DNA of 64,000 bases from Aggregatimonas sangjinii (GTDB taxonomy: Bacteria; Bacteroidota; Bacteroidia; Flavobacteriales; Flavobacteriaceae), in contig NZ_CP040710.1 in NCBI RefSeq assembly GCF_005943945.1, positions 2,367,001-2,431,000 of the forward strand, written 5' to 3'. How positions within the stretch are numbered: position 1 is the first letter of the stretch; the number at the start of each line of letters is the position of its first letter. The notes beneath the pieces were generated by a model. It was not told where the DNA came from. It worked only from the letters and a program-made list of their open reading frames with translations, and did no database searches. Made by a program: the position numbers and the translations under genes. Shown here one piece after another: positions 1 through 64,000 of the stretch.

Positions 1-2109
1 GGGGACGTGACCGGAGACGACCGCTTCACGTTCGAATCCCAAACGACTGGTGAAAAACCGATGGATGTAAACCTTTCCGACATTTTTGGAAGTTCCCCAA
101 AGACCATCCTGACCGACAACACCGTAGACAGAACGTACAAAGATGCGGAGTACTCCTTGGAGTTCTTTCATGACTATTTGGAACAAGTATTACAATTAGA
201 GGCCGTGGCCTGTAAAGATTGGCTCACCAATAAAGTGGACCGATGCGTGGGCGGACGTGTTGCGAAACAACAGTGTGCAGGTCCGCTTCAATTGCCATTG
301 AACAATGTTGGGGTGATGGCCTTGGATTTTAAAGGGACAGAGGGCATTGCGACCAGTATTGGCCACTCCCCTATTTCAGCCCTTATCGACCCCGCGGCGG
401 GAAGTAAGAACAGTATTGCCGAGGCGCTGACGAATATCATTTGGGCCCCTTTGAAAGACGGACTGAAATCCGTTTCGCTATCCGCCAATTGGATGTGGCC
501 TTGTAGAAACGAGGGTGAAGATGCTAGGCTTTACAAGGCCGTCAAGGCCATTTCCGACTTCTCGATTGCGTTGGGTATCAATGTGCCCACTGGCAAGGAT
601 TCCCTTTCCATGAAACAGAAATACAAAAATGGGGAGGTCATCAGTCCGGGTACCGTTATTATTTCCGCTGCTGGAAATTGCAACGACATGACCAAAGTGG
701 TCGAACCTGTGTTGCAAAAAGACGGTGGGGATATCTATTACATCAACCTGTCAACAGATTCCTATAAACTCGGAGGTTCCTCTTTCGGGCAGGTCCTGAA
801 CGCGGTGGGAAGCGAAGCCCCTACGATAAAAGACGACGTCTATTTTGCCAACGTTTTCGATACCATTCAAACTCTGATCAAGCAAGGCCAAATCATTGCC
901 GGCCACGACATTGCCTCTGGCGGTTTAATTACCACGCTGCTGGAATTGTGTTTTGCGGATATCGACCTAGGAGCGGAATTCGATTTATCCGATTTGGGCG
1001 AATCGGATACCGTAAAACTCCTATTTTCAGAGAACGCGGGCATCGTTTTTCAAGTTCACCCTCATGCATATCAGGATCTTGAACAAATCTTGGATGACGC
1101 CAAAATAGACTACAAAAAAATAGGCAAAGCAACTTCGAAAGCGGAAGTCACCATCAAGAATGGCGGTATGGAAATGGGTTTAAATGTTTCATCCTTAAGG
1201 GATACTTGGTTCAAGACCTCTTATTTGTTGGACAATAAGCAAACGGCAAAGGGTCTGGCAAAAGACCGCTTTGATAATTATAAGGAGCAACCGTTGCAAT
1301 ACAAGTTCCCAAGCCAATTCACTGGTAAGAATGTTACCCTGAACTTGTCGAAGGGTAGACCCAAAGCAGCCATACTAAGAGAAAAAGGCAGTAATTCCGA
1401 ACGGGAAATGGCCAATGCAATGTACCTGGCCGGCTTTGATGTAAAGGACGTACACATGACCGATTTGATCTCTGGCAGGGAGACATTGGAGGACATCCAA
1501 TTTTTAGGTGCCGTAGGCGGATTTTCGAACTCCGATGTACTAGGCAGTGCCAAAGGTTGGGCGGGAGCCATCAAATACAATGAAAAGGCCAATGCGGTCA
1601 TCAAAAATTTCTTTGCACGACCCGATACACTCTCTATCGGCATTTGTAATGGGTGTCAATTGTTTATGGAATTGGATCTCATCAATCCGGAACATGAAAT
1701 TCACGGTAAGATGACCTACAACGACAGTCATAAGCATGAAAGTAATTTTACATCGGTCAACATACAGGAAAACAATTCGGTTATGCTATCGAGCTTGGCA
1801 GGCACTACGCTAGGTGTTTGGATTTCACATGGGGAAGGTAAATTTGTACTTCCCAACTCCGAGGACAGCTACGACATTGTGGCCAAATATGGTTATTCGG
1901 GCTATCCGGCCAATCCGAATGGAAGCGATTTCAATACGGCCATGCTCTGCGACTCCACTGGCCGCCACTTGGTGACCATGCCGCATATCGAGCGTTCTAC
2001 CTTCCCTTGGAATTGGGCGCACTATCCTAAAGACAGAAACGATGTAGTTTCGCCTTGGTTGGAAGCTTTTGTGAATGCCAGAAATTGGGTTTTGAAAAAT
2101 AAAGCCTAA
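1..2109 (+). CDS. purL: Phosphoribosylformylglycinamidine synthase, C-terminal part
   Basis: This is the 3' part of the large single-chain PurL (usually about 1,200-1,300 residues), which makes formylglycinamidine ribonucleotide from FGAR, glutamine and ATP in purine synthesis. The frame is open from base 1, so the true start lies upstream of the window. The first two thirds are the AIRS-type synthase domains. The last third is a class I glutamine amidotransferase: it starts near base 1350 with A-I-L-R-E-K-G-S-N and has the nucleophile motif G-I-C-N-G-C-Q, with the first Cys codon at 1645. A late M-P-H-I-E-R motif carries the His/Glu of the triad. Cytosolic. No terminator is obvious before the next gene 63 bases downstream. 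Confidence 0.97.
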   Translation, partial: GDVTGDDRFTFESQTTGEKPMDVNLSDIFGSSPKTILTDNTVDRTYKDAEYSLEFFHDYLEQVLQLEAVACKDWLTNKVDRCVGGRVAKQQCAGPLQLPLNNVGVMALDFKGTEGIATSIGHSPISALIDPAAGSKNSIAEALTNIIWAPLKDGLKSVSLSANWMWPCRNEGEDARLYKAVKAISDFSIALGINVPTGKDSLSMKQKYKNGEVISPGTVIISAAGNCNDMTKVVEPVLQKDGGDIYYINLSTDSYKLGGSSFGQVLNAVGSEAPTIKDDVYFANVFDTIQTLIKQGQIIAGHDIASGGLITTLLELCFADIDLGAEFDLSDLGESDTVKLLFSENAGIVFQVHPHAYQDLEQILDDAKIDYKKIGKATSKAEVTIKNGGMEMGLNVSSLRDTWFKTSYLLDNKQTAKGLAKDRFDNYKEQPLQYKFPSQFTGKNVTLNLSKGRPKAAILREKGSNSEREMANAMYLAGFDVKDVHMTDLISGRETLEDIQFLGAVGGFSNSDVLGSAKGWAGAIKYNEKANAVIKNFFARPDTLSIGICNGCQLFMELDLINPEHEIHGKMTYNDSHKHESNFTSVNIQENNSVMLSSLAGTTLGVWISHGEGKFVLPNSEDSYDIVAKYGYSGYPANPNGSDFNTAMLCDSTGRHLVTMPHIERSTFPWNWAHYPKDRNDVVSPWLEAFVNARNWVLKNKA

Positions 2110-2172
2110 TTTAGAGCTGTACTGTATTGGTAATCAAGCCTTCATACAGACGCAAACCAAAATTCATCCGTC

Positions 2173-2829
2173 ATGAACAATTCGAAATCGAATAATCGCC
2201 GATATTTCCTCAAAAAATCATCCGTATTTACTTTGGCTGCCCTAGGTACGGGCGGCGCCATGTTCGGAGCGCCGCATCTATCACCATTACCTAGTTCGTC
2301 CCAAGAAAACGACATCAATGTTGTAGGACCAAAAGAGGGCTATACCCCGCAAATCGGCACCTTGGTTTCGATGATGAATTGGATGCGAATGGTCATTCTT
2401 TCCCCCGTAAAGGATATGAGCGTTTCGGATTTGGATTTTCTGGTGGACGAGGATGCCAATAGCATCGGGGCCATGCTCATGCATTTGGCAGCAACTGAGC
2501 GTTTTTATCAAATTCACACCTTCGATAATAAGAATTGGGGCGATTGGCCCAAGGCGGATAGAGAGAAATGGACCGTAGCTTCAGGTCTTGGGGAAGAAGC
2601 CAGAAAAAAGATCAAGGGAAATAGTTATGATTTTTATCTGAACGAGCTTACGACGGTACGAGAAAATACACTCAAGGAATTTGCCAATAGGGACGACGAG
2701 TGGTTGATGACAGTTGATAACGATTGGCCATGGGGGCCTACCAACAATTACTGTAAATGGTTTCATGTATGCGAGCACGAGTCCAACCATAACGGGCAAT
2801 TCAAATTTATCAAGTCCAGAATTTCTTAA
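2173..2829 (+). CDS. DinB-like four-helix protein with export signal
   Basis: A 218-residue protein of the DinB/YfiT-like superfamily, which are four-helix bundles that often hold a metal through three histidines. The N-terminus has N-R-R-Y-F-L-K-K followed by a hydrophobic Ala/Gly-rich stretch, which reads as a twin-arginine (Tat) signal, so the protein is probably exported folded with its metal. Candidate metal ligands are the His in M-L-M-H-L-A and two in H-V-C-E-H-E-S-N-H. The substrate is unknown; members include thiol-dependent S-transferases. The next gene starts directly after its stop codon, which argues for co-transcription. Confidence 0.75.
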   Translation: MNNSKSNNRRYFLKKSSVFTLAALGTGGAMFGAPHLSPLPSSSQENDINVVGPKEGYTPQIGTLVSMMNWMRMVILSPVKDMSVSDLDFLVDEDANSIGAMLMHLAATERFYQIHTFDNKNWGDWPKADREKWTVASGLGEEARKKIKGNSYDFYLNELTTVRENTLKEFANRDDEWLMTVDNDWPWGPTNNYCKWFHVCEHESNHNGQFKFIKSRIS

Positions 2830-3285
2830 ATGAACATCCGAAAGGCTCGTAAAGAAGATGTGCCACTACTTGTAGAGATGATAGCCAATGACCCCTTGGG
2901 GCGACTAAGGGAAAATTATATAGTGCCATTACCTGACGAATATTACCATGCTTTTCAAAATATTTCCTCCGATCCGAATCAGGAATTGGTGGTCGTCGAA
3001 AATGAAAATGGAATTGTTATCGGAACCTTACAATTGAGCTTTATTCAATATTTGACGTATCGAGGGGGCATCCGCGCGCAGATAGAAGCTGTTCGTGTAT
3101 ACGAGACGTACCGTGGTCAGGGTATCGGACAAATGCTGTTCGAATGGGCCATCCAAAGAGCAAAAGACAAAGGTGCCCATGTGGTGCAATTGACTACGGA
3201 TAAAAAAAGGCCGGATGCCCAAAAATTCTATGAACGCTTAGGTTTTATGGCCAGCCACGAAGGAATGAAATTGCACTTGAAATAG
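2830..3285 (+). CDS. GNAT family N-acetyltransferase
   Basis: A 151-residue single-domain acetyltransferase that transfers an acetyl group from acetyl-CoA to an unidentified amine. The acetyl-CoA binding motif A is clear: V-R-V-Y-E-T-Y-R-G-Q-G-I-G, the R/Q-x-x-G-x-G/A signature, followed by the typical C-terminal F-Y-E-R-L-G-F. The ATG begins at the base after the TAA of the DinB-like gene, so the two are almost certainly translated from one message. Cytosolic. The substrate cannot be inferred. Confidence 0.88.
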   Translation: MNIRKARKEDVPLLVEMIANDPLGRLRENYIVPLPDEYYHAFQNISSDPNQELVVVENENGIVIGTLQLSFIQYLTYRGGIRAQIEAVRVYETYRGQGIGQMLFEWAIQRAKDKGAHVVQLTTDKKRPDAQKFYERLGFMASHEGMKLHLK

Positions 3286-3474
3286 AAGATGTATTTTGGA
3301 GCCTATCAAAACAGTAGGGCGATCTATTCATATTCGCTATTGATTTCGTTGTATACGCGATGAACTACCCCGCACGAATCCCTTAACTATCTATTTTTTG
3401 AGCGCCAATCCCGTAAACAGCCAAGCACAAACAAAATTTTTCCCTATTTTGCAGTTACCTATTAGAAACTAACT

Positions 3475-5247
3475 ATGCAAAATGTCACCCGACTTTTCGA
3501 TTTCCCGTATTATCAGCTCGAAACCTATAACCTCTCTAATTGTTTTATGGACAAGCGGGATGATAAATGGGTGCCTACCTCAACGCAGGACTATGTCGAT
3601 AAGGCGAATGCCATAAGCCGCGGACTACTTCGGTTGGGCGTACAAAAAGATGATAAAATAGCTCTGATTTCGATGACCAACCGGTCGGAATGGAATATCA
3701 TGGACATCGGTATTCTGCAGATAGGTGCGCAGAATGTACCTATTTATCCGACCATTTCGGAAGAAGACTACGCCTATGTATTGAATCATTCAGAATCAAC
3801 CTACTGCTTTGTATCCTGCTCGGAAGTCTATGCCAAGGTAAAGTCGATTCAAGATCAGGTGCCCAGTCTCAAGGAGGTATATTCATTTGATGCGCTTGAC
3901 AACTGTAAAAACTGGAATGAAGTGCTCGAGTTGGGAGCGGATTCTTCTAATCAAGATGTCGTTGAAGATCGCAAGGCAGCCGTGAAATCCGATGATTTGG
4001 CCACACTGATCTACACCTCAGGAACCACCGGACGACCCAAGGGCGTTATGTTGTCCCATAACAATGTGGTCAGCAACGCCTTAGCAAGTACAGAACGTTT
4101 GCCCATAAATAAAGGCAATGCGCGTTGTTTGAGTTTTTTGCCGGTGTGCCACATTTATGAACGGATGATGATTTACCTCTATCACTATACCGGAGTAACG
4201 ATTTATTACGCAGAGTCGATGGACAAGATCAGTGACAATCTAAAGGAAACCTCTCCCCATGTCATGACTGCCGTACCACGCCTGCTCGAAAAAGTGTATG
4301 ACGGCATTATCGCAAAAGGAAGTTCTTTGACCGGTATCAAAAAATCGCTGTTCTTCTGGGCCGTTAATCTCGGTTTAAAATACGAACCTTACGGAAAAAA
4401 CGGCTGGTGGTACGAAAAGAAATTGGGTTTGGCCAGAAAATTGATTTTCAGCAAATGGCAAGAGGCTTTGGGTGGAAGCCTTCAGGTCATTTCATCCGGT
4501 AGCGCTGCCCTACAACCAAGATTGGCCCGTATTTTCAATGCCGCGGGTCTTGGGGTCATGGAAGGGTATGGACTTACGGAAACCTCGCCGGTGGTTTCCG
4601 TGAACGATATGCGGAACAAGGGTTTTAAAATCGGCACGGTCGGTAAATTACTCGATAAGGTTGAAGTGAAAATCGAAAGTGATGGCGAAATCTGTGTCAA
4701 AGGCCCCAACGTAATGCAGGGCTACTACAAAGATTCTGAAAAAACCGCCGAAGTCATGATCGATGGTTATTTTCACACAGGGGATATTGGAGAGATAGAC
4801 GCCGATGGATTCCTGAAGATTACAGACCGCAAAAAAGAGATGTTCAAAACCTCGGGCGGTAAATACGTAGCTCCACAATTGATGGAAAACCGTTTCAAAC
4901 AATCCCGTTTTATTGAACAATTGATGGTGGTAGGTGAGGGTGAAAAAATGCCCGCTGCACTAATTCAACCCGATTTTCCGTATTTATTCGAATGGGCTAA
5001 AAAGAACAATATCACCATAAGCGAGAATTCAGACATTGTACTGAACGAAAAGGTCCTGACAAAGTATCAGGAGGAAGTCGACTTGGCGAACGAGCATTTT
5101 GCCAAATGGGAAAAGGTAAAGCAATTCCGGCTTACACCGGATGTTTGGAGTATTGGCGAAGGCCACTTGACACCAACGATGAAACTACGCCGTAAGATCA
5201 TCAAGGAAAAGTACATGAAATTGTACAATGATATTTATGGGCACTAA
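3475..5247 (+). CDS. Long-chain acyl-CoA synthetase (AMP-forming)
   Basis: A 590-residue ANL-superfamily ligase that activates fatty acids to acyl-CoA through an acyl-adenylate. Visible motifs are the P-loop T-S-G-T-T-G-R-P-K-G near residue 181, Y-G-L-T-E-T-S-P near 365, and F-H-T-G-D-I-G with I-T-D-R-K-K-E near 432-450. Length and the C-terminal domain fit the eukaryote-like or Mycobacterium-type long-chain ligases common in Bacteroidota. It would feed the beta-oxidation operon 9 kb downstream, though the two are separate transcription units. The 189-base leader has a weak TAnnTTTG-like box (CTATTTTGC). Confidence 0.93.
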   Translation: MQNVTRLFDFPYYQLETYNLSNCFMDKRDDKWVPTSTQDYVDKANAISRGLLRLGVQKDDKIALISMTNRSEWNIMDIGILQIGAQNVPIYPTISEEDYAYVLNHSESTYCFVSCSEVYAKVKSIQDQVPSLKEVYSFDALDNCKNWNEVLELGADSSNQDVVEDRKAAVKSDDLATLIYTSGTTGRPKGVMLSHNNVVSNALASTERLPINKGNARCLSFLPVCHIYERMMIYLYHYTGVTIYYAESMDKISDNLKETSPHVMTAVPRLLEKVYDGIIAKGSSLTGIKKSLFFWAVNLGLKYEPYGKNGWWYEKKLGLARKLIFSKWQEALGGSLQVISSGSAALQPRLARIFNAAGLGVMEGYGLTETSPVVSVNDMRNKGFKIGTVGKLLDKVEVKIESDGEICVKGPNVMQGYYKDSEKTAEVMIDGYFHTGDIGEIDADGFLKITDRKKEMFKTSGGKYVAPQLMENRFKQSRFIEQLMVVGEGEKMPAALIQPDFPYLFEWAKKNNITISENSDIVLNEKVLTKYQEEVDLANEHFAKWEKVKQFRLTPDVWSIGEGHLTPTMKLRRKIIKEKYMKLYNDIYGH

Positions 5248-5256
5248 ATAAACCGC

Positions 5257-5342
5257 CTCGAGACACCAGAACCAAGAACGCTGCCGGCCAGCGGTCTAGA
5301 CCTATGGTCTTGAATCTTGGTTCTACTCTCTTGAATCTATGT
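5257..5342. repeat. Heptamer-arm mini-element (copy A)
   Basis: Two inverted arrays of degenerate 7-nt units face each other across a hairpin. Right arm, 5308-5342: TCTTGAA, TCTTGGT, TCTACTC, TCTTGAA, TCTATGT. Left arm, reverse complement of 5257-5277: TCTTGGT, TCTGGTG, TCTCGAG. AGAACCAAGA (5268-5277) is a perfect inverted repeat of TCTTGGTTCT (5315-5324). The core 5279-5293 is a 5-bp stem with a 5-nt loop (CGCTG/CAGCG). Bases 5293-5340 match 18016-18063 without gaps at 38 of 48 positions, including the last codons of the four-helix-bundle gene. It is read as a gene-less derivative of that element. A terminator role for the upstream gene is possible but there is no T-run. Confidence 0.75.
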
Positions 5343-5445
5343 AGTATTTAAATAACTTGATGCTATACTAGAGACAGAGCCTCGAGATATGCTATTGAAT
5401 AAATTAAGTGTCAAAACCATTCGCTAGCCAATAAAACCAAGTCAT

Positions 5446-6084
5446 ATGGGAATCGCTTACTGTCCCGAGTGCAACGAAACCATAGCAGGGAACTATTGCC
5501 CCGAATGCGGCACCAAGAGCATTACAAAAAATGAAAACGACAGTCCCGCTGCCGATAGCTGGCGTGAAGAAAAAGATTTTAGAAAACTGGTTAAAAATCC
5601 AGAAGTGCAAGCCTATCTTATCAGGTTTTCTGGAAAATCCGAACGAGCCCTTTCCGCTAAGGAATTTTTAAAAAGAATAGATCAAGTATTCGCGCCCACA
5701 ACAGGCATATCCTTAGAAAAATTGATGGATGTCATGGTCCCTGTCTACAAGAAAATAGGCATTAAGACCGGAAAATCAAGAACTGATACATTTGATTATA
5801 CGATTCAAGAGGTTTTGCTTAAAGTGCTTTGCTCCTTGGTAAAACGTAATCTTTCTTTGCAATCAGTTCACGAGGCGAACAATGGTGTTGTGCTGGTTGC
5901 TGAAATTCCGTCCAGCATGAAAACCTTTGGGGGAGAACTCGTCGTCTCTTTAGAGGAAGGTCCCGAAAAAACGAAGGTAACGGCGGCTGCTCAGATAAAG
6001 GGCCAGCTCTTTGATTGGGGCGAAAGTAAATCAAAAGTCAAAGCCGTTTTTTCGGATATAGAGGAAATCGAAATCGATTTTTAG
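5446..6084 (+). CDS. Zinc-ribbon protein of unknown function
   Basis: A 212-residue protein not assigned to a family. The N-terminus is a zinc ribbon with two C-P-E-C knuckles (about residues 6-9 and 18-21), the double zinc-ribbon style used for protein or nucleic acid contacts. After a charged linker, residues about 45-130 look alpha-helical and the C-terminal 80 residues look like a beta-rich domain. No signal peptide or membrane segment is seen, so it is probably cytosolic. It stands alone downstream of the copy A repeat element. Conservation elsewhere cannot be judged from the sequence alone. Confidence 0.75.
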   Translation: MGIAYCPECNETIAGNYCPECGTKSITKNENDSPAADSWREEKDFRKLVKNPEVQAYLIRFSGKSERALSAKEFLKRIDQVFAPTTGISLEKLMDVMVPVYKKIGIKTGKSRTDTFDYTIQEVLLKVLCSLVKRNLSLQSVHEANNGVVLVAEIPSSMKTFGGELVVSLEEGPEKTKVTAAAQIKGQLFDWGESKSKVKAVFSDIEEIEIDF

Positions 6085-6348
6085 ATTCCTTTTATTCGCA
6101 CTACCAATGGTCACACGGACGGGTTTGAGGAATGGCCTTTTTCTTTAAGGTTCACCCAATATTTTTTTGGCGTTGGGCAATGGGTAGATCGTGCGCAAGC
6201 TGTTCGTGTTGCTACAACGAAATTGTTTCTACATCCATCAAACATATTAAGAGCATTTCATGCTTCAGCCGTTTTAGAATTGGTGGTCGTGACGGAAATT
6301 AAACGGAGTTTCCTATCTTACTCTTCGAACAGCATATCCCTTTACGTT

Positions 6349-8001
6349 ATGACCAAACGATTATTTCCATCCTTACTTCTCCTACTCGCTATTTTCTGGC
6401 CCTCTGAACAAATCGTTCATGCCCAAAATACCAGTAACGATTATTCCGAACTCGTTAATATATTCAAGGAATGGAGGCTTTTTGAAACACCCCCAATGCG
6501 GGATGGCGCTCCGGACTACACCCAAGCGAACTTTGAAAAAAGAGAACTGGATTTTAAAAGCTTGCAAAAAAAGCTACAAGCGATAGACACTACCTCATGG
6601 CCGATTCCCCATCAGGTTGATTGGCGCATCGTCCATGCCGAAATGAACGGCTATGACTTCAATTATCGCACTTTGAAACCATGGGTTCGAGATCCCGCTT
6701 TCTACAAATCGCTATGGATGGCACGTAGCGATGTACCTGCACATGAAGGCCCTACCCACCATCGCACCACCGAATTGTGGATGTACGATTTCCCGCTATC
6801 CAACGAAGCCCGCAGTAGATTTTTAACCGACCTTAGCGTAATTGCACCGCTCAATACACAAGCCAAATTGAACTTAACGGGCAATGCACGGGAACTGTGG
6901 ATTGCCGGGATTCGGGATATCAAAACGCAGTCGAAAAACCTCGAGAAAATCAAGGCGATGCCGGGCGTTGCCAAAGACCGGAAACTGATGGCCACTCTTC
7001 AAGAGGCCATCGATTCGACCGATGACTTGGCGGCATGGTTGGAAAGTGAATCCGACTCCAAAACCGGTCCTTCTGGCATCGGAAAGGAAGCCTATACCTG
7101 GTACCTACAAAACGTACATTTAGTGTCCCTTAGCTGGGAAGATGAAGTGATACTCCTGAAGAGAGAGCTCGCCCGCGCTTGGTCGGCCCTGACCTTGGAG
7201 GAGCATCGCAATCGAAACTTACCCAAGCTTACCGATGCTTCTAGCCCTGAGGAATATTTGAAGCTGGCGAACGCAGCGGCAAAAAGCCTTTTGAAATTTT
7301 TGGAAGAAAATGGGATGGTTACCGTAAAGGACTATTTTGAACCTGCCTTACAAGAGCATCTGGGTGCATTTGTACCCAAGGATAAACGTAATTTTTTCTG
7401 GATTACTGCGCACTATGATCCTCGCCCGCTTTACTCCCATTTTTATCATTGGTTCGAGCTGGCACGAATGGACAATGAACCGCATGAGAGTGAAATCAGA
7501 CGAGGACCGTTATTGTACAATATTTTTGATTCCCGGAACGAAGGTACCGCTACGGCGGTAGAGGAAATGTTCATGGACGCCGGACTCTACGATGACCAGC
7601 CCCGTTCCAGAGAAATCGTCTACATTATGATCGCACAACGGGCTGCACGTGGTTTGGGGTCGCTCTATGCGCATGCCAACGAAATGACCATGGAAGAAGC
7701 AGGCACCATACATTCCGAATACACACCGCGAGGATGGATGAAGACCGAAAAAGAACTGCTGCTCTTCGAACAGCACTTGTACCTGCGTCAACCAGGCTAT
7801 GGTACCAGTTATATTACCGGCAAGTACTTATTGGAAAAAACCTTGGCCGCTTTTGCCTTAAACAAGGAACGAAAAAAAGAAATATTTCTCATGAAGGACT
7901 TTTTCGACCGACTCAACAGTATGGGTAACATTCCCATTTCGTTGGGACAATGGGAAATGACCGGACAAAAATCGTTTGCCGAACGACCAATCACCGACTA
8001 A
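6349..8001 (+). CDS. DUF885 family secreted protein
   Basis: A secreted 550-residue protein resembling the DUF885 family, which is related to zinc-peptidase-like proteins. I start it at the ATG at 6349 because a signal peptide follows at once (Lys-Arg, Leu-rich core, V-H-A-Q cleavage region); the frame is open further upstream without likely coding. Late motifs [12 protein letters not shown] and [11 protein letters not shown] match the conserved C-terminal half of DUF885, where an E-G-x-A helix and a G-Y-x-x-x-Y-x-x-G segment are typical. The substrate is unknown; a periplasmic peptidase role is a guess. It precedes another secreted hydrolase. Confidence 0.72.
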
Positions 8002-8183
8002 TGCAGGCCTTAAAAGTTCCAAAACTAAATAGGTATCCACACTTTTTTACTACCTTAGGAATATTGAAAATAGCACTACGTAGCAGCTACCGATACTTGG
8101 TAGGATCAGGGGGAACGAACAATAGGTTGGTATCAGAAAAACCGCTATCAATTGATAAAAATCCATACCGGGAATCGCACAGA

Positions 8184-9383
8184 ATGAAAAAACAAACTTT
8201 TTTTATACTACTTCATTTTTTGATTTGCCTGAGCTTTGGTCAATCAGATGATGCTATCTTGAAAACACTACATACCGATTTAGAACGGATTTACGCACAA
8301 GACCAAATTACCGGTTTTTCCGTAGCCATCGTAAACCAAGATGGAATCGTATTCGAAAAAGGACTGGGATATGCCGATAGACAGGCAGGTAAAAAATATA
8401 CCGAAAATACCGTTCAAAATATAGCGTCAATTTCTAAAACCTTTATTGGTATCGCACTACTTAAAGCGGAAGAACTCGGTAAACTCCATTTGGACGACCC
8501 TGTAAACGACTATTTAGATTTTAAGGTCATCAATCCACATTTTCCCGATGTACCCATAACTATAAGACACTTAGCAACACACACTTCAAGCATTAAGGAT
8601 GCTCCAGAATACGAAAGCAAGGGGTACATCCTACGGAAAGAAAACAATGGTGATGCAAAGGTAAATAAGAATTTTCGACCACCTGCAGAGCTGATGGTCC
8701 TATCCCATTTTTTGGAAGAAATTTTAAGTGATAGCGGAGCTTGGTATAAGAAGAAAAATTTCTTAAAAAATGCACCGGGAGAATTATTTGAATATTCGAA
8801 TATCGGCGCCGGACTAGCTGCTTTGGTTCTTGAAGAAGCAACAGGGGTTCCTTTCAACGAGTTCACGGCAAGCTTTATTTTCAAACCCTTGGGAATGTCT
8901 GATTCCGGCTGGTTCTTGGATGAAGTCAATTTTTCAAATTACTCGAAATTGTATTCCGATACAGAGAAAGAAATGGCCCCTTACCAATTGGTCAATTATC
9001 CTGACGGTGGCTTAATTACTTCATCCCATGACCTAGGTCTATATCTTACCGAACTGATTTCAGGATTTAACGGTACCGGAAATATACTAACCGATGAGAG
9101 CTACGAAAAGTTATTCACACCCTATTTGACAGCAAAGAATTTCAAAGAAAGAAATGAAAGCGTTTACAATGACGAATACAATATGGGCATTTTTATGGGA
9201 ATTTCGGCACACGGACAGATAGGTCATACAGGAGGCGATCCCGGCGTGGCTACCTACATGTTTTTTAATACAAAAACCCGAATCGGAAAAATTCTTATGG
9301 TGAACACGGACATTGACAAAGAGGGAGTAAAAGAATTTAGCGCTGTATGGAAAAAGCTAGAGGAGTACGAGACCAAATTTTAG
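8184..9383 (+). CDS. Serine beta-lactamase-like hydrolase (S12)
   Basis: A 399-residue secreted member of the beta-lactamase/penicillin-binding-protein-like S12 family, which includes esterases and D-amino-acid peptidases. The start at 8184 is chosen because a signal peptide (M-K-K, hydrophobic core, S-F-G-Q) begins there; the frame is open upstream to 7950, inside the previous gene. The three active-site motifs are present: S-I-S-K with nucleophile Ser82 and Lys85, Y-S-N at 204-206, and H-T-G-G at 348-351, the His form typical of esterase-like members. Fusion to other domains is absent. It follows the DUF885 gene by 182 bases. The substrate is unknown. Confidence 0.9.
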   Translation: MKKQTFFILLHFLICLSFGQSDDAILKTLHTDLERIYAQDQITGFSVAIVNQDGIVFEKGLGYADRQAGKKYTENTVQNIASISKTFIGIALLKAEELGKLHLDDPVNDYLDFKVINPHFPDVPITIRHLATHTSSIKDAPEYESKGYILRKENNGDAKVNKNFRPPAELMVLSHFLEEILSDSGAWYKKKNFLKNAPGELFEYSNIGAGLAALVLEEATGVPFNEFTASFIFKPLGMSDSGWFLDEVNFSNYSKLYSDTEKEMAPYQLVNYPDGGLITSSHDLGLYLTELISGFNGTGNILTDESYEKLFTPYLTAKNFKERNESVYNDEYNMGIFMGISAHGQIGHTGGDPGVATYMFFNTKTRIGKILMVNTDIDKEGVKEFSAVWKKLEEYETKF

Positions 9384-9597
9384 GTCTGAAGACAACATCT
9401 TTTTCAATGAACTTGCAGGAAAGCATAGCGCGTCGCCCTTTAAAATAATCAGCGCTAGAGGTTTTCAAAAAGTTGAGATACGACCATATTTATTAACTTG
9501 GAGCAGATTGTGTTTTTTGAGGGCCTCAGCAACGAATTTGAACTAGTTCTTTTATCCTTTTATAGTATCACAGTTAGTCCATTAATATTTTATAGAC

Positions 9598-11685
9598 ATG
9601 AAAATCAATCTCCTTCTTACACTAGTATCCGTTTCGTTTTTATCATTCTCCTGCGCCCAATCGGAAAGAATAGAGACCCAAATCGCCTGGGACACCTGGG
9701 GCGTTCCCCATATTACCGCCAATACTACTGAAGAATTGTTCTTTGCCCAAGGTTGGGCACAAATGCACAATCATGCCAACCTGATTCTGGAACTCTATGG
9801 TAGCTCTAGAGGCAGAGGCGCCGAGTATTGGGGCCAAGAAAAATTTGAAAATGATATGCTCATCCATACCCTAGGCTTTAGTGAATTGGCCGATGATTGG
9901 GCTCAAAAACAAGACCCCGAAATCAAAACCATCTATACCGCTTTTATAGAAGGAATGAACGCTTATGCGGCAGCGCACCCCGAAGCGGTTGACGAAAAAA
10001 ACAAAGTAGTGCTTCCCCTGACGACCAAAGACATGATCATGCATAGCATGTACGTTATTTTCACTCGTTTTATTGCCGGAAATGATTTGGGCCGTGTACA
10101 ACAGTGGCCGGACATGGGTTCGAATACCTATGCCATTGCTCCTAAGCGTTCGGCTTCAAGAAGCGCCATGCTCGTTCAGAATCCCCACTTACCATGGTGG
10201 CAGGAATTTTTGTTCTTTGAGTCGCACTTAAGACTGAATGGAAAAAACATGTACGGGACCACACTCGTCGGTTTCCCTGGAATTGCGATTGGTTTTAACG
10301 AAAACCTCGGTTGGAGCCATACCGATAATACGATTGATAACGCCGACACCTACGCGCTAGAACTTAAAGATGGTGGCTATGTGTTGGATGGCGAACGAAA
10401 AGAATTTACGACTAGCTCCAAAATCATCAAAATAAAGCAAGAGGATGGCACTATAAAAGAACAAGAAATACCTCTCATGAAAACAGTTCATGGTCCCGTA
10501 GTCAAAAGAACCGATGAAATGGTGTTAGCCTTGCGTATGGTGGGCCTTGATAGACCGAATATGTTCTTGCAGTGGTGGCGCATGATCAACAGTACTACAT
10601 TCGATGAATTCGAAGACGCACTAAAAATGGCACAAATCCCTTTTTGGAACGTGATGTACGCCGACAAACAAGGTGAGATTTTCTATCTGTTCAACGGTTT
10701 GGTCCCAAAGCGGAGCTCAGGCAATTGGGCGTATTGGAATCGCGTGATTCCCGGTGGAAAATCGGCGGATGTGTGGACGGCGGTGCATGACTACGCCGAC
10801 TTGCCCAAAGTAAAAAATCCAGAAGGCGGATGGCTACAAAATGCCAACGATCCACCTTGGACAAGCACCATACCAATGACTTTGAATCCCGAAGACTACC
10901 CCAGTTACATGGCCCCTCAATACATGCCGTTTCGGCCGCAACGTGCCGCACGTATGCTAATCGAGGATGAGTCGATAACCTTTGATGAATTAGTAGATTA
11001 TAAACTCTCTACGCGCTTAGAATTTGCGGACAGAATTTTAGACGATTTGTTTGCTGCCATAGATGCCTCGGATTCGGAAAAAGCGAAACAGGCTAAAATG
11101 GTACTGGAAAGCTGGGACCGGGAAGCGGATGCCGATAGCAAAGGCATGCTATTATTTTACAACTGGGCCAATAAATTTAATGTATGGAATAATTCCAATT
11201 ACGTCGAGCAATGGAGTATGGAAAAGCCGAACACCACTCCTGATGGTCTTGCAAACCCAGAGCTTGCGGTACGATTGTTGGAACAAGCGGCTGTGGAAAT
11301 CGAAACCAAATTTGGTAGTTTAGATTACCCCTGGGGCGATTACTATAGAATCAATTACAATGGTAAAAATCTACCGGCCAATGGTATTGATGGCGAAATG
11401 GGTGTTTTTCGAGTAGCTTGGCCAGGTGGGGCCGATGAAAACAATATGTATGTCGGTGGTGGCGATTCTTGGGTCGGCATCATTGAGTTCGGCGAGGAAG
11501 TAAATGCCAAGGTCTTATTATCTTATGGTAATGCCACTCAAAAAGATTCCCCTCATAATGGCGATCAGTTAGAATTATTCTCGAAGAAGGAGCTGCGTGA
11601 TGCCTGGTTCACAAAAGCGGAAGTCGAATCAAATACTGCGAAAATCGAGGTGCTGACCGAAAATGGATTTCGGGCCAAAGAATAA
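9598..11685 (+). CDS. Penicillin acylase family amidase (S45), lipoprotein
   Basis: A 695-residue N-terminal-nucleophile hydrolase of the S45 family, which includes penicillin and acyl-homoserine-lactone acylases. These precursors are cut into alpha and beta chains, and the new N-terminal Ser is the nucleophile; here it is probably Ser175 in D-M-G-S-N-T-Y-A. The early D-T-W-G-V-P-H-I motif is the family's alpha-chain start. The signal ends in S-F-S-C, so Cys19 is probably lipidated. Its substrate could be an acyl-amino acid, an acyl-homoserine lactone or another amide; the sequence does not decide. The 5' region ends in TATTTTATAGAC just before the ATG. Confidence 0.92.
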   Translation: MKINLLLTLVSVSFLSFSCAQSERIETQIAWDTWGVPHITANTTEELFFAQGWAQMHNHANLILELYGSSRGRGAEYWGQEKFENDMLIHTLGFSELADDWAQKQDPEIKTIYTAFIEGMNAYAAAHPEAVDEKNKVVLPLTTKDMIMHSMYVIFTRFIAGNDLGRVQQWPDMGSNTYAIAPKRSASRSAMLVQNPHLPWWQEFLFFESHLRLNGKNMYGTTLVGFPGIAIGFNENLGWSHTDNTIDNADTYALELKDGGYVLDGERKEFTTSSKIIKIKQEDGTIKEQEIPLMKTVHGPVVKRTDEMVLALRMVGLDRPNMFLQWWRMINSTTFDEFEDALKMAQIPFWNVMYADKQGEIFYLFNGLVPKRSSGNWAYWNRVIPGGKSADVWTAVHDYADLPKVKNPEGGWLQNANDPPWTSTIPMTLNPEDYPSYMAPQYMPFRPQRAARMLIEDESITFDELVDYKLSTRLEFADRILDDLFAAIDASDSEKAKQAKMVLESWDREADADSKGMLLFYNWANKFNVWNNSNYVEQWSMEKPNTTPDGLANPELAVRLLEQAAVEIETKFGSLDYPWGDYYRINYNGKNLPANGIDGEMGVFRVAWPGGADENNMYVGGGDSWVGIIEFGEEVNAKVLLSYGNATQKDSPHNGDQLELFSKKELRDAWFTKAEVESNTAKIEVLTENGFRAKE

Positions 11686-11848
11686 CAACCACTAACTTCA
11701 GAGCAGGACTTTTTGCGGAGAGCAACGTGTAAAAGGGTAGCTTTGAAGAATTTTCAGTTTTAAATGATTTGAAAAACATCGAAAATACTCATTTAGTGCT
11801 GTAACTGTATAAACCATCAACGCTGGCTTATCAGCTTAAAAAATCAAA

Positions 11849-12451
11849 ATGAAAATACTGATCATTGGAGGTAATGGAACAATAGGAAGCACAATAACCG
11901 CTCACTTTTCGAGAAATCACGAAGTTTTGGTCGCCGGCAGGAAAAGTGGTGACATCATTGTTGATATCGTCGATAGCGGTTCCATAGAACGAATGTTTGA
12001 AAAGACAGGTGCTGTAGATGCCATTGTATGTACCGCCGGAGAGGCAAAATGGGCAGAATTCAATATATTGACGGAGGACGATTATTACATAGGATTGAAA
12101 AGTAAATTAATGGGGCAGGTAAATCTTGTCAGAATCGGTCGAAGCTATTTAAACGCAGGAGGTTCCATAACATTATCTACAGGTATTCTTGCTGATGACC
12201 CGGTTGTCAAAACGACGAGTGCTGCAATGGTCAACGGGGGGATTCACAGTTTTGTGCAAGCTGTAGCTTTAGAAATTGAAAATGGGATTCGAGTGAATGT
12301 TGTTTCCTTGGGAATGGTAGAAGATGCCTATGAAAAGTACAAGGATTATTTTCCGGGCCATAACCCTATTCCTATGCATAAAGTAGTGAACGCCTATGTT
12401 AGAAGTATTAAAGGAAAGAACAATGGCGAAATCATTAGGATTTATGACTAG
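11849..12451 (+). CDS. Short SDR-type oxidoreductase
   Basis: A 200-residue Rossmann-fold protein of the short-chain dehydrogenase/reductase superfamily. The N-terminus M-K-I-L-I-I-G-G-N-G-T-I-G is the dinucleotide-binding Gly motif. The standard Y-x-x-x-K catalytic pair is not clear: the matching region reads V-K-T-T-S-A-A-M-V-N-G-G, with Met where Tyr is expected. That pattern is known from a short-chain dehydrogenase subgroup of about 200 residues. Cofactor preference and substrate are not evident. It sits alone between the S45 acylase and a 345-base spacer. Confidence 0.85.
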   Translation: MKILIIGGNGTIGSTITAHFSRNHEVLVAGRKSGDIIVDIVDSGSIERMFEKTGAVDAIVCTAGEAKWAEFNILTEDDYYIGLKSKLMGQVNLVRIGRSYLNAGGSITLSTGILADDPVVKTTSAAMVNGGIHSFVQAVALEIENGIRVNVVSLGMVEDAYEKYKDYFPGHNPIPMHKVVNAYVRSIKGKNNGEIIRIYD

Positions 12452-12796
12452 TAGGCCGATACCAAGTCCATTTTCATTGCGGTCTTCTTTCTAAACAAAA
12501 CGCTACATATCTCAAGTTGGAGCCATCGATGCCCTCGAAACTGTCCTACAATGCTCTATTTGGACGTAGCTATATTTCCCACCCAAATTATCAAAAGGAT
12601 ATCCATAATGAAAAAAAAGTATACGACGTACTCTTTACCGTACCTTCTCGAATCTTGAACAATTAGGTTACAGGTAAACCTCGGCCTGCCAGAACACCCA
12701 AAAAACAACGACAGTCATTTCCCCTTTTACAGGGATGGCGATACTTGCCCTCCGCGCTAAGTTTGTTGCATCTAAAAACAACAAAATCCAAAGATT
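12452..12796. other. 345-base spacer without a convincing gene
   Basis: The only stretch over 300 bases without a gene. A 45-codon frame runs from ATG 12529 to TAG 12666 on the plus strand, with TTGGAG 8-13 bases before the ATG. Its peptide (start M-P-S-K-L-S-Y-N) is unfamiliar, so it is noted and not called. The last 60 bases should hold the promoter of the following lipoprotein gene, but I see no perfect TAnnTTTG box. Confidence 0.6.
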
Positions 12797-13210
12797 ATGA
12801 GAAAAGTATTTTTAAGTATCGCAATGCTAACCGCTTTGCTGGTGACATCCTGCAAAGACAATCCAAAGTCGGATAGCACAGAAGAGACCAAAACCGAAAC
12901 TGCAAGTGAAACGAAAGATGACACAGCAAAAGCAACAGAGGAACCTTCCGACGGGGTGCCCAATTTTAGCGATTCGGATGTGCAAGATTATGTGAATACC
13001 TATGAATCCTATATGGAAGAGTACAAAAGTGCGGTCGAAAACAAGGACATGACAGCCTTTAGCGAACTCGCTACCAAAGGTCAGGAACTGGCGGCGAAAG
13101 CACAGGAAGTTAGTGGTAAAGTTTCCGGTTCGGATGTCGAAAAACTTACCGCTTATATGACAGAAAAGACGAAAGAAATGCAGGAGCTTTCTAAAAAAAT
13201 GATGGAGTAA
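12797..13210 (+). CDS. Small lipoprotein, hypothetical
   Basis: A 137-residue predicted lipoprotein. The signal M-R-K-V-F-L-S-I with a hydrophobic core ends in V-T-S-C at Cys19. A low-complexity, Thr/Glu/Lys/Asp-rich linker follows (about residues 20-52). The remaining 80 residues are predicted alpha-helical, with Glu/Lys/Ala-rich heptads likely to form a helical hairpin or coiled coil. No family was recognised. It is a single-gene unit closed by a strong terminator. Confidence 0.85.
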   Translation: MRKVFLSIAMLTALLVTSCKDNPKSDSTEETKTETASETKDDTAKATEEPSDGVPNFSDSDVQDYVNTYESYMEEYKSAVENKDMTAFSELATKGQELAAKAQEVSGKVSGSDVEKLTAYMTEKTKEMQELSKKMME

Positions 13211-13231
13211 GGGCGTAATGTTATTATTTCG

Positions 13232-13271
13232 AAACCGTCTCGACGATAATGTCGAGACGGTTTTCTTTTTT
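13232..13271 (+). terminator. Rho-independent terminator after the small lipoprotein
   Basis: Perfect 13-bp stem AAACCGTCTCGAC / GTCGAGACGGTTT with a 6-nt loop, followed by TTTTCTTTTTTC. It isolates the lipoprotein gene from the MarR-headed operon. Confidence 0.93.
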
Positions 13272-13332
13272 CATTTCGACCTACCTCCTATCAATTCATC
13301 GATTATCTTAACATAATCATTGTTTTTATCCT

Positions 13333-13358
13333 AATTTATTATGCATGCATAATAAATT
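13333..13358. promoter_or_regulatory. 26-bp perfect palindrome, likely MarR operator
   Basis: Half-site AATTTATTATGCA followed directly by its reverse complement, with no mismatch over 26 bp. It ends 5 bases before a consensus -7 box and 32 bases before the MarR start codon, so it covers the -33 region. MarR dimers bind such AT-rich palindromes and usually repress their own operon. The assignment to this MarR is inferred from position. Confidence 0.8.
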
Positions 13359-13362
13359 TTTT

Positions 13363-13370
13363 TATATTTG
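13363..13370 (+). promoter_or_regulatory. Bacteroidota -7 promoter box (TATATTTG)
   Basis: TATATTTG is a full match to the TAnnTTTG -7 consensus of Bacteroidota primary sigma factor promoters. Transcription would start near 13376, giving a leader of about 15 bases before the MarR ATG at 13391. No TTTG -33 box is seen, because the palindrome occupies that place. Confidence 0.75.
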
Positions 13371-13390
13371 GAAGCCAACAACCATGTAAT

Positions 13391-13843
13391 ATGAAAGATT
13401 TGACCATTGATTATGCTCTTCGCGCTACTTGGCAAGCTGTGGCCAGAATGTATAATGAAGAGGCCAAAGAATTTGGTACGACCATGGCAGTGGGCTTTAC
13501 CTTATTGAGCATCGACCCTAAAACAGGAACACCATCAACCGCCTTAGGTCCTAAAATGGGAATGGAGGCCACTAGTCTTTCACGCATTCTTAAAAGTATG
13601 GAGGAGAAAGGCCTAATCGAACGCAAGCCAAATCCCAAGGATGGTCGGGGCGTGTTGATATATTTAACCGCTTTTGGTCTTGAAAAAAGGAAAGATTCAA
13701 AGGATGTGGTAATGCGATTTAATGAGGTGGTCGAAGAAAACGTATCGGAAGAAAAATTAAGACATTTTTTCGAGGTTATGCAAACCATCAACACGCTCAT
13801 TTTGAATAGAAAAATATACACAAAAGCCGAAACCACAAGATAA
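13391..13843 (+). CDS. MarR family transcriptional regulator
   Basis: A 150-residue winged-helix regulator. The recognition region is near residues 52-100: T-S-L-S-R-I-L-K-S-M-E-E-K-G-L-I-E-R, then the wing with K-P-N-P-K-D-G-R-G-V. Helices at both ends form the dimer. It heads an operon of beta-oxidation genes, so its ligand is probably an acyl-CoA or fatty acid; this is inference from context, parallel to other fatty-acid regulators. A perfect palindrome in its promoter suggests autoregulation and control of the whole operon. The next gene starts 73 bases downstream with no terminator between. Confidence 0.93.
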   Translation: MKDLTIDYALRATWQAVARMYNEEAKEFGTTMAVGFTLLSIDPKTGTPSTALGPKMGMEATSLSRILKSMEEKGLIERKPNPKDGRGVLIYLTAFGLEKRKDSKDVVMRFNEVVEENVSEEKLRHFFEVMQTINTLILNRKIYTKAETTR

Positions 13844-13916
13844 TTTGGCTTAACAATTAATAACGTTAGCAAGAAGGGTTCTCAAGTAATCCAGTAACGA
13901 ATAACTTATGTAACCA

Positions 13917-16322
13917 ATGAACAGACACATTAAAAAAGTTGCGGTAGTCGGCTCCGGTATCATGGGGAGCGGTATCGCTTGCCACTTTGCAAATATCGGC
14001 GTTGAAGTTTTATTGTTGGATATCGTTCCAAGAGAACTGACCGACAAGGAAAAAGCAAAAGGACTTACCTTAGACGATAAGGTAGTGAGAAACAGGTTGG
14101 TGAATGATTCTTTGACCGCGGCCTTGAAATCGAAGCCTTCCCCAATTTACAGCCAACGATTTGCGCAACGAATTTCAACAGGAAATCTCGAAGACGATAT
14201 CGCAAAAGTTGCCGAAGTAGATTGGATTATCGAAGTTGTAGTCGAGCGTTTGGATATCAAAAAAACGGTTTTTGAAAACCTTGAGAAGCATAGAACACCG
14301 GGAACTTTGATTACGTCGAATACTTCCGGTATTCCCATCAAATTCATGAGTGAGGGTCGAAGCGAGGATTTTCAAAAGCACTTCTGTGGCACTCATTTCT
14401 TCAATCCGGCAAGGTATTTAAAACTGTTCGAGATTATTCCGGGACCGAAAACTTCCCCCGAGGTGCTGGAATTCTTGAACGGTTATGGAGAGCAATTTCT
14501 GGGAAAAACCTCGGTAATTGCCAAAGATACACCTGCCTTTATCGGAAATCGAATAGGAATTTTCAGTATTCAAAGCCTTTTTCACATGGTTAAGGATATG
14601 GGGATGACCGTCGAGGAGGTCGACAAACTCACTGGTCCCGTTATTGGCCGTCCTAAATCGGCAACCTTCAGAACGGTCGATGTGGTTGGTTTGGATACCT
14701 TAGTGCACGTAGCGAACGGGATTCATGAGAATTGTAAGGATGATGAGCGCCATGATTTGTTCCAACTGCCCGATTTCATCCAAACCATGATGGGAAATAA
14801 ATGGTTGGGAAGCAAAACAGGTCAGGGCTTTTATAAAAAGTCAAAAGACAGCAGCGGCAAGACCGAAATCTTGACCTTGGATTTGGACACCATGGACTAC
14901 CGCTCTAAAAAGAGCGCCAAGTTCGCCACATTGGAATTGACCAAAACTATTGATAAAGTGGTCGACCGTTTCGCGGTTTTGGTAGATGGAAAGGATAAGG
15001 CTGGAGAATTTTACCGAAAGAGCTTTGCGGCCCTTTTCGCCTACGTGTCGCATCGCATACCCGAAATATCCGATGAGCTTTATAAAATCGATGATGCCAT
15101 GAAAGCCGGTTTCGGTTGGGAACATGGGCCTTTTCAAATATGGGATGCCATAGGCGTTGAAAAGGGTCTAGAGATTATGAAATCTGAGAATGTGGAAGCA
15201 GCTCCTTGGGTTGCAGAGATGTTGGCTACGGGTCAAAAATCTTTTTACGAAGTGAAAGACGGGGCCACGTATTTCTACGATATCCCTAAGAAGGCTGTAG
15301 AGAAGATACCTGGGCAGGACTCCTTCATTATATTGGATAATATTCGAAAATCGAATGAAGTCTTTAAAAATGCCGGTGTTGTTGTAGAAGATATCGGCGA
15401 CGGAATTTTGAATGTGGAATTCCAGTCAAAAATGAATACCATCGGTGGCGATGTGCTGGCCGGCCTTAATAAGGCCATTGATATGGCCGAAAAGGATTTT
15501 CAAGGGTTGGTCGTGGGCAATCAGGCAGCTAATTTTTCGGTAGGTGCCAATATTGGCATGATTTTCATGATGGCCGTAGAGCAAGAGTATGATGAGCTGA
15601 ACATGGCCATTAAAATGTTTCAGGATACGATGATGCGCATGCGCTATTCCGCTATTCCAACAATTTCCGCGCCGCATGGTATGGCGTTGGGTGGTGGCTG
15701 CGAGATATCGCTTCATGCCGATAAGGTGGTGGCCGCAGCGGAAACCTATATGGGACTGGTAGAGTTCGGTGTCGGTGTAATTCCCGGCGGTGGCGGTTCT
15801 AAAGAGATGGCCTTACGCGCTCAGGACACTTTTATGAAAGGTGACGTAGAACTAAATGTATTACAAGAGTATTTCTTGACGATCGGAATGGCAAAAGTCT
15901 CAACCTCGGCCTATGAAGCTTTCGATTTGGGACTGCTGCAACACGGAAAGGATATCGTTGTCGTAAATAAGGATAGACAAATCGCAACCGCCAAGGCCCA
16001 TGCAAAATTAATGGCCGAAGCAGGATATACCCAACCGCCAATGCGTAAGGATATTAAGGTACTTGGTAAACAAGCATTGGGAATGTTCGTCGTAGGAACC
16101 GATTCTATGGAAGCAAGCCATTATATCAGTGCGCACGATAAGAAAATAGCCAATAAATTGGCATATGTCATGGCCGGTGGTGATTTATCCGAACCCACGC
16201 GCGTATCCGAACAGTATTTATTGGATATTGAGAGGGAAGCGTTTCTATCGCTATGTACCGAAAAGAAAACATTGGAGCGTATTCAGCATATGTTGAAGAC
16301 AGGGAAGCCGTTGCGAAACTAA
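13917..16322 (+). CDS. fadN: 3-hydroxyacyl-CoA dehydrogenase / enoyl-CoA hydratase, FadN type
   Basis: An 801-residue bifunctional enzyme for the hydration and second oxidation steps of beta-oxidation. The NAD-binding 3-hydroxyacyl-CoA dehydrogenase domain comes first (V-A-V-V-G-S-G-I-M-G-S-G-I), and the crotonase-fold hydratase lies in the C-terminal half (A-L-G-G-G-C-E-I with V-I-P-G-G-G-G). This order is the reverse of E. coli FadB and matches Bacillus FadN, which has a similar length. Soluble, cytosolic. It is followed by a thiolase and an acyl-CoA dehydrogenase, the fadN-A-E order. The stop codon abuts a REP-like repeat that fills the gap to the thiolase. Confidence 0.95.
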   Translation: MNRHIKKVAVVGSGIMGSGIACHFANIGVEVLLLDIVPRELTDKEKAKGLTLDDKVVRNRLVNDSLTAALKSKPSPIYSQRFAQRISTGNLEDDIAKVAEVDWIIEVVVERLDIKKTVFENLEKHRTPGTLITSNTSGIPIKFMSEGRSEDFQKHFCGTHFFNPARYLKLFEIIPGPKTSPEVLEFLNGYGEQFLGKTSVIAKDTPAFIGNRIGIFSIQSLFHMVKDMGMTVEEVDKLTGPVIGRPKSATFRTVDVVGLDTLVHVANGIHENCKDDERHDLFQLPDFIQTMMGNKWLGSKTGQGFYKKSKDSSGKTEILTLDLDTMDYRSKKSAKFATLELTKTIDKVVDRFAVLVDGKDKAGEFYRKSFAALFAYVSHRIPEISDELYKIDDAMKAGFGWEHGPFQIWDAIGVEKGLEIMKSENVEAAPWVAEMLATGQKSFYEVKDGATYFYDIPKKAVEKIPGQDSFIILDNIRKSNEVFKNAGVVVEDIGDGILNVEFQSKMNTIGGDVLAGLNKAIDMAEKDFQGLVVGNQAANFSVGANIGMIFMMAVEQEYDELNMAIKMFQDTMMRMRYSAIPTISAPHGMALGGGCEISLHADKVVAAAETYMGLVEFGVGVIPGGGGSKEMALRAQDTFMKGDVELNVLQEYFLTIGMAKVSTSAYEAFDLGLLQHGKDIVVVNKDRQIATAKAHAKLMAEAGYTQPPMRKDIKVLGKQALGMFVVGTDSMEASHYISAHDKKIANKLAYVMAGGDLSEPTRVSEQYLLDIEREAFLSLCTEKKTLERIQHMLKTGKPLRN

Positions 16323-16323
16323 A

Positions 16324-16455
16324 AGCCCCCTACCCCCCAAAAGGTGGGACACGAATTAGATGTATACGACAGTCGGTCTTGAAAAAGAATTTTAGAATTA
16401 ATAACTAAAAACCCTATTGACCCCTAATAGGAATTTCCCCTTCGGGGGTTAGGGG
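16324..16455. repeat. REP-like inverted pair between fadN and fadA
   Basis: Left copy begins GCCCCCTACCCCCCAAAA just after the fadN stop. The right copy, read as reverse complement, is CCCCTAACCCCCGAAGGGGA, so the two are inverted relatives about 80 bases apart. Inside lies a small CCTATT/AATAGG hairpin (16413-16431). G/C-rich CCCCCTAACCCCC-type repeats are scattered in many flavobacterial genomes, and paired inverted copies resemble BIME or MITE units. It ends 6 bases before the thiolase ATG, so it forms most of that gene's leader. Confidence 0.75.
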
Positions 16456-16461
16456 ACTAAC

Positions 16462-17652
16462 ATGAAAACAGCCTATATAGTTAAAGGATACAGAACAGCC
16501 GTCGGAAAAGCCCCTAAAGGAGTTTTCCGTTTTAAGCGAACTGATGAATTGGCCGCCGAAACCATTGAATACATGATGAAGGAGGTGCCTGATTTCGACA
16601 AGAAGCGTATCGATGACGTCATTGTTGGAAACGCCATGCCGGAGGGTGCTCAAGGCCTTAACATGGCTCGATTGATTTCGTTGATGGGTCTTGATATTGT
16701 TGACGTACCTGGGGTAACAGTGAATCGTTTTTGTGCATCGGGTCTCGAAACTATTGGGGTCGCTGCAGCAAAAATACAAGCAGGAATGGCCGATTGTATC
16801 ATCGCGGGTGGTGCCGAAAGTATGAGTGCCGTGCCAATGACCGGTAACAAGCCGGAATTGAATTACGATGTAGCTAAGCAAGGTCACGAGGACTACTACT
16901 GGGGTATGGGCAATACTGCTGAAGCCGTGGCAAACGAATACAAGGTTTCACGAGAAGACCAAGACGAGTTCGCCTACCATTCCCATATGAAGGCATTGAA
17001 GGCGCAGGCAGAAGACCGTTTTCAGAGTCAGATCGTTCCAATCGAAGTAGAAGAAACCTATTTGGATGCGAATGGCAAGAAAGCGCATAAAAAATATACC
17101 GTAACGAAAGATGAAGGCCCTAGAAAAGGAACATCAATCGAAGTCTTGAACAAATTACGCCCCGTGTTCGCCGCAGGGGGCAGCGTTACTGCAGGTAATT
17201 CTTCACAAATGAGTGACGGAGCGGCCTTCGTTTTGATCATGAGTGAGGATATGGTGAAGGAATTAAACTTAGAACCTATTGCACGCTTAGTGAATTATGC
17301 AGCTGCGGGAGTTCCACCAAGAATTATGGGTATCGGTCCCGTTGCGGCAATTCCAAAGGCGTTGAAACAAGCTGGATTAAAACAGGATGATATCGAGTTG
17401 ATCGAATTGAACGAAGCTTTTGCCTCCCAATCTTTGGCTGTTATGCGCGAATTAAAACTCAACCAGGATATCGTTAACGTAAACGGCGGCGCAATTGCCT
17501 TGGGGCATCCATTGGGCTGTACCGGAGCAAAATTGTCAGTGCAATTGTTCGACGAAATGAGAAAAAGAGACATGAAAGGAAAATACGGAATGGTGACCAT
17601 GTGCGTAGGCACTGGACAAGGTGCTGCGGGGGTTTTTGAGTTCCTTAACTAG
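16462..17652 (+). CDS. fadA: Acetyl-CoA acyltransferase (3-ketoacyl-CoA thiolase)
   Basis: A 396-residue thiolase that cleaves 3-ketoacyl-CoA with CoA to give acetyl-CoA, the last step of beta-oxidation. The acyl-accepting Cys91 lies in N-R-F-C-A-S-G. The C-terminal motifs A-L-G-H-P-L-G-C-T-G and T-M-C-V-G-T-G-Q-G-A-A supply the catalytic His and the second Cys. Length is normal for the family. The final Asn codon and TAG stop lie inside the left heptamer arm of the downstream four-helix element, so insertion there left the protein's end intact or rewrote only its last residues. Confidence 0.96.
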   Translation: MKTAYIVKGYRTAVGKAPKGVFRFKRTDELAAETIEYMMKEVPDFDKKRIDDVIVGNAMPEGAQGLNMARLISLMGLDIVDVPGVTVNRFCASGLETIGVAAAKIQAGMADCIIAGGAESMSAVPMTGNKPELNYDVAKQGHEDYYWGMGNTAEAVANEYKVSREDQDEFAYHSHMKALKAQAEDRFQSQIVPIEVEETYLDANGKKAHKKYTVTKDEGPRKGTSIEVLNKLRPVFAAGGSVTAGNSSQMSDGAAFVLIMSEDMVKELNLEPIARLVNYAAAGVPPRIMGIGPVAAIPKALKQAGLKQDDIELIELNEAFASQSLAVMRELKLNQDIVNVNGGAIALGHPLGCTGAKLSVQLFDEMRKRDMKGKYGMVTMCVGTGQGAAGVFEFLN

Positions 17653-18065
17653 AGCCAAGAATCAAGATAAATGGGTAGGCATAATTTCAAAAAACTTAAG
17701 ATTTGGGATGAAGGAATGTCGATTGTAGACGATACTTATGATTTGGTGGAGACATTTCCCAAACTTGAAAGATTTAATTTAATCTCTCAATTATTGAGAT
17801 GTTCTGTTTCCATTCCATCGAATATATCCGAGGGAACAAGCAAATCAACTGACAAACACTTCAATAAGTATTTAGAGGATAGTTTAGGTTCGGCATTTGA
17901 GTGGGAAACACAATTAATCGTTTCATATAGGCGGAAATATATCAGTGAAGAGAAGTTTCAATATTTAGAGAATAAAATACAACAATTACAAAAAATGATT
18001 TCAGGCTTTCAAAACGGACTAGACCTTTAGTCTTGATTCTTGATTCCTGTTTCTTAAATCTATTA
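17647..18065. mobile_element. Heptamer-flanked four-helix-bundle element (copy B)
   Basis: The unit has a left arm (reverse complement of 17647-17667: TCTTGAT, TCTTGGC, TCTAGTT), the four-helix-bundle gene, and a right arm at 18031-18065 (TCTTGAT, TCTTGAT, TCCTGTT, TCTTAAA, TCTATTA). AAGAATCAAGA on the left is the exact reverse complement of TCTTGATTCTT on the right. The right end, including the last five codons of the gene, is shared with the gene-less copy A. It interrupts an operon whose three enzymes normally adjoin. No transposase, target duplication or known insertion-sequence end is visible, so mobility is inferred from the two copies. Confidence 0.6.
17671..18030 (+). CDS. Four-helix-bundle protein (23S rRNA intervening-sequence type)
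   Basis: A 119-residue protein of the S23/IVP-like family of four-helix bundles, recognised by K-L-x-I-W early on, then L-R-x-S-V-S-I-P-S-N-I-S-E-G and a Gly-Ser-rich L-E-D-S-L-G-S-A-F-E-W-E-T-Q. Relatives are encoded by intervening sequences in 23S rRNA and as the Avd accessory protein of diversity-generating retroelements, but neither a reverse transcriptase nor rRNA is near. The family forms basic pentamers that can bind nucleic acid. The gene looks more AT-rich than its neighbours and splits the fad operon. Its biological role is unknown. Confidence 0.9.
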   Translation: MGRHNFKKLKIWDEGMSIVDDTYDLVETFPKLERFNLISQLLRCSVSIPSNISEGTSKSTDKHFNKYLEDSLGSAFEWETQLIVSYRRKYISEEKFQYLENKIQQLQKMISGFQNGLDL

Positions 18066-18073
18066 TAAAAGCT

Positions 18074-19888
18074 ATGAGCACAAATACACTACAAAAAGAC
18101 GAATTGCTCCGAGGAGGGCAATTCTTGGTAAAAGAAACAAAATGTGAAGATGTTTTTACGTTGGAGGATTTATCCGAAGAACAAAAAATGATGCGTGACA
18201 GCACCAAAGAATTCGTTGATCGCGAACTCTGGGCCCATTGGGAACGTTTCGAGCAAAAGGATTATGCCTATACCGAAGAGACTATGCGCAAAGCTGGCGA
18301 ACTCGGCCTTTTGGGAATTGCCGTACCAGAGGCCTACGGCGGAATGGGTATGGGATTCGTCTCCACCATGTTGGTCTGTGATTACATCTCTGGTGCCACT
18401 GGCTCTTTCAGTACGGCTTTTGGTGCCCATACGGGTATCGGTACCATGCCGATTACTTTATATGGCAATGAAGAACAGAAACAAAAATACGTACCAAAAT
18501 TAGCCTCCGGTGAATGGTTTGGCGCCTATTGTTTGACAGAGCCTGGGGCCGGTTCGGATGCCAATTCGGGAAAAACGAAGGCGGTCTTGTCCGATGATGG
18601 AAAACACTATAGCATCACTGGGCAGAAAATGTGGATTTCCAATGCGGGATTCTGTAATATGTTCATCGTTTTCGCTCGCATCGGTGATGATAAGAATATC
18701 ACCGGATTTATCGTGGAGAATGACCCAAGTAATGGTATCACTATGAACGAGGAAGAGAAAAAATTGGGTATCCACTCCTCTTCCACGCGCCAAGTTTTCT
18801 TCAATGACACAAAGGTTCCCGTGGAAAATATGCTTTCTGAGAGAGGCAATGGTTTTAAAATCGCCATGAACGCCCTTAATGTAGGTCGTATTAAATTGGC
18901 AGCGGCTTGTTTAGATGCACAGCGACGGGTGATAAACGAAGCCGTTAAGTATGCCAATGAAAGGGTTCAGTTCAAAACGCCGATCATCAATTTTGGGGCT
19001 ATTAAAGGTAAAATCGCCGATATGACGACGAACGCTTATGCCGGTGAATCTGCCAGTTATCGTGCCGCCAAGAATATCGAGGATAGGATTGCGATGCGCG
19101 AGGCCGACGGAAATTCGCATCAAGAAGCGGAATTGAAGGGGGTTGAAGAGTATGCCATTGAATGTTCCATCTTAAAAGTAGCGGTATCCGAAGACGTACA
19201 GCATACCGCAGACGAAGGTGTGCAAGTTTTTGGTGGAATGGGATTTAGTGCAGATGCGCCCATGGAGAAGGCATGGCGAGATGCGCGTATTGCAAGAATA
19301 TACGAAGGTACCAATGAAATCAATAGAATGTTGGCCGTAGGAATGTTGGTCAAAAAAGCAATGAAAGGACATGTTGATTTGCTCGGGCCGGCTACCGCCG
19401 TTGGTGAGGAATTAATGGGTATACCTTCTTTCGATGCACCTGACTTTTCGGTATTGTTCGCCGAGGAAAAAGATTTAATCGCCCGATTAAAGAAAGTATT
19501 TTTAATGGTTGCAGGAAGCGCTGTTCAAAAATTCGGTCCGGAATTGGAGAAGCACCAACAATTGATGCTTGCCGCCTCCGATATATTGATTGAGGTGTAC
19601 ATGGCCGAAAGTACCATTTTAAGAACGGAGAAAAACGCGAAACGTTTTGGTGAGGATGCTCAGGCTACCCAAATCGCCATGTCCAGATTGTACCTGTACA
19701 ATGCTGTTGAAACCTGTATAAAAAAGGGTCGGGAAGCAATAGTTTCCTTTGCCGAAGGCGACGAGCAACGTATGATGCTTATGGGCTTAAAACGTTTCAC
19801 AAAATATACGAACTACCCCAACGTAGTAGCTTTGCGCACGCAAATTGCCGACAAAGTCGCTGCCGATAATGGGTACACCTTTGACTAA
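18074..19888 (+). CDS. fadE: Acyl-CoA dehydrogenase (FadE-like)
   Basis: A 604-residue FAD enzyme for the first step of beta-oxidation, forming trans-2-enoyl-CoA and passing electrons to an electron-transfer flavoprotein. Motifs are C-L-T-E-P-G-A-G-S-D-A-N-S-G in the substrate/FAD domain and F-G-G-M-G-F with R-I-Y-E-G-T-N-E-I-N-R, whose first Glu is the usual catalytic base. A C-terminal extension of about 180 residues past the standard 380-400 matches the long Bacillus FadE type. It completes the fadN-fadA-fadE set and is closed by a terminator. Confidence 0.95.
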   Translation: MSTNTLQKDELLRGGQFLVKETKCEDVFTLEDLSEEQKMMRDSTKEFVDRELWAHWERFEQKDYAYTEETMRKAGELGLLGIAVPEAYGGMGMGFVSTMLVCDYISGATGSFSTAFGAHTGIGTMPITLYGNEEQKQKYVPKLASGEWFGAYCLTEPGAGSDANSGKTKAVLSDDGKHYSITGQKMWISNAGFCNMFIVFARIGDDKNITGFIVENDPSNGITMNEEEKKLGIHSSSTRQVFFNDTKVPVENMLSERGNGFKIAMNALNVGRIKLAAACLDAQRRVINEAVKYANERVQFKTPIINFGAIKGKIADMTTNAYAGESASYRAAKNIEDRIAMREADGNSHQEAELKGVEEYAIECSILKVAVSEDVQHTADEGVQVFGGMGFSADAPMEKAWRDARIARIYEGTNEINRMLAVGMLVKKAMKGHVDLLGPATAVGEELMGIPSFDAPDFSVLFAEEKDLIARLKKVFLMVAGSAVQKFGPELEKHQQLMLAASDILIEVYMAESTILRTEKNAKRFGEDAQATQIAMSRLYLYNAVETCIKKGREAIVSFAEGDEQRMMLMGLKRFTKYTNYPNVVALRTQIADKVAADNGYTFD

Positions 19889-19923
19889 TTCAAATTGAAA
19901 CTCCGGTTTTGAGACAGAAGGAG

Positions 19924-19957
19924 AAACCGCTGGCCGATTGGCTGGCGGTTTTTTTTG
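19924..19957 (+). terminator. Rho-independent terminator of the fad operon
   Basis: Stem AAACCGC / GCGGTTT with an inner GCC/GGC pairing, followed by a run of eight or more T. It lies 35 bases after the acyl-CoA dehydrogenase stop. Confidence 0.88.
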
Positions 19958-20018
19958 TCCCTGAAAAACGGGATTCTATTTAAAGGGATTCAGGGAGAGT
20001 ATCTTATGATTTCCATTT

Positions 20019-20026
20019 TATATTTG
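20019..20026 (+). promoter_or_regulatory. -7 promoter box (TATATTTG)
   Basis: A full TAnnTTTG match 26 bases upstream of the DUF3829 ATG, just after the preceding terminator. No clear -33 TTTG is seen. Confidence 0.7.
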
Positions 20027-20051
20027 CCATAGAAAATCAATTCCATTAACA

Positions 20052-21062
20052 ATGAAAATCACAAAAACACTTGCCCTATTCCTTTTAACAACCCTTATCC
20101 TCCAATCATGTAAGGAAACCTCAAAAACGGACTCAAGCGAAGGCGCTATTACCACTAGCAATACCGCGGTGGACGCGAATGATAAGCAAGCCTTCATCAA
20201 TAAATACAATGTGTATGTAGACGTGTGGAACTCGGTGAGCCCTTCCATAGAACGTTCGTACTCCTTGATAATGAACAACCTGGATGATACCGGAAGACCG
20301 TTTAATAAAAGAGATAACTACTTTATTTCAAAACCACTAAGTGCTCGTAGCATTGAAAAACTGAAAGCGGTTATTGATGAGAATCCCGAAATTCCCGAGT
20401 TGGACGAAATCGGAAAAGAACTAGCTGCCTCATTTACAGCTTTGGAAACGCCTTTGGAAAAATTATCCGATTATTATAAAGCACAATCCTATTTGGATGA
20501 CGATTTCAAAACCTCCGTAACCTTATATCCTACCGTTATGGAAAATATGACAGCTTACCTGCAGGCTAGTGACGCCTTGGGCAAAGCCTTGAAAGAAATT
20601 GATGAAAGATTGTTGGACGAAGAGTTAAAAAATTACAAAGACAACGGATACGATATCCTCTATACCAGAGGTATGCTATTAAAAACCATTAAAGAACAGA
20701 CAGCTGTACTGCGCGGTATCGAATACGATGCCTACGAAAGCATTGATTTCGATTCCTTCGATGCAAAATTGAAAGAGGTCGTCGCCTTGCATTCCCAATT
20801 TAAGGAGCTGTCGAAAAACGTTCCACAATTAAAAAAGGAATTGAACATTAGTATACCAGCAAGACTAACTCTTTTTAATAGCGCAGTGGACAAATTTGTT
20901 AGAGAGAGTCGCAATCTCAAAAAATTGGCGACCAATGCAAAAAGCTATGCCAGGATGAAATCGACCGTAGAATCAATGGGAATTAATTTTGCGAACGAAA
21001 GCCATATTAAAGTGTTCAAAGCTGCCGAAGACGTGATCAATCAGTCCAACAACATGAGGTAA
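20052..21062 (+). CDS. DUF3829 family lipoprotein
   Basis: A 336-residue predicted lipoprotein: M-K-I-T-K, a Leu-rich core and L-Q-S-C with Cys20 as the lipid site. After a Ser/Thr-rich linker, K-Y-N-V-Y-V-D-V-W-N begins the DUF3829 domain, an all-helical periplasmic fold that fills the rest. Function is unknown. It is a single-gene unit with its own promoter box and terminator. No catalytic motif is apparent. Confidence 0.85.
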   Translation: MKITKTLALFLLTTLILQSCKETSKTDSSEGAITTSNTAVDANDKQAFINKYNVYVDVWNSVSPSIERSYSLIMNNLDDTGRPFNKRDNYFISKPLSARSIEKLKAVIDENPEIPELDEIGKELAASFTALETPLEKLSDYYKAQSYLDDDFKTSVTLYPTVMENMTAYLQASDALGKALKEIDERLLDEELKNYKDNGYDILYTRGMLLKTIKEQTAVLRGIEYDAYESIDFDSFDAKLKEVVALHSQFKELSKNVPQLKKELNISIPARLTLFNSAVDKFVRESRNLKKLATNAKSYARMKSTVESMGINFANESHIKVFKAAEDVINQSNNMR

Positions 21063-21083
21063 TCCTGTTTGTCACATACTACG

Positions 21084-21119
21084 AAACCATCTTGTTTGAC
21101 AAGATGGTTTTTTGTTTTC
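21084..21119 (+). terminator. Rho-independent terminator after the DUF3829 gene
   Basis: Perfect 12-bp stem AAACCATCTTGT / ACAAGATGGTTT with a TTG loop, followed by T-rich sequence. Confidence 0.93.
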
Positions 21120-21296
21120 TTGTCCGAAGCAGATGCAGCACCGATATATAAAAAATATCGATTCATTATCAAGACGGTAAAAAATATCTTCTGTATGATT
21201 ACCGCTTTACCAATGCGCTACTTTTAAGCTTCTCAAGCACACTATTAAATACATTTTGCGGTTTCGAATAAAACTAAATTCGATTAACTTTATACT

Positions 21297-22739
21297 ATGG
21301 ATAATCCATTACTTCAAAAAGCCTATTCCCCTGAACATTTTAGACAACAAGGACACCGATTAGTTGACCAACTAGCCGATCATTTGGAAGCGCAGCTTCA
21401 TAACGAAAATACGCCCACGCTAGCTTGGCACATTCCCGAAGACGAACGCTCTTTTTGGAACGATTTTATGGAACATGGCGATGAAAACGATCTTTTCGCT
21501 CAAATTTTAAAGCGAACCACTTCGGTTCACAATCCAAAATGTATCGGGCATCAGGTCACGCCTACGGCTCCCATTACGGCACTAACAGCGATGATGAGCG
21601 CCCTATTGAACAATGGCATGGCGATTTATGAGATGGGGATGGCCCCTTCGGCTATGGAACGCATCGTTACAGATTTGCTTTGTAAAAAAATTGGATACAC
21701 CGCGGAAGCTAGGGGATTTCTTACTTCCGGGGGAACGTTAGCCAACCTGACCGCCTTGTTATCCGCTAGAAAGGCAAAAGTGACAACTGACATCTGGAAT
21801 CAGGGTCATGACCAAGCGCTGGGAATTATGGTATCCGAGCAAGCGCATTACTGTGTAGACCGTGCGGCCAAAATTATGGGACTGGGTGAAAAGGGAATCC
21901 GTAAAATTCCCGTTACGTCCGATTTTATGATGGATACCGCATTACTCGAAAGGGAATACCAAAGGGCCACGAAAAATGGCATACAGGTATTCGCCATCGT
22001 CGGAAGTGCTCCTTCTACGGCCACTGGTGTATACGATGACCTGGATGCTATCGGTACTTTTGCGAAGAAGCACAACCTTTGGTTCCACGTAGACGGCGCA
22101 CATGGCGGTGCCGCCATATTCTCGGAAAAATATAGACAAACCGTAGCCGGAATAGAACAGTCGGATTCGGTAGTCATTGATGGGCATAAAATGATGATGT
22201 TACCAACCATTACCACCGCCCTACTCTTTAAAAATGGCAATTATTCGTACGCCACTTTTAGCCAAAAAGCGGATTATCTTTTGGTACAATCAGAGGACGA
22301 GGATTGGTACAATAAGGCAAAGCGTACTTTCGAGTGTACCAAGACCATGATGAGCATACATTGGTATACCATGTTAAAGATTTACGGAGATGGAATTTTC
22401 GAGGAATATGTTACCCGACTATTCGATATGGGGAAGGTTTTTGGAAGATTGATAGAAAAAGAATCCAATTTCGAATTGGCAATACCGCCCGTTTCGAATA
22501 TCGTATGTTTTAGATATGTTGATGCCGCGCTAAATCCGAAAGCCCTGAACGCACTAAATGCGCGGCTACGCCAACAGCTGTTGGAAGATGGCGAATTTTA
22601 TATTGTTCAAACTACGCTGCGGAATATTCAGTATTTGCGCTGTACGATAATGAATCCATTTACCGAGGAACGGCATTTTAAAACCTTGGTGGAGAAGATA
22701 AAACGAATCGCAAAGACATTGAAGCTTACTAACATTTAA
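21297..22739 (+). CDS. PLP-dependent amino acid decarboxylase (group II)
   Basis: A 480-residue pyridoxal-phosphate enzyme of the glutamate/aromatic-amino-acid/2,4-diaminobutyrate decarboxylase family. The cofactor Lys298 is in V-I-D-G-H-K-M-M-M, preceded by H-V-D-G-A-H-G-G, whose Asp contacts the pyridine nitrogen. T-S-G-G-T-L-A-N-L binds the phosphate. The substrate cannot be set from sequence; diaminobutyrate or an aromatic amino acid are the leading options. Cytosolic. The leader has a near-consensus box (TACATTTTG). It lies head-on against the GH15 gene, 127 bases away. Confidence 0.92.
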   Translation: MDNPLLQKAYSPEHFRQQGHRLVDQLADHLEAQLHNENTPTLAWHIPEDERSFWNDFMEHGDENDLFAQILKRTTSVHNPKCIGHQVTPTAPITALTAMMSALLNNGMAIYEMGMAPSAMERIVTDLLCKKIGYTAEARGFLTSGGTLANLTALLSARKAKVTTDIWNQGHDQALGIMVSEQAHYCVDRAAKIMGLGEKGIRKIPVTSDFMMDTALLEREYQRATKNGIQVFAIVGSAPSTATGVYDDLDAIGTFAKKHNLWFHVDGAHGGAAIFSEKYRQTVAGIEQSDSVVIDGHKMMMLPTITTALLFKNGNYSYATFSQKADYLLVQSEDEDWYNKAKRTFECTKTMMSIHWYTMLKIYGDGIFEEYVTRLFDMGKVFGRLIEKESNFELAIPPVSNIVCFRYVDAALNPKALNALNARLRQQLLEDGEFYIVQTTLRNIQYLRCTIMNPFTEERHFKTLVEKIKRIAKTLKLTNI

Positions 22740-22866
22740 ATGGATTCCATTCCCACTCGTTCTCAATTGTCACGGAATCATCTTCAAAAGGAACTATTCG
22801 AATATACGCAGGAAACATTTTCACGATAAAAATTGCTCCCTTTGTATTTCAACTCTCAGATTTAAG

Positions 22867-24669
22867 TTATTCGCGAATAGCATCCAAAATCTGTTCTTCG
22901 GTTTCCTTGTTCGAGAAGTTGATGGCACATTCAATCAGCGCCAAATGGGAATACGCCTGCGGAAAATTCCCCAACAGTCTTTTGGTTTTAAAATCGATAT
23001 CCTCACTGAACAATCCTAAGTGATTGCTGTAACTCAAGAGCTTGTCAAAGTGTTTCATCGCTTTCTTTTCTTCACCGATTTTAAACAGACTATTGATGAA
23101 CCAAAAGGTGCATATGGTGAACGAAGACGAGGGCAGTCCAAAATCATCCTCGTTTTTATAGCGATATAATAGTCCATCATTACTGAGCTCCTTTTCAATC
23201 GCCTTAACGGTGCTCACGTATTTGGGATCCCTTGCAGGGATAAAACCGTAGGACTCCATCAACAAGACCGAGGCATCCAAGTCTTTGGAACCATAGGATT
23301 GTGTAAAGGCATTCACCTCGGCATTCCAAGCATTGTCGTGAATGTCCTGCTTGATTTCCTGCTCTAGAACGATCCATTTCTCCAATTTTCTCGTTTTTCT
23401 GAGAATACGGGCAACCTTGATCGCACGGTCAACGGCCACCCAACACAATACTTTTGAAAATGTAAAGTGACGATCTTCGGCCCTAAATTCCCATATTCCC
23501 TTATCCGCTTCCTTCCAGTGGTTCGATACGATCCAAACAATCCCCTTGGTAATACCCCAAAGTTCCTCGCCATTTTCTATGTCATTGGAATATTCATGAA
23601 GTTGTTGATGAATGACATCCATCAAAATCCCATAAATATCATTTTGTTTTTGCTTGTACGCGGCATTACCGACCCTAACGGGTTTCGACCCCTTATAACC
23701 ACTGAGATGGTCCAGTGTTTTCTCGGTCAATTTTTTCTCTCTGTTGATACCGTACATAATCTGTAGTTTCTCATCCTTATCGGGTATCAGATCGACGATG
23801 AACTGCAGGTAACGCCTGGCCACATTTTTATGTCCCAATTGGCCCACGACCTTTATCACCATCGAAGCGTCACGTATCCAACAGAAACGGTAATCCCAAT
23901 TACGGACTTCGCCAATGGTTTCCGGCAACGAGGTGGTTGCAGCTGCCAACACCGCCCCCGTTTTATCATAGCTCAATAATTTTAAGGTAATCGCACTACG
24001 ACTGATTTCTGAATTGTATTTTTTATAGGTCGGGGTTTTGCTGCTCCAGTTCAACCAATAGACCTTGGTGCGCTCCAACTCGGTGTATACCTTACGTGTA
24101 GTGGGTTTGAATATTTTTTCGTTATAGCCCAACAAAAAATAACCGTCATCGTTCAGTTCCATCTCGCGACCTTCCACGATTGCATTTTTATTGAAAGAAG
24201 TATACAGAAAAAAAGTGTCGAATTTTTCGCCTTTGGTCAAACTGACCACAAAGTTCTTTTTTACGTATGTTTTGGTCTTTCCCTTGGCATATTCCAACCT
24301 CGGATTGTAATTCACCTTGAATTTGGGTTTTCCCGAAATGTATTTGAAGTACCGAACGACTTCGGGGGGCGAGTTGTACCCACCGCCTTCTTTTCGGTAG
24401 CGGGGCATAAAATCCCTAATCTCAAAACTATTCTCCCCATCTGAAAAATGGGTGATCAAAACGGCCGTATGCTTTTTGTACCGCTGTTTTATAGTATATC
24501 CTTCATCAACAACGATATCGAAACTCCCGCCGATTTTATCGTCCAAAAGCTTAGCAAAGACCGAAGAGGAATCGAACTCCGGCAAACAACACCATTCTAA
24601 ATTTCCTCTTTTTGATATTAATGCGGCACTTCTACAATTGCCAATTATTCCGTAATCTAAATTATCCAT
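22867..24669 (-). CDS. Glycoside hydrolase family 15 protein
   Basis: A 600-residue GH15 enzyme of the bacterial glucoamylase/trehalase-like type. It begins with Y-G-I-I-G-N-C-R-S-A-A-L-I and E-W-C-C-L-P-E-F-D-S, the N-terminal beta-sandwich start of this subfamily, and has an (alpha/alpha)6 barrel with R-N-W-D-Y-R-F-C-W-I-R-D-A. No signal peptide, so it is cytosolic. GH15 genes next to trehalose synthesis genes are common and several such proteins hydrolyse trehalose, so trehalose turnover is the preferred role here. It is divergent from the OtsA-OtsB gene with about 204 bases between the starts. Confidence 0.93.
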   Translation of the reverse strand: MDNLDYGIIGNCRSAALISKRGNLEWCCLPEFDSSSVFAKLLDDKIGGSFDIVVDEGYTIKQRYKKHTAVLITHFSDGENSFEIRDFMPRYRKEGGGYNSPPEVVRYFKYISGKPKFKVNYNPRLEYAKGKTKTYVKKNFVVSLTKGEKFDTFFLYTSFNKNAIVEGREMELNDDGYFLLGYNEKIFKPTTRKVYTELERTKVYWLNWSSKTPTYKKYNSEISRSAITLKLLSYDKTGAVLAAATTSLPETIGEVRNWDYRFCWIRDASMVIKVVGQLGHKNVARRYLQFIVDLIPDKDEKLQIMYGINREKKLTEKTLDHLSGYKGSKPVRVGNAAYKQKQNDIYGILMDVIHQQLHEYSNDIENGEELWGITKGIVWIVSNHWKEADKGIWEFRAEDRHFTFSKVLCWVAVDRAIKVARILRKTRKLEKWIVLEQEIKQDIHDNAWNAEVNAFTQSYGSKDLDASVLLMESYGFIPARDPKYVSTVKAIEKELSNDGLLYRYKNEDDFGLPSSSFTICTFWFINSLFKIGEEKKAMKHFDKLLSYSNHLGLFSEDIDFKTKRLLGNFPQAYSHLALIECAINFSNKETEEQILDAIRE

Positions 24670-24873
24670 TAAGTAACATTCTATATTCGAAGCTGAACAC
24701 TCACTACAAAAGCGGATTTCTGGAAGCCTATGCCATATTTCCTATAAAATAAGGACTGTAAAGATGCGGTTTCACTAAAAATCTCGATTCATTGGGCGCT
24801 CAGATTGCGATTGCCCTTCTTTTTGCCGAAATTGGGAGAAATTAATGGTAAAACAAAGCAAAACATCCAATTT

Positions 24874-27081
24874 ATGGGCAAAACTATCATAATCTCAAAC
24901 AGACTCCCTGTTCAGTTACAAATCAACAACGGAACCATTACAGCGGTACCGAGTGTTGGTGGTCTAGCTACGGGAATGAAGTCGGTACATTCGGGTGGTG
25001 ATAGCCTTTGGATCGGTTGGAGCGGACTTACCGATGAGCAAATTCCGGAAGAACTCGTCAAAGACATCGATATCGCCCTTGCCAAACACGGTTCATCAAA
25101 AGTGTGCCTTACGGCTGATGAAGTGGAAGGCTTCTATTACGGTTTCAGCAATCGAACCGTATGGCCTTTGTTTCATTATTTTCTGGAATATTCTGAATTT
25201 GAATTGGATAGTTGGGAGACGTACAAGGCGGTAAATCAGAAATTCGCGGATGCGATTCTCGAAAAGGCCACGGACGATGATACCATATGGGTCCACGATT
25301 ACCAACTCATGCTGGTACCTCAAATGGTTCGGGAACGACGTCCCGAGATTTCCATAGGTTTCTTTTTGCACATTCCCTTCCCGTCCTTCGAAATATTTCG
25401 AACCTTACCATGGCGCGAAGAAGTTTTGATGGGTCTCTTGGGCGCCGACCTTATCGGTTTTCACACTTATGACTATGAACGGCATTTTTTGAGTTCGGTA
25501 AGGCGATTGTTAGGGCTTGAGGTAAGTTTTAATGATATTTCGTTGGATGATAGGGTCATTAAGGTTGATTCCTTTCCCATGGGAATCGATTATAAAAAGT
25601 TCAGCGAGGCCGCGAAAGAACATAATAATAGCACCGAAAAGCAGAAATCAGAACTTCAAAAACGCCTCGATACGCATAAAAAATCCGCTCCCGATGCCAA
25701 GTTTTTGTTATCCATTGACCGGTTGGACTATTCGAAGGGAATTGCCAAACGTATCTATGCCTTTGAGTATTTCCTAAACAAATACCCGCAATACAAAGAA
25801 AAAGTGCGCCTGGTTTTGTTGGCCGTGCCCTCTAGGTCGAACGTGCCCCAGTATCAGTTATTGAAAAAAGAAGTCGACGAGCTGGTAGGACGCATAAACG
25901 GGGAGTTTTCGACGGTAAGCTGGACACCGATTTGGTATTTCTATAGGTCGATGCCCTTCGAAAACCTCATTGATTTGTATACCTCAAGCGATATCGCTTG
26001 GTTGACGCCTTTACGGGACGGCATGAACTTGGTTGCGAAAGAATACATCGCTACACGCGTCGATAAAACAGGAGTATTAATTTTAAGTGAAATGGCAGGT
26101 TCTGCCAATGAAATGAACGAATCCCTGTTGATCAACCCTAACAATTTTGAACAGATTTCCGATGCCCTGCATACCGCTATCAACATGCCCAAAGCTGAGC
26201 AGCAAAGACGTAATACAATTCTACAAAAGCGATTGGAACGGTATAATGTCGAAAAATGGGCCAATGACTTTATGAACTCCCTACTCGATCAAAAGAAAAA
26301 AGACCATACCTATATTTCGCGAAGGTTATCGGTTGATTTGATGAATATTGTTACTAAAGACTTTAGCCAATCGAAAAAAAGTCTTCTGTTTATCGACTAT
26401 GATGGCACCTTGGCGGGCTTTCATAACGATCCTCAAAAAGCGGCACCGGACGACGCCCTGTACGAACTACTCGATAAAATCTCATCTCGGCCGGGAACTG
26501 ACATGTACTTGATCAGTGGTCGTGACAAAGAAACCTTTACCAAGTGGTTTCTGCCAAAAAAGTACAATATGATCACGGAGCATGGGGTATGGATATCCCA
26601 AGGAGGGGAAGAATTCCGGATGCTTGAAAATGTCAAAAAGGATTGGATGGAAAAAATACAACCGGTTCTGGAATCGTTTGTCGACCGTACGCCCGGAAGC
26701 TTTATCGAGGAAAAAAATTACTCTCTCGCCTGGCATTATAGAAATACAGATCCCGATTTTGGTCAAAAAAGGGCAACGGAGCTCAATACCGTATTGACTA
26801 GCCTTATCGGTACCGATGACCTTAGTGTTCTCAATGGAAACAAGGTGATGGAAATCAAGAGCAGTAATGTGAACAAAGGTCGGGCTGCAATGCGTGTGTT
26901 TTCGGAGGATGATTATGACTTCGTTTTCGCCATCGGTGATGATTGGACGGATGAATTCATGTTTCAAGAATTACCCGAATCGGCGGTTACGGTAAAAGTA
27001 GGTCGGCAAAAAACACAAGCGCGATATTATGTAGACAGCATCAAGAACGTTCGCGATCTTTTAGACCGTTTTACCATTTAA
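24874..27081 (+). CDS. Bifunctional trehalose-6-phosphate synthase/phosphatase
   Basis: A 735-residue fusion of OtsA and OtsB, which makes trehalose from UDP-glucose and glucose-6-phosphate. The GT20 synthase fills residues 1 to about 480 (I-S-N-R-L-P-V, V-G-G-L-A-T-G, W-V-H-D-Y-Q-L-M, S-I-D-R-L-D-Y-S-K-G). The HAD phosphatase follows, with D-Y-D-G-T at 508-512 (nucleophile Asp508) and G-D-D-W-T-D-E near the end. I start it at ATG 24874, where the conserved G-K-T-I-I-I-S-N-R begins; an upstream TTG at 24805 would add 23 poor residues. It is divergent from the GH15 gene. Trehalose here is most likely an osmolyte or stress protectant. Confidence 0.95.
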   Translation: MGKTIIISNRLPVQLQINNGTITAVPSVGGLATGMKSVHSGGDSLWIGWSGLTDEQIPEELVKDIDIALAKHGSSKVCLTADEVEGFYYGFSNRTVWPLFHYFLEYSEFELDSWETYKAVNQKFADAILEKATDDDTIWVHDYQLMLVPQMVRERRPEISIGFFLHIPFPSFEIFRTLPWREEVLMGLLGADLIGFHTYDYERHFLSSVRRLLGLEVSFNDISLDDRVIKVDSFPMGIDYKKFSEAAKEHNNSTEKQKSELQKRLDTHKKSAPDAKFLLSIDRLDYSKGIAKRIYAFEYFLNKYPQYKEKVRLVLLAVPSRSNVPQYQLLKKEVDELVGRINGEFSTVSWTPIWYFYRSMPFENLIDLYTSSDIAWLTPLRDGMNLVAKEYIATRVDKTGVLILSEMAGSANEMNESLLINPNNFEQISDALHTAINMPKAEQQRRNTILQKRLERYNVEKWANDFMNSLLDQKKKDHTYISRRLSVDLMNIVTKDFSQSKKSLLFIDYDGTLAGFHNDPQKAAPDDALYELLDKISSRPGTDMYLISGRDKETFTKWFLPKKYNMITEHGVWISQGGEEFRMLENVKKDWMEKIQPVLESFVDRTPGSFIEEKNYSLAWHYRNTDPDFGQKRATELNTVLTSLIGTDDLSVLNGNKVMEIKSSNVNKGRAAMRVFSEDDYDFVFAIGDDWTDEFMFQELPESAVTVKVGRQKTQARYYVDSIKNVRDLLDRFTI

Positions 27082-27142
27082 GATATCGACCAAATACCGA
27101 TAGGCTGTAGAATTAGTTCTACTTGCGACCAAAAACCAATAC

Positions 27143-28660
27143 ATGAAAAATATCCTAATCTTAGTACTGTCGGCCTTAGGAGCTGGTTGCTATGCCCAAC
27201 CCGACACCGAGGTCTATTTGTTGGATGTAGATCGGCTAGACGGAAAAATTCGGCTGATGAATCCGCGCAATATCTCTAACAATGAAGGCTACGACAATCA
27301 GCCTTCCTTTTATGATGATTTCACCATCGTTTACTCCAGCACTAGAAACGGCCAGACCGATATTGCCCAATACGACCTAAAGACCGGCAAAACCTCCTGG
27401 CTGATCGATACGACCGTCGGCAGCGAATACTCTCCTTCGCGGATACCGAATTCGAATGCTATTTCCGCTATTCGGTTAGACACCACTGGGCATCAACGCT
27501 TATACCGCTATGCGATATCCGAGGGAAAATCCGAAGAAATCCTCAAAGACCTTAAAGTGGGCTATCACCTCTGGTACAGCCCGGATATTCTTGTGACCTC
27601 GGTTTTAGTGGACAATAGAATGGATTTAGTGATTTCCAACCTCAAAGACGGCACAAACTACACCACCCAGAAAAATGTTGGGCGAGCATTACACAAGATT
27701 CCCAATACAGAACTTGTAAGTTACGTGAGTAAGGAAGATAAAATTTGGAAGTTGAAATCGCTTCATCCCATTACCGGGGCAACCGAAACGATAATGCCGT
27801 TACCCGAAAGAACCAACGACATTTGCTGGTTACCGGACACAACTCTGCTCCTCCCCGACGGAAAGACCATTCATATGGTCGACCCTGTAAAAGGAGCGTC
27901 CGAGGTGTTGTATCAATTTCAAGAAAAGGCAGTACATCGCATTTCCAGAATGGCCATAAGTCCCGATGGTAAGCATTTGGCCATCGTGTCAGAAACGGCC
28001 CCGGCGACCGTGGTTCAAAAACAAGTGGAATCGTTCAATGCCGAAGATCTTGATGCCTTCGCCGCTTGCTATTCCGAAGATGTGGCGGTGCTAAATTTTC
28101 CAAGTGATACCCTTTATACGGGGAACGAAAATCTTTGGGCAGGTTATAAGCGGTACTTCGAAAACAACCCCAAAACTACTGTTGAAGTGGTCACAAGAAT
28201 TGAAATCGGGAATATAGTCATTGACGAAGAAATTGTATCGAAATCAGGACGAACCAGCCGCCAAGCTGCTATCTATGAAGTGAATAATGGAAAAATAGCG
28301 AGCATGAATTTTGTTCACGAAAACAAACCGATTGAAAATGCCTCCGCCATTGTTGACAAACAGCTCGAAGCGTACAATGCCCGTGATATCGACGCTTTTC
28401 TAGCTACGTATTCAAATGACATCAAACTATTTCGTTACCCGAACCGACTGACCGATGAAGGACAGGAAGCGCTTCGCAAAGGATATGAGGATTTCTTTGC
28501 ACGAACCCCGGATTTGAATTGCGAAATAAAAAACCGGATTCAAATCGGAAATAAAGTTATTGACGAAGAATACCTTACCATAAAGGGGACGAGCTACAGC
28601 GCAGTAGCGATTTATGAAATCGAAAACGGAAAGATTTCGAAGGTTACATTTATACAATAA
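27143..28660 (+). CDS. TolB-like propeller with two C-terminal SnoaL/NTF2-like domains
   Basis: A 505-residue secreted protein with an unusual order. The signal ends G-A-G-C-Y-A-Q, and Cys16 may be lipidated. Residues about 20-290 form a TolB/WD40-like beta propeller (Q-P-S-F-Y-D-D, S-P-D-G-K-H-L-A). Two tandem NTF2-like repeats follow, about 293-395 and 398-505, each with V-x-x-Q-x-E-x-(F/Y)-N-A-x-D-(L/I)-D-A-F and ending V-I-D-E-E and Y-E-(V/I)-x-N-G-K-I. Such SnoaL-like domains are often small-molecule binding or isomerase folds. Function unknown; the downstream MFS gene overlaps its end by 47 bases on the same strand. Confidence 0.85.
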   Translation: MKNILILVLSALGAGCYAQPDTEVYLLDVDRLDGKIRLMNPRNISNNEGYDNQPSFYDDFTIVYSSTRNGQTDIAQYDLKTGKTSWLIDTTVGSEYSPSRIPNSNAISAIRLDTTGHQRLYRYAISEGKSEEILKDLKVGYHLWYSPDILVTSVLVDNRMDLVISNLKDGTNYTTQKNVGRALHKIPNTELVSYVSKEDKIWKLKSLHPITGATETIMPLPERTNDICWLPDTTLLLPDGKTIHMVDPVKGASEVLYQFQEKAVHRISRMAISPDGKHLAIVSETAPATVVQKQVESFNAEDLDAFAACYSEDVAVLNFPSDTLYTGNENLWAGYKRYFENNPKTTVEVVTRIEIGNIVIDEEIVSKSGRTSRQAAIYEVNNGKIASMNFVHENKPIENASAIVDKQLEAYNARDIDAFLATYSNDIKLFRYPNRLTDEGQEALRKGYEDFFARTPDLNCEIKNRIQIGNKVIDEEYLTIKGTSYSAVAIYEIENGKISKVTFIQ

Positions 28661-29834
28661 TGTAAAGCCCTTGCGAACAAGACCCCATATTCTTCCCATC
28701 ATCATACTATCGCAGTTCGCCTGTACCTCGCTATGGTTTTCCGGTAATGCCATAGTCGAAGAGCTCACCGCAAAAACAGGGCTAGGTACCGAAATTATCG
28801 GATATGTATTATCTTCCGTTCAATTTGGCTTTATTAGCGGAACCCTGGTATTTGCCCTTTTTATGATCGCCGACCGATTTTCGCCTTCACGGGTATTTTT
28901 GGTCTGTGCCATACTTGCCGCCCTTTGCAATATGGCGTTGCTGTCAGATGAACTCTCAAAATGGTCCTTGCTTTCGGCACGATTCGGTACTGGATTTTTC
29001 TTGGCGGGTATTTACCCTGTAGGTATGAAAATCGCCGCCGATTACTATGAAAAGGGTTTAGGGAAGGCCTTGGGCTTTTTGGTAGGCGCACTGGTTTCTG
29101 GTACCGCGTTGCCCTATTTTCTTGTAGGAACACCATGGGGAAACCATCCGGATTCTGTTATTAAGACCGTATCGACCTTGGCGGTTTTTGGCGGCTTGCT
29201 CCTATGGGTTTTTGTTCCGAATGGTCCTTTTCGTATGCGAAGCGTAAAACTGCAATTGCAGCTAGGTCCTTCACTTTTTAAAATCGTCGGCTTTCGAAAA
29301 GCCGCTTTTGGCTATTTTGGCCATATGTGGGAACTCTACGCCTTTTGGGCATTTACGCCATTGGCGATTCAATACCACGCTGAAATGAGTTCGGAGAACC
29401 TATCAGTTCCCATATGGACTGGCATTATCATTGCCTTGGGTGGGCTCTCCTGCATTCTTGGAGGCATACGATCACAGAAAATCGGAAGTCATAAAGTCGC
29501 TTTTCGGGCCCTACTCCTATCGGGAACTTTCTGCTTGCTATCCCCATTGCTTTTTCACCTGCCATCATATTTATTTTTAATCGGATGGTGTCTCTGGGGC
29601 ATGGCCGTTACGGCCGATTCGCCCCAATTTTCCAGTCTCGTAGCCGGAGCCCTTCCACCAGAAGTTAAAGGCACTGGACTAACACTGGTCAATTGTATCG
29701 GTTTCGGCTTGACCATTGTGAGCATTCAGTTGTTGACCTACTTTTCTGAAAAAATTGCGCTTCAATACCTGTTTTTACCCTTATTGATCGGTCCGGTGAT
29801 AGGGTTGTGGCATTTATCCAAGAAATCCAGTTAA
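28614..29834 (+). CDS. MFS transporter
   Basis: A major facilitator superfamily transporter of up to 406 residues and about 12 membrane segments, beginning with S-Q-F-A-C-T-S-L-W-F-S-G-N-A. The cytoplasmic loop has D-R-F-S-P-S-R, a degenerate MFS motif A. The ATG at 28614 lies inside the previous gene (47-base overlap) and adds a basic tail; an alternative is TTG at 28671, after the previous stop. Either start keeps all membrane segments. The substrate is unknown. Translational coupling with the propeller-SnoaL gene is likely. Confidence 0.88.
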   Translation: MKSKTERFRRLHLYNNVKPLRTRPHILPIIILSQFACTSLWFSGNAIVEELTAKTGLGTEIIGYVLSSVQFGFISGTLVFALFMIADRFSPSRVFLVCAILAALCNMALLSDELSKWSLLSARFGTGFFLAGIYPVGMKIAADYYEKGLGKALGFLVGALVSGTALPYFLVGTPWGNHPDSVIKTVSTLAVFGGLLLWVFVPNGPFRMRSVKLQLQLGPSLFKIVGFRKAAFGYFGHMWELYAFWAFTPLAIQYHAEMSSENLSVPIWTGIIIALGGLSCILGGIRSQKIGSHKVAFRALLLSGTFCLLSPLLFHLPSYLFLIGWCLWGMAVTADSPQFSSLVAGALPPEVKGTGLTLVNCIGFGLTIVSIQLLTYFSEKIALQYLFLPLLIGPVIGLWHLSKKSS

Positions 29835-29882
29835 TTTTAATACATTGTAGCGCTATATAAAATTGATTTAACACTCATTGAA

Positions 29883-31211
29883 ATGCAGAAGATTCCCTTA
29901 TTACTTTTCCTAGTTTCTACCATCGTTTTTTCCCAAACCGATCAGCGTATCTATGATATCATAGATGCTGTTTCCGCGGAGCGAATTGAAAATGATATCA
30001 CCACCTTGGCTAACTTCGGTACACGACATACCCTTAGCGATACCGTGTCAAATACCCGGGGCATAGGAGCAGCGCGCCGATGGATCAAAGGGGAGTTCGA
30101 CAAGATTTCCTCGGACTGTAATAACTGCTTGGAAGTTTCCTTTCAGCGGGACTTGGTCGAAAAAGGCACGAACCAGCGCATTGTAAAAGACGTGTATGTG
30201 GTGAACGTCGTTGCCGTACAAAAAGGTACTAAGTATCCGAATCGCTATATTATCATGAGTGGGGATATTGATTCGAGGGTCAGCGATCCTACCAATTTTA
30301 CCGACGATTCCCCAGGCGCGAACGACAATGCAAGTGGTATGGCCGGAACAATTGAGGCGGCAAGGGTTCTCTCAAAATACGAATTTGAAAATAGCATTAT
30401 CTATTTAGGGCTTTCCGGCGAGGAACAAGGATTGTTCGGAGGACAAGGATTGGTAAAACAAATGAAGGCCGATGGTTGGGATATCATCGGGATCTTTAAC
30501 AATGACATGATCGGGAATATCAAAGGCGTAGACGGTATCATCAGCAATGTTGATTTCAGGATTTTCTCCGAGCCCGTGCCGGCAACGGAAACGGAAGACC
30601 AACGTCGGGCTAGGCGTTTTTATGGTGGCGAAGTCGATGGTATTTCCCGGCAATTGGCACGATACGTGTACAAGACCACCAAAACCTATATGCCTGAAAT
30701 GAACCCGATGATGATCTATAGATTGGACCGCTTTGGTCGTGGCGGGCATCACCGACCGTTTAACGATGCCGGGTATGCAGGTATACGTATTATGGAAGCA
30801 CACGAAAACTACACCCAACAACATCAGGATATCCGCACCGAGAATGGAATCGACTACGGGGATGTTCTCGAGCATGTAAATTTTGATTATGCCCGAAAAT
30901 TAACGGCCGTAAACGCCATTAGTTTAGCCTCCTTGGCTTGGGCGCCTCCTGCTCCTACCACGGTGGAAATCGGTGGAATCGTAGAACCCTCGGCCAAATT
31001 CAAATGGTCTAAGATCGATGGGGCCGTCGGCTATAAAATCTATTGGCGGGATACCACTTCACCGACTTGGGATAATAGCAGGTATGTGGGCGATGTTACA
31101 GAATACACGCTTGATGGCATTGTTATCGATAATTACTTCTTCGGAGTATCGGCGGTCGGAGAAGACGGATTTGAAAGTCCTGTGGTATTCCCAAATGCTG
31201 TTTTTCGATAG
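29883..31211 (+). CDS. M28 family metallopeptidase, secreted
   Basis: A 442-residue secreted protein with an M28 (PF04389) zinc-aminopeptidase fold and a C-terminal fibronectin-III-like domain (about 350-442). Signal peptide ends I-V-F-S-Q. Metal-site residues visible are Asp148 in G-A-N-D-N-A-S-G, Glu180-Glu181 in S-G-E-E-Q-G (general base and ligand), Asp208 in N-N-D-M-I-G and a His in G-G-H-H-R-P-F. The first ligand motif reads S-G-D-I-D-S (126-131), with Asp128 where most members have His. The substrate is probably a peptide or dipeptide. It lies just upstream of an M1 peptidase. Confidence 0.9.
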   Translation: MQKIPLLLFLVSTIVFSQTDQRIYDIIDAVSAERIENDITTLANFGTRHTLSDTVSNTRGIGAARRWIKGEFDKISSDCNNCLEVSFQRDLVEKGTNQRIVKDVYVVNVVAVQKGTKYPNRYIIMSGDIDSRVSDPTNFTDDSPGANDNASGMAGTIEAARVLSKYEFENSIIYLGLSGEEQGLFGGQGLVKQMKADGWDIIGIFNNDMIGNIKGVDGIISNVDFRIFSEPVPATETEDQRRARRFYGGEVDGISRQLARYVYKTTKTYMPEMNPMMIYRLDRFGRGGHHRPFNDAGYAGIRIMEAHENYTQQHQDIRTENGIDYGDVLEHVNFDYARKLTAVNAISLASLAWAPPAPTTVEIGGIVEPSAKFKWSKIDGAVGYKIYWRDTTSPTWDNSRYVGDVTEYTLDGIVIDNYFFGVSAVGEDGFESPVVFPNAVFR

Positions 31212-31275
31212 ATTAAAATAATTATTCCAATAAGGAGATAATAGCCCTGTGAGGCTTTTTATTAATGTAAAATAT

Positions 31276-32895
31276 ATGATGAGGCTTATTATAGGACTTC
31301 TTTTTTTAGGTATCACCGGAATGGTCAGTGCGCAACAATTTACAGAACAAGACACACTTCGAGGCAGCATCACTGGGGAGCGCGCCTGGTGGGACCTGAA
31401 CTACTATCATCTGGATATTGAAGTAAAACCCGATGAAAAATTCATTTCTGGAAGTAATACCATTCGCTACAAAGTCTTGAACAATGAGGAAGTACTTCAA
31501 ATAGACCTGCAACCGCCCTTGAAAATAGAAAAAGTAACACAGGACGGGAAAAAATTGGATTTCTCCTCAAAAACGAACGCGCATTTCGTAAAACTTGAAA
31601 AACCACAAAAAGTAGGCGACATCAACGAGATTGTCGTTCACTACTCAGGTCATCCCAAAGAGGCTGCCAATGCTCCATGGGACGGTGGTTTCTCTTGGAA
31701 AAAAGATGATAATGGCAAGCACTTTGTCGCTACCTCTTGTCAGGGTTTAGGAGCCAGTGTCTGGTGGCCGAACAAAGACCATATGTACGATGAAGTAGAT
31801 AGCATGCTCATCAGTGTACGAGTGCCCAAAGATTTGATGAATGTTTCGAACGGCCGGCTTCGGAAAGTTACCGAACAAACCGATACGAAAACCTACCATT
31901 GGTTTGTCAGTAATCCCATCAACAATTATGGCGTGAACGTGAATATTGGCGATTATGTGCATTTCGGGGAAAAATACAACGGGGAAAAAGGTATTCTGGA
32001 TATGGACTATTATGTTTTAAGGGATGATTTGGAAAAGGCAAAGGAACATTTCAAGGACGCCCCGAAAATGATGAAGGCCTTCGAGCATTGGTTCGGCCCC
32101 TACCCTTTCTACGAAGACAGTTTTAAATTGGTTCAAGTACCTTATCTGGGGATGGAGCATCAAAGTTCGGTTACCTATGGCAATCAATGGAAAAAAGGCT
32201 ACTTGGGGAGGGATTTGTCCAGTTCCGGTTGGGGCCTTAAATTCGATTTTATCATTATACATGAAGCGGGCCATGAATGGTTTGCCAATAATATCACTTA
32301 TAAGGATGCTGCCGATATGTGGGTACACGAAGGGTTTACCTCCTACTCGGAAAACCTCTTCCTAGATTATCATTATGGTAAGGAAGCTGCATCGGACTAC
32401 GTCATAGGCCTGCGCCAAAACATCCGAAACGACCGTCCGGTCATCGGAACCTATAACGTGAATAAGGAGGGCTCCAGCGATATGTACTATAAAGGTTCCA
32501 ATCTTTTACACACCATCCGTCAATTGGTCGATGATGACGAAAAATGGCGGGAAATTCTACGCGGACTGAATAGAGATTTCTATCATCAGACCGTTACGAC
32601 CCAGCAAATCGAGGAGTATATCGCAAAGAAATCCGGATTGGACCTCTCCAAAATTTTCGATCAGTACTTACGCACTACGGATATTCCGGTTTTTGAGTAT
32701 GAAGTTGACGAAAACGTGCTCAAATACAGATACAACAAGGTAGTCGACGGTTTTGAAATGCCGTTGATCATTTATTTGGGAGAAAAAGCCCATGAACTGC
32801 AGCCCACTACCGAATGGAAGACGGATAAGATAAACGGTCTACCTTCCATCAAAGTAGATCGGAATTTTTATGTGGAAACCAAAAGGTTGAATTAG
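31276..32895 (+). CDS. M1 family metallopeptidase, secreted
   Basis: A 539-residue gluzincin aminopeptidase. The zinc site is complete: H-E-A-G-H at 329-333 and the third ligand Glu352 in W-V-H-E-G-F, 18 residues on. Start at ATG 31276 is preferred because the signal peptide (M-M-R-L-I-I-G, core, V-S-A-Q) begins there; a GTG at 31249 would put nine extra residues before it. The protein has the N-terminal beta-saddle and catalytic domain of M1, but is shorter than the 800-900-residue forms and lacks the large C-terminal helical domain. It is likely exported to the periplasm or cell surface. Confidence 0.93.
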   Translation: MMRLIIGLLFLGITGMVSAQQFTEQDTLRGSITGERAWWDLNYYHLDIEVKPDEKFISGSNTIRYKVLNNEEVLQIDLQPPLKIEKVTQDGKKLDFSSKTNAHFVKLEKPQKVGDINEIVVHYSGHPKEAANAPWDGGFSWKKDDNGKHFVATSCQGLGASVWWPNKDHMYDEVDSMLISVRVPKDLMNVSNGRLRKVTEQTDTKTYHWFVSNPINNYGVNVNIGDYVHFGEKYNGEKGILDMDYYVLRDDLEKAKEHFKDAPKMMKAFEHWFGPYPFYEDSFKLVQVPYLGMEHQSSVTYGNQWKKGYLGRDLSSSGWGLKFDFIIIHEAGHEWFANNITYKDAADMWVHEGFTSYSENLFLDYHYGKEAASDYVIGLRQNIRNDRPVIGTYNVNKEGSSDMYYKGSNLLHTIRQLVDDDEKWREILRGLNRDFYHQTVTTQQIEEYIAKKSGLDLSKIFDQYLRTTDIPVFEYEVDENVLKYRYNKVVDGFEMPLIIYLGEKAHELQPTTEWKTDKINGLPSIKVDRNFYVETKRLN

Positions 32896-33042
32896 ACACT
32901 TTCATGGAACCACCATAGTAAAAATGAAACATTTACGATTTGGGTACGCACCACGAACATCCTTGAACCGGACATCCAAAAATTGAACCATTTCTCCGAA
33001 GAGGAATCGGGCCTGACTCGACCTTCGATTTTTTGGACACTG

Positions 33043-33066
33043 TGGCCTACTTCCTAAAATAGGCCA
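33043..33066. terminator. Possible hairpin between convergent genes
   Basis: TGGCCTA / TAGGCCA with a 10-nt loop, between the M1 gene and the convergent ThuA-fusion gene. There is no T-run on either side, so termination is uncertain. Confidence 0.3.
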
Positions 33067-33076
33067 TCACTATTGC

Positions 33077-36000
33077 CTAATTAAAGGTGGCGTTCAAGAG
33101 CGCCACATTCGAAGGGGTTTTACCGGCTTCTATCGCTCCGGTAATGTACAGTATGTTTTTCCCTGTTGTTTCTGTTGTCAATGGCATCACTATCGCTGCA
33201 CCTTGGGTGCCCGCGGGTTGGGGAGCCAATGTTCCTTGGCCGATTACCTCACCGTCAGGGGAATTCAAGCGTATATCAAAATTATAGGTGGCCTTTGGGG
33301 CTTCTTGCCATCCGGCACCTAGAACGATGTTACTTACTCCGGTAAGGTCGATGTCGTTCAATTCGAACCAACCTTTTGCACCTGAGAGCAATAGCAAATC
33401 CCGTCCGCCGAATGTAACTGCCGTCATTCCATCAGTTTTGGTGTCCTTCGAAAAGCCGACCGTATTACTGGCCAAAACAACCGATTTGTTACCCGTTAAG
33501 GGAATCGCGCCTTCAGCGCCTTCGTCCGTATAGCTTGCAGTCAACACCATTAGATTGCCCGGTTTTGTAGCCTCGGGTCGTACAGCGCCCTTTGGAGGTA
33601 GCGATGGCTTCAATCCAAGATCACCGTTCAATGACATAATATAAGCGGCGATTTGGCGCGTCTCATCGGAGGAGATATCAGGGTGCGCGGCCATCATGAC
33701 CTCGCCCCATACGCCAGAGCCCCCCTCTTTAATTTTCTTTTGAAGGTAGGGTATCGCATTTTTATCCTCTCTGTATTTTTTGGCAATATCCATATAATTC
33801 GGTCCGATAGAAGCCTCTGCTTCTTTATGACACGTTTTGCAATCCATTGCCATGGTCAAAGCCTTTCCGGTAACGGTGGCCGAGACTTGTTGATGACCAA
33901 GATTCATATTCACTTTATCCATCCCATCCATATAATCAACCGAAACGAATATCTTCGATGCATCAATATCACCGCCTTCGGCGTCGGTTACCGATACCTC
34001 GTAATTTACAGGCTGTCCGGGCACATAAAACGATGAATTACCATTGATTATCGAAATGGCGACCTCTGGCCTTGTATTACCGGCCACTATGGTAGTCGAT
34101 TCGCTTGTAGCCGACTCACCGGCCGCATCCTTTACTTCCACCGCGATTTTATATAGGCCTGCATCGGTGTACGTATATGATATTTCCGGCACTGACGTTT
34201 CTTTGACCTCACCATTCCCCAAGTCCCATAAATATGTCACGGCATCTTTCTCACGATCCATTGCCGAAACACTTGCAGTAATGGTGAGCGGAAGTTTCCC
34301 TGAGTTTTGATCCACCGACATATAATCAATAATCGGCGGACGGTTGCCTCCATTGAAATCCACAATACTCAAGGCGGCATTATCATTTTTGCTGAACCAA
34401 CCACTACCGTATTCAAGTAAATACAGTTTACCATCAGGTCCCATTTCCATATCGATTAGGTTGTTTACCTTGATATCGGAGGCGAAAGGTTCCATTTTAT
34501 TGACGCTACCATCTTTAAAAAGACTTACGGCCATCATCCAACCACGCATCCAATCATAAATAATCACCTTGCCATCGTAATAGGAAGGCAATCCGCCACC
34601 ATCGTCATACATATCGGAATAATAGGTCGGGCCAGCCATGGCATTACGTCCGCCACTCCCCGCTTGGGGAAATTCTTGCGACGCTCCATACGGATAAAAC
34701 ATGTAGGCCGGTTGCGCTGGGGGCAACTCCGTCAAGCCTGTATTGTTTTTAGAGTCGTTAATAGGTTTTTCGGGGTCGAATGTCTTACCACTTTCCCCGT
34801 TCGTATAGTCATAATCAACATAGGGCTTATTGTCACCTATAAAAAGTGGCCATCCGAAATTACCGGCGGCGCGGGCTTGGTTCATTTCATCATATCCCTT
34901 CGGACCACGTTCATTGAGTTGGTCCACCCGGGCATCCGGACCCACATCGCCCCAATACACATAGCCCCTTTTTTGATCAACCGAGATCCGATACGGATTA
35001 CGATGGCCCATAGTATAGATTTCAGGCCGTGTTTTTTCGTTACCTACAGGAAAAAGGTTTCCCTCGGGAATGTCATAACTACCATCCTCGTTTACTTTGA
35101 TGCGCAGAATCTTACCCCGCAGGTCATTCGTATTTCCTGAAGAACGCCTTGCATCGTATTGCTCTTTTCCCGGAATATCGTTTAACGGTGCGTAACCGTT
35201 ATTTACAAATTCCGCGTCTTTCTCGTCAAAAGGAGTAGAATTATCGCCTGTGGATACGTATAAGAGACCATCTTTATCGAAAGCTATTGAACCTCCCGTA
35301 TGACAGCAGATTTCCCGTTGACTAAAGACATCCAAAATCACCTGTTCCGAAGCGGTATCGAAAGCATCGTTCTTGAACTTCATCCTACTTAAACGATTTA
35401 TCTGCTCATCTCCAGTTGGCGCGTAGTACAGATAGACCCAGTTATTTTCGGCGAAGTTGGGGTCTTTCTGAATGCCCATCAACCCTTCTTCGGCATTTAC
35501 ACCGGGGGTATTCAAAGTCTTGTCGTATACGTTTAATTTGAGTACTTCGGTAACTTCTTTGGTGCTCGCACTGTAAAGCATCACCTCACCCCTACGTTGC
35601 GCGACCAGTACATCGCCATCAGGTAAAATCGTCATTTCGGTTGGCTCGAAAAATTCGCCTTCGATCAGTACATTTTTAGAGAAGCGATCGATATCCGGTG
35701 GAATCTGCGAAACCGCCTTGCCATAATCCAGCTTATTATTTTCTCCGATTGCATATTGAATACCGGCCAAAAGGTGCTTTACGAAGGCCTCTTCCTCATA
35801 ACTTTCATCGGTATGGCCGGCGCCAGTGTAGAAGGCCCTACCCCCATCGAATTCGTGATACCAGGCAATCGGGTGAAAGTCACCATTCTTACCTCCTTCG
35901 TAGGTAGACTCATCAACTGTCATGATAACATTTACGTCCGGGTTGATGTTTTTGTAGTTGTATAGCTCGTCGAACCTATGCCAAATGGAATCCGTAAAAT

Positions 36001-36469
36001 GTTTTGTAGCGATAAAATCATTGTCTTTTATTATAAAATCAGCTTCAGGGGTTCCCTGCGGATGACTTAAGAATTGCGCACCGACCAACTTATTATACCA
36101 GCCCCAATCGTATTCCGTATCGGTAGCTGCATGCACCCCTACAAAACCACCGCCAGCCTGAATGTAGCGCTCAAAAGCCGCTTCTTGTTTATGATCCAGG
36201 ACATTCATGGTCGTGCTTAAGAAAATTATGGCGGAATAGCGCTTTAAATTCTCCTCTTCGAATAAGTCGGCATTTTTTGTCGTGTCCACTTCAAAACCAT
36301 TTTCCGAACCAAGTTTTTGAATCGCTGCGATTCCAGCAGGGATTGAGGCATGTTCGAAACCCATGGTTTTTGAAAACACCAACACTTTTGGGGCACCTTC
36401 GCGTTTGTTGTCACAGGAAGTGAAAATTAGGCCACTGAGAACTAAGAAGAAGAGAACAGCTTTTTTCAT
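33077..36469 (-). CDS. ThuA / PQQ-type sugar dehydrogenase / PKD / cytochrome c fusion lipoprotein
   Basis: A 1,130-residue multidomain lipoprotein (F-T-S-C, Cys19). In order: a ThuA-like glutamine-amidotransferase-fold domain (about 28-240, V-L-V-F-S-K-T-M-G-F-E-H); a six-bladed soluble glucose-dehydrogenase-like propeller (about 265-690, with G-D-N-S-T-P, R-G-K-I-L-R-I, G-H-R-N-P-Y-R); a PKD domain (about 735-805); a monohaem cytochrome c (C-K-T-C-H, about 890-975); and a C-terminal carbohydrate-binding-like domain. The layout suggests a surface oxidoreductase handing electrons to its own haem, with a sugar or sugar-acid substrate. It is a known Bacteroidota architecture. Substrate and need for PQQ are not shown. 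Confidence 0.88.
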   Translation of the reverse strand: MKKAVLFFLVLSGLIFTSCDNKREGAPKVLVFSKTMGFEHASIPAGIAAIQKLGSENGFEVDTTKNADLFEEENLKRYSAIIFLSTTMNVLDHKQEAAFERYIQAGGGFVGVHAATDTEYDWGWYNKLVGAQFLSHPQGTPEADFIIKDNDFIATKHFTDSIWHRFDELYNYKNINPDVNVIMTVDESTYEGGKNGDFHPIAWYHEFDGGRAFYTGAGHTDESYEEEAFVKHLLAGIQYAIGENNKLDYGKAVSQIPPDIDRFSKNVLIEGEFFEPTEMTILPDGDVLVAQRRGEVMLYSASTKEVTEVLKLNVYDKTLNTPGVNAEEGLMGIQKDPNFAENNWVYLYYAPTGDEQINRLSRMKFKNDAFDTASEQVILDVFSQREICCHTGGSIAFDKDGLLYVSTGDNSTPFDEKDAEFVNNGYAPLNDIPGKEQYDARRSSGNTNDLRGKILRIKVNEDGSYDIPEGNLFPVGNEKTRPEIYTMGHRNPYRISVDQKRGYVYWGDVGPDARVDQLNERGPKGYDEMNQARAAGNFGWPLFIGDNKPYVDYDYTNGESGKTFDPEKPINDSKNNTGLTELPPAQPAYMFYPYGASQEFPQAGSGGRNAMAGPTYYSDMYDDGGGLPSYYDGKVIIYDWMRGWMMAVSLFKDGSVNKMEPFASDIKVNNLIDMEMGPDGKLYLLEYGSGWFSKNDNAALSIVDFNGGNRPPIIDYMSVDQNSGKLPLTITASVSAMDREKDAVTYLWDLGNGEVKETSVPEISYTYTDAGLYKIAVEVKDAAGESATSESTTIVAGNTRPEVAISIINGNSSFYVPGQPVNYEVSVTDAEGGDIDASKIFVSVDYMDGMDKVNMNLGHQQVSATVTGKALTMAMDCKTCHKEAEASIGPNYMDIAKKYREDKNAIPYLQKKIKEGGSGVWGEVMMAAHPDISSDETRQIAAYIMSLNGDLGLKPSLPPKGAVRPEATKPGNLMVLTASYTDEGAEGAIPLTGNKSVVLASNTVGFSKDTKTDGMTAVTFGGRDLLLLSGAKGWFELNDIDLTGVSNIVLGAGWQEAPKATYNFDIRLNSPDGEVIGQGTLAPQPAGTQGAAIVMPLTTETTGKNILYITGAIEAGKTPSNVALLNATFN

Positions 36470-36581
36470 TGTATGGCGCTTTTGTTTTGGACTATCCGAT
36501 AAAAATAGGGATTCACTTTTAGAATGGCGATTGTTTTAATTTGGAAAATATTATTTTTAGGGAAACAGTGATAACTTATCG

Positions 36582-37172
36582 ATGAAAGACCTTCAAGAAC
36601 ATTATTTCAAAAACGATGGGGAGTGGCGAGATTGGCTTCATGAAAATCACAAGCAAGAGAAAGGCATCTATCTTATCTTTTATGCCGTATCCCATAAAAA
36701 AGAGAGTATGCGCTGGGAAGAGGCCGTTCGTGTGGCCTTATGTTATGGTTGGATCGATAGTACGGTAAAAAATATTGGGGTGGGAAAACGCCGGCAATAC
36801 TTTTGTCCCCGTAAGGCAAAGAGTGTCTGGAGCAAAGTCAATAAAGACCATCTGAAAGAACTTATGGCCAAAGGCCTAATGCATGAAAGTGGCCTTGGTA
36901 TTATCGAAGCCGCCAAGAAAGATGGTTCGTGGACCGCTTTGGATGATGTAGAGAAGGGTATTATACCGGACAATTTGCAATTGGCCTTTGATGAAAATCC
37001 GTTAGCGTTCAAAAATTACAAAGGATTTACAAAAGGACAGCGAAAAAGTTATTTGTATTGGCTCAATCAAGCCAAACGAGAGGCAACGCAACAAAAGAGA
37101 ATCACTGAAATTATAAGGCTATGCGAATTAAATATCAAGTCGAGAAACAATGGATGGGGAAAAGCGGAATAA
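36582..37172 (+). CDS. YdeI/OmpD-associated family protein
   Basis: A 196-residue cytosolic protein of the YdeI/OmpD-associated (OmdA) family, recognised by W-E-E-A-V-R-V-A-L-C-Y-G-W-I-D-S, F-C-P-R-K-A-K-S-V-W-S, and Y-L-Y-W-L-N-Q-A-K-R-E-A-T-Q-Q-K-R near the C-terminus. The family has been linked to peptide and bacteriocin resistance, but its molecular activity is not defined. It is followed 21 bases later by a DUF4287/DUF5655 gene, with which it is probably co-transcribed. Divergent from the ThuA fusion. Confidence 0.9.
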   Translation: MKDLQEHYFKNDGEWRDWLHENHKQEKGIYLIFYAVSHKKESMRWEEAVRVALCYGWIDSTVKNIGVGKRRQYFCPRKAKSVWSKVNKDHLKELMAKGLMHESGLGIIEAAKKDGSWTALDDVEKGIIPDNLQLAFDENPLAFKNYKGFTKGQRKSYLYWLNQAKREATQQKRITEIIRLCELNIKSRNNGWGKAE

Positions 37173-37193
37173 ACAACTAAAATATAAGAACTC

Positions 37194-37736
37194 ATGGAAA
37201 AAGCGTTAGAGACTATGATTGCCAACATGCCAGAAAAAACGGGGAAATCATTACAAGAATGGGCAGCATTACTTAAAGAAAAGAATTTTACCAAGCATGG
37301 AGAAGCCATGAAATTCCTTAAAGGGGAGCATGGTGTCACCCATGGTTTCGCCAACACCATCATCCACCTATCGAAAGATGAAAAGGGAGGTGGTGATGAT
37401 TTGGTATCCGCCCAGTACAAAGGCAAGGAAAATTTAATGCCTATTCGTGATAAGCTGCTTGCCCTGGTAAAGACTTTTGGCGAAGATGTGACCATTACCC
37501 CAAAAAAAACGTCCATCAGTATTATTCGAAAAAAGCAGTTCGCCCTCATTAAGCCGGCTACCAAAACCAGGATAGACTTGGGATTAAAGCTAAAGGACAC
37601 CCCAGAGACGGAAAGACTCGGTAATTCAGGGCCGTTCGGAACGATGTGCACCCATCGCGTACAACTTAACGATGTTTCAGAAGTGGATTCCGAACTTACG
37701 CAGTGGCTAAAAGAGGCATATGAAAAAGCGAATTAA
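37194..37736 (+). CDS. DUF4287 and DUF5655 domain protein
   Basis: A 180-residue cytosolic protein. The first 60 residues match the short helical DUF4287 domain (K-T-G-K-S-L-Q-E-W, H-G-V-T-H-G-F-A-N). From about residue 70 a DUF5655-like domain follows (K-K-T-S-I-S-I-I-R-K-K-Q-F-A). Similar proteins are widespread and uncharacterised. The 21-base gap to the YdeI gene suggests shared transcription. It runs into the convergent amylase gene 70 bases away with no strong terminator visible. Confidence 0.85.
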   Translation: MEKALETMIANMPEKTGKSLQEWAALLKEKNFTKHGEAMKFLKGEHGVTHGFANTIIHLSKDEKGGGDDLVSAQYKGKENLMPIRDKLLALVKTFGEDVTITPKKTSISIIRKKQFALIKPATKTRIDLGLKLKDTPETERLGNSGPFGTMCTHRVQLNDVSEVDSELTQWLKEAYEKAN

Positions 37737-37806
37737 AAACCGCGATTGGTGCGGGATAAATTCCTAGTCAAATGAATTCTTGAACTTATTTACATTGCCC
37801 TTTTAT

Positions 37807-39252
37807 TTAATCTGTGGATACCGACCAAATCGCATAACCATTGACCGGAGCTTGAAGCATTGCTTTACCGTCGGATGCTACAACATTTGATTCAGTACTA
37901 TTTCCGGTAAAATCTATCAGATTACCTTCAGACCAATGTGTCTGCACTTCCCTAGAAACCTCATTATCGGAAATGTTCAGATAGAGTACCAAACCCTCTT
38001 TATTGTCATCCCCACTTCTAGAAGCTATAAATTCATCCGCATTGACAAATAGTACGGACCAATCCCCAGCCGCCAATTCTTGTCGTAACGCTATCATTTG
38101 TCTTATTTTCTGCTTTTTTTCATCACCACTGTTTTCGTAATGGGAATAAAATATCGTAGGATAGCCCGGGGCGCATAAAATATAGGCATACGCATGAAGC
38201 TCGAAGGCATTCGGGAAATCAAGGTCATTGTCCTGCCTGTTCTCCGTATCATGATTACCCACAAAGGTTACCGCCTTTTCGGGTTGGTTGTTCAGGAGGC
38301 TTGCTGCCGTCAAGCGCTGCAAATTCCGCGTGTTGAAGGCATCTCTCATATTGAAAAAATTAGGAAAATCAAAGGCATTTAAGCCTGTAGCCTCGACCCA
38401 GGGCTGTACTACTCCCGCCAAATTCCCATCAAAATTTTCACCTACGGCAAACCCGCCCATGGTATCGACCCAGTTCTTGACGATATCGGTACCGTACCCT
38501 TTTACAAAATCGAAACGCCAGCCGTCAATCCCTAAGGTATTCATATAAAAATTGGCTACCGACTGCTCCGATTTCCACATCCATGCCTGTACGTATTCAC
38601 TATTCAAATCCATATCGGGGAAACCGGCAAATCTTCCGGCATCCTCACCTCTTTCCCCATTGGGCAGAAAATCATGCTTGTTTCGATTAAAAAGACCGGA
38701 GGGCACGTTAAAAAGGGTGTAGGTCTCCTCTCCTTGAAATGGATTGAATTCCAAAGCACCCCCACTGTTATGATTTATGACCATATCGGCAATTACGGCT
38801 ATATTGTTGTTGTGAGCTTTTTCGATCATTCTTTCCAATTCTTCACGATTTCCAAAACGGGTCTCTATTGTACCATGCTGTTCGAAATCACCAAAATCAA
38901 AATAATCGGCAGGGTCATAACCCATAGAGAATCTTCCTGATTGGCCTTTCGAGATAGGTGGAATCCATATGGCATCGATTCCGTCATCCGCCCAATCATC
39001 CAATTTCGATGTCAGTATATCCCACCATATACCTCCTTCAGTAACGTCCCAATAAAAAGCCTGCATCATAACGCCGGATCCAGGTATAATGGCCGTGCTC
39101 CTTGAGCTAGAAGTGCCGGTCGGATAATCACTCGCCGGGTGTGTCGCCACCTCTTCCGATGAATCGGTCGGTTCTTTAGAATCTGTTTTAGAACAGCACA
39201 GCACCAATGAAATACATAATAATAACAGGGAAGAACTAAAAATTTTTTTCAT
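37807..39252 (-). CDS. Alpha-amylase (GH13) lipoprotein
   Basis: A 481-residue GH13 enzyme that cleaves alpha-1,4-glucan at the cell surface or in the periplasm. The signal ends L-V-L-C-C, and a Ser/Thr-rich tether follows. Conserved regions are D-M-V-I-N-H (156-161), G-W-R-F-D-F with nucleophile Asp248, G-E-N-F-D with acid Glu272, and V-G-N-H-D-T with Asp335. The length fits a single-catalytic-domain amylase of the GH13_5 or GH13_6 type. The MFS gene lies 11 bases upstream on the same strand, so the two may form a glucan uptake pair. Confidence 0.94.
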   Translation of the reverse strand: MKKIFSSSLLLLCISLVLCCSKTDSKEPTDSSEEVATHPASDYPTGTSSSRSTAIIPGSGVMMQAFYWDVTEGGIWWDILTSKLDDWADDGIDAIWIPPISKGQSGRFSMGYDPADYFDFGDFEQHGTIETRFGNREELERMIEKAHNNNIAVIADMVINHNSGGALEFNPFQGEETYTLFNVPSGLFNRNKHDFLPNGERGEDAGRFAGFPDMDLNSEYVQAWMWKSEQSVANFYMNTLGIDGWRFDFVKGYGTDIVKNWVDTMGGFAVGENFDGNLAGVVQPWVEATGLNAFDFPNFFNMRDAFNTRNLQRLTAASLLNNQPEKAVTFVGNHDTENRQDNDLDFPNAFELHAYAYILCAPGYPTIFYSHYENSGDEKKQKIRQMIALRQELAAGDWSVLFVNADEFIASRSGDDNKEGLVLYLNISDNEVSREVQTHWSEGNLIDFTGNSTESNVVASDGKAMLQAPVNGYAIWSVSTD

Positions 39253-39263
39253 AACAACAAGTC

Positions 39264-40514
39264 TTATTTTTTTCGAAATTTAATACAATAAATCACAGCG
39301 GCAATGCCCCCGACCGTAGAAAACACGGTCAACATCCAGAAGACATTCTGAAAACCCGGTTCCCCCGGATTGGAATCCAACAAATAGCCATAGGCCGGGC
39401 CTGCAAAAATATCCGGGGTATACCCAACCAAGGATATGAGCCCAACCGCCGTTCCGGTGAGTACCAAAGGAATCCTTCCTTCTTGCATCACGGCAAAATA
39501 TAAGGCTCTGGCCGAATACACGCCAATGGCAATAATGATGACCGACAAAAAGAACAAAATCGTAGCAGATGGCGCAATAAGTCCAGATGCGAACAAAAAA
39601 CCTCCAATTATAGTGGCGACAAAGCTAAACACCAATACCAGGCTAATTCTAAATCGGTCGACGATTAATCCTAAAAGGATACCTGTCGTAGGTCTCAAAA
39701 ATTGTAAAAAAGTGCCTGTTTGGGCCGCTTTCACCTCGTCGTACAGCATTACTTCGTTGGCATATTGCGAAAGAACATCGGTTATCTTGTATCCCACATA
39801 GGCACAGAGAATAATCACCATAAGCAACTGTACCGAGGGGAGTTTCAGTACCGAAACAATCTGGCTTATCGAAATCCGTTCCACTAAAATTTCCTTTTCA
39901 TCCACTCCGGACTTCATAAAGAACCAGGTGAGCGCTCCGATTACCGTTATGATGATAGACGAGCAATAGATAACATACCGAAAAGCTTCCTGTCGCTCTG
40001 ACAAAGAGGCCATATCAACGTTTTCGGAAATGAATAGCGAAAAAATAAATACCCCGAGCAACCCGAAAAGAAAACCGGTCAACCCGCGCCCCCCGTCCAG
40101 AAGTCCAAATGCCTTCCCTTGGGAAGCAGTGCCTCCCCAAACCCGGGTCGCTTTGATCATAGGAGCCCAGAACAGAAAAATCGTAGTGAAACCCCAATAC
40201 CCATATACAACTTGCAACACCTCAAAACTGGGGAAAGTGGCAAATACCATACCCCCTGCGGCGGTCATCCCTAAAGCAATCGCCATTAATTTTCTGGGTG
40301 GATATTTGTCGGCCAAAGGCCCCCCGAACAAATAGGAGACCACGGCAACAATACCATACACCGAAAAACAAAGCCCGAGTTGGGTATTATCGAGCATAAA
40401 TACGTCCAAAACCGTAGGCCTGAAAATACGTGGTAATACAAAAGGTAGTATAAATACGGCCTCCCCCGCCAGAATGAGTAAGGCGAGGTAATACCAAGTG
40501 GCGGTCTGTTTCAT
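39264..40514 (-). CDS. MFS transporter next to the amylase
   Basis: A transporter of about 416 residues and 12 membrane segments. It carries G-P-L-A-D-K-Y-P-P-R-K, the MFS motif A between segments 2 and 3. I start at M-K-Q-T-A-T-W; an upstream ATG at 40559 adds a basic 15-residue tail and cannot be excluded. The gene ends 11 bases before the amylase start, so the pair is probably one operon, which suggests export or import of a malto-oligosaccharide or glucose. The substrate is not shown by sequence. Divergent from cyanophycinase. Confidence 0.87.
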   Translation of the reverse strand: MKQTATWYYLALLILAGEAVFILPFVLPRIFRPTVLDVFMLDNTQLGLCFSVYGIVAVVSYLFGGPLADKYPPRKLMAIALGMTAAGGMVFATFPSFEVLQVVYGYWGFTTIFLFWAPMIKATRVWGGTASQGKAFGLLDGGRGLTGFLFGLLGVFIFSLFISENVDMASLSERQEAFRYVIYCSSIIITVIGALTWFFMKSGVDEKEILVERISISQIVSVLKLPSVQLLMVIILCAYVGYKITDVLSQYANEVMLYDEVKAAQTGTFLQFLRPTTGILLGLIVDRFRISLVLVFSFVATIIGGFLFASGLIAPSATILFFLSVIIIAIGVYSARALYFAVMQEGRIPLVLTGTAVGLISLVGYTPDIFAGPAYGYLLDSNPGEPGFQNVFWMLTVFSTVGGIAAVIYCIKFRKK

Positions 40515-40600
40515 CAGCTTGAAAGATACTAAGAACCGTTGGAATCTTGATAAGAACATCACGTCTACTTATCTTTAGGCATCTACACAATTCTTACTTT

Positions 40601-41440
40601 ATGAAAAAATTCTTCTTTGTTCTTCTATTCGCTTTGACCGCCAATGCACAAGAACATCTGACCACAGGTCCTGAAAACGGTACTTTGGTAATAGTGGGTG
40701 GCGGTCGCGTAGTCGATACCATAACAAAAAAGTATATTGAACTTGCCGGGGGAATTGACGCCCCAATGGTTGTCATACCCACTGCGGGAGGTGATGACAT
40801 CTATGGTGAGGACTATTATTTCGCCGAACGACTAAGAGCATTCGGAGTTAAAAAAGTAACCGTTGTACACACCTATGATAGAGCGGAAGCCGATACCGAG
40901 GCTTTCACTCAACCTTTAAAAGATGCCAAGGCGGTGTGGTTTGGTGGCGGACGACAATGGCGTTTAGTAGACGCTTATGCCGATACCAAAACCGAACAAT
41001 TGATTTGGGAAGTTCTAAACAAGGGTGGGGTAATCGGAGGGTCGTCCGCAGGCGCTACCATTCAAGGGTCCTATCTGGCACGAGGCGACACGCAAAACAA
41101 TCAAATCATGATGGGAGACCATGAGGAAGGATTCGGTTTTATAAAAAATATTGCGATAGATCAGCATGTGCTTGCCCGTAACAGACAATTCGACATGTTC
41201 AATATTCTCAAGAACAGACCGGAACTTTTGGGTATAGGCATAGATGAAAGCACCGCAGTAATCGTGAAAGGAGACCAATTTGAAGTTGTAGGAGCCAGCA
41301 AAGTATTGATATACGACGGCACCTTTTGGTCCAGGGAGGGAAGTCAACTTAAAAACCTTCCTTCCAAAGACAACTTGTTTTACTTTTTGCAGTCCGGTGA
41401 CCGTTATGATATGAAATCACGGAGCGTCGTTACAGATTGA
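40601..41440 (+). CDS. Cyanophycinase-like peptidase (S51), secreted
   Basis: A 279-residue S51-family serine peptidase. Cyanophycinases release beta-Asp-Arg dipeptides from cyanophycin. The nucleophile is Ser149 in G-G-S-S-A-G-A, and nearby motifs V-I-V-G-G-G, V-I-P-T-A-G-G and W-F-G-G-G-R-Q are typical. The start at ATG 40601 gives a clean signal peptide (M-K-K-F-F-F, A-N-A-Q), so the enzyme is exported and would act on scavenged polymer. No cyanophycin synthetase is in the window. Relatives with other isoaspartyl or peptide substrates exist. Confidence 0.93.
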   Translation: MKKFFFVLLFALTANAQEHLTTGPENGTLVIVGGGRVVDTITKKYIELAGGIDAPMVVIPTAGGDDIYGEDYYFAERLRAFGVKKVTVVHTYDRAEADTEAFTQPLKDAKAVWFGGGRQWRLVDAYADTKTEQLIWEVLNKGGVIGGSSAGATIQGSYLARGDTQNNQIMMGDHEEGFGFIKNIAIDQHVLARNRQFDMFNILKNRPELLGIGIDESTAVIVKGDQFEVVGASKVLIYDGTFWSREGSQLKNLPSKDNLFYFLQSGDRYDMKSRSVVTD

Positions 41441-41473
41441 TGCACGTATTCGAAAGTAATTGCCAAAATTCGT

Positions 41474-41485
41474 TGTACATGTACA
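41474..41485. promoter_or_regulatory. 12-bp palindrome upstream of a promoter box
   Basis: TGTACATGTACA is a perfect palindrome, 36 bases before the -7 box of the CDP-alcohol phosphatidyltransferase gene. It could be an operator. Its role is inferred only from position and symmetry. Confidence 0.35.
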
Positions 41486-41521
41486 CCTTTTGGAAAAGCT
41501 GACAAAGTGCAAATTTAGGGC

Positions 41522-41529
41522 TATCTTTG
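41522..41529 (+). promoter_or_regulatory. -7 promoter box (TATCTTTG)
   Basis: A full TAnnTTTG match about 70 bases before the ATG of the phosphatidyltransferase gene. The implied leader is about 65 bases. Confidence 0.65.
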
Positions 41530-41599
41530 TGTAAGGTTTTGTGGAGTGTACCGGGCCAACGTGTTTCCGTTACCGGTTTTCTTCAAGGACCTGAGCGCT

Positions 41600-42367
41600 A
41601 TGTCAAAATTACCCAAGGAAAATCAATTCTTGGACTTATCCGATTATGGAAGGCCCCTTGCAAAAATTATTGCCAACTCCCTTAAAAATACGTCTTTTAC
41701 CCCCATTCACGTTACGTTAGCTTTTGTAGTATCGGGACTCATCGCCATCACTTGTATTCTTAATGGCTATTACTGGGCCACGGCGTTCTTTCTAATTTTA
41801 AAGTCTATTTTAGATGCGGCCGATGGGGAATTGGCCCGTATCAAAAACACCCCTTCCTATACAGGTCGGTATTTGGATTCCGTTTCGGACATCATTCTGA
41901 ATCTACTGATCTTGATGACCATTTGGTATGTTACCAATGGTTCTTTGGCCCTCACGATCTTGGCCTTTTTCGGCATTCAATTACAGGGTACACTTTATAA
42001 TTATTACTACGTCATTCTCCGGAAGAAGCACAATGGTGATACAACTAGTCGTGTTTTTGAAAATGAAACACCAAAAGCCCTAAAAGGTGAAAAACAGCGG
42101 AATGTTGATATTCTTTTTGGATTGTATACCTTGTTTTACGGAGTTTTTGATAAGATTATATATCGATTAGATCGTGATGCCGTGGAGGCCCAAAAACTGC
42201 CCAACTGGTTTATGACAGCTGTTTCTACCTTTGGCTTGGGATTTCAACTATTACTTATCGCCATCATGCTGGCGGTAAATCTGCAATACTATATCATCCC
42301 GTTCTTTATCGGCTATTCCCTTTTTATACTGGTATTTATTGCCATCCGTAGATTGATAAATCGCTAA
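41600..42367 (+). CDS. CDP-alcohol phosphatidyltransferase family membrane protein
   Basis: A 255-residue integral membrane enzyme that moves a phospho-alcohol between CDP-activated donor and acceptor. The family signature is complete: D72-x2-D75-G-x2-A-R80-x8-G89-x3-D93-x3-D97, with four Asp residues for two metals. About six membrane segments follow the usual pattern. I chose ATG 41600 because a GTG 54 bases upstream adds a poor N-terminus. The acceptor is unknown (glycerol phosphate, inositol or others). It has its own promoter box and leads into the amidohydrolase genes, 19 bases upstream of the first. Confidence 0.92.
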   Translation: MSKLPKENQFLDLSDYGRPLAKIIANSLKNTSFTPIHVTLAFVVSGLIAITCILNGYYWATAFFLILKSILDAADGELARIKNTPSYTGRYLDSVSDIILNLLILMTIWYVTNGSLALTILAFFGIQLQGTLYNYYYVILRKKHNGDTTSRVFENETPKALKGEKQRNVDILFGLYTLFYGVFDKIIYRLDRDAVEAQKLPNWFMTAVSTFGLGFQLLLIAIMLAVNLQYYIIPFFIGYSLFILVFIAIRRLINR

Positions 42368-42386
42368 TTTTCCATACTTTTCAGGT

Positions 42387-43826
42387 ATGCGAATCCGATA
42401 TGTTTTACTTCCTCTTGTATTCTTGTTTGTAAGCTGTTCTGAAGCTACAAAAGAACGTTTCGATCTTGTCGTTCAAAACGGAAACGTTATCGATTTGGAG
42501 ACAGGAGCCATTCACGAACAAACCATTTTTATTTCTAATGGAAGAATAAAAAAAATGATGACTTCGGATGGCAATATCCCTTTCGAAGCTACCAAAACAA
42601 TCGATGCCAGCGGAAAATACATCCTACCCGGATTTTGGGATAACCACGTGCACTTTCGTGGTGGGGATAGTTTGATAAAAGCCAATAAAAATTTTTTAAA
42701 TCTTTTTATCGCCAACGGAATTACGACTGTTCGCGATGCTGGCGGCGACTTGACCACTTCGGTAATGAAGTGGAAAACCGAAATTGCGGAAGGAAATCTA
42801 ATCGGTCCGACCATTTTTACCTCCGGCCCGAAGATAGACGGACCCGGTGCCACTTGGGCGGGGTCTTTGGAAGTTGAAACCGAAGCTGATATTCAAAAAG
42901 CATTGGATTCCCTGGAGCGCATCCCCACCGATTTCGTAAAATTCTATGACAGCAGCATATCCGGAGAACTCTATTTAAAAACCATTGCCGAAGCGGAGAA
43001 ACGAAATCGCATCACCTCGGGTCATATGCCCTTTACGGTACGTTTAGCGGAAACCGTGGATTCGGGTATCGATGCCATCGAACATCTATACTACGTCATG
43101 AAAGGCTGTGCCTCCAACGAAAAAGAAGTCACACAACAATTACGGGACGACGAAATCGGTTTTTGGGATGCCATGCCTCTGCTCATGGCCGGTTATCAGG
43201 ATACTACGGCACAAAAAACCTTTTCCCATCTGAAAGAGAACGATGTTTACGTAGTGCCAACATTGCATATCGGCAAAACCCTGAGTTACCTTGATGAAGT
43301 TGACCATAGCAAAGATGCATACCTCAAGTATATGAGTGATGGTATTATCAGGACCTACGAAGGTCGTGTAAATCGCGTGAAGAATTCGTCTGAGAAGGCT
43401 ATTGCCGACCGTAAGGCATTGGATGCCTTTTTTGGTGAATTGACAAAAAAATTGGATGATGCCGGCGTGGGATTGCTGGCGGGTTCGGATAGCGGAGCCT
43501 ATAACTCCTATACCTATCCCGGAATATCGCTACATCAAGAACTACAGGAAATGGTCGCCAACGGACTTTCGCCCTTGGATGCGTTACGGACCTCCGCCTA
43601 TAATGGCGCTAGGTTCTTAAAACAAGACCAAGACCATGGCACTATCGCCGAAGGAAAAATAGCCGATCTGGTTTTGCTTGATGCGAACCCTTTGGATAAT
43701 ATTGAACATACTAAAGCAATTTTTGGGGTAATCACCAAAGGCAAGACCTATTCAAAAGAGCAACTGAACGAACTATTGGAGACTGCAGACCACAGCCCGG
43801 ATTCCCCTTCAAAGGGGGAATCATGA
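42387..43826 (+). CDS. Amidohydrolase lipoprotein 1
   Basis: A 479-residue metal-dependent hydrolase of the amidohydrolase superfamily with a lipoprotein signal (F-V-S-C). Metal ligands visible are D-N-H-V-H, T-S-G-H-M, I-E-H-L and the late Asp in A-G-S-D-S-G. The fold is close to imidazolonepropionase and Xaa-Pro dipeptidase-like secreted hydrolases; no substrate is evident. The final residues (about S-P-S-K-G-E-S) are encoded inside a REP-like repeat that begins at 43801 and supplies the stop codon, so the C-terminus has been rewritten. First of three related genes in a row. Confidence 0.9.
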   Translation: MRIRYVLLPLVFLFVSCSEATKERFDLVVQNGNVIDLETGAIHEQTIFISNGRIKKMMTSDGNIPFEATKTIDASGKYILPGFWDNHVHFRGGDSLIKANKNFLNLFIANGITTVRDAGGDLTTSVMKWKTEIAEGNLIGPTIFTSGPKIDGPGATWAGSLEVETEADIQKALDSLERIPTDFVKFYDSSISGELYLKTIAEAEKRNRITSGHMPFTVRLAETVDSGIDAIEHLYYVMKGCASNEKEVTQQLRDDEIGFWDAMPLLMAGYQDTTAQKTFSHLKENDVYVVPTLHIGKTLSYLDEVDHSKDAYLKYMSDGIIRTYEGRVNRVKNSSEKAIADRKALDAFFGELTKKLDDAGVGLLAGSDSGAYNSYTYPGISLHQELQEMVANGLSPLDALRTSAYNGARFLKQDQDHGTIAEGKIADLVLLDANPLDNIEHTKAIFGVITKGKTYSKEQLNELLETADHSPDSPSKGES

Positions 43827-43891
43827 TTGACAGCTCTGGGACTACCTGGCAGCATTCAGACGTCCCTCTCACCCCCTTTGAAGGGGGAATT
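43801..43891. repeat. REP-like inverted pair after amidohydrolase 1
   Basis: Left copy 43801-43821 is a hairpin ATTCCCC...GGGGAAT. Right copy 43872-43887 is CCCCCTT, a 2-nt loop, then AAGGGGG. The two share TTCAAAGGGGG in opposite orientation. The gene for amidohydrolase 1 ends inside the left copy. The pattern is a common Bacteroidota intergenic repeat; similar in style but not in sequence to the pair between fadN and fadA. Confidence 0.75.
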
Positions 43892-43930
43892 GTGATTCGT
43901 AAAAGTAACATGTTATAAAAACCTAGTCCC

Positions 43931-45307
43931 ATGAAAAAACTATCTATGCTACTTGTAGTTGCGCTCTTTGTTGCCTGCAATCAAGCCCAGGAGAAGGTAA
44001 GTCCAACGGCGACCTTGATTTCAAATGTAACTATCATTGATGTACGTTCGGGAGAACTACTGGAAAACCGTCAAGTGGTGATCGATTCGGGGAAAATCAA
44101 ACGAATTTCGGAAGCTATCGAAAATACGGAAGCGTATACGAATTCCATTGATGGCAGCGGAAAATTCCTCCTGCCCGGGTTGGCCGAAATGCATGCCCAT
44201 ATTCCTCCGCCAACGACCGATGCCAAGCGAATCGAAGAAACCTTGTTCTTATATCTTTCCAACGGCATCACTACTATTCGCGGTATGTTGGGCGACCCCC
44301 TACATCTCGAACTGCGGAAAAGAGCCCTTAACGGCGATCTGCTGAGCCCGCGTATTTTTACCTCGAGTCCATCCTTGAACGGGAACTCCGTTACCACGGT
44401 CGAGGAGGCCAAGGAAAAAGTCACGGCCTATCAACAGGCCGGATATGATTTTCTGAAAATCCATCCGGGCATACAAAAAGCCGTTTTCGATCAGCTGGTA
44501 ACAACGGCCAATGAAGTGGGTATTCCCTTTGCGGGACATGTTCCCGTAGATGTGGGCATTCGTCATGCCCTGGAAAGCAAGTATGCTTCCATTGACCATG
44601 TAGACGGATTTTTGGAAGGGCTCGTTCCCGAATTGCAAAACGTAGACCCTACTGAGAACGGTTTCTTCGGATTTGCCTTTACTCCGTTGGCCGACACCTC
44701 AAAAATCGATGAGCTTGTTGCCCTTGCCAAACAATATAAAGTATGGATCGTTCCCACCCAAAGCCTTTTTGAAAGATGGTTTGCACCCGTTTCAGCAGAT
44801 GAATTGTTGGCACAGCCTGAAATGAAATACATGCCACCATCCACTTTAAAAAACTGGAAAGAACGCAAGGAACAATCCACGGCACCCGATTCGGGTTTCA
44901 ACGAAGCCCAATGGCAACAATTCGATAGTATCCGCAAAAAATTGATACTCACCCTAAGCCGAGATGGCCATGGCATGCTACTGGGTTCCGATGCCCCTCA
45001 ACTATTCAACGTGCCCGGATTTTCCATACATCATGAAATCGATGGTATGCTAGAAGCCGGAATGACCCCTCTGGAAATCATTCGTTCGGGAACGATGAAT
45101 CCAGCGACCTTCTTTGGGATGTCGGATACCTTTGGGGAGATAAAGGAAGGGCTGGATGCGGATATGATACTGTTGGAAGCCAATCCCTTGGAAAACCTAA
45201 CTGCCTTGCAGCAAATTTCGGGCGTTATGGTTCGCGGTAAATGGCTTCCGAAGAATGCCATAGATCAGAAGTTGGCGGAAATCGCTGCGAATGCTGCTAA
45301 AAACTAG
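43931..45307 (+). CDS. Amidohydrolase lipoprotein 2
   Basis: A 458-residue paralogue of the preceding protein with its own lipoprotein signal (F-V-A-C-N). Metal-site motifs are E-M-H-A-H, F-A-G-H-V, I-D-H-V and the Asp in L-G-S-D-A-P. The lysine region D-F-L-K-I-H-P may hold the bridging carboxylated Lys seen in dinuclear members. The substrate is unknown; amides, cyclic dipeptides or peptides with Pro are the leading options. The next gene's frame overlaps its end, so co-transcription is likely. Confidence 0.9.
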   Translation: MKKLSMLLVVALFVACNQAQEKVSPTATLISNVTIIDVRSGELLENRQVVIDSGKIKRISEAIENTEAYTNSIDGSGKFLLPGLAEMHAHIPPPTTDAKRIEETLFLYLSNGITTIRGMLGDPLHLELRKRALNGDLLSPRIFTSSPSLNGNSVTTVEEAKEKVTAYQQAGYDFLKIHPGIQKAVFDQLVTTANEVGIPFAGHVPVDVGIRHALESKYASIDHVDGFLEGLVPELQNVDPTENGFFGFAFTPLADTSKIDELVALAKQYKVWIVPTQSLFERWFAPVSADELLAQPEMKYMPPSTLKNWKERKEQSTAPDSGFNEAQWQQFDSIRKKLILTLSRDGHGMLLGSDAPQLFNVPGFSIHHEIDGMLEAGMTPLEIIRSGTMNPATFFGMSDTFGEIKEGLDADMILLEANPLENLTALQQISGVMVRGKWLPKNAIDQKLAEIAANAAKN

Positions 45308-45314
45308 CCCCTGT

Positions 45315-46574
45315 ATGAAAAACTGTATGCTCTTCTTTCTAGTTCTGACAACTTTGACTACGTATGGCCAGACTCTACTTCAACCCGACCGCGTATTCGA
45401 CGGCGAGGAAATGCATAGCGAATGGGTCGTTTTGGTCGAAGGCAATGAGATTCGCTATGTTGGCAAGGTAACCGATCTTAGACTTCCGAAGAACACCAAG
45501 AAAATAGCTTTAAAGGGAGCAACCCTAATGCCCGGCTTGATTGAGGGGCACTCACATATGCTCTTACACCCCTATAATGAGACTTCTTGGAACGATCAGG
45601 TGCTTAAGGAGTCACCCGTAGAGCGTGCCATAAGGGGAACCGTTCATGCCAAAAATTCTTTGATGGCGGGCATTACCACCGCACGTGATCTGGGCGCCGA
45701 AGGTGCAGGGTACACCGATGTTTATTTAAAAAAGACGATTGATGAAGGCCTCGTGCCCGGACCACGAATGTTGGTTGCCGGTCCGGCTATAGTCGCCACC
45801 GGAGCCTATGGCCCAAAAGGATTCCACGACGGAGTACAAGTGCCACTGGGCGCCGAACCGGCAAGCGGTATTGAGGAAGTTATCAAAACCGTTCGCCGCC
45901 AGATGGGAAATGGCGCGGACTTCATAAAAATTTACGCGGATTACCGCTGGACCTCTGGAGCGCCATCAGAGCCTACCTTTTTGCAGGAAGAAATAGATGC
46001 CATGGTAGCCGCAGCGACCACGGCCGGAAAATATGTGGTGGCGCATGCCAGCACTCCGGAAGGTATGAGAAGGGCGATAAAGGGCAGTGTGGAGACCATT
46101 GAACATGGTGACGGGGGTACTTTGGAAATCTTCGAGCTGATGAAAGAAAAAGGCGTCGCCCTATGCCCTACCTTGGCCGCAGGGGACGCTATCATGCAGT
46201 ATAATGGTTGGAACAAGGGGACTGATCCGGAACCGGAGCGCATTAGAAACAAAAAGAAATCGTTCCGACTAGCATTGGAATCGGGTGTGGATATTGTTTT
46301 TGGCGGAGATGTTGGGGTCTTTACCCATGGAGAAAATTATCGCGAAATGGAACTGATGGTAGCCTATGGAATGAGACCTTTGGAAGTTTTAAAATCCGCC
46401 ACCGCGGGCAATGCCAACATTTTTCACCTAATGAGGCTAGGGAAGTTACAGGAAGGTTTCCTGGCCGATATTATTGCGGTGGAGGGAAATCCGATAGAAG
46501 ACATCACCAATATGCGAAAGGTAAATTTTGTTATGAAGGACGGAAAAATTTACAAAATAGCAACCAAGCCCTGA
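45315..46574 (+). CDS. Amidohydrolase 3, secreted
   Basis: A 419-residue amidohydrolase with a Sec signal (C-M-L-F-F, T-Y-G-Q). Ligand motifs are E-G-H-S-H, V-A-H-A-S, I-E-H-G-D-G and the Asp in F-G-G-D-V-G. D-F-I-K-I-Y-A may give the bridging Lys. It is most like the Xaa-Pro dipeptidase/prolidase-like and organophosphate-acid-anhydrase-like branch, with a final metal-binding pattern near V-F-T-H-G-E. ATG 45315 is preferred, 7 bases after the stop of the previous gene; an upstream ATG at 45291 overlaps it. It completes the trio. Confidence 0.92.
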   Translation: MKNCMLFFLVLTTLTTYGQTLLQPDRVFDGEEMHSEWVVLVEGNEIRYVGKVTDLRLPKNTKKIALKGATLMPGLIEGHSHMLLHPYNETSWNDQVLKESPVERAIRGTVHAKNSLMAGITTARDLGAEGAGYTDVYLKKTIDEGLVPGPRMLVAGPAIVATGAYGPKGFHDGVQVPLGAEPASGIEEVIKTVRRQMGNGADFIKIYADYRWTSGAPSEPTFLQEEIDAMVAAATTAGKYVVAHASTPEGMRRAIKGSVETIEHGDGGTLEIFELMKEKGVALCPTLAAGDAIMQYNGWNKGTDPEPERIRNKKKSFRLALESGVDIVFGGDVGVFTHGENYREMELMVAYGMRPLEVLKSATAGNANIFHLMRLGKLQEGFLADIIAVEGNPIEDITNMRKVNFVMKDGKIYKIATKP

Positions 46575-46615
46575 TCGAAAGCCGATGAGCGTTCGTCAGC
46601 TCGCCCTTATACTGT

Positions 46616-47224
46616 ATGTCTAAAATGAAGGATTCCAATCAACAATACTATTGGACCGAGCGCTACCAAGAAAAAAATAGCCCGTGGGACATTGGTTACC
46701 CCTCTACTCCCTTAAAGGAATATATTGATCAACTGGAGGACAAAACCATCCCTATTTTAATTCCCGGTGCGGGAAACGCTTACGAAGCGGAATATCTATG
46801 GCAACAAGGTTTTACAAAGGTATTTGTGTTGGATATTTCAGAGATTCCTCTGAAAAGATTCCAGGAACGGAATCCGAATTTCCCGAAAGAACAGCTGCTC
46901 TTAGAAGATTTCTTTGAACACGAAACCCGATATGACCTCATCCTCGAACAGACGTTTTTCTGCTCGTTCGTTCCTACGGACAAAAACCGAAATGCCTATG
47001 CCGAACACATGGCAAAATTGTTGAATCCCAAAGGGAAACTTGTAGGGCTTTGGTTCGATATACCCCTAACCGATGATATGGAAAAACGCCCTTTTGGTGG
47101 GGACAAAAAATTATATCTAAACTATTTGATACCGTTTTTTGATGTGCTCACTTTTGAACGTTGTTACAATTCGATTTCGCCTCGAATGGGCAACGAACTC
47201 TTTGGGATTTTTGTCAAAAAGTGA
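46616..47224 (+). CDS. TPMT-like SAM-dependent methyltransferase
   Basis: A 202-residue class I methyltransferase of the thiopurine-S-methyltransferase family. It begins with W-T-E-R-Y-Q-E-K-N-S-P-W-D-I-G and has the SAM site I-P-G-A-G-N-A-Y-E-A, with V-L-D-I-S and E-Q-T-F-F-C-S-F-V following. Cytosolic. Substrates of bacterial relatives include thiols, selenium and tellurium compounds and halides, and the exact one here is unknown. It ends 16 bases before the convergent membrane protein gene. Confidence 0.93.
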   Translation: MSKMKDSNQQYYWTERYQEKNSPWDIGYPSTPLKEYIDQLEDKTIPILIPGAGNAYEAEYLWQQGFTKVFVLDISEIPLKRFQERNPNFPKEQLLLEDFFEHETRYDLILEQTFFCSFVPTDKNRNAYAEHMAKLLNPKGKLVGLWFDIPLTDDMEKRPFGGDKKLYLNYLIPFFDVLTFERCYNSISPRMGNELFGIFVKK

Positions 47225-47240
47225 TTTTCACAACTCAACG

Positions 47241-47780
47241 TTACACTTGCTTGGGCTTTTTGAAAAATCCGATAAGCTTCCTTGGAAGGGTATAGAAGAT
47301 AAAAAACACCAATGCAAATATGCTCCCAAAACCCATGGGTATAATGGCGCCAAAAGTAAAAGAAGCCCCCAGCACCCAACCCAGTAAATACTCCGATTTG
47401 TAAATCGGAAAGAAAAAAGCCAAAACCAACACGGCGCCCAAAATATAATCGATCTCTTTAACATCGTGAATAAAGCAAACGGAAATGGCTATGGCCACCA
47501 AGGCAGCGGCAATAAACCGAAAGAGAACAATGCGAAGACTCTCGGAAGCAACATCGCCTTCAGTATTATCGATTCTTTTATGGATTCGGTAGAGTAAAAA
47601 CCAAGTGAAAAAAGGCAAGATTATACCCCCCAACCAATTGGGGAAACCCGGCATGTTGTCGTCATGCAACAAATAATGAGTCGGGATACCTCCATGAAAA
47701 TAATCCCATGCGATGTGTCCCCAAACCAGAAGCAATACGATTGTTGTGATAAGAATACGAAGGCGTAATGGTAGTTTCAT
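47241..47780 (-). CDS. Hypothetical integral membrane protein
   Basis: A 179-residue protein with about five hydrophobic segments and a basic C-terminus (K-K-P-K). Early H-I-A-W-D-Y-F-H-G-G-I-P-T-H-Y and a Pro-rich P-N-W-L-G-G segment suggest a small, conserved membrane family; I do not recognise it. A perfect ACGTCA/TGACGT inverted repeat lies 25 bases upstream of the start. Confidence 0.8.
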   Translation of the reverse strand: MKLPLRLRILITTIVLLLVWGHIAWDYFHGGIPTHYLLHDDNMPGFPNWLGGIILPFFTWFLLYRIHKRIDNTEGDVASESLRIVLFRFIAAALVAIAISVCFIHDVKEIDYILGAVLVLAFFFPIYKSEYLLGWVLGASFTFGAIIPMGFGSIFALVFFIFYTLPRKLIGFFKKPKQV

Positions 47781-47804
47781 GATGGTCGATTTTGATTGAT
47801 TGAT

Positions 47805-47818
47805 ACGTCATGTGACGT
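47805..47818. promoter_or_regulatory. ACGTCA-TG-TGACGT inverted repeat
   Basis: Two perfect 6-bp half sites with a 2-bp spacer, 25 bases upstream of the membrane protein gene. A candidate operator; no regulator in the window is tied to it. Confidence 0.4.
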
Positions 47819-47866
47819 CTGCCTTGGAAATTTGTTACAGCTTTCCGATCAAAATCGGTTTCGACT

Positions 47867-48799
47867 TTATTGAATACCGTAATCTGAAATGATTTCTCGA
47901 ATACCCTCGGGATAGCTGGTCACCTCAAAATCCGGAAAGCGGCTTTTATACTTTGTAGCATCGAAGATGTTGTCAATGGTATACCGAGGGAACAATTCCT
48001 TGGTCTCTTTTATCATTTTATTGAAGAGGGAAGCGATTTTCAAATGAAACGGACTCAAAATGTCAAAGGATATATCCCTCCCTAATTGGGTAGAAATTTC
48101 GGCGATAAACTGTTGATAGGTCAAACGGTTGTCATCGCATGGCAGGTGCCAGGTTTGTCCGAAGGCATCGGGCGTATTCGCCAATAGGGCCATTGCCCTG
48201 CTTGCATCGGGGGTGTATATGAGGGTCCGTAGCACATCATCCTTTAAAAAGATGCGCGGTTTTTTGCCATTTCGTAGCCGCTCAAAAATAAGCGCATTGG
48301 TAAAACTTTTGGTTATCCCGGGCCCATAAAATTCCGGAGCTCGGCAAATCAAGGCTTCTATTTCTCCGTTGTGCATAGCGGTTAAAAGTGCTTCGGCCGC
48401 GCGTTTCTTGCCAATACCTTTTTTACCCGTTGACGTCATGGGGGTATTTTCTTTTTGTACGGCAACATCTTGAGGATAGGCATAGGTATTGTCGAAATAT
48501 ATCAGTTTACACCGTTGTTTTCTACACGCTGCAATAACGTTCTCCATAATCCGTATCCAATCCCGAAGCCAAACTTCCGACGTATAGGGGAGACCAACAG
48601 TTAAATAAGCGATTTCGGCATCTTCCAAGGCGCTATTTACTTCCTCGATGTTGAACAAGTCGGCTTTGAACAGATTATCGGAAGGATTAACTTTTTCAGG
48701 ATTTCGACCCACCAACCTAATTTTATCTGTATAGTCGGTTTTCAATACTTTGGCAAGTTCTTCGCCAATAATCCCGTTTGCGCCTAGTATGGTATGCAT
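47867..48799 (-). CDS. NAD-dependent epimerase/dehydratase family protein
   Basis: A 310-residue extended SDR. The N-terminus H-T-I-L-G-A-N-G-I-I-G has the Gly-rich NAD(P) motif. The next landmark is I-Y-F-D-N-T-Y-A-Y. A Y-x-x-x-K pair is not clear, but T-G-K-K-G-I-G-K-K-R-A-A-E follows where the active-site Lys would sit. Atypical SDRs that reduce or modify nucleotide sugars or act as NADPH sensors look like this. It is followed 15 bases away by an FMN-reductase gene in the same direction, so the two are probably co-transcribed. Confidence 0.85.
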   Translation of the reverse strand: MHTILGANGIIGEELAKVLKTDYTDKIRLVGRNPEKVNPSDNLFKADLFNIEEVNSALEDAEIAYLTVGLPYTSEVWLRDWIRIMENVIAACRKQRCKLIYFDNTYAYPQDVAVQKENTPMTSTGKKGIGKKRAAEALLTAMHNGEIEALICRAPEFYGPGITKSFTNALIFERLRNGKKPRIFLKDDVLRTLIYTPDASRAMALLANTPDAFGQTWHLPCDDNRLTYQQFIAEISTQLGRDISFDILSPFHLKIASLFNKMIKETKELFPRYTIDNIFDATKYKSRFPDFEVTSYPEGIREIISDYGIQ

Positions 48800-48813
48800 G
48801 ATTTTTAAGGTAT

Positions 48814-49353
48814 CTAATCGTTCTTTATCGCTTCTTGAAGTAACCGGATTTTGCCTTTCAAGATGGCTTTCAATTCAGTATCGGTTATTCCCTCTTCAGA
48901 AAAGTTGGCGTTGAAAGAGGGTAAGGAAAAATCGGCCACAATTTTTGCGCCCATTCGCGGGAAAGTAATCCTTGCCGTTTGTAACACCGACGCTCCTCCT
49001 CTACTCCCGGGAGAGGTAGCCATTAAAAGCATCGGTTTGTCCTTCCATACTCTTTTATCGATTCTCGATAACCAATCGTAAGCGCTCTTGAAGGCCGCGG
49101 AATAGGATCCATTGTGCTCTGCAAGGGATACCACAAGGCCATCTGCCGATGCCAAAAAATCGTTTAATCGGTTTACGTCCTTCGGGATGCCATGTTCATC
49201 TTCATAATCGATTCCGTACAGCGGGATATCGAAATCATTCAAATCCAAAACGGACACTTTTACATTTTTTAATTGGTGAGCCACATAGGTCGCCAGCGCC
49301 TTATTTATCGAGTTTTTGCTATTGCTGCCACCAAGGGCCACTACTTTTTTCAT
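48814..49353 (-). CDS. NADPH-dependent FMN reductase-like flavoprotein
   Basis: A 179-residue flavodoxin-fold oxidoreductase of the NADPH-dependent FMN reductase family. The FMN phosphate loop is G-G-S-N-S-K-N-S near the N-terminus, and S-L-A-E-H-N-G-S-Y-S-A-A-F-K matches the P-E-Y-N-x-S-x-x-x-x-L-K region of the family. It could reduce quinones, azo compounds, chromate or free FMN. It is just upstream of the epimerase-like gene, giving a small redox pair. Confidence 0.92.
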   Translation of the reverse strand: MKKVVALGGSNSKNSINKALATYVAHQLKNVKVSVLDLNDFDIPLYGIDYEDEHGIPKDVNRLNDFLASADGLVVSLAEHNGSYSAAFKSAYDWLSRIDKRVWKDKPMLLMATSPGSRGGASVLQTARITFPRMGAKIVADFSLPSFNANFSEEGITDTELKAILKGKIRLLQEAIKND

Positions 49354-49388
49354 TATTCCAAAATTGCATTCAAGCCCTACAAGGAAAT

Positions 49389-51071
49389 TTACTGCTGGTT
49401 TCTATCAAACCGTTTCTTTCCTCCTATATACGTCTGTAAAACCTCGACATTTTTAATTCGAGGGCCTTTTATAGTAGTGATATCTTCACTCAATATAACG
49501 AAATCCGCTAGTTTACCTTCTGAAAGCGAACCTTTTCTATCCTCATCATAGGAGGCAAAAGCGGCATTCCTCGTATGGGCGAACATGGCCTGCTCGACCG
49601 TGATTTTTTGTTCCGGAACCCAGCCTTCTGGATTCTTATCATCCAACGTACGCCTTGTTACCGCCGCATAGATGGCCATAAGCGGGGAGGCCGGTGCAAC
49701 GGGCCAATCGCTTCCAAAGGCCAAAGTGGCGTCCTCATCCAATAAGGATTTAAAAGCATAGGTCGTCTTTATACGATCGGGACCGATAAGGTTCTCTGCC
49801 CAACGCCCGTCATCAATGGCATGGTAGGGTTGTACACTAGCAATAACCCCAAATTGTGCAAAACGTTCGATATCGTCGGGAGCGATATGCTGTGCATGTT
49901 CCATTCTCAACCTTCTATCCTTCCTCCCATTTTCGGCGATAATACGTTCGTAAATATCGAGTAGTGTAGCAATAGCCTTATCACCGATAGCATGAACCGT
50001 CACCTGTAGATCTTTCTTGTCGGCAGCTGAAATCCACGTATAGAGATCTTCCTCCTTAGCAATAAAGAACCCGGTATCTCCTGAACTGTCCAAATATGCT
50101 TCTTTAAAGGCAGCTGTATGCGAACCCAAGGAACCATCTACAAAACCCTTGACCAGGCCTGTCTTGAGCCATTTATTCCTTTGCAAGTCCTCTGCCGACT
50201 CTGGCGATTGCAAAGTTTTCGAACTGACCTCGTCGTAACGATTTAAGGGCTTGGCCGTGTACAGACGTATCGCCAATTCCCCATTCTCATATAATTTCCT
50301 AGCGGCACTGTAGGTTCCCAAACTATCAACGTCATGAACCGAAGTCACTCCATTGGATAACAAATAATCGGTAGCGGTAAGAATGGCCTTCTTCTTTAGC
50401 GCTTCGGTCATTGGCGGTATGGCATTCAGCATTTTTGTCATGGCGCTACCTTTTAAGATTCCGGAAGGGTTACCGTCAGCATCACGTATGATTTCGCCAG
50501 CAGCCATAGTATCAGTCCGTTTATCAATACCAGCAATGGAAAGCGCTGCGGAGTTCGCCAACACCATATGCCCGTCCATACGATAGAGGACGACGGGGTT
50601 TTCCAAGGTAAATTCGTCGATCCATTCTTTGGTGGGTAGTTCCCCACCCCAAAGTGTATGGTCCCAGTTCCCTTCCAATACCCATTCGCCGGGAACCAGT
50701 GTACCGGTATACTCTGCTATTCGCTTGATAAATTCCTCTTTGGTACTCGCATCACGCAGCGCTACACTCAAAAGTGCGTTACCACCCATAAGCAAATGCA
50801 CATGCGCATCGATAAATCCCGGAACTACAAAACGGCCTTTTGCGTCAACCACCTCGGTAGCCTCACTTTTGTAACGTGCCATCTCCTGTGAACTGCCTAT
50901 GGCAAGAATCGTATCACCCAAAATGGCCATGGCCTCCGCTCTTGGTAGTTTTTCATTCGCCGTCCATATGTTGGTGTTAGTTATGATTACATCGGCTTTA
51001 GGGGTCTCTATGGAACAAGCTGCCAAGAGAAATAGTATAAAAGCACTGTTGAAAATCGTTCTAAAAAGCAT
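49389..51071 (-). CDS. YtcJ-like amidohydrolase (Amidohydro_3), lipoprotein
   Basis: A 560-residue amidohydrolase of the YtcJ type. The signal ends L-A-A-C-S (lipid Cys), so it is anchored outside the cytoplasm. Metal motif F-I-D-A-H-V-H-L, mid-chain V-H-A-I-G-D-K-A and M-E-H-A-Q, and late F-G-S-D-W-P are typical. Start chosen at ATG 51071; a TTG three codons earlier is less likely. The substrate is not known for most members. It is the fourth exported amidohydrolase within 9 kb but belongs to a different branch than the trio. Confidence 0.92.
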   Translation of the reverse strand: MLFRTIFNSAFILFLLAACSIETPKADVIITNTNIWTANEKLPRAEAMAILGDTILAIGSSQEMARYKSEATEVVDAKGRFVVPGFIDAHVHLLMGGNALLSVALRDASTKEEFIKRIAEYTGTLVPGEWVLEGNWDHTLWGGELPTKEWIDEFTLENPVVLYRMDGHMVLANSAALSIAGIDKRTDTMAAGEIIRDADGNPSGILKGSAMTKMLNAIPPMTEALKKKAILTATDYLLSNGVTSVHDVDSLGTYSAARKLYENGELAIRLYTAKPLNRYDEVSSKTLQSPESAEDLQRNKWLKTGLVKGFVDGSLGSHTAAFKEAYLDSSGDTGFFIAKEEDLYTWISAADKKDLQVTVHAIGDKAIATLLDIYERIIAENGRKDRRLRMEHAQHIAPDDIERFAQFGVIASVQPYHAIDDGRWAENLIGPDRIKTTYAFKSLLDEDATLAFGSDWPVAPASPLMAIYAAVTRRTLDDKNPEGWVPEQKITVEQAMFAHTRNAAFASYDEDRKGSLSEGKLADFVILSEDITTIKGPRIKNVEVLQTYIGGKKRFDRNQQ

Positions 51072-51344
51072 TGGCGCCAAGGTTTTTATAAAGTAAGGTT
51101 TAGTATGGTAAAAATACTCATTTAACCTGCGCTAATTTAAATAGCAGCGCGACCGTATGTTACTAAGCTAATGAGGTACCAAAAGAAAAGACTTTTTCTT
51201 ATCCAAGCAAGCCTGGGCCCCACTTGTCTAAATGCCAAAAGCAGGTAAATAGGCCGTCAGACCTGCCAGCCATGAAGCAGGACCAAACCTCAAAAAGCAA
51301 GCAAAAAATTGTGGGAAGTGCATTCTTGTCACAATGACCATGAA

Positions 51345-52019
51345 CTATTTCGTCAGTCTCTCAAAGTCATCCCAAACCAAATATTCTTCCCTTTTTTTTG
51401 GAGTCAAAACATTTCGGGCAATGGCCCTCCCTAAATCAGTGACTTTTACACCGCGATATTTTCGAAGTCTTCCGAACAAGAAGGGTTTTAACAGGGGCCA
51501 AAACTTCAATAACACCCCTTGCGAAAATCCGTAACGGTTAGTGGGCGTTAATATCATGGAAGGTTGAAAAACACTTAAGCGTTCGAATCTCATTTCTTTT
51601 AGAGCTTCCACCAGCTCTCCTTTTGTCCGTAGATAAAAGGAAGAAGACTCCGTACTGGTTCCCACCGAGGCAAGTAATTCAAAATGTGTTATGCCCGATT
51701 TTTTACATTCTTGGGCGAAATCGAGAACGGCCTGTTTATCTATTTTAATAAAATCTTCTTTGCTTACTTTCGATGACTGGCCTACCCCGAGGGTACATAT
51801 AGCGGTTTGGTGGCCACTCACCAATTCGGCATACGAACTCGGGTCGAACAGATTGATTTTATACTGGTCGACCACTTTGCTGACCAAGTACGGTACCGTT
51901 CTTCTGCCGAGCAATGTTAGCTTTCCTATTTCGGGCATTTGCAATAATTCCTTTACCGTGTGGCCACCAACTGCACCCGTGGCACCTATCATTACGATCG
52001 ACAAATTGGATTTATCCAT
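51345..52019 (-). CDS. NAD(P)-binding oxidoreductase, HTATIP2-like
   Basis: A 224-residue atypical SDR. The N-terminus S-I-V-M-I-G-A-T-G-A-V-G-G-H-T holds the NAD(P) motif, and L-G-R-R supplies the 2'-phosphate binder of NADPH-preferring forms. F-E-L-L-A-S-V-G and F-Y-L-R-T-K-G-E-L-E resemble TIP30/HTATIP2. Start at ATG 52019 is chosen over a TTG at 52028. Cytosolic. Role unknown. Confidence 0.87.
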   Translation of the reverse strand: MDKSNLSIVMIGATGAVGGHTVKELLQMPEIGKLTLLGRRTVPYLVSKVVDQYKINLFDPSSYAELVSGHQTAICTLGVGQSSKVSKEDFIKIDKQAVLDFAQECKKSGITHFELLASVGTSTESSSFYLRTKGELVEALKEMRFERLSVFQPSMILTPTNRYGFSQGVLLKFWPLLKPFLFGRLRKYRGVKVTDLGRAIARNVLTPKKREEYLVWDDFERLTK

Positions 52020-52234
52020 GGCATTCAAATATCTCTTGACGTTACCGTTTTGCGAAGCTAACGCTTTTAGTTAACACTCCTTTAAGAATTCTCCCAGTGC
52101 TTTTTGGTATATTTAGGCAGGACTATTGGAACTTAGAAAAGACGAATAGAAAACAGGTGTAAAATAGTAAAAGAAACCTTGGGTTTTTCTTAGTTTTATC
52201 CGCTAACAAATAAACAAACCTCAAACAGACTACC

Positions 52235-55200
52235 TTGAAAAAACAATTGCTCTCCGTACTGATGCTGTTGGCATCCCTTACCCTTTTCGCTCAAGAATTC
52301 AAAATGGACCTCGTTCAGGACCTAAAGCCTAGGAATATAGGCCCTGGGGGAATGAGCGGACGTGTGACCGCCATTGATGCCATTCACAACAACCCAGATA
52401 TTATGTATGTGGGCACGGCGTCGGGTGGTTTATGGAAATCTACTTCGGGCGGAATTAAATGGGAGCCCTTGTTTGAAAAGGAGTTGACGGCCTCTATCGG
52501 CGCGTTGGCCATTCAGCAAAGTAATCCTTCGGTAATTTGGGTAGGTACTGGCGAAGGCAATCCGCGAAATAGCCTTAACGGTGGTTTCGGCGTATATAAA
52601 TCCTTGGACGGCGGTAAAAGCTGGATGGCAATGGGCTTGGAAAAGACCCGGCACATCCATAGAATAAAAATAGACCCCACAGATCCGAATACCGTTTATG
52701 TCGGCGCTATTGGTTCCCCATGGGGCGAACACCCTGAACGCGGAGTGTATAAAACTACCGATGGTGGCGTGACTTGGGAAAAAATCCTATTCGTGAATAA
52801 CAAGACCGGCGTTGCCGACTTGGTCATGGACCCCACCAATCCGAACAAATTGATTGCGGCGATGTGGGAACACAAACGCGATCCCTGGTTCTTCAAATCC
52901 GGTGGTGAGGGCAGTGGCCTGTATATGACGCACGATGGCGGAAAGAATTGGAAAAAACTGACCGAGGAAGACGGACTACCCAAAGGAGACCTCGGTCGAA
53001 TGGGGATCGCCATAGCACCAGGAAAACCAAATATCGTTTATGCCCTAATCGAAGCAAAGAAAAATGCACTTTACAAATCCGAGGATGGGGGCTTTACGTG
53101 GAAGAAAATTAACGATAAATCCGATATTGGAAATCGCCCGTTTTACTATTCCGAAATTTATGTGGACCCACAGAACGAAAATCGGGTCTATTCGGTGTTT
53201 ACGTTTATCAATGTTTCCGAAGATGGCGGTAAAAATTTCAAACAATTGATGAACGCCTATGGACGCGATGTCACCAATGGAGTACATCCAGATCATCATG
53301 CTTTTTGGATCCATCCTAAAAATGGCCAATTCATTCTGAACGGGAACGACGGTGGTTTCAACATATCCAAAGATGGCGGGAAATCGTGGCGTTTTGTAGG
53401 CAATATTCCGGTAGCACAGTTTTACCATATCAATGTAGACAATGAATACCCTTACAATGTGTATGGCGGTCTTCAGGATAACGGCTCTTGGCGCGGCCCC
53501 GCCTATGTTTGGAAGGCACAGGGCATTCGGAATAGCTACTGGCAGGAAATTAGCTTCGGCGACGGCTTTGATGTCGTACCTGACCCCGACGACTCGAGAT
53601 ACGGCTATACCATGAGCCAACAAGGGTATGTGCAACGGTACGATCATATCACCGGGAACAACTATATCATACGCCCTACCCCGCCCGACGCCACCACCAA
53701 GCTCCGTTTCAATTGGAATGCGGCGATCGGCCAAGACCCATTTGATAATACTACCGTCTATTTTGGGAGCCAATTCGTACATAAAAGCACTGACAAAGGA
53801 TTGACCTGGGAAATCATTTCCCCCGACCTGACCACTAATGACCCTGAAAAACAAAAGCAGAGCGAAAGTGGCGGCCTGAGTATGGATGCTACAGGAGCGG
53901 AAAACCATACGACCTTATTAGTGGTCGAGCCCTCGCCGGTAGAACAAAATATGCTTTGGACAGGTTCCGATGATGGGCGGGTGCATTATACACAAGACGG
54001 AGGGACAACATGGATCGATGTCACCGCAAATATTAAAGGATTACCCGCCGGAAGTTGGATTCCCCAAATTAAAGCTTCCACCAAAAACAAAGGGGAGGCC
54101 CTTTTAATCGCCAATGATTACCGCAGGTTCAACTATACCCCATACGCCTATCGTACCAAAAACTATGGAAAAACGTGGGAACGTATTGTTGATGGTGACG
54201 ACGTTCAGAGCTATACGCTCTCGATTGTCGAAGATCCCGAAAACCCCAATCTTGTATTCTTGGGAACCGATGACGGACTCTACATCTCCTTTGATGCCGC
54301 TGCCAATTGGCAAAAATGGACAGAGGGCTTCCCCACCGTTTCCACCAAAGACCTGGTCATTCACCCAAGGGAACACGACTTGGTCATCGGTACCTTTGGC
54401 CGTGCCGTTTGGGTCTTGGATGATATTCGTCCACTTCGAGCTTTGGCTTCAGACAAAAGCATTCTAAACAGGGATATTAAACTTTTTGCACCACCAATAG
54501 CCTATCAGGCGGCCTATCAACAACCTACGGGCACCCGATTTGGAGGGGATGCGCTGTACAATGCCGAAAATAGGAAAGGTGGGGCGATGCTCACCTACTA
54601 TTTAAAGGAGGGGAAAAAGAAAGCAGCTGGCAAGGAAGAAGATAAGGATGAGGATGGTTCTGAGGAAGAAACAATTGCTTCGGAAGCCAATAAAGTCGAT
54701 GAAGGGGATTCCAAAGAACTTACGGGCGTTCAGAAAAAGGATTCCGTGCAATTCGACTTTTATGACGGGGAACGTTTGATACGCACCTTGAAATACAAAA
54801 CCCCTGAAAAAGCAGGTTTCCATCGTATCTATTGGGATATGGATGAAAAAGGCCCGGACAGGCCTTCGCGTAAAATCAGCAAAGACAAAAACGAACGTGG
54901 TGGTAGGGACGTAACTCCAGGTACCTACAGAGTGAAAGTGAGTTTTGGAGATCAAACCGATGAAACCACCATTATGGTAAAATCGGATCCCCGACTATCG
55001 GTTTCGGAGGCAGGCATAGCTGAAATCTATGCTACCGCTGAAAAACTACAACAAATGACACAGACCGCCGCCGATGCTGTGGAGCAATTGGCAGAAAGTA
55101 AAAATGTGGCTGATAAATACGCCAAAGAGCTTAAGGAACTCGATAAGAAAAAGTACAAAGACCAAATCAAAGCGTCCGGTACGATTGCAAAACAGATAGA

Positions 55201-55483
55201 TTCGGTAATGGCATTGTATATCGGAAAAGAGGACAAGCGCCAAGGCATTACCCGCAATCCGGAAACCAATGTTATGCAACGTATCGGGAATGCCTCCGGT
55301 TACGTGCGATCAAGACCCAACGGACTGACCAAAACGGAAAGGGATCTCATGAAGTATGCCGAAAACGATTTGGAAAGCGCCCTAGAAAAGACCAATACCT
55401 TCTTCACCGATAAATGGAAAGCGTATCGGGAAGAGATAGAGAAGTTGGACGTATCACCCTTTAAGGAAATCAAAACATTTTGA
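52235..55483 (+). CDS. Sortilin/VPS10-like WD40/YVTN glycosyl-hydrolase-annotated protein
   Basis: A 1,082-residue secreted protein. It starts at TTG 52235: the signal M-K-K-Q-L-L-S-V ... L-F-A-Q lies directly after it and no in-frame ATG serves as well. Residues 20 to about 760 are a long beta propeller of Asp-box/YVTN-type blades (S-x-D-G-G-x-x-W-x repeats), usually annotated as sortilin-like or glycosyl-hydrolase BNR. An acidic Glu/Lys/Asp-rich linker comes near 790-830, then a beta domain and a C-terminal coiled coil (about 925-1070). No glycosidase active site is seen. Function unknown; a surface binding or scaffold role is plausible. It precedes the S9 peptidase. Confidence 0.88.
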   Translation: MKKQLLSVLMLLASLTLFAQEFKMDLVQDLKPRNIGPGGMSGRVTAIDAIHNNPDIMYVGTASGGLWKSTSGGIKWEPLFEKELTASIGALAIQQSNPSVIWVGTGEGNPRNSLNGGFGVYKSLDGGKSWMAMGLEKTRHIHRIKIDPTDPNTVYVGAIGSPWGEHPERGVYKTTDGGVTWEKILFVNNKTGVADLVMDPTNPNKLIAAMWEHKRDPWFFKSGGEGSGLYMTHDGGKNWKKLTEEDGLPKGDLGRMGIAIAPGKPNIVYALIEAKKNALYKSEDGGFTWKKINDKSDIGNRPFYYSEIYVDPQNENRVYSVFTFINVSEDGGKNFKQLMNAYGRDVTNGVHPDHHAFWIHPKNGQFILNGNDGGFNISKDGGKSWRFVGNIPVAQFYHINVDNEYPYNVYGGLQDNGSWRGPAYVWKAQGIRNSYWQEISFGDGFDVVPDPDDSRYGYTMSQQGYVQRYDHITGNNYIIRPTPPDATTKLRFNWNAAIGQDPFDNTTVYFGSQFVHKSTDKGLTWEIISPDLTTNDPEKQKQSESGGLSMDATGAENHTTLLVVEPSPVEQNMLWTGSDDGRVHYTQDGGTTWIDVTANIKGLPAGSWIPQIKASTKNKGEALLIANDYRRFNYTPYAYRTKNYGKTWERIVDGDDVQSYTLSIVEDPENPNLVFLGTDDGLYISFDAAANWQKWTEGFPTVSTKDLVIHPREHDLVIGTFGRAVWVLDDIRPLRALASDKSILNRDIKLFAPPIAYQAAYQQPTGTRFGGDALYNAENRKGGAMLTYYLKEGKKKAAGKEEDKDEDGSEEETIASEANKVDEGDSKELTGVQKKDSVQFDFYDGERLIRTLKYKTPEKAGFHRIYWDMDEKGPDRPSRKISKDKNERGGRDVTPGTYRVKVSFGDQTDETTIMVKSDPRLSVSEAGIAEIYATAEKLQQMTQTAADAVEQLAESKNVADKYAKELKELDKKKYKDQIKASGTIAKQIDSVMALYIGKEDKRQGITRNPETNVMQRIGNASGYVRSRPNGLTKTERDLMKYAENDLESALEKTNTFFTDKWKAYREEIEKLDVSPFKEIKTF

Positions 55484-55490
55484 CTTAAAT

Positions 55491-55585
55491 AGGGCTGGAT
55501 GCCTGAAGCTCGATGCGCGATACCAACTATCGCACGCCAAGCACCGAGCACCGAGCACCGAGCACCGAGCACCGAGCACCGAGCA
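55491..55585. repeat. Heptamer-arm element, GCACCGA type (copy C)
   Basis: Right arm: more than six perfect AGCACCG units from 55540 to 55585. Left arm, reverse complement of 55491-55516: GCATCGA, GCTTCAG, GCATCCA, GCCCT, the same 7-nt register in opposite direction. The core 55517-55533 is a perfect 6-bp stem with a 5-nt loop (GCGATA/TATCGC). The plan is the same as copy A although the heptamer differs. It fills the gap between the sortilin-like gene and the S9 peptidase gene. Confidence 0.78.
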
Positions 55586-55616
55586 ATAAAAACATCAATC
55601 ACTAAATACAAGTATC

Positions 55617-57563
55617 ATGAAACAACTAGTCATTATTATCGCAATCGCCCTAATTTGGGGCTGTAAAGAAGACAAACCGGCAGAACCCAGCATCGCCGAC
55701 ACTATGAAAACCTATACCATCGAGCAAATGATGGATAACGAAGCCATCGGTGGAAGCAGTTTTTCGCCCGATAAATCTAAGATACTTCTGTCAAGTAATC
55801 GCTCGGGTATCTATAATATGTACACTGTTCCGGTAAGCGGTGGTGAACTGACGCCCATAACCGAATCGGACAGTTCATCGGTCTTTGCGATTTCCTATTT
55901 CCCCAATGACGAGCGCATGCTGTTTCGGATGGATGGGAACGGCGACGAAATCTATCATATTTATGTAAGGGATACCGACGGCTCCCATAAAGACCTGACA
56001 CCTTATGAAGGTGCTAGGGCGAGTTTTTATGGGTGGACCGATGACAAGAAATCCTTTCTGTTTTCTTCCAACAAAAGGGATGCCCGCTATACGGACTTGT
56101 ACGAGATGGATTTGGAAACCTTTAGTCCGAAAATGCTCTATCAAAACAATGACGGGTATTTTCTCGGAGGACTTTCGGATGACAAAAAATACCTCCCACT
56201 GATCAAACCGGTCAATACGAACGATTCCGATTTATTTCTTTACGATATGGAAAATAAATCAATGGTGAAAATCAACAGCCAGCAAAGTGCGAATAGTCCG
56301 GAAGATTTTTCTCCCGATGGTAAATCGCTTTACTACACCACCGATGCAAACGGGGAATTCGCCCAGTTGATGAAATACAATATTGCGGAAAAAACCAGCG
56401 AGAAAGTAATGGAGCGCGATTGGGATATTATGGGCAGCTATTTTACGGAAAACGGTACCTATCAGGTCACGTATATCAACGAAGATGCAAAAAATGCCAT
56501 CGAAATTTTAGAGGTTGCCACTGGTAATATTATTGATCTTCCTTCTACAGATAATATGGATATTACCAATGTGGGATTTTCGGATGATGAAAAAATGATG
56601 ACCTTTTATGCCGGAGGTTCGCATACTCCTTCAAATCTTTATGTGTTCAATATCGAAAATCGAAAACAGACCAAACTCACCGACGTGCTGAACGAGGATA
56701 TACAGGCACAGGATTTGGTCAATGCGGAAGTAATTCGTTACAACTCCTTTGACGGTCTAGAAATTCCTGCGATTTACTACAAGCCGCATCAGGCCAGTAA
56801 AGACAACAAAGTACCAGCTTTGGTTTGGGTGCATGGGGGTCCTGGTGGGCAATCGCGGCAAGGCTTTAGTTCATTAATACAGTATATGGTCAACCATGGG
56901 TATGCCGTACTGGCCGTAAACAACCGAGGAAGCAGTGGTTATGGGAAAACCTTTTATCAAATGGACGATTTAAATCACGGGGATAAGGATTTAAAGGATT
57001 GTGTGGCCGGCAAAGATTGGCTGGCCAAGCAACTGGAAATAGACGGTGAAAAAATTGGGATTATCGGTGGTTCCTATGGTGGCTATATGACCATGGCGGC
57101 TTTGACCTACACGCCAGAAGAATTCGATGTTGGTGTCAACCTATTTGGAGTGACCAACTGGATACGTACTTTGCGTAGCATTCCGGCATGGTGGGAAGCC
57201 CAAAAAGAGGCCCTGTATCTGGAATTAGGGGACCCGAATAGCGCTGATTCGGTTCGCTTGCGTGCCATTTCGCCCCTATTCCATACCGAAAAGGTGACCA
57301 AGCCGTTGATTGTCCTTCAAGGAGCGAAAGACCCTAGGGTCTTACAGGTAGAATCCGATGAAATCGTCGCCGGAGTGCGCAAGAACGGGGTTCCTGTCGA
57401 ATATGTGCTTTTCGAAGACGAGGGACATGGTTTCGTTAAGAAAGAGAATCAAATCGAAGCGTATAGCAAAGTGCTGGAGTTTTTGGAAACCCATCTAAAA
57501 GAAGATGCCGGAACGCCGATTTCCGATGGAAAAACAACAGAAATACAAGCAGAAACGAAATAA
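55617..57563 (+). CDS. S9 family prolyl oligopeptidase-like lipoprotein
   Basis: A 648-residue serine peptidase of the prolyl-oligopeptidase/acylaminoacyl-peptidase group, anchored as a lipoprotein (I-W-G-C, Cys17). The N-terminal half is a TolB-type propeller. The catalytic alpha/beta-hydrolase domain follows with nucleophile Ser486 in G-G-S-Y-G-G, Asp572 in G-A-K-D-P-R and His604 in D-E-G-H-G-F. These enzymes trim short peptides, which fits the many exported hydrolases here. The upstream spacer is the copy C repeat, so regulation or transcription from there may be affected. Confidence 0.95.
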   Translation: MKQLVIIIAIALIWGCKEDKPAEPSIADTMKTYTIEQMMDNEAIGGSSFSPDKSKILLSSNRSGIYNMYTVPVSGGELTPITESDSSSVFAISYFPNDERMLFRMDGNGDEIYHIYVRDTDGSHKDLTPYEGARASFYGWTDDKKSFLFSSNKRDARYTDLYEMDLETFSPKMLYQNNDGYFLGGLSDDKKYLPLIKPVNTNDSDLFLYDMENKSMVKINSQQSANSPEDFSPDGKSLYYTTDANGEFAQLMKYNIAEKTSEKVMERDWDIMGSYFTENGTYQVTYINEDAKNAIEILEVATGNIIDLPSTDNMDITNVGFSDDEKMMTFYAGGSHTPSNLYVFNIENRKQTKLTDVLNEDIQAQDLVNAEVIRYNSFDGLEIPAIYYKPHQASKDNKVPALVWVHGGPGGQSRQGFSSLIQYMVNHGYAVLAVNNRGSSGYGKTFYQMDDLNHGDKDLKDCVAGKDWLAKQLEIDGEKIGIIGGSYGGYMTMAALTYTPEEFDVGVNLFGVTNWIRTLRSIPAWWEAQKEALYLELGDPNSADSVRLRAISPLFHTEKVTKPLIVLQGAKDPRVLQVESDEIVAGVRKNGVPVEYVLFEDEGHGFVKKENQIEAYSKVLEFLETHLKEDAGTPISDGKTTEIQAETK

Positions 57564-57648
57564 AAAACCTATCATTCATCTTTTTTACGCGAATTATGAC
57601 GATACATTTCACGGGTAATTTTAAAGATGGTCACAGAAAAACGAATAC

Positions 57649-58371
57649 ATGAGATTACGCATATCACTAATTGCCCTTTTCGTAACGACTTTGGGTTTTG
57701 CGCAAGAAACCGGAGAAGAAGAATGGGGATCTTGGCACATGTACTTTGGTACGAACCGTATTTCCAACAAACTGAGCATACATACCGAAGGGCAATTGCG
57801 GTATTACGAACAGGCCAAAAATTTCAATCAGTTATTATTGCGCACAGGATTAAATTATCACATCAATTCCAACGCCATTGTCACCGCAGGTTATGCCTAC
57901 ATTAACACGGACCCAAATTTTGACGAATTCGTTGTTGTACTCGGTGATATTTTAGTAGAAGATACCAGGATAATTGAGCATAGAATATTTGAACAGCTCA
58001 TTCTTAAAAACAAAGTTTGGGAATTTTCATTCGAGCATCGGTACCGTCTAGAGCAACGTTTTTTAAGTTTTGACAACCCATTGAATGCTGATATTACGAC
58101 AACCGATACGCAACACCGTGCCCGCTATCGCTTGCAAGTTACCTTACCGCTAACCGATATCTTTTTCTTAAACTTTTATGACGAGATTTTTTTGAATCTG
58201 CAAGGAAGCGTTTATGGTCAAAATCGTTTGTATGGCGCTCTGGGCATCAATGTTACGAACAACTTTAGTATACAGGCCGGCTATTTAAAAAATCACTTTC
58301 CGAGCGCTAATTTTGATCGGTTGCAGATAGGAGTGTTCTGGAATCCCGACTTACGAAGCAAGAAGGAGTAA
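57649..58371 (+). CDS. DUF2490 protein 1
   Basis: A 240-residue secreted protein with a Sec signal (F-G-F-A-Q-E). The alternating hydrophobic pattern and aromatic strand ends suggest an outer-membrane beta barrel, and the family is DUF2490. Landmarks are W-G-S-W-H-M-Y-F-G-T-N-R-I-S and F-E-H-R-Y-R-L-E-Q-R-F. Function unknown. The next gene starts right after its stop codon and is a tandem paralogue. Confidence 0.87.
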   Translation: MRLRISLIALFVTTLGFAQETGEEEWGSWHMYFGTNRISNKLSIHTEGQLRYYEQAKNFNQLLLRTGLNYHINSNAIVTAGYAYINTDPNFDEFVVVLGDILVEDTRIIEHRIFEQLILKNKVWEFSFEHRYRLEQRFLSFDNPLNADITTTDTQHRARYRLQVTLPLTDIFFLNFYDEIFLNLQGSVYGQNRLYGALGINVTNNFSIQAGYLKNHFPSANFDRLQIGVFWNPDLRSKKE

Positions 58372-59052
58372 ATGAGAACAAAAATCGCAACGCTCTTTCT
58401 TTTCATTGGGACACTAGGTTTGGCCCAACGGACAGAGGAAAATAAACTAGGGAGTTGGCATGCTTATTTCGGTACCAATAGGATTTCCGATAAGTTTAGT
58501 ATACATACCGAAGTACAGCTTCGGTATTTCGAGCAGGGTAAAAGTTTTAACCAATCTGTCTTGCGATCAGCATTGAACTATCATATTAACCCCGATGCCT
58601 TGCTAAGTTTGGGATATACGAATTTGGTTACCGATACGACCATAGAGAGTCTAGAAGGCGAAACGAACATTAACGAGCATCATATCTATGCGGATGGTAT
58701 ACTGAAAAACAAGGTGTGGGAGTTGGGCTTTGAACATCGCTTCCGTTTTGAGAACCGTTTTATCGATTTTGGCGATACTAAGGATACCCAGCAGCGTTTG
58801 CGCTATCGTCTTTTGCTAAATGTACCTTTGACGGATATTTTCTTCATCAACCTATATGAAGAGCTATTTGTCAATTTTCAAAACGAGGTGTATGACCAAA
58901 ACTGGACGTTTATAGGACTTGGGGCGAACGTAACGAACAACCTTTCGTTACAAGCCGGGTACATTAAAATAAATACCGAAAGTGGTAATTTCGATAGATT
59001 AGTAGGTATTATCATATTTAATCCGGATCTAAGGAAGAAGAAAAGAGAGTAA
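58372..59052 (+). CDS. DUF2490 protein 2
   Basis: A 226-residue paralogue of the preceding protein with its own signal (G-L-A-Q-R). It shares G-S-W-H-A-Y-F-G-T-N-R-I-S, I-H-T-E-V-Q-L-R-Y-F-E-Q and F-E-H-R-F-R-F-E-N-R-F. The ATG is the three bases after the TAA of the first copy, so they are translated together. The copies differ through the whole length, so the duplication is not recent. A beta-barrel pair in the outer membrane is the inferred role. Confidence 0.88.
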   Translation: MRTKIATLFLFIGTLGLAQRTEENKLGSWHAYFGTNRISDKFSIHTEVQLRYFEQGKSFNQSVLRSALNYHINPDALLSLGYTNLVTDTTIESLEGETNINEHHIYADGILKNKVWELGFEHRFRFENRFIDFGDTKDTQQRLRYRLLLNVPLTDIFFINLYEELFVNFQNEVYDQNWTFIGLGANVTNNLSLQAGYIKINTESGNFDRLVGIIIFNPDLRKKKRE

Positions 59053-59110
59053 ATCGATAGTCCTTTTTTAGGGGCAAATTCTTTTCAAGCTTTTTGGTTT
59101 CAAAAAATAG

Positions 59111-60334
59111 ATGCTGATGAATTTACAAAAAATCACATTTCAGAATAACGAAGGACAGCGTTTGGTCGGCAGATTAGAACTTCCGCTTGATCAACACCCA
59201 CATAACTTCGTCATTTTTGCGCATTGCTTTACCTGTAATAAAAATCTCTCCGCGGTAAAGAACATCGGAAAGGCCCTGACCGCTAAGGGCTTTGGGGTCT
59301 TACGTTTCGATTTTACCGGGCTGGGTGAAAGCGAAGGCGATTTTGAGGACACCAACTTTTCGGGTAACGTTAACGATTTGATTGCGGCTGCCGATTATTT
59401 GAAAGAAAATTACGAGGCTCCTACCCTCTTGGTCGGGCATTCGCTCGGTGGTGCGGCGGTGCTTTTCGCTGCTGCGGAGGTGACTTCGGTCAAGGCCGTG
59501 GCGACCATCGGTGCTCCATCGAATCCACAGCACGTACAGCATTTGTTCAAAAGCGATCTGAACGAAATAGCGACCAGCGGAAAGGCCGTTGTCAATCTAA
59601 GCGGTCGGGATTTTACCATCAAAAAACAGTTTTTAGAGGATCTCGAATCGAAATCGTTGCAAAAAACCGCAAAGGATTTACGAAAGGCCCTCCTGGTCAT
59701 GCACTCTCCCCAAGATACTACTGTAGGCATTAAAAATGCCGAGGAAATTTATATCGCCGCGCATCACCCCAAGAGCTTTGTTTCCTTAGATGGTGCCGAT
59801 CATTTGCTGATGAACAAAAAAGACTCCGTTTATGTCGGGGAGGTTATAGCTGGTTGGGCGCGGCGCTATGTGGCCATTCCGGAGACTACGCCATTACAAT
59901 CCAAGCATGAAGTAATTGCCGGTTTGGGCGCACAAGATGGCTTTACGACTGCCATGAAGGTCGGAAACCACGCCATGACGGCCGATGAGCCTACTTCTTT
60001 CGGGGGCAACGATTTTGGCCCATCACCCTACGAACTGGTTTCTGCAGGTTTGTCGGCCTGTACGGCCATGACCGTTCAAATGTACGCAAGAAGAAAAAGT
60101 TGGCCTTTGGAACATATTGAGGTACATACGTCCTATGGCAAAGAACATGCGGCGGACTGCGAAAACTGTGAATCGGATACCGCAAAAATCGACACCTTTA
60201 CGCGCGAAATACAACTTACCGGAGCCCTCGATGAGCAGCAAACCGCCCGTATTTTAGAAATTGCAGATAAATGTCCGGTTCATAGGACTTTGCATAGCGA
60301 AACCCAAGTAATTACCAACCTTATGGAATCCTAA
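59111..60334 (+). CDS. Alpha/beta hydrolase fused to an OsmC-like domain
   Basis: A 407-residue fusion. The first 255 residues are an alpha/beta hydrolase with H-C-F-T-C-N-K-N, F-D-F-T-G-L-G-E-S, the nucleophile in G-H-S-L-G-G, an Asp in H-S-P-Q-D and a His in D-G-A-D-H. After a short linker, residues about 265-407 form an OsmC/Ohr-type peroxidase domain. Its Cys pair is probably in S-A-C-T-A-M-T and D-K-C-P-V-H-R-T. The fusion could link ester or thioester cleavage with peroxide reduction. Cytosolic; no signal peptide. This architecture recurs in Bacteroidota and others. Confidence 0.9.
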   Translation: MLMNLQKITFQNNEGQRLVGRLELPLDQHPHNFVIFAHCFTCNKNLSAVKNIGKALTAKGFGVLRFDFTGLGESEGDFEDTNFSGNVNDLIAAADYLKENYEAPTLLVGHSLGGAAVLFAAAEVTSVKAVATIGAPSNPQHVQHLFKSDLNEIATSGKAVVNLSGRDFTIKKQFLEDLESKSLQKTAKDLRKALLVMHSPQDTTVGIKNAEEIYIAAHHPKSFVSLDGADHLLMNKKDSVYVGEVIAGWARRYVAIPETTPLQSKHEVIAGLGAQDGFTTAMKVGNHAMTADEPTSFGGNDFGPSPYELVSAGLSACTAMTVQMYARRKSWPLEHIEVHTSYGKEHAADCENCESDTAKIDTFTREIQLTGALDEQQTARILEIADKCPVHRTLHSETQVITNLMES

Positions 60335-60473
60335 CACTGTGCTTCAAATTATGGTAACCCATAGTTTTCCCGACATCCGTATTCATTACACTGATGTCGA
60401 TTTCCGATCGTTATGAAATACGTGCATACCTATGGGCAGCGGTGCCCGCAAGACCCCCTTGTAACAACACTAC

Positions 60474-60504
60474 TCGGTAATGGAAGACCGGTGTTGTGCT
60501 TTTA
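60474..60504 (+). terminator. Possible terminator after the hydrolase-OsmC gene
   Basis: ACAACAC / GTGTTGT with a 10-nt spaced inner GGT/ACC pairing, then GCTTTT. The T-run is short and the hairpin is 140 bases after the stop, so confidence is low. Confidence 0.35.
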
Positions 60505-60567
60505 AAGAAAACCTTTAAAGAACATCCGTATCTTTAATTGGATAAATCGCTCCATCTTTTATGCCAA

Positions 60568-61074
60568 ATGGAAAAAAAGAAAAATAAATTACAAAGTCCG
60601 ATTTTTGAAATTTCAATTACGGGAAGCTATTATTCCCTGCTACTTCCCCTTGAAATTATTCAACCCTTTTTGGAAAAAAACATAAAACGTGTAAAGGCAA
60701 AAGCGATGTTTGAAGGAAAAGAACTCTTCTTTCATGCCGCGCTACAGAAGCGAAACGGCAACTACTATATGATGTTCGGTAAGCGGTATCAAAAACAATT
60801 GGGGATTTTTCCAAACGATTATTTTCAGTTACAGTTCTTCGAAGACGATTCGAAATACGGTGTAGAAGTCCCGGAAGAATTAGAGGCCGTTTTCGGCAGT
60901 GACCATAGCGCCCTTAAAATTTTCGAAGCACTTACCGATGGGGCAAAACGTGGATTAATCTACGCGATATCACGGTATGCCACCTCACAAACACGCATTG
61001 ATAAATCACTCGTACTCTGCGAAAACTTAAAGCGAGGAGTTACCGACCGCAGACAAATGCTAAAACCATTTTGA
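60568..61074 (+). CDS. YdeI/OmpD-associated-like protein with DUF1905-type domain
   Basis: A 168-residue cytosolic protein. Residues about 10-95 match the beta-rich DUF1905-type domain (F-E-I-S-I-T-G-S-Y, A-L-Q-K-R-N-G-N-Y-Y-M, Q-L-G-I-F-P-N-D-Y). The C-terminal third (A-L-T-D-G-A-K-R-G-L-I-Y, R-I-D-K-S-L-V-L) resembles the helical YdeI part. I start at ATG 60568; a TTG ten codons earlier is a worse fit. A near-consensus box TATCTTTA lies 31 bases upstream. Function unknown; the second YdeI-type gene in the window. Confidence 0.82.
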   Translation: MEKKKNKLQSPIFEISITGSYYSLLLPLEIIQPFLEKNIKRVKAKAMFEGKELFFHAALQKRNGNYYMMFGKRYQKQLGIFPNDYFQLQFFEDDSKYGVEVPEELEAVFGSDHSALKIFEALTDGAKRGLIYAISRYATSQTRIDKSLVLCENLKRGVTDRRQMLKPF

Positions 61075-61196
61075 GCATGTAGCTTGTGATGACCTTAAAT
61101 ATTATGTAACTTTCAGGAAACTAACAAACATATTCTCTTTCTCACGGACTTTAAGGTTAAGTATCCTGGACGGGAATGAACTAAAATGAAACACTT

Positions 61197-61784
61197 ATGA
61201 AAACGATTAAACTTGCGGTAATGGGACTACTTATAGCCACGTCTTACAACTGCAAAGAAGCAAAAAAAGAAACAAAAGAAGCCGCCGATGAAATGATGGA
61301 AGAGGCCAAAGAAGTAGTACAGGAAGTTAAGGCCGAAACCATAAAATTCGCTATGGAACCTAAGAGTGATAGCGATGTAAAAGGCGATGTTACCTTTTCG
61401 GAGGAGGATGGAACCGTCGCTATGACCGCAATGCTATCGGGACTTTCCGAAGGTGAACATGCCATACACATTCATGAGAAGGCCGATTGCTCCTCTGCGG
61501 ATGGAAAATCGACTGGCGGGCATTGGAACCCGACGAATACCCCTCATGGCAAATGGGGTGCTGAAGAAGGCTATCACAAAGGGGATATCGGCAACTTTGT
61601 GGCGGATGCCGAAGGCAATGCCAAGGTGGAATTTTCGACCGATGAGTGGTGTATTGGCTGTGATGACAGCAATAAGAACATTGTTGGTAAGGCGGTCATC
61701 GTTCATCAAGGTGTAGATGATTTTACATCGCAACCCAGTGGCGATGCCGGAGCGAGGGTAAGTTGTACCGGTATTATTCAATAG
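61197..61784 (+). CDS. sodC: Cu-Zn superoxide dismutase, exported
   Basis: A 195-residue Cu/Zn SOD that turns superoxide into peroxide and oxygen outside the cytoplasm. Every metal ligand is present: Cu at His91, His93, His109 and His170; Zn at His109, His117, His127 and Asp130. The structural disulfide is Cys98-Cys190. The N-terminus looks like a lipoprotein signal (Cys19, imperfect lipobox) and a charged amphipathic helix (about 20-45) precedes the domain. An extra C152-I-G-C155 pair in the late loop is not in textbook SODs. A terminator follows, so it is a single-gene unit. Confidence 0.95.
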   Translation: MKTIKLAVMGLLIATSYNCKEAKKETKEAADEMMEEAKEVVQEVKAETIKFAMEPKSDSDVKGDVTFSEEDGTVAMTAMLSGLSEGEHAIHIHEKADCSSADGKSTGGHWNPTNTPHGKWGAEEGYHKGDIGNFVADAEGNAKVEFSTDEWCIGCDDSNKNIVGKAVIVHQGVDDFTSQPSGDAGARVSCTGIIQ

Positions 61785-61800
61785 GTTAAATAAATTGTTA

Positions 61801-61830
61801 AAAAAGCCGCTTTAATAGCGGCTTTTTTTT
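61801..61830 (+). terminator. Rho-independent terminator after sodC
   Basis: Perfect 11-bp stem AAAAAGCCGCT / AGCGGCTTTTT with a TTAAT-type loop and a T-run. It separates sodC from the sigma factor pair. Confidence 0.95.
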
Positions 61831-61858
61831 TAATTTCATCCACTAACCTAACCAAATT

Positions 61859-62389
61859 ATGAATCTCGAAGCTTTAGTTCAACGCTTTCAAGAAAAAGAT
61901 ATTACCGCCTTTGAAACACTACACGGCATGTACGCCGAAAATATATGTGGTGTTATCAATACGATAGTACGAAACGACGCCCTCGCTCAAGAAATCTGTC
62001 AGGATGTGTTCGTTAAAATCTGGAACAAAGCGGATACCTATTCTACTTCCAAAGGCCGATTTTTTACTTGGATCCTTAATATTGCCCGGAACGCCGCGAT
62101 CGACGAAGTGCGCTCGAAATCCCACAAACAGCAAAAACGAAACCTATCCGCGGATTACTTCGTAGGTATTTTAGATCGTGCAACTGAAGAAGAAACTACA
62201 GTTGATACCAGGGGCTTGAAAAAAATGATTAAGAAGTTAAAGGTCAAGTGTCTCGAAATTATAGAAATGATCTATTACAGGGGATACACCCAAAAAGAAG
62301 TCGCGGAGGAATTGGAGATTCCATTGGGAACCGTCAAAACCAGAAATAGAAGCTGTATTTCGCAACTTCGGGATAATATGAAGGCTTAG
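61859..62389 (+). CDS. ECF RNA polymerase sigma factor (SigK-like)
   Basis: A 176-residue ECF sigma-70 factor with region 2 (F-F-T-W-I-L-N-I-A-R-N-A-A-I-D) and region 4 helix-turn-helix (Y-T-Q-K-E-V-A-E-E-L-E-I-P-L-G-T-V-K-T-R). The anti-sigma gene starts 2 bases after its stop. In the SigK/RskA pairs the sigma factor is held at the membrane until redox or other stress; the sodC gene upstream suggests oxidative stress as a possible target, but no binding site was found. The start is ATG 61859, directly after the sodC terminator. Confidence 0.95.
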   Translation: MNLEALVQRFQEKDITAFETLHGMYAENICGVINTIVRNDALAQEICQDVFVKIWNKADTYSTSKGRFFTWILNIARNAAIDEVRSKSHKQQKRNLSADYFVGILDRATEEETTVDTRGLKKMIKKLKVKCLEIIEMIYYRGYTQKEVAEELEIPLGTVKTRNRSCISQLRDNMKA

Positions 62390-62391
62390 CA

Positions 62392-63189
62392 ATGGATATA
62401 AAAGCATACATAGCGTCAGGAAATTTAGAGCTCTACGTAGCAGGGTTGCTTTCAGAGAAGGAAAATCTGGAGGTATACGAACTTGCATTGGCAAACGAGG
62501 AGGTGCTTTCCGAAATCATAGCCATAGAAGCCGCTGTACTCGCTTTGACCAAAACCACATCTCCGGGCCTACCACATGGCTTTGATATCGTTAAGGAGAA
62601 AATCAACATAGATAAAGAATCGAAAGTAGTCGATTTAAAGGAAAAGGATATCAATTGGTCCTGGTATGTGGGTTGGGCCGCGTCTTTGGCCTTGGCTATC
62701 GGCTTATTCTATCTCTATACCCAAAATCAGGATTTACAGTCTCAGATAGAAATGGTCAATCAGGAGAATCAGCAATTAGAACAACAAATTGCGGATTCGG
62801 ACGCTTCCTTGGAAAAGTCACAAGAACTTTTAAATACCATTCGGGACAAGAACATTACGGTGGTTCCTTTGGGTGGGCAAGCAGTGTCCCCTACCTCATA
62901 TGCCAAAGCCTATTGGAACAAAGAAGAGCAAAAAGTATTCATAGATGCAAAAGGACTACCGGAACCTCCGGAAGGAATGGTATATCAGGTCTGGTCTTTA
63001 AAGCTAAGTCCGCTCACCCCTACAAGCCTTGGCTTATTGGATAACTTCGAAGCGGATGATAACAAGGTATTCGCGCTATTCAACACAAACGAGTCGGAGG
63101 CTTTCGGGATTACCTTGGAACCTGCCGGCGGTAGCGAATCGCCGAATTTAGAACAACTGTATACCTTGGGCGCCGTATCGGCCTCCTGA
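62392..63189 (+). CDS. Anti-sigma factor, RskA family
   Basis: A 265-residue membrane-bound anti-sigma factor. The N-terminal cytosolic domain (G-N-L-E-L-Y-V-A-G-L-L) binds the sigma factor. One membrane segment lies near residues 92-109, then a Gln/Glu-rich coiled coil (about 112-150), and the C-terminal RskA-type periplasmic domain (A-Y-W-N-K-E-E-Q-K-V, V-Y-Q-V-W-S-L). The start two bases after the sigma stop codon implies coupled translation, which keeps the pair balanced. Confidence 0.94.
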   Translation: MDIKAYIASGNLELYVAGLLSEKENLEVYELALANEEVLSEIIAIEAAVLALTKTTSPGLPHGFDIVKEKINIDKESKVVDLKEKDINWSWYVGWAASLALAIGLFYLYTQNQDLQSQIEMVNQENQQLEQQIADSDASLEKSQELLNTIRDKNITVVPLGGQAVSPTSYAKAYWNKEEQKVFIDAKGLPEPPEGMVYQVWSLKLSPLTPTSLGLLDNFEADDNKVFALFNTNESEAFGITLEPAGGSESPNLEQLYTLGAVSAS

Positions 63190-63284
63190 TAGGTAAACGC
63201 AAAAAGTGGTTTCATAAAATAGGGCGGTTACAGTGAACACACCTTCCTGATTGATTCGGGAAGAGAAGATTTTCATTTTTTGCG

Positions 63285-64000
63285 CTAAAGATCTTTTTTG
63301 ACCCTGTGTATGCGCATAGCCTTTACCAACCATTTGGGTAGGGGGCTCACAGGGTTCCGCTTTTTAAGATTTATGAACCATCCCAGTTTTTTGAGAATAG
63401 GTACCTTATGGGTTTCCACAAATTCGATCAACGTACCATCGGGATCTTCGATATAACTGAAATGACCGGCAGCGTCGCCCATATCGAAACTACTGGCGCT
63501 ATCTACGGTAAAAGGATAATTTAAGGCCTTGGCTTCATCCCTTAAGAGTTTCATCCCTTGTACATCAAAGCAAAGATGAATATAACCCAAATCGCCCCAT
63601 AGTCTATTTTTATAAATGTTCGAAGGCACACGATCTAAGGCTTGCACCAATTCTATTTCCGTGGGGCCCAATAATTCTCCGAATCCGCCAACGCTTCGAT
63701 CGGTATGTTTCAACAACACTCTCCGAAAGATATTCCCTCCTCCTTCTACTGAGGAAAAATCTTCGAAAAAGCCCGAGCGATCCTCAGCGATGATATCATA
63801 CCCTAAAATTTTGGTATAAAAACAAATCGACATTTCCATATCGGAAACACCGATGATGGCTCCCAAAACCCCTCCACAGATTGCTTTGCTGGCGTCGAAA
63901 CAATACGAATCCTGTACCAATTGCACCGAATTGCCCCAAGGATCAATGAAGAGCAAGGTAGGCGACTCGCCCATAGTAACAGAAATTTCGCCAATTTCAA
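63285..64000 (-). CDS. VOC family protein with two glyoxalase domains, partial
   Basis: The C-terminal part of a VOC (glyoxalase/dioxygenase-fold) protein. The frame stays open past the window edge at 64000, so the start is missing. The end of one VOC domain is visible (F-I-D-P-W-G-N-S-V), then a full second one (about residues 40-190: C-F-Y-T-K-I-L-G-Y, Y-I-E-D-P-D-G-T-L-I-E-F). Such two-domain proteins often bind one metal between them. Substrate unknown. Confidence 0.85.
   Translation of the reverse strand, partial: EIGEISVTMGESPTLLFIDPWGNSVQLVQDSYCFDASKAICGGVLGAIIGVSDMEMSICFYTKILGYDIIAEDRSGFFEDFSSVEGGGNIFRRVLLKHTDRSVGGFGELLGPTEIELVQALDRVPSNIYKNRLWGDLGYIHLCFDVQGMKLLRDEAKALNYPFTVDSASSFDMGDAAGHFSYIEDPDGTLIEFVETHKVPILKKLGWFINLKKRNPVSPLPKWLVKAMRIHRVKKDL

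Follow-up and report, generated by a model that had tools for sequence, protein, structure and literature searches.

IVP-type genes between inverted heptamer arms at bacterial operon junctions resemble ORF-bearing 23S rRNA intervening sequences

Two lines of earlier work bear on the element described here: the ORF-bearing intervening sequences (IVSs) of 23S rRNA, and short dispersed repeats, the idea of the cyanobacterial STRR among them. The Coxiella burnetii 23S IVS, as described in the available parts of PMC4990558, is 428 nt long, has been called selfish, and carries an S23p ORF of the protein family studied here between complementary terminal arms that form a 28-bp stem, with tandem GACAGAT heptamers upstream of the ORF. 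It is reported to be cut by RNase III, its heptamer units vary in copy number between strains, and its authors describe signs of decay in the S23p reading frame. Avd of the diversity-generating retroelements (DGRs) is a related four-helix-bundle protein (PMC10053308, available portion). The heptamer TAACTGA was published as mostly intergenic direct repeats of Beggiatoaceae, Cyanobacteria and Bacteroidetes, possibly horizontally transmitted by no evident mechanism, and MacGregor (2015) raised the possibility that what moves is a protein binding the repeats; we found no mention of S23 or 23S rRNA in the accessible sections of that paper (PMC4679880). GGGAATC of Xanthomonas was studied as a G-quadruplex repeat and generally not found with mobile elements. 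Rehm and colleagues reported 70 and 75 convergent inverted pairs of it, and three Calothrix heptanucleotides are mentioned in the accessible text (PMC4692102).

The element studied here lies in a 64,000-nt stretch of the Aggregatimonas sangjinii genome (the window, 2367001-2431000). At 17671-18030 on the forward strand, a 119-aa IVP/S23 four-helix-bundle gene occupies the gap between the fadA stop codon (17650-17652) and the start of the acyl-CoA dehydrogenase gene (18074), splitting the two genes as an earlier note on this DNA had read it, and outside the 23S rRNA genes. The protein exceeded the cut-offs of PF05635 (E 1.8e-34; 118.6 bits v 33.8) and of TIGR02436, the 23S rRNA IVP model (108.6 bits v 24), and its nearest solved structure by sequence is PDB 2gsc (XCC0516; E 5.8e-16). 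The names fadN, fadA and fadE are taken from the earlier sequence-only reading; the fadA protein was over the cut-off of NCBIfam TIGR01930 (acetyl-CoA C-acyltransferase), and the fadN protein had a 3-hydroxyacyl-CoA dehydrogenase/crotonase FadB-type NCBIfam match below cut-off.

The gene is framed by heptamer arms in opposite orientation. The left arm, AGCCAAGAATCAAGATAA (17653-17670, forward strand), begins immediately 3' of the fadA stop codon and pairs with the right arm (18031-18065, forward strand), a run of TCTTGAT heptamers of which the first units are exact and the later ones degenerate. As the earlier note had stated, AAGAATCAAGA on the left and TCTTGATTCTT on the right are exact reverse complements. 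CCAAGAATCAAGA just left of the IVP start and TCTTGATTCTTGATTCC directly right of the IVP stop also form an inverted pair, and an inverted-repeat search returned 28-nt arms at 17647-17674 and 18024-18051 that are 75% complementary. The further claim of five right-arm units in register stands for the first units and was generous for the last, since these are degenerate: TRF reported a period-7 array of 3.6 copies at 18031-18055, with 83% matches. The IVP gene is the only ORF of at least 90 aa within 17653-18065, where there is no transposase gene, although a MITE would need none. Both the MFE and the centroid RNA folds pair the arms, and the whole window element folded no better than its shuffles (z -0.79); the fold calculations back arm pairing, not unusual stability.

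The window element has an S23/IVP-family ORF between complementary ends, as does a 23S rRNA IVS, and tandem 7-nt units in intergenic DNA, as does the TAACTGA/GGGAATC heptamer class. Unlike the 23S IVS, it sits in an mRNA operon junction and belongs to a type with several copies per genome, mostly bearing different heptamers, and a role for RNase III would be by analogy. It resembles MITE and REP sequences in its short intergenic hairpins and gene-less derivatives, but it has neither a transposase nor a RAYT, and its arms vary from copy to copy. By eye, no target-site duplication was seen at the junctions of ten genomes, where the near-empty gaps have diverged.

With up to two mismatches, the arm motif occurred seven times in the window against 6.1 expected. 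Exact copies numbered four in the whole genome (v none for the reversed control), two of them (L009 and L011) in what was judged by eye to be coding sequence. Alone, the window motif is thus weak, and it is the family-wide pattern of periodic, inverted flanks that lifts it above chance. TCTTGNN did not survive as the signature of the element: the heptamer sequence differs between elements, which have in common only the period, the inversion and the self-match.

We compared 94 loci from the genus and family, a non-random set made up of the best-scoring matches (at most 30 a search) and every third of the further listed matches; 11 were dropped for a short ORF or flank, leaving 83. The genomes are presumed members of Flavobacteriaceae or, in a later set, Xanthomonadaceae. 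Identity at lag 7 was 0.361 upstream and 0.343 downstream of the IVP genes, compared with 0.243 and 0.257 in controls 650-800 nt away, and the excess was repeated at lags 14, 21 and 28. With ties shared, lag 7 was the best of lags 4-12 in 55.6 upstream and 50.2 downstream flanks out of 83 (6.5 and 9.8 in controls). The contrast held against intergenic controls: lag-7 identity in the 60-nt flanks was 0.449, whereas 30 gaps of the window gave 0.287 and 21 further gaps from the same loci gave 0.317. Upstream and downstream flanks were also complementary to one another, with a mean score of 26.5 for own pairs, 19.1 in direct orientation, 16.4 across copies and 15.8 after shuffling (Wilcoxon P = 7e-8 and 9e-14 for the own-arm excess). 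Complementarity exceeded the 99th percentile of shuffles at 40 of the 83 loci (7 of 83 in direct orientation), so that about half of the IVP loci fail this threshold.

Two clearly periodic arms were present in 44 of 159 elements from all sets. The two heptamers agreed at 6-7 of 7 positions in 19 of these 44, against 2.9% in cross-element comparisons and 4 of 44 without reverse complementing. Among 17 elements of a single fadN-fadA clade, own arms paired better than exchanged arms (28 of 10000 permutations reached the own value), which shows the two arms changing in concert. Where IVPs with 60% identity or more lie at different sites, they had a common heptamer (at least 6 of 7 positions) in 15 of 31 pairs, six of which are non-independent pairs among four cyanobacterial loci, and 2.5-7.7% of pairs did so in lower identity bands; "different site" was assigned by neighbour similarity and may miss same-site pairs. 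The overall Mantel r was low, at 0.10, a value reached by 3 of 2000 permutations. The earlier note had treated arms and gene as one unit, and by these counts they tend to travel together. In the window's family, 76 of the 83 IVP genes have both neighbours on the same strand.

We consider it an even proposition that these loci are IVP elements in the following sense: one protein gene between inverted arrays of a copy-private heptamer, lying in sense at the stop-start gap of an operon, an mRNA-borne relative of the ORF-bearing 23S rRNA IVS. The earlier note knew of no S23/IVP-type protein as cargo of a heptamer-flanked element; heptamers next to an S23 ORF are not wholly new, given the tandem GACAGAT of the Coxiella 23S IVS (PMC4990558). 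In a search of open-access papers, we found nothing else that joins IVP/S23 genes with heptamer arms.

The genome of A. sangjinii has eight PF05635 matches, seven over cut-off. On reading, most of their flanks are 7-nt periodic with an inverted partner and differ in sequence: the heptamers are GAGCATC (L004), GAAGCNN (L005) and GTACCTC (L007), and a fourth locus (L006) has a weak pattern. Arms beside other IVP genes were likewise found in relatives, usually with another heptamer.

Gene-less forms occur alongside. The second locus with element ends and no gene, reported in the earlier note, is real. At 5272-5340 on the forward strand, a left arm CCAAGAAC (5272-5279) is followed by an element right end (5292-5340) that matches 18015-18063 at 39 of 49 ungapped positions, taking in the last ORF codons (score 48; none of 30 shuffled queries scored above 28 in the window). 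The hairpin of this solo (5255-5350) had a z of -3.4, with none of 200 shuffles as good, and an 84-nt query (5262-5345) matched itself alone among ten genomes of the genus. Another site in the same genome (L012) carries the right end with the last ORF codons at 30 of 35 positions. A gene-less array of 6.6 AGCACCG units by TRF (55540-55585, within 55480-55590, forward strand) belongs to the heptamer class of the L004 arms. The pattern GAGCAYCGAGCAYC gave 36 hits in seven arrays of the genome and none for the reversed control; IVP gene L004 adjoins one of these seven GAGCAYC arrays, and the other six are without an IVP gene. Elsewhere in the genome (3380987-3381112; L337-L347), about 18 tandem GAGCACC units stand with no inverted partner and no IVP gene nearby, and a repeated CACTTCGACTG-CTCAGTGTGAC-like motif adjoins GAGCACC arrays at two places (L322 and L337; within 1240-1860). 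The fadN-fadA gap of the window holds a gene-less 139-nt insert (16323-16461, forward strand) of uncertain class, not clearly heptameric, with a hairpin z of -2.26 (3 of 200 shuffles as good). Its ends are C-rich and G-rich and complementary (CCCCCTACCCCCC ... GGGGGTTAGGGG).

IVP genes with arms were also found in other phyla. Of 59 genomes drawn from the phylum to which a Calothrix belongs, 28 had PF05635 matches, in 24 of them over cut-off. From the cyanobacterial draw, 27 of 29 loci were usable and two were dropped (another set of 30 lost eight). Lag-7 identity in the 27 was 0.385 and 0.411, v 0.276 and 0.254 in controls, and arm complementarity was 44.3 for own arms, 23.7 in direct orientation and 15.8 across copies, with 17 of 27 loci scoring above 24. 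Orientation showed a weak bias in the 46 of 59 cyanobacterial loci that were usable (+>+ 18, +>- 8, ->- 7, ->+ 3, ten unassigned). In genomes chosen for their TAACTGA arrays, mirrored arms were plain: ACAGGGA in Fischerella, a TAACTGA-class heptamer in Microcystis, CCTGTTG in Okeania and CTCTCAA in a Verrucomicrobium, with plain arms in Anammoxibacter as well. A Parabeggiatoa locus (L248) is one of several with a one-sided array and no mirrored partner. Low-scoring IVP homologues, of which L282, L283 and L285 are examples, had no visible arms and may lack them. Phage records gave no IVP match; plasmids gave 20 records, mostly cyanobacterial.

Both published heptamers recur as arms of IVP genes. 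TAACTGA forms the arms of a Microcystis IVP gene (L238) and surrounds that of a Nostocales MAG (L192). In 24 genomes chosen because of their TAACTGA arrays, PF05635 was present in 22, over cut-off in 21. As intact IVP elements, the arrays themselves are ruled out, with an IVP gene in one of 110 loci listed. Of 64 listed arrays with 2 kb on both sides, 12 had inverted TAACTGA units nearby and 3 had them in more distant stretches of the same length, a test that supersedes one in which the distant control was twice the near length (15 of 94 v 8 of 94 listed arrays); most listed arrays had no inverted unit. In the Xanthomonas-like family, 20 of 59 genomes had PF05635. At the accB-accC junction, IVP genes have arms of the GGGAATC/GATTCCC type, either on both sides, with 1-2 units on the left (L302, L303, L305 and L310), or on the right (L306). 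Other IVP genes of this family precede carB, nrdR, dnaJ and lysS; their heptamers are different ones, or no heptamer can be seen. Neighbour-orientation counts for this set (->+ 9, +>+ 6, ->- 5, +>- 2; n = 22) were set aside, as the script was distrusted in GC-rich DNA; by eye, three of the 22 loci (L297, L300 and L316) look antisense to their neighbours. GGGAATC triples gave eight hits in one of 369 gammaproteobacterial genomes (G576), and the reversed control also hit one of 369 (G364, six hits). G576 has a gene-less hairpin of inverted GGGAATC arrays, and its IVP match is partial and runs on into accC. The six control hits in G364 are another perfect heptamer array.

The solitary arrays invite a different order of events, in which heptamer arrays arise first, everywhere, by replication slippage, and IVP genes later insert into them or acquire arms when slippage and inverted gene conversion act afterwards, the arms having no role in mobility. 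That most arrays stand alone (109 of 110 listed TAACTGA loci, six of seven GAGCAYC arrays), that they reach about 18 units with no inverted partner, and that unit copy number differs among Coxiella strains (PMC4990558, available parts) all agree with such an origin. Slippage alone, however, does not give two inverted arrays of one private heptamer around one gene family, the arms co-vary within one site clade, and in two solos the match to the element end runs past the heptamers into the last ORF codons. We regard an arrays-first origin as unlikely. The converse, that IVP elements are a source of arrays, rests on shared heptamers, the two solos and co-occurrence rather than on direct descent.

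The presence of the gene differs between relatives. Among ten genomes of the genus, the present one included, the fadA-fadE gap holds an IVP gene in three (421-444 nt), a gene-less insert of 84-85 nt in five and 14-15 nt only in two. Syntenic relatives lacking the insertion exist, a point that the earlier note had asked about, the gene is not fixed at this junction, and arms occur at other IVP genes; neither outcome that the note had named as counting against it was seen. The fadN-fadA gap measures 3-23 nt in four genomes, holds an IVP gene in five (430-445 nt) and the 139-nt insert in A. sangjinii; the gaps of G008 and G002 were counted with the start codon and are 3 nt shorter than tallied. 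In G002 and G004, both fad gaps are near-empty and the genome has no PF05635 match. Three of the gene-less fadA-fadE inserts folded no better than shuffles (z -0.48, -0.54 and -0.15). Mobility, which the earlier note inferred, is put forward here from the comparison between genomes.

Ratios of dN/dS were 0.08-0.20 across seven IVP pairs, not all independent, and about 0.08 for the window IVP and its G001 counterpart, at a dS near saturation; on these estimates, the IVP protein is under purifying selection. In a tree of 83 IVPs (119 columns), where 16 of 80 inner branches have good support, most clustering follows the insertion site, with 20 at fadN-fadA and nine in a metH cluster. The tree still needs at least four changes between fadN-fadA and other sites, a minimum and undirected count. 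The metH cluster forms a second hotspot (L089, L063, L094, L100, L108, L114, L056, L102 and L068); the L089 IVP lies directly before the second part of a metH (methionine synthase) that looks split into two genes. The fadN-fadA IVP of G008 was closest, of ten compared, to a fadA-fadE IVP of another genus (71.8%), and 38-39% identical to IVPs of its own site and genus. IVP dS was below fadA dS in three of six pairs (0.42 v 1.09, 0.83 v 1.39, and 0.78 v saturated), a difference that movement of elements after divergence of the hosts would produce; in the other three IVP dS was saturated, once against a finite fadA dS of 2.28. With one of its seven inner branches well supported, the ten-genome fadA tree gives no order for gains and losses.

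Purifying selection, sense orientation (76 of 83) and clades bound to one site, such as fadN-fadA, would also suit a host operon regulator whose RNA operator is the arms, with nothing mobile and absence meaning loss. We think this improbable. The neighbours have nothing in common (accC, carB, nrdR, dnaJ, lysS, metH, hemW, obgE and fad; apart from fad, these are best NCBIfam matches of fragments, several below full-length cut-off, and the upstream names accB, glyA, dnaK, prfB and ruvC were read by eye), close relatives have gaps of 3-23 and 14-15 nt, gene-less inserts exist, and the G008 IVP is nearer to that of another site and genus than to its own.

Very improbable, finally, is a retroelement in which the IVP, as an Avd-like partner, lets a reverse transcriptase in trans copy element RNA into new sites: sense orientation, the rRNA relatives and weak bAvd and Avd matches speak for it, but those matches are below cut-off (bAvd 22.2 bits v 40; DivGenRetAVD 24.1 v 80), PF05635 occurs in 28 of 33 genomes with RVT_1 and 67 of 87 without it (120 family genomes counted by hand, where RVT_1 may miss divergent enzymes; Fisher P = 0.45), and G015, G014 and G033, with 16, 11 and 8 IVP matches, have no RVT_1. 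We rejected a reverse transcriptase in trans for lack of association over these 120 genomes, and the element does not need a resident one. Unlike Avd, the window IVP has no reverse transcriptase near it, the sole RVT_1 match of the genome (569948-570487) lying outside the window. In one family genome (G117), reverse-transcriptase matches number 19, spread over many places; several score identically, and they resemble group II introns that have multiplied.

We return to the IVP element as an mRNA-borne relative of the 23S IVS. By analogy with Coxiella, the arms would zip in the transcript, and RNase III could cut the stem so formed; the IVP message would be released, and the ORFs on either side could still be translated. 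Such excision without harm to neighbours would explain why operon junctions and rRNA loops tolerate the element. The IVP protein may bind its own stem or hairpin and so help the element to persist or spread. Most spread would be site-specific and would use recombination in the conserved genes next to the element; jumps, driven by host enzymes that act on the hairpin, would be rare. Solo hairpins and tandem heptamer arrays would be the later products of deletion and slippage. A life at the RNA level is favoured by sense orientation, by siting between stop and start codons, by complementary arms that co-vary, and by what has been published on RNase III and the Coxiella IVS. We found no catalyst within the element. 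No catalytic fold is known in the IVP protein family, so that recombination or enzymes of the host would have to bring about any movement.

The anatomy, the copy-specific complementary arms and their co-variation, and the family-wide sense orientation emerge from comparison, as do presence and absence, gene-less derivatives, selection on the protein, and site-bound clades with an occasional change of site. Judged on these sequence comparisons, the element type is real and widespread; its nearest known counterpart is the 23S IVS with an ORF, from which it differs by its mRNA operon junctions and private heptamer arms. The interpretation of the earlier note is supported. More tentatively, and at somewhat short of even chances, such elements may be pan-bacterial minimal mobile elements, each a gene for a non-enzymatic protein with private, complementary heptamer arms as its recognition code, at home in mRNA operon junctions and rRNA loops, whose decay and slippage gave many dispersed heptamers of cyanobacteria, Beggiatoaceae, Xanthomonas and Bacteroidetes.

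Heptamer repeats are noted in many bacterial genomes, and a tie between some of them and a single conserved protein family offers an origin that can be tested, together with a candidate protein. The 23S rRNA IVS would become one of the many sites occupied by a broader element, and a likely context emerges for many genes annotated as "four helix bundle protein". If true, an element that has no enzyme and whose arms change together would represent an unusual route to mobility.
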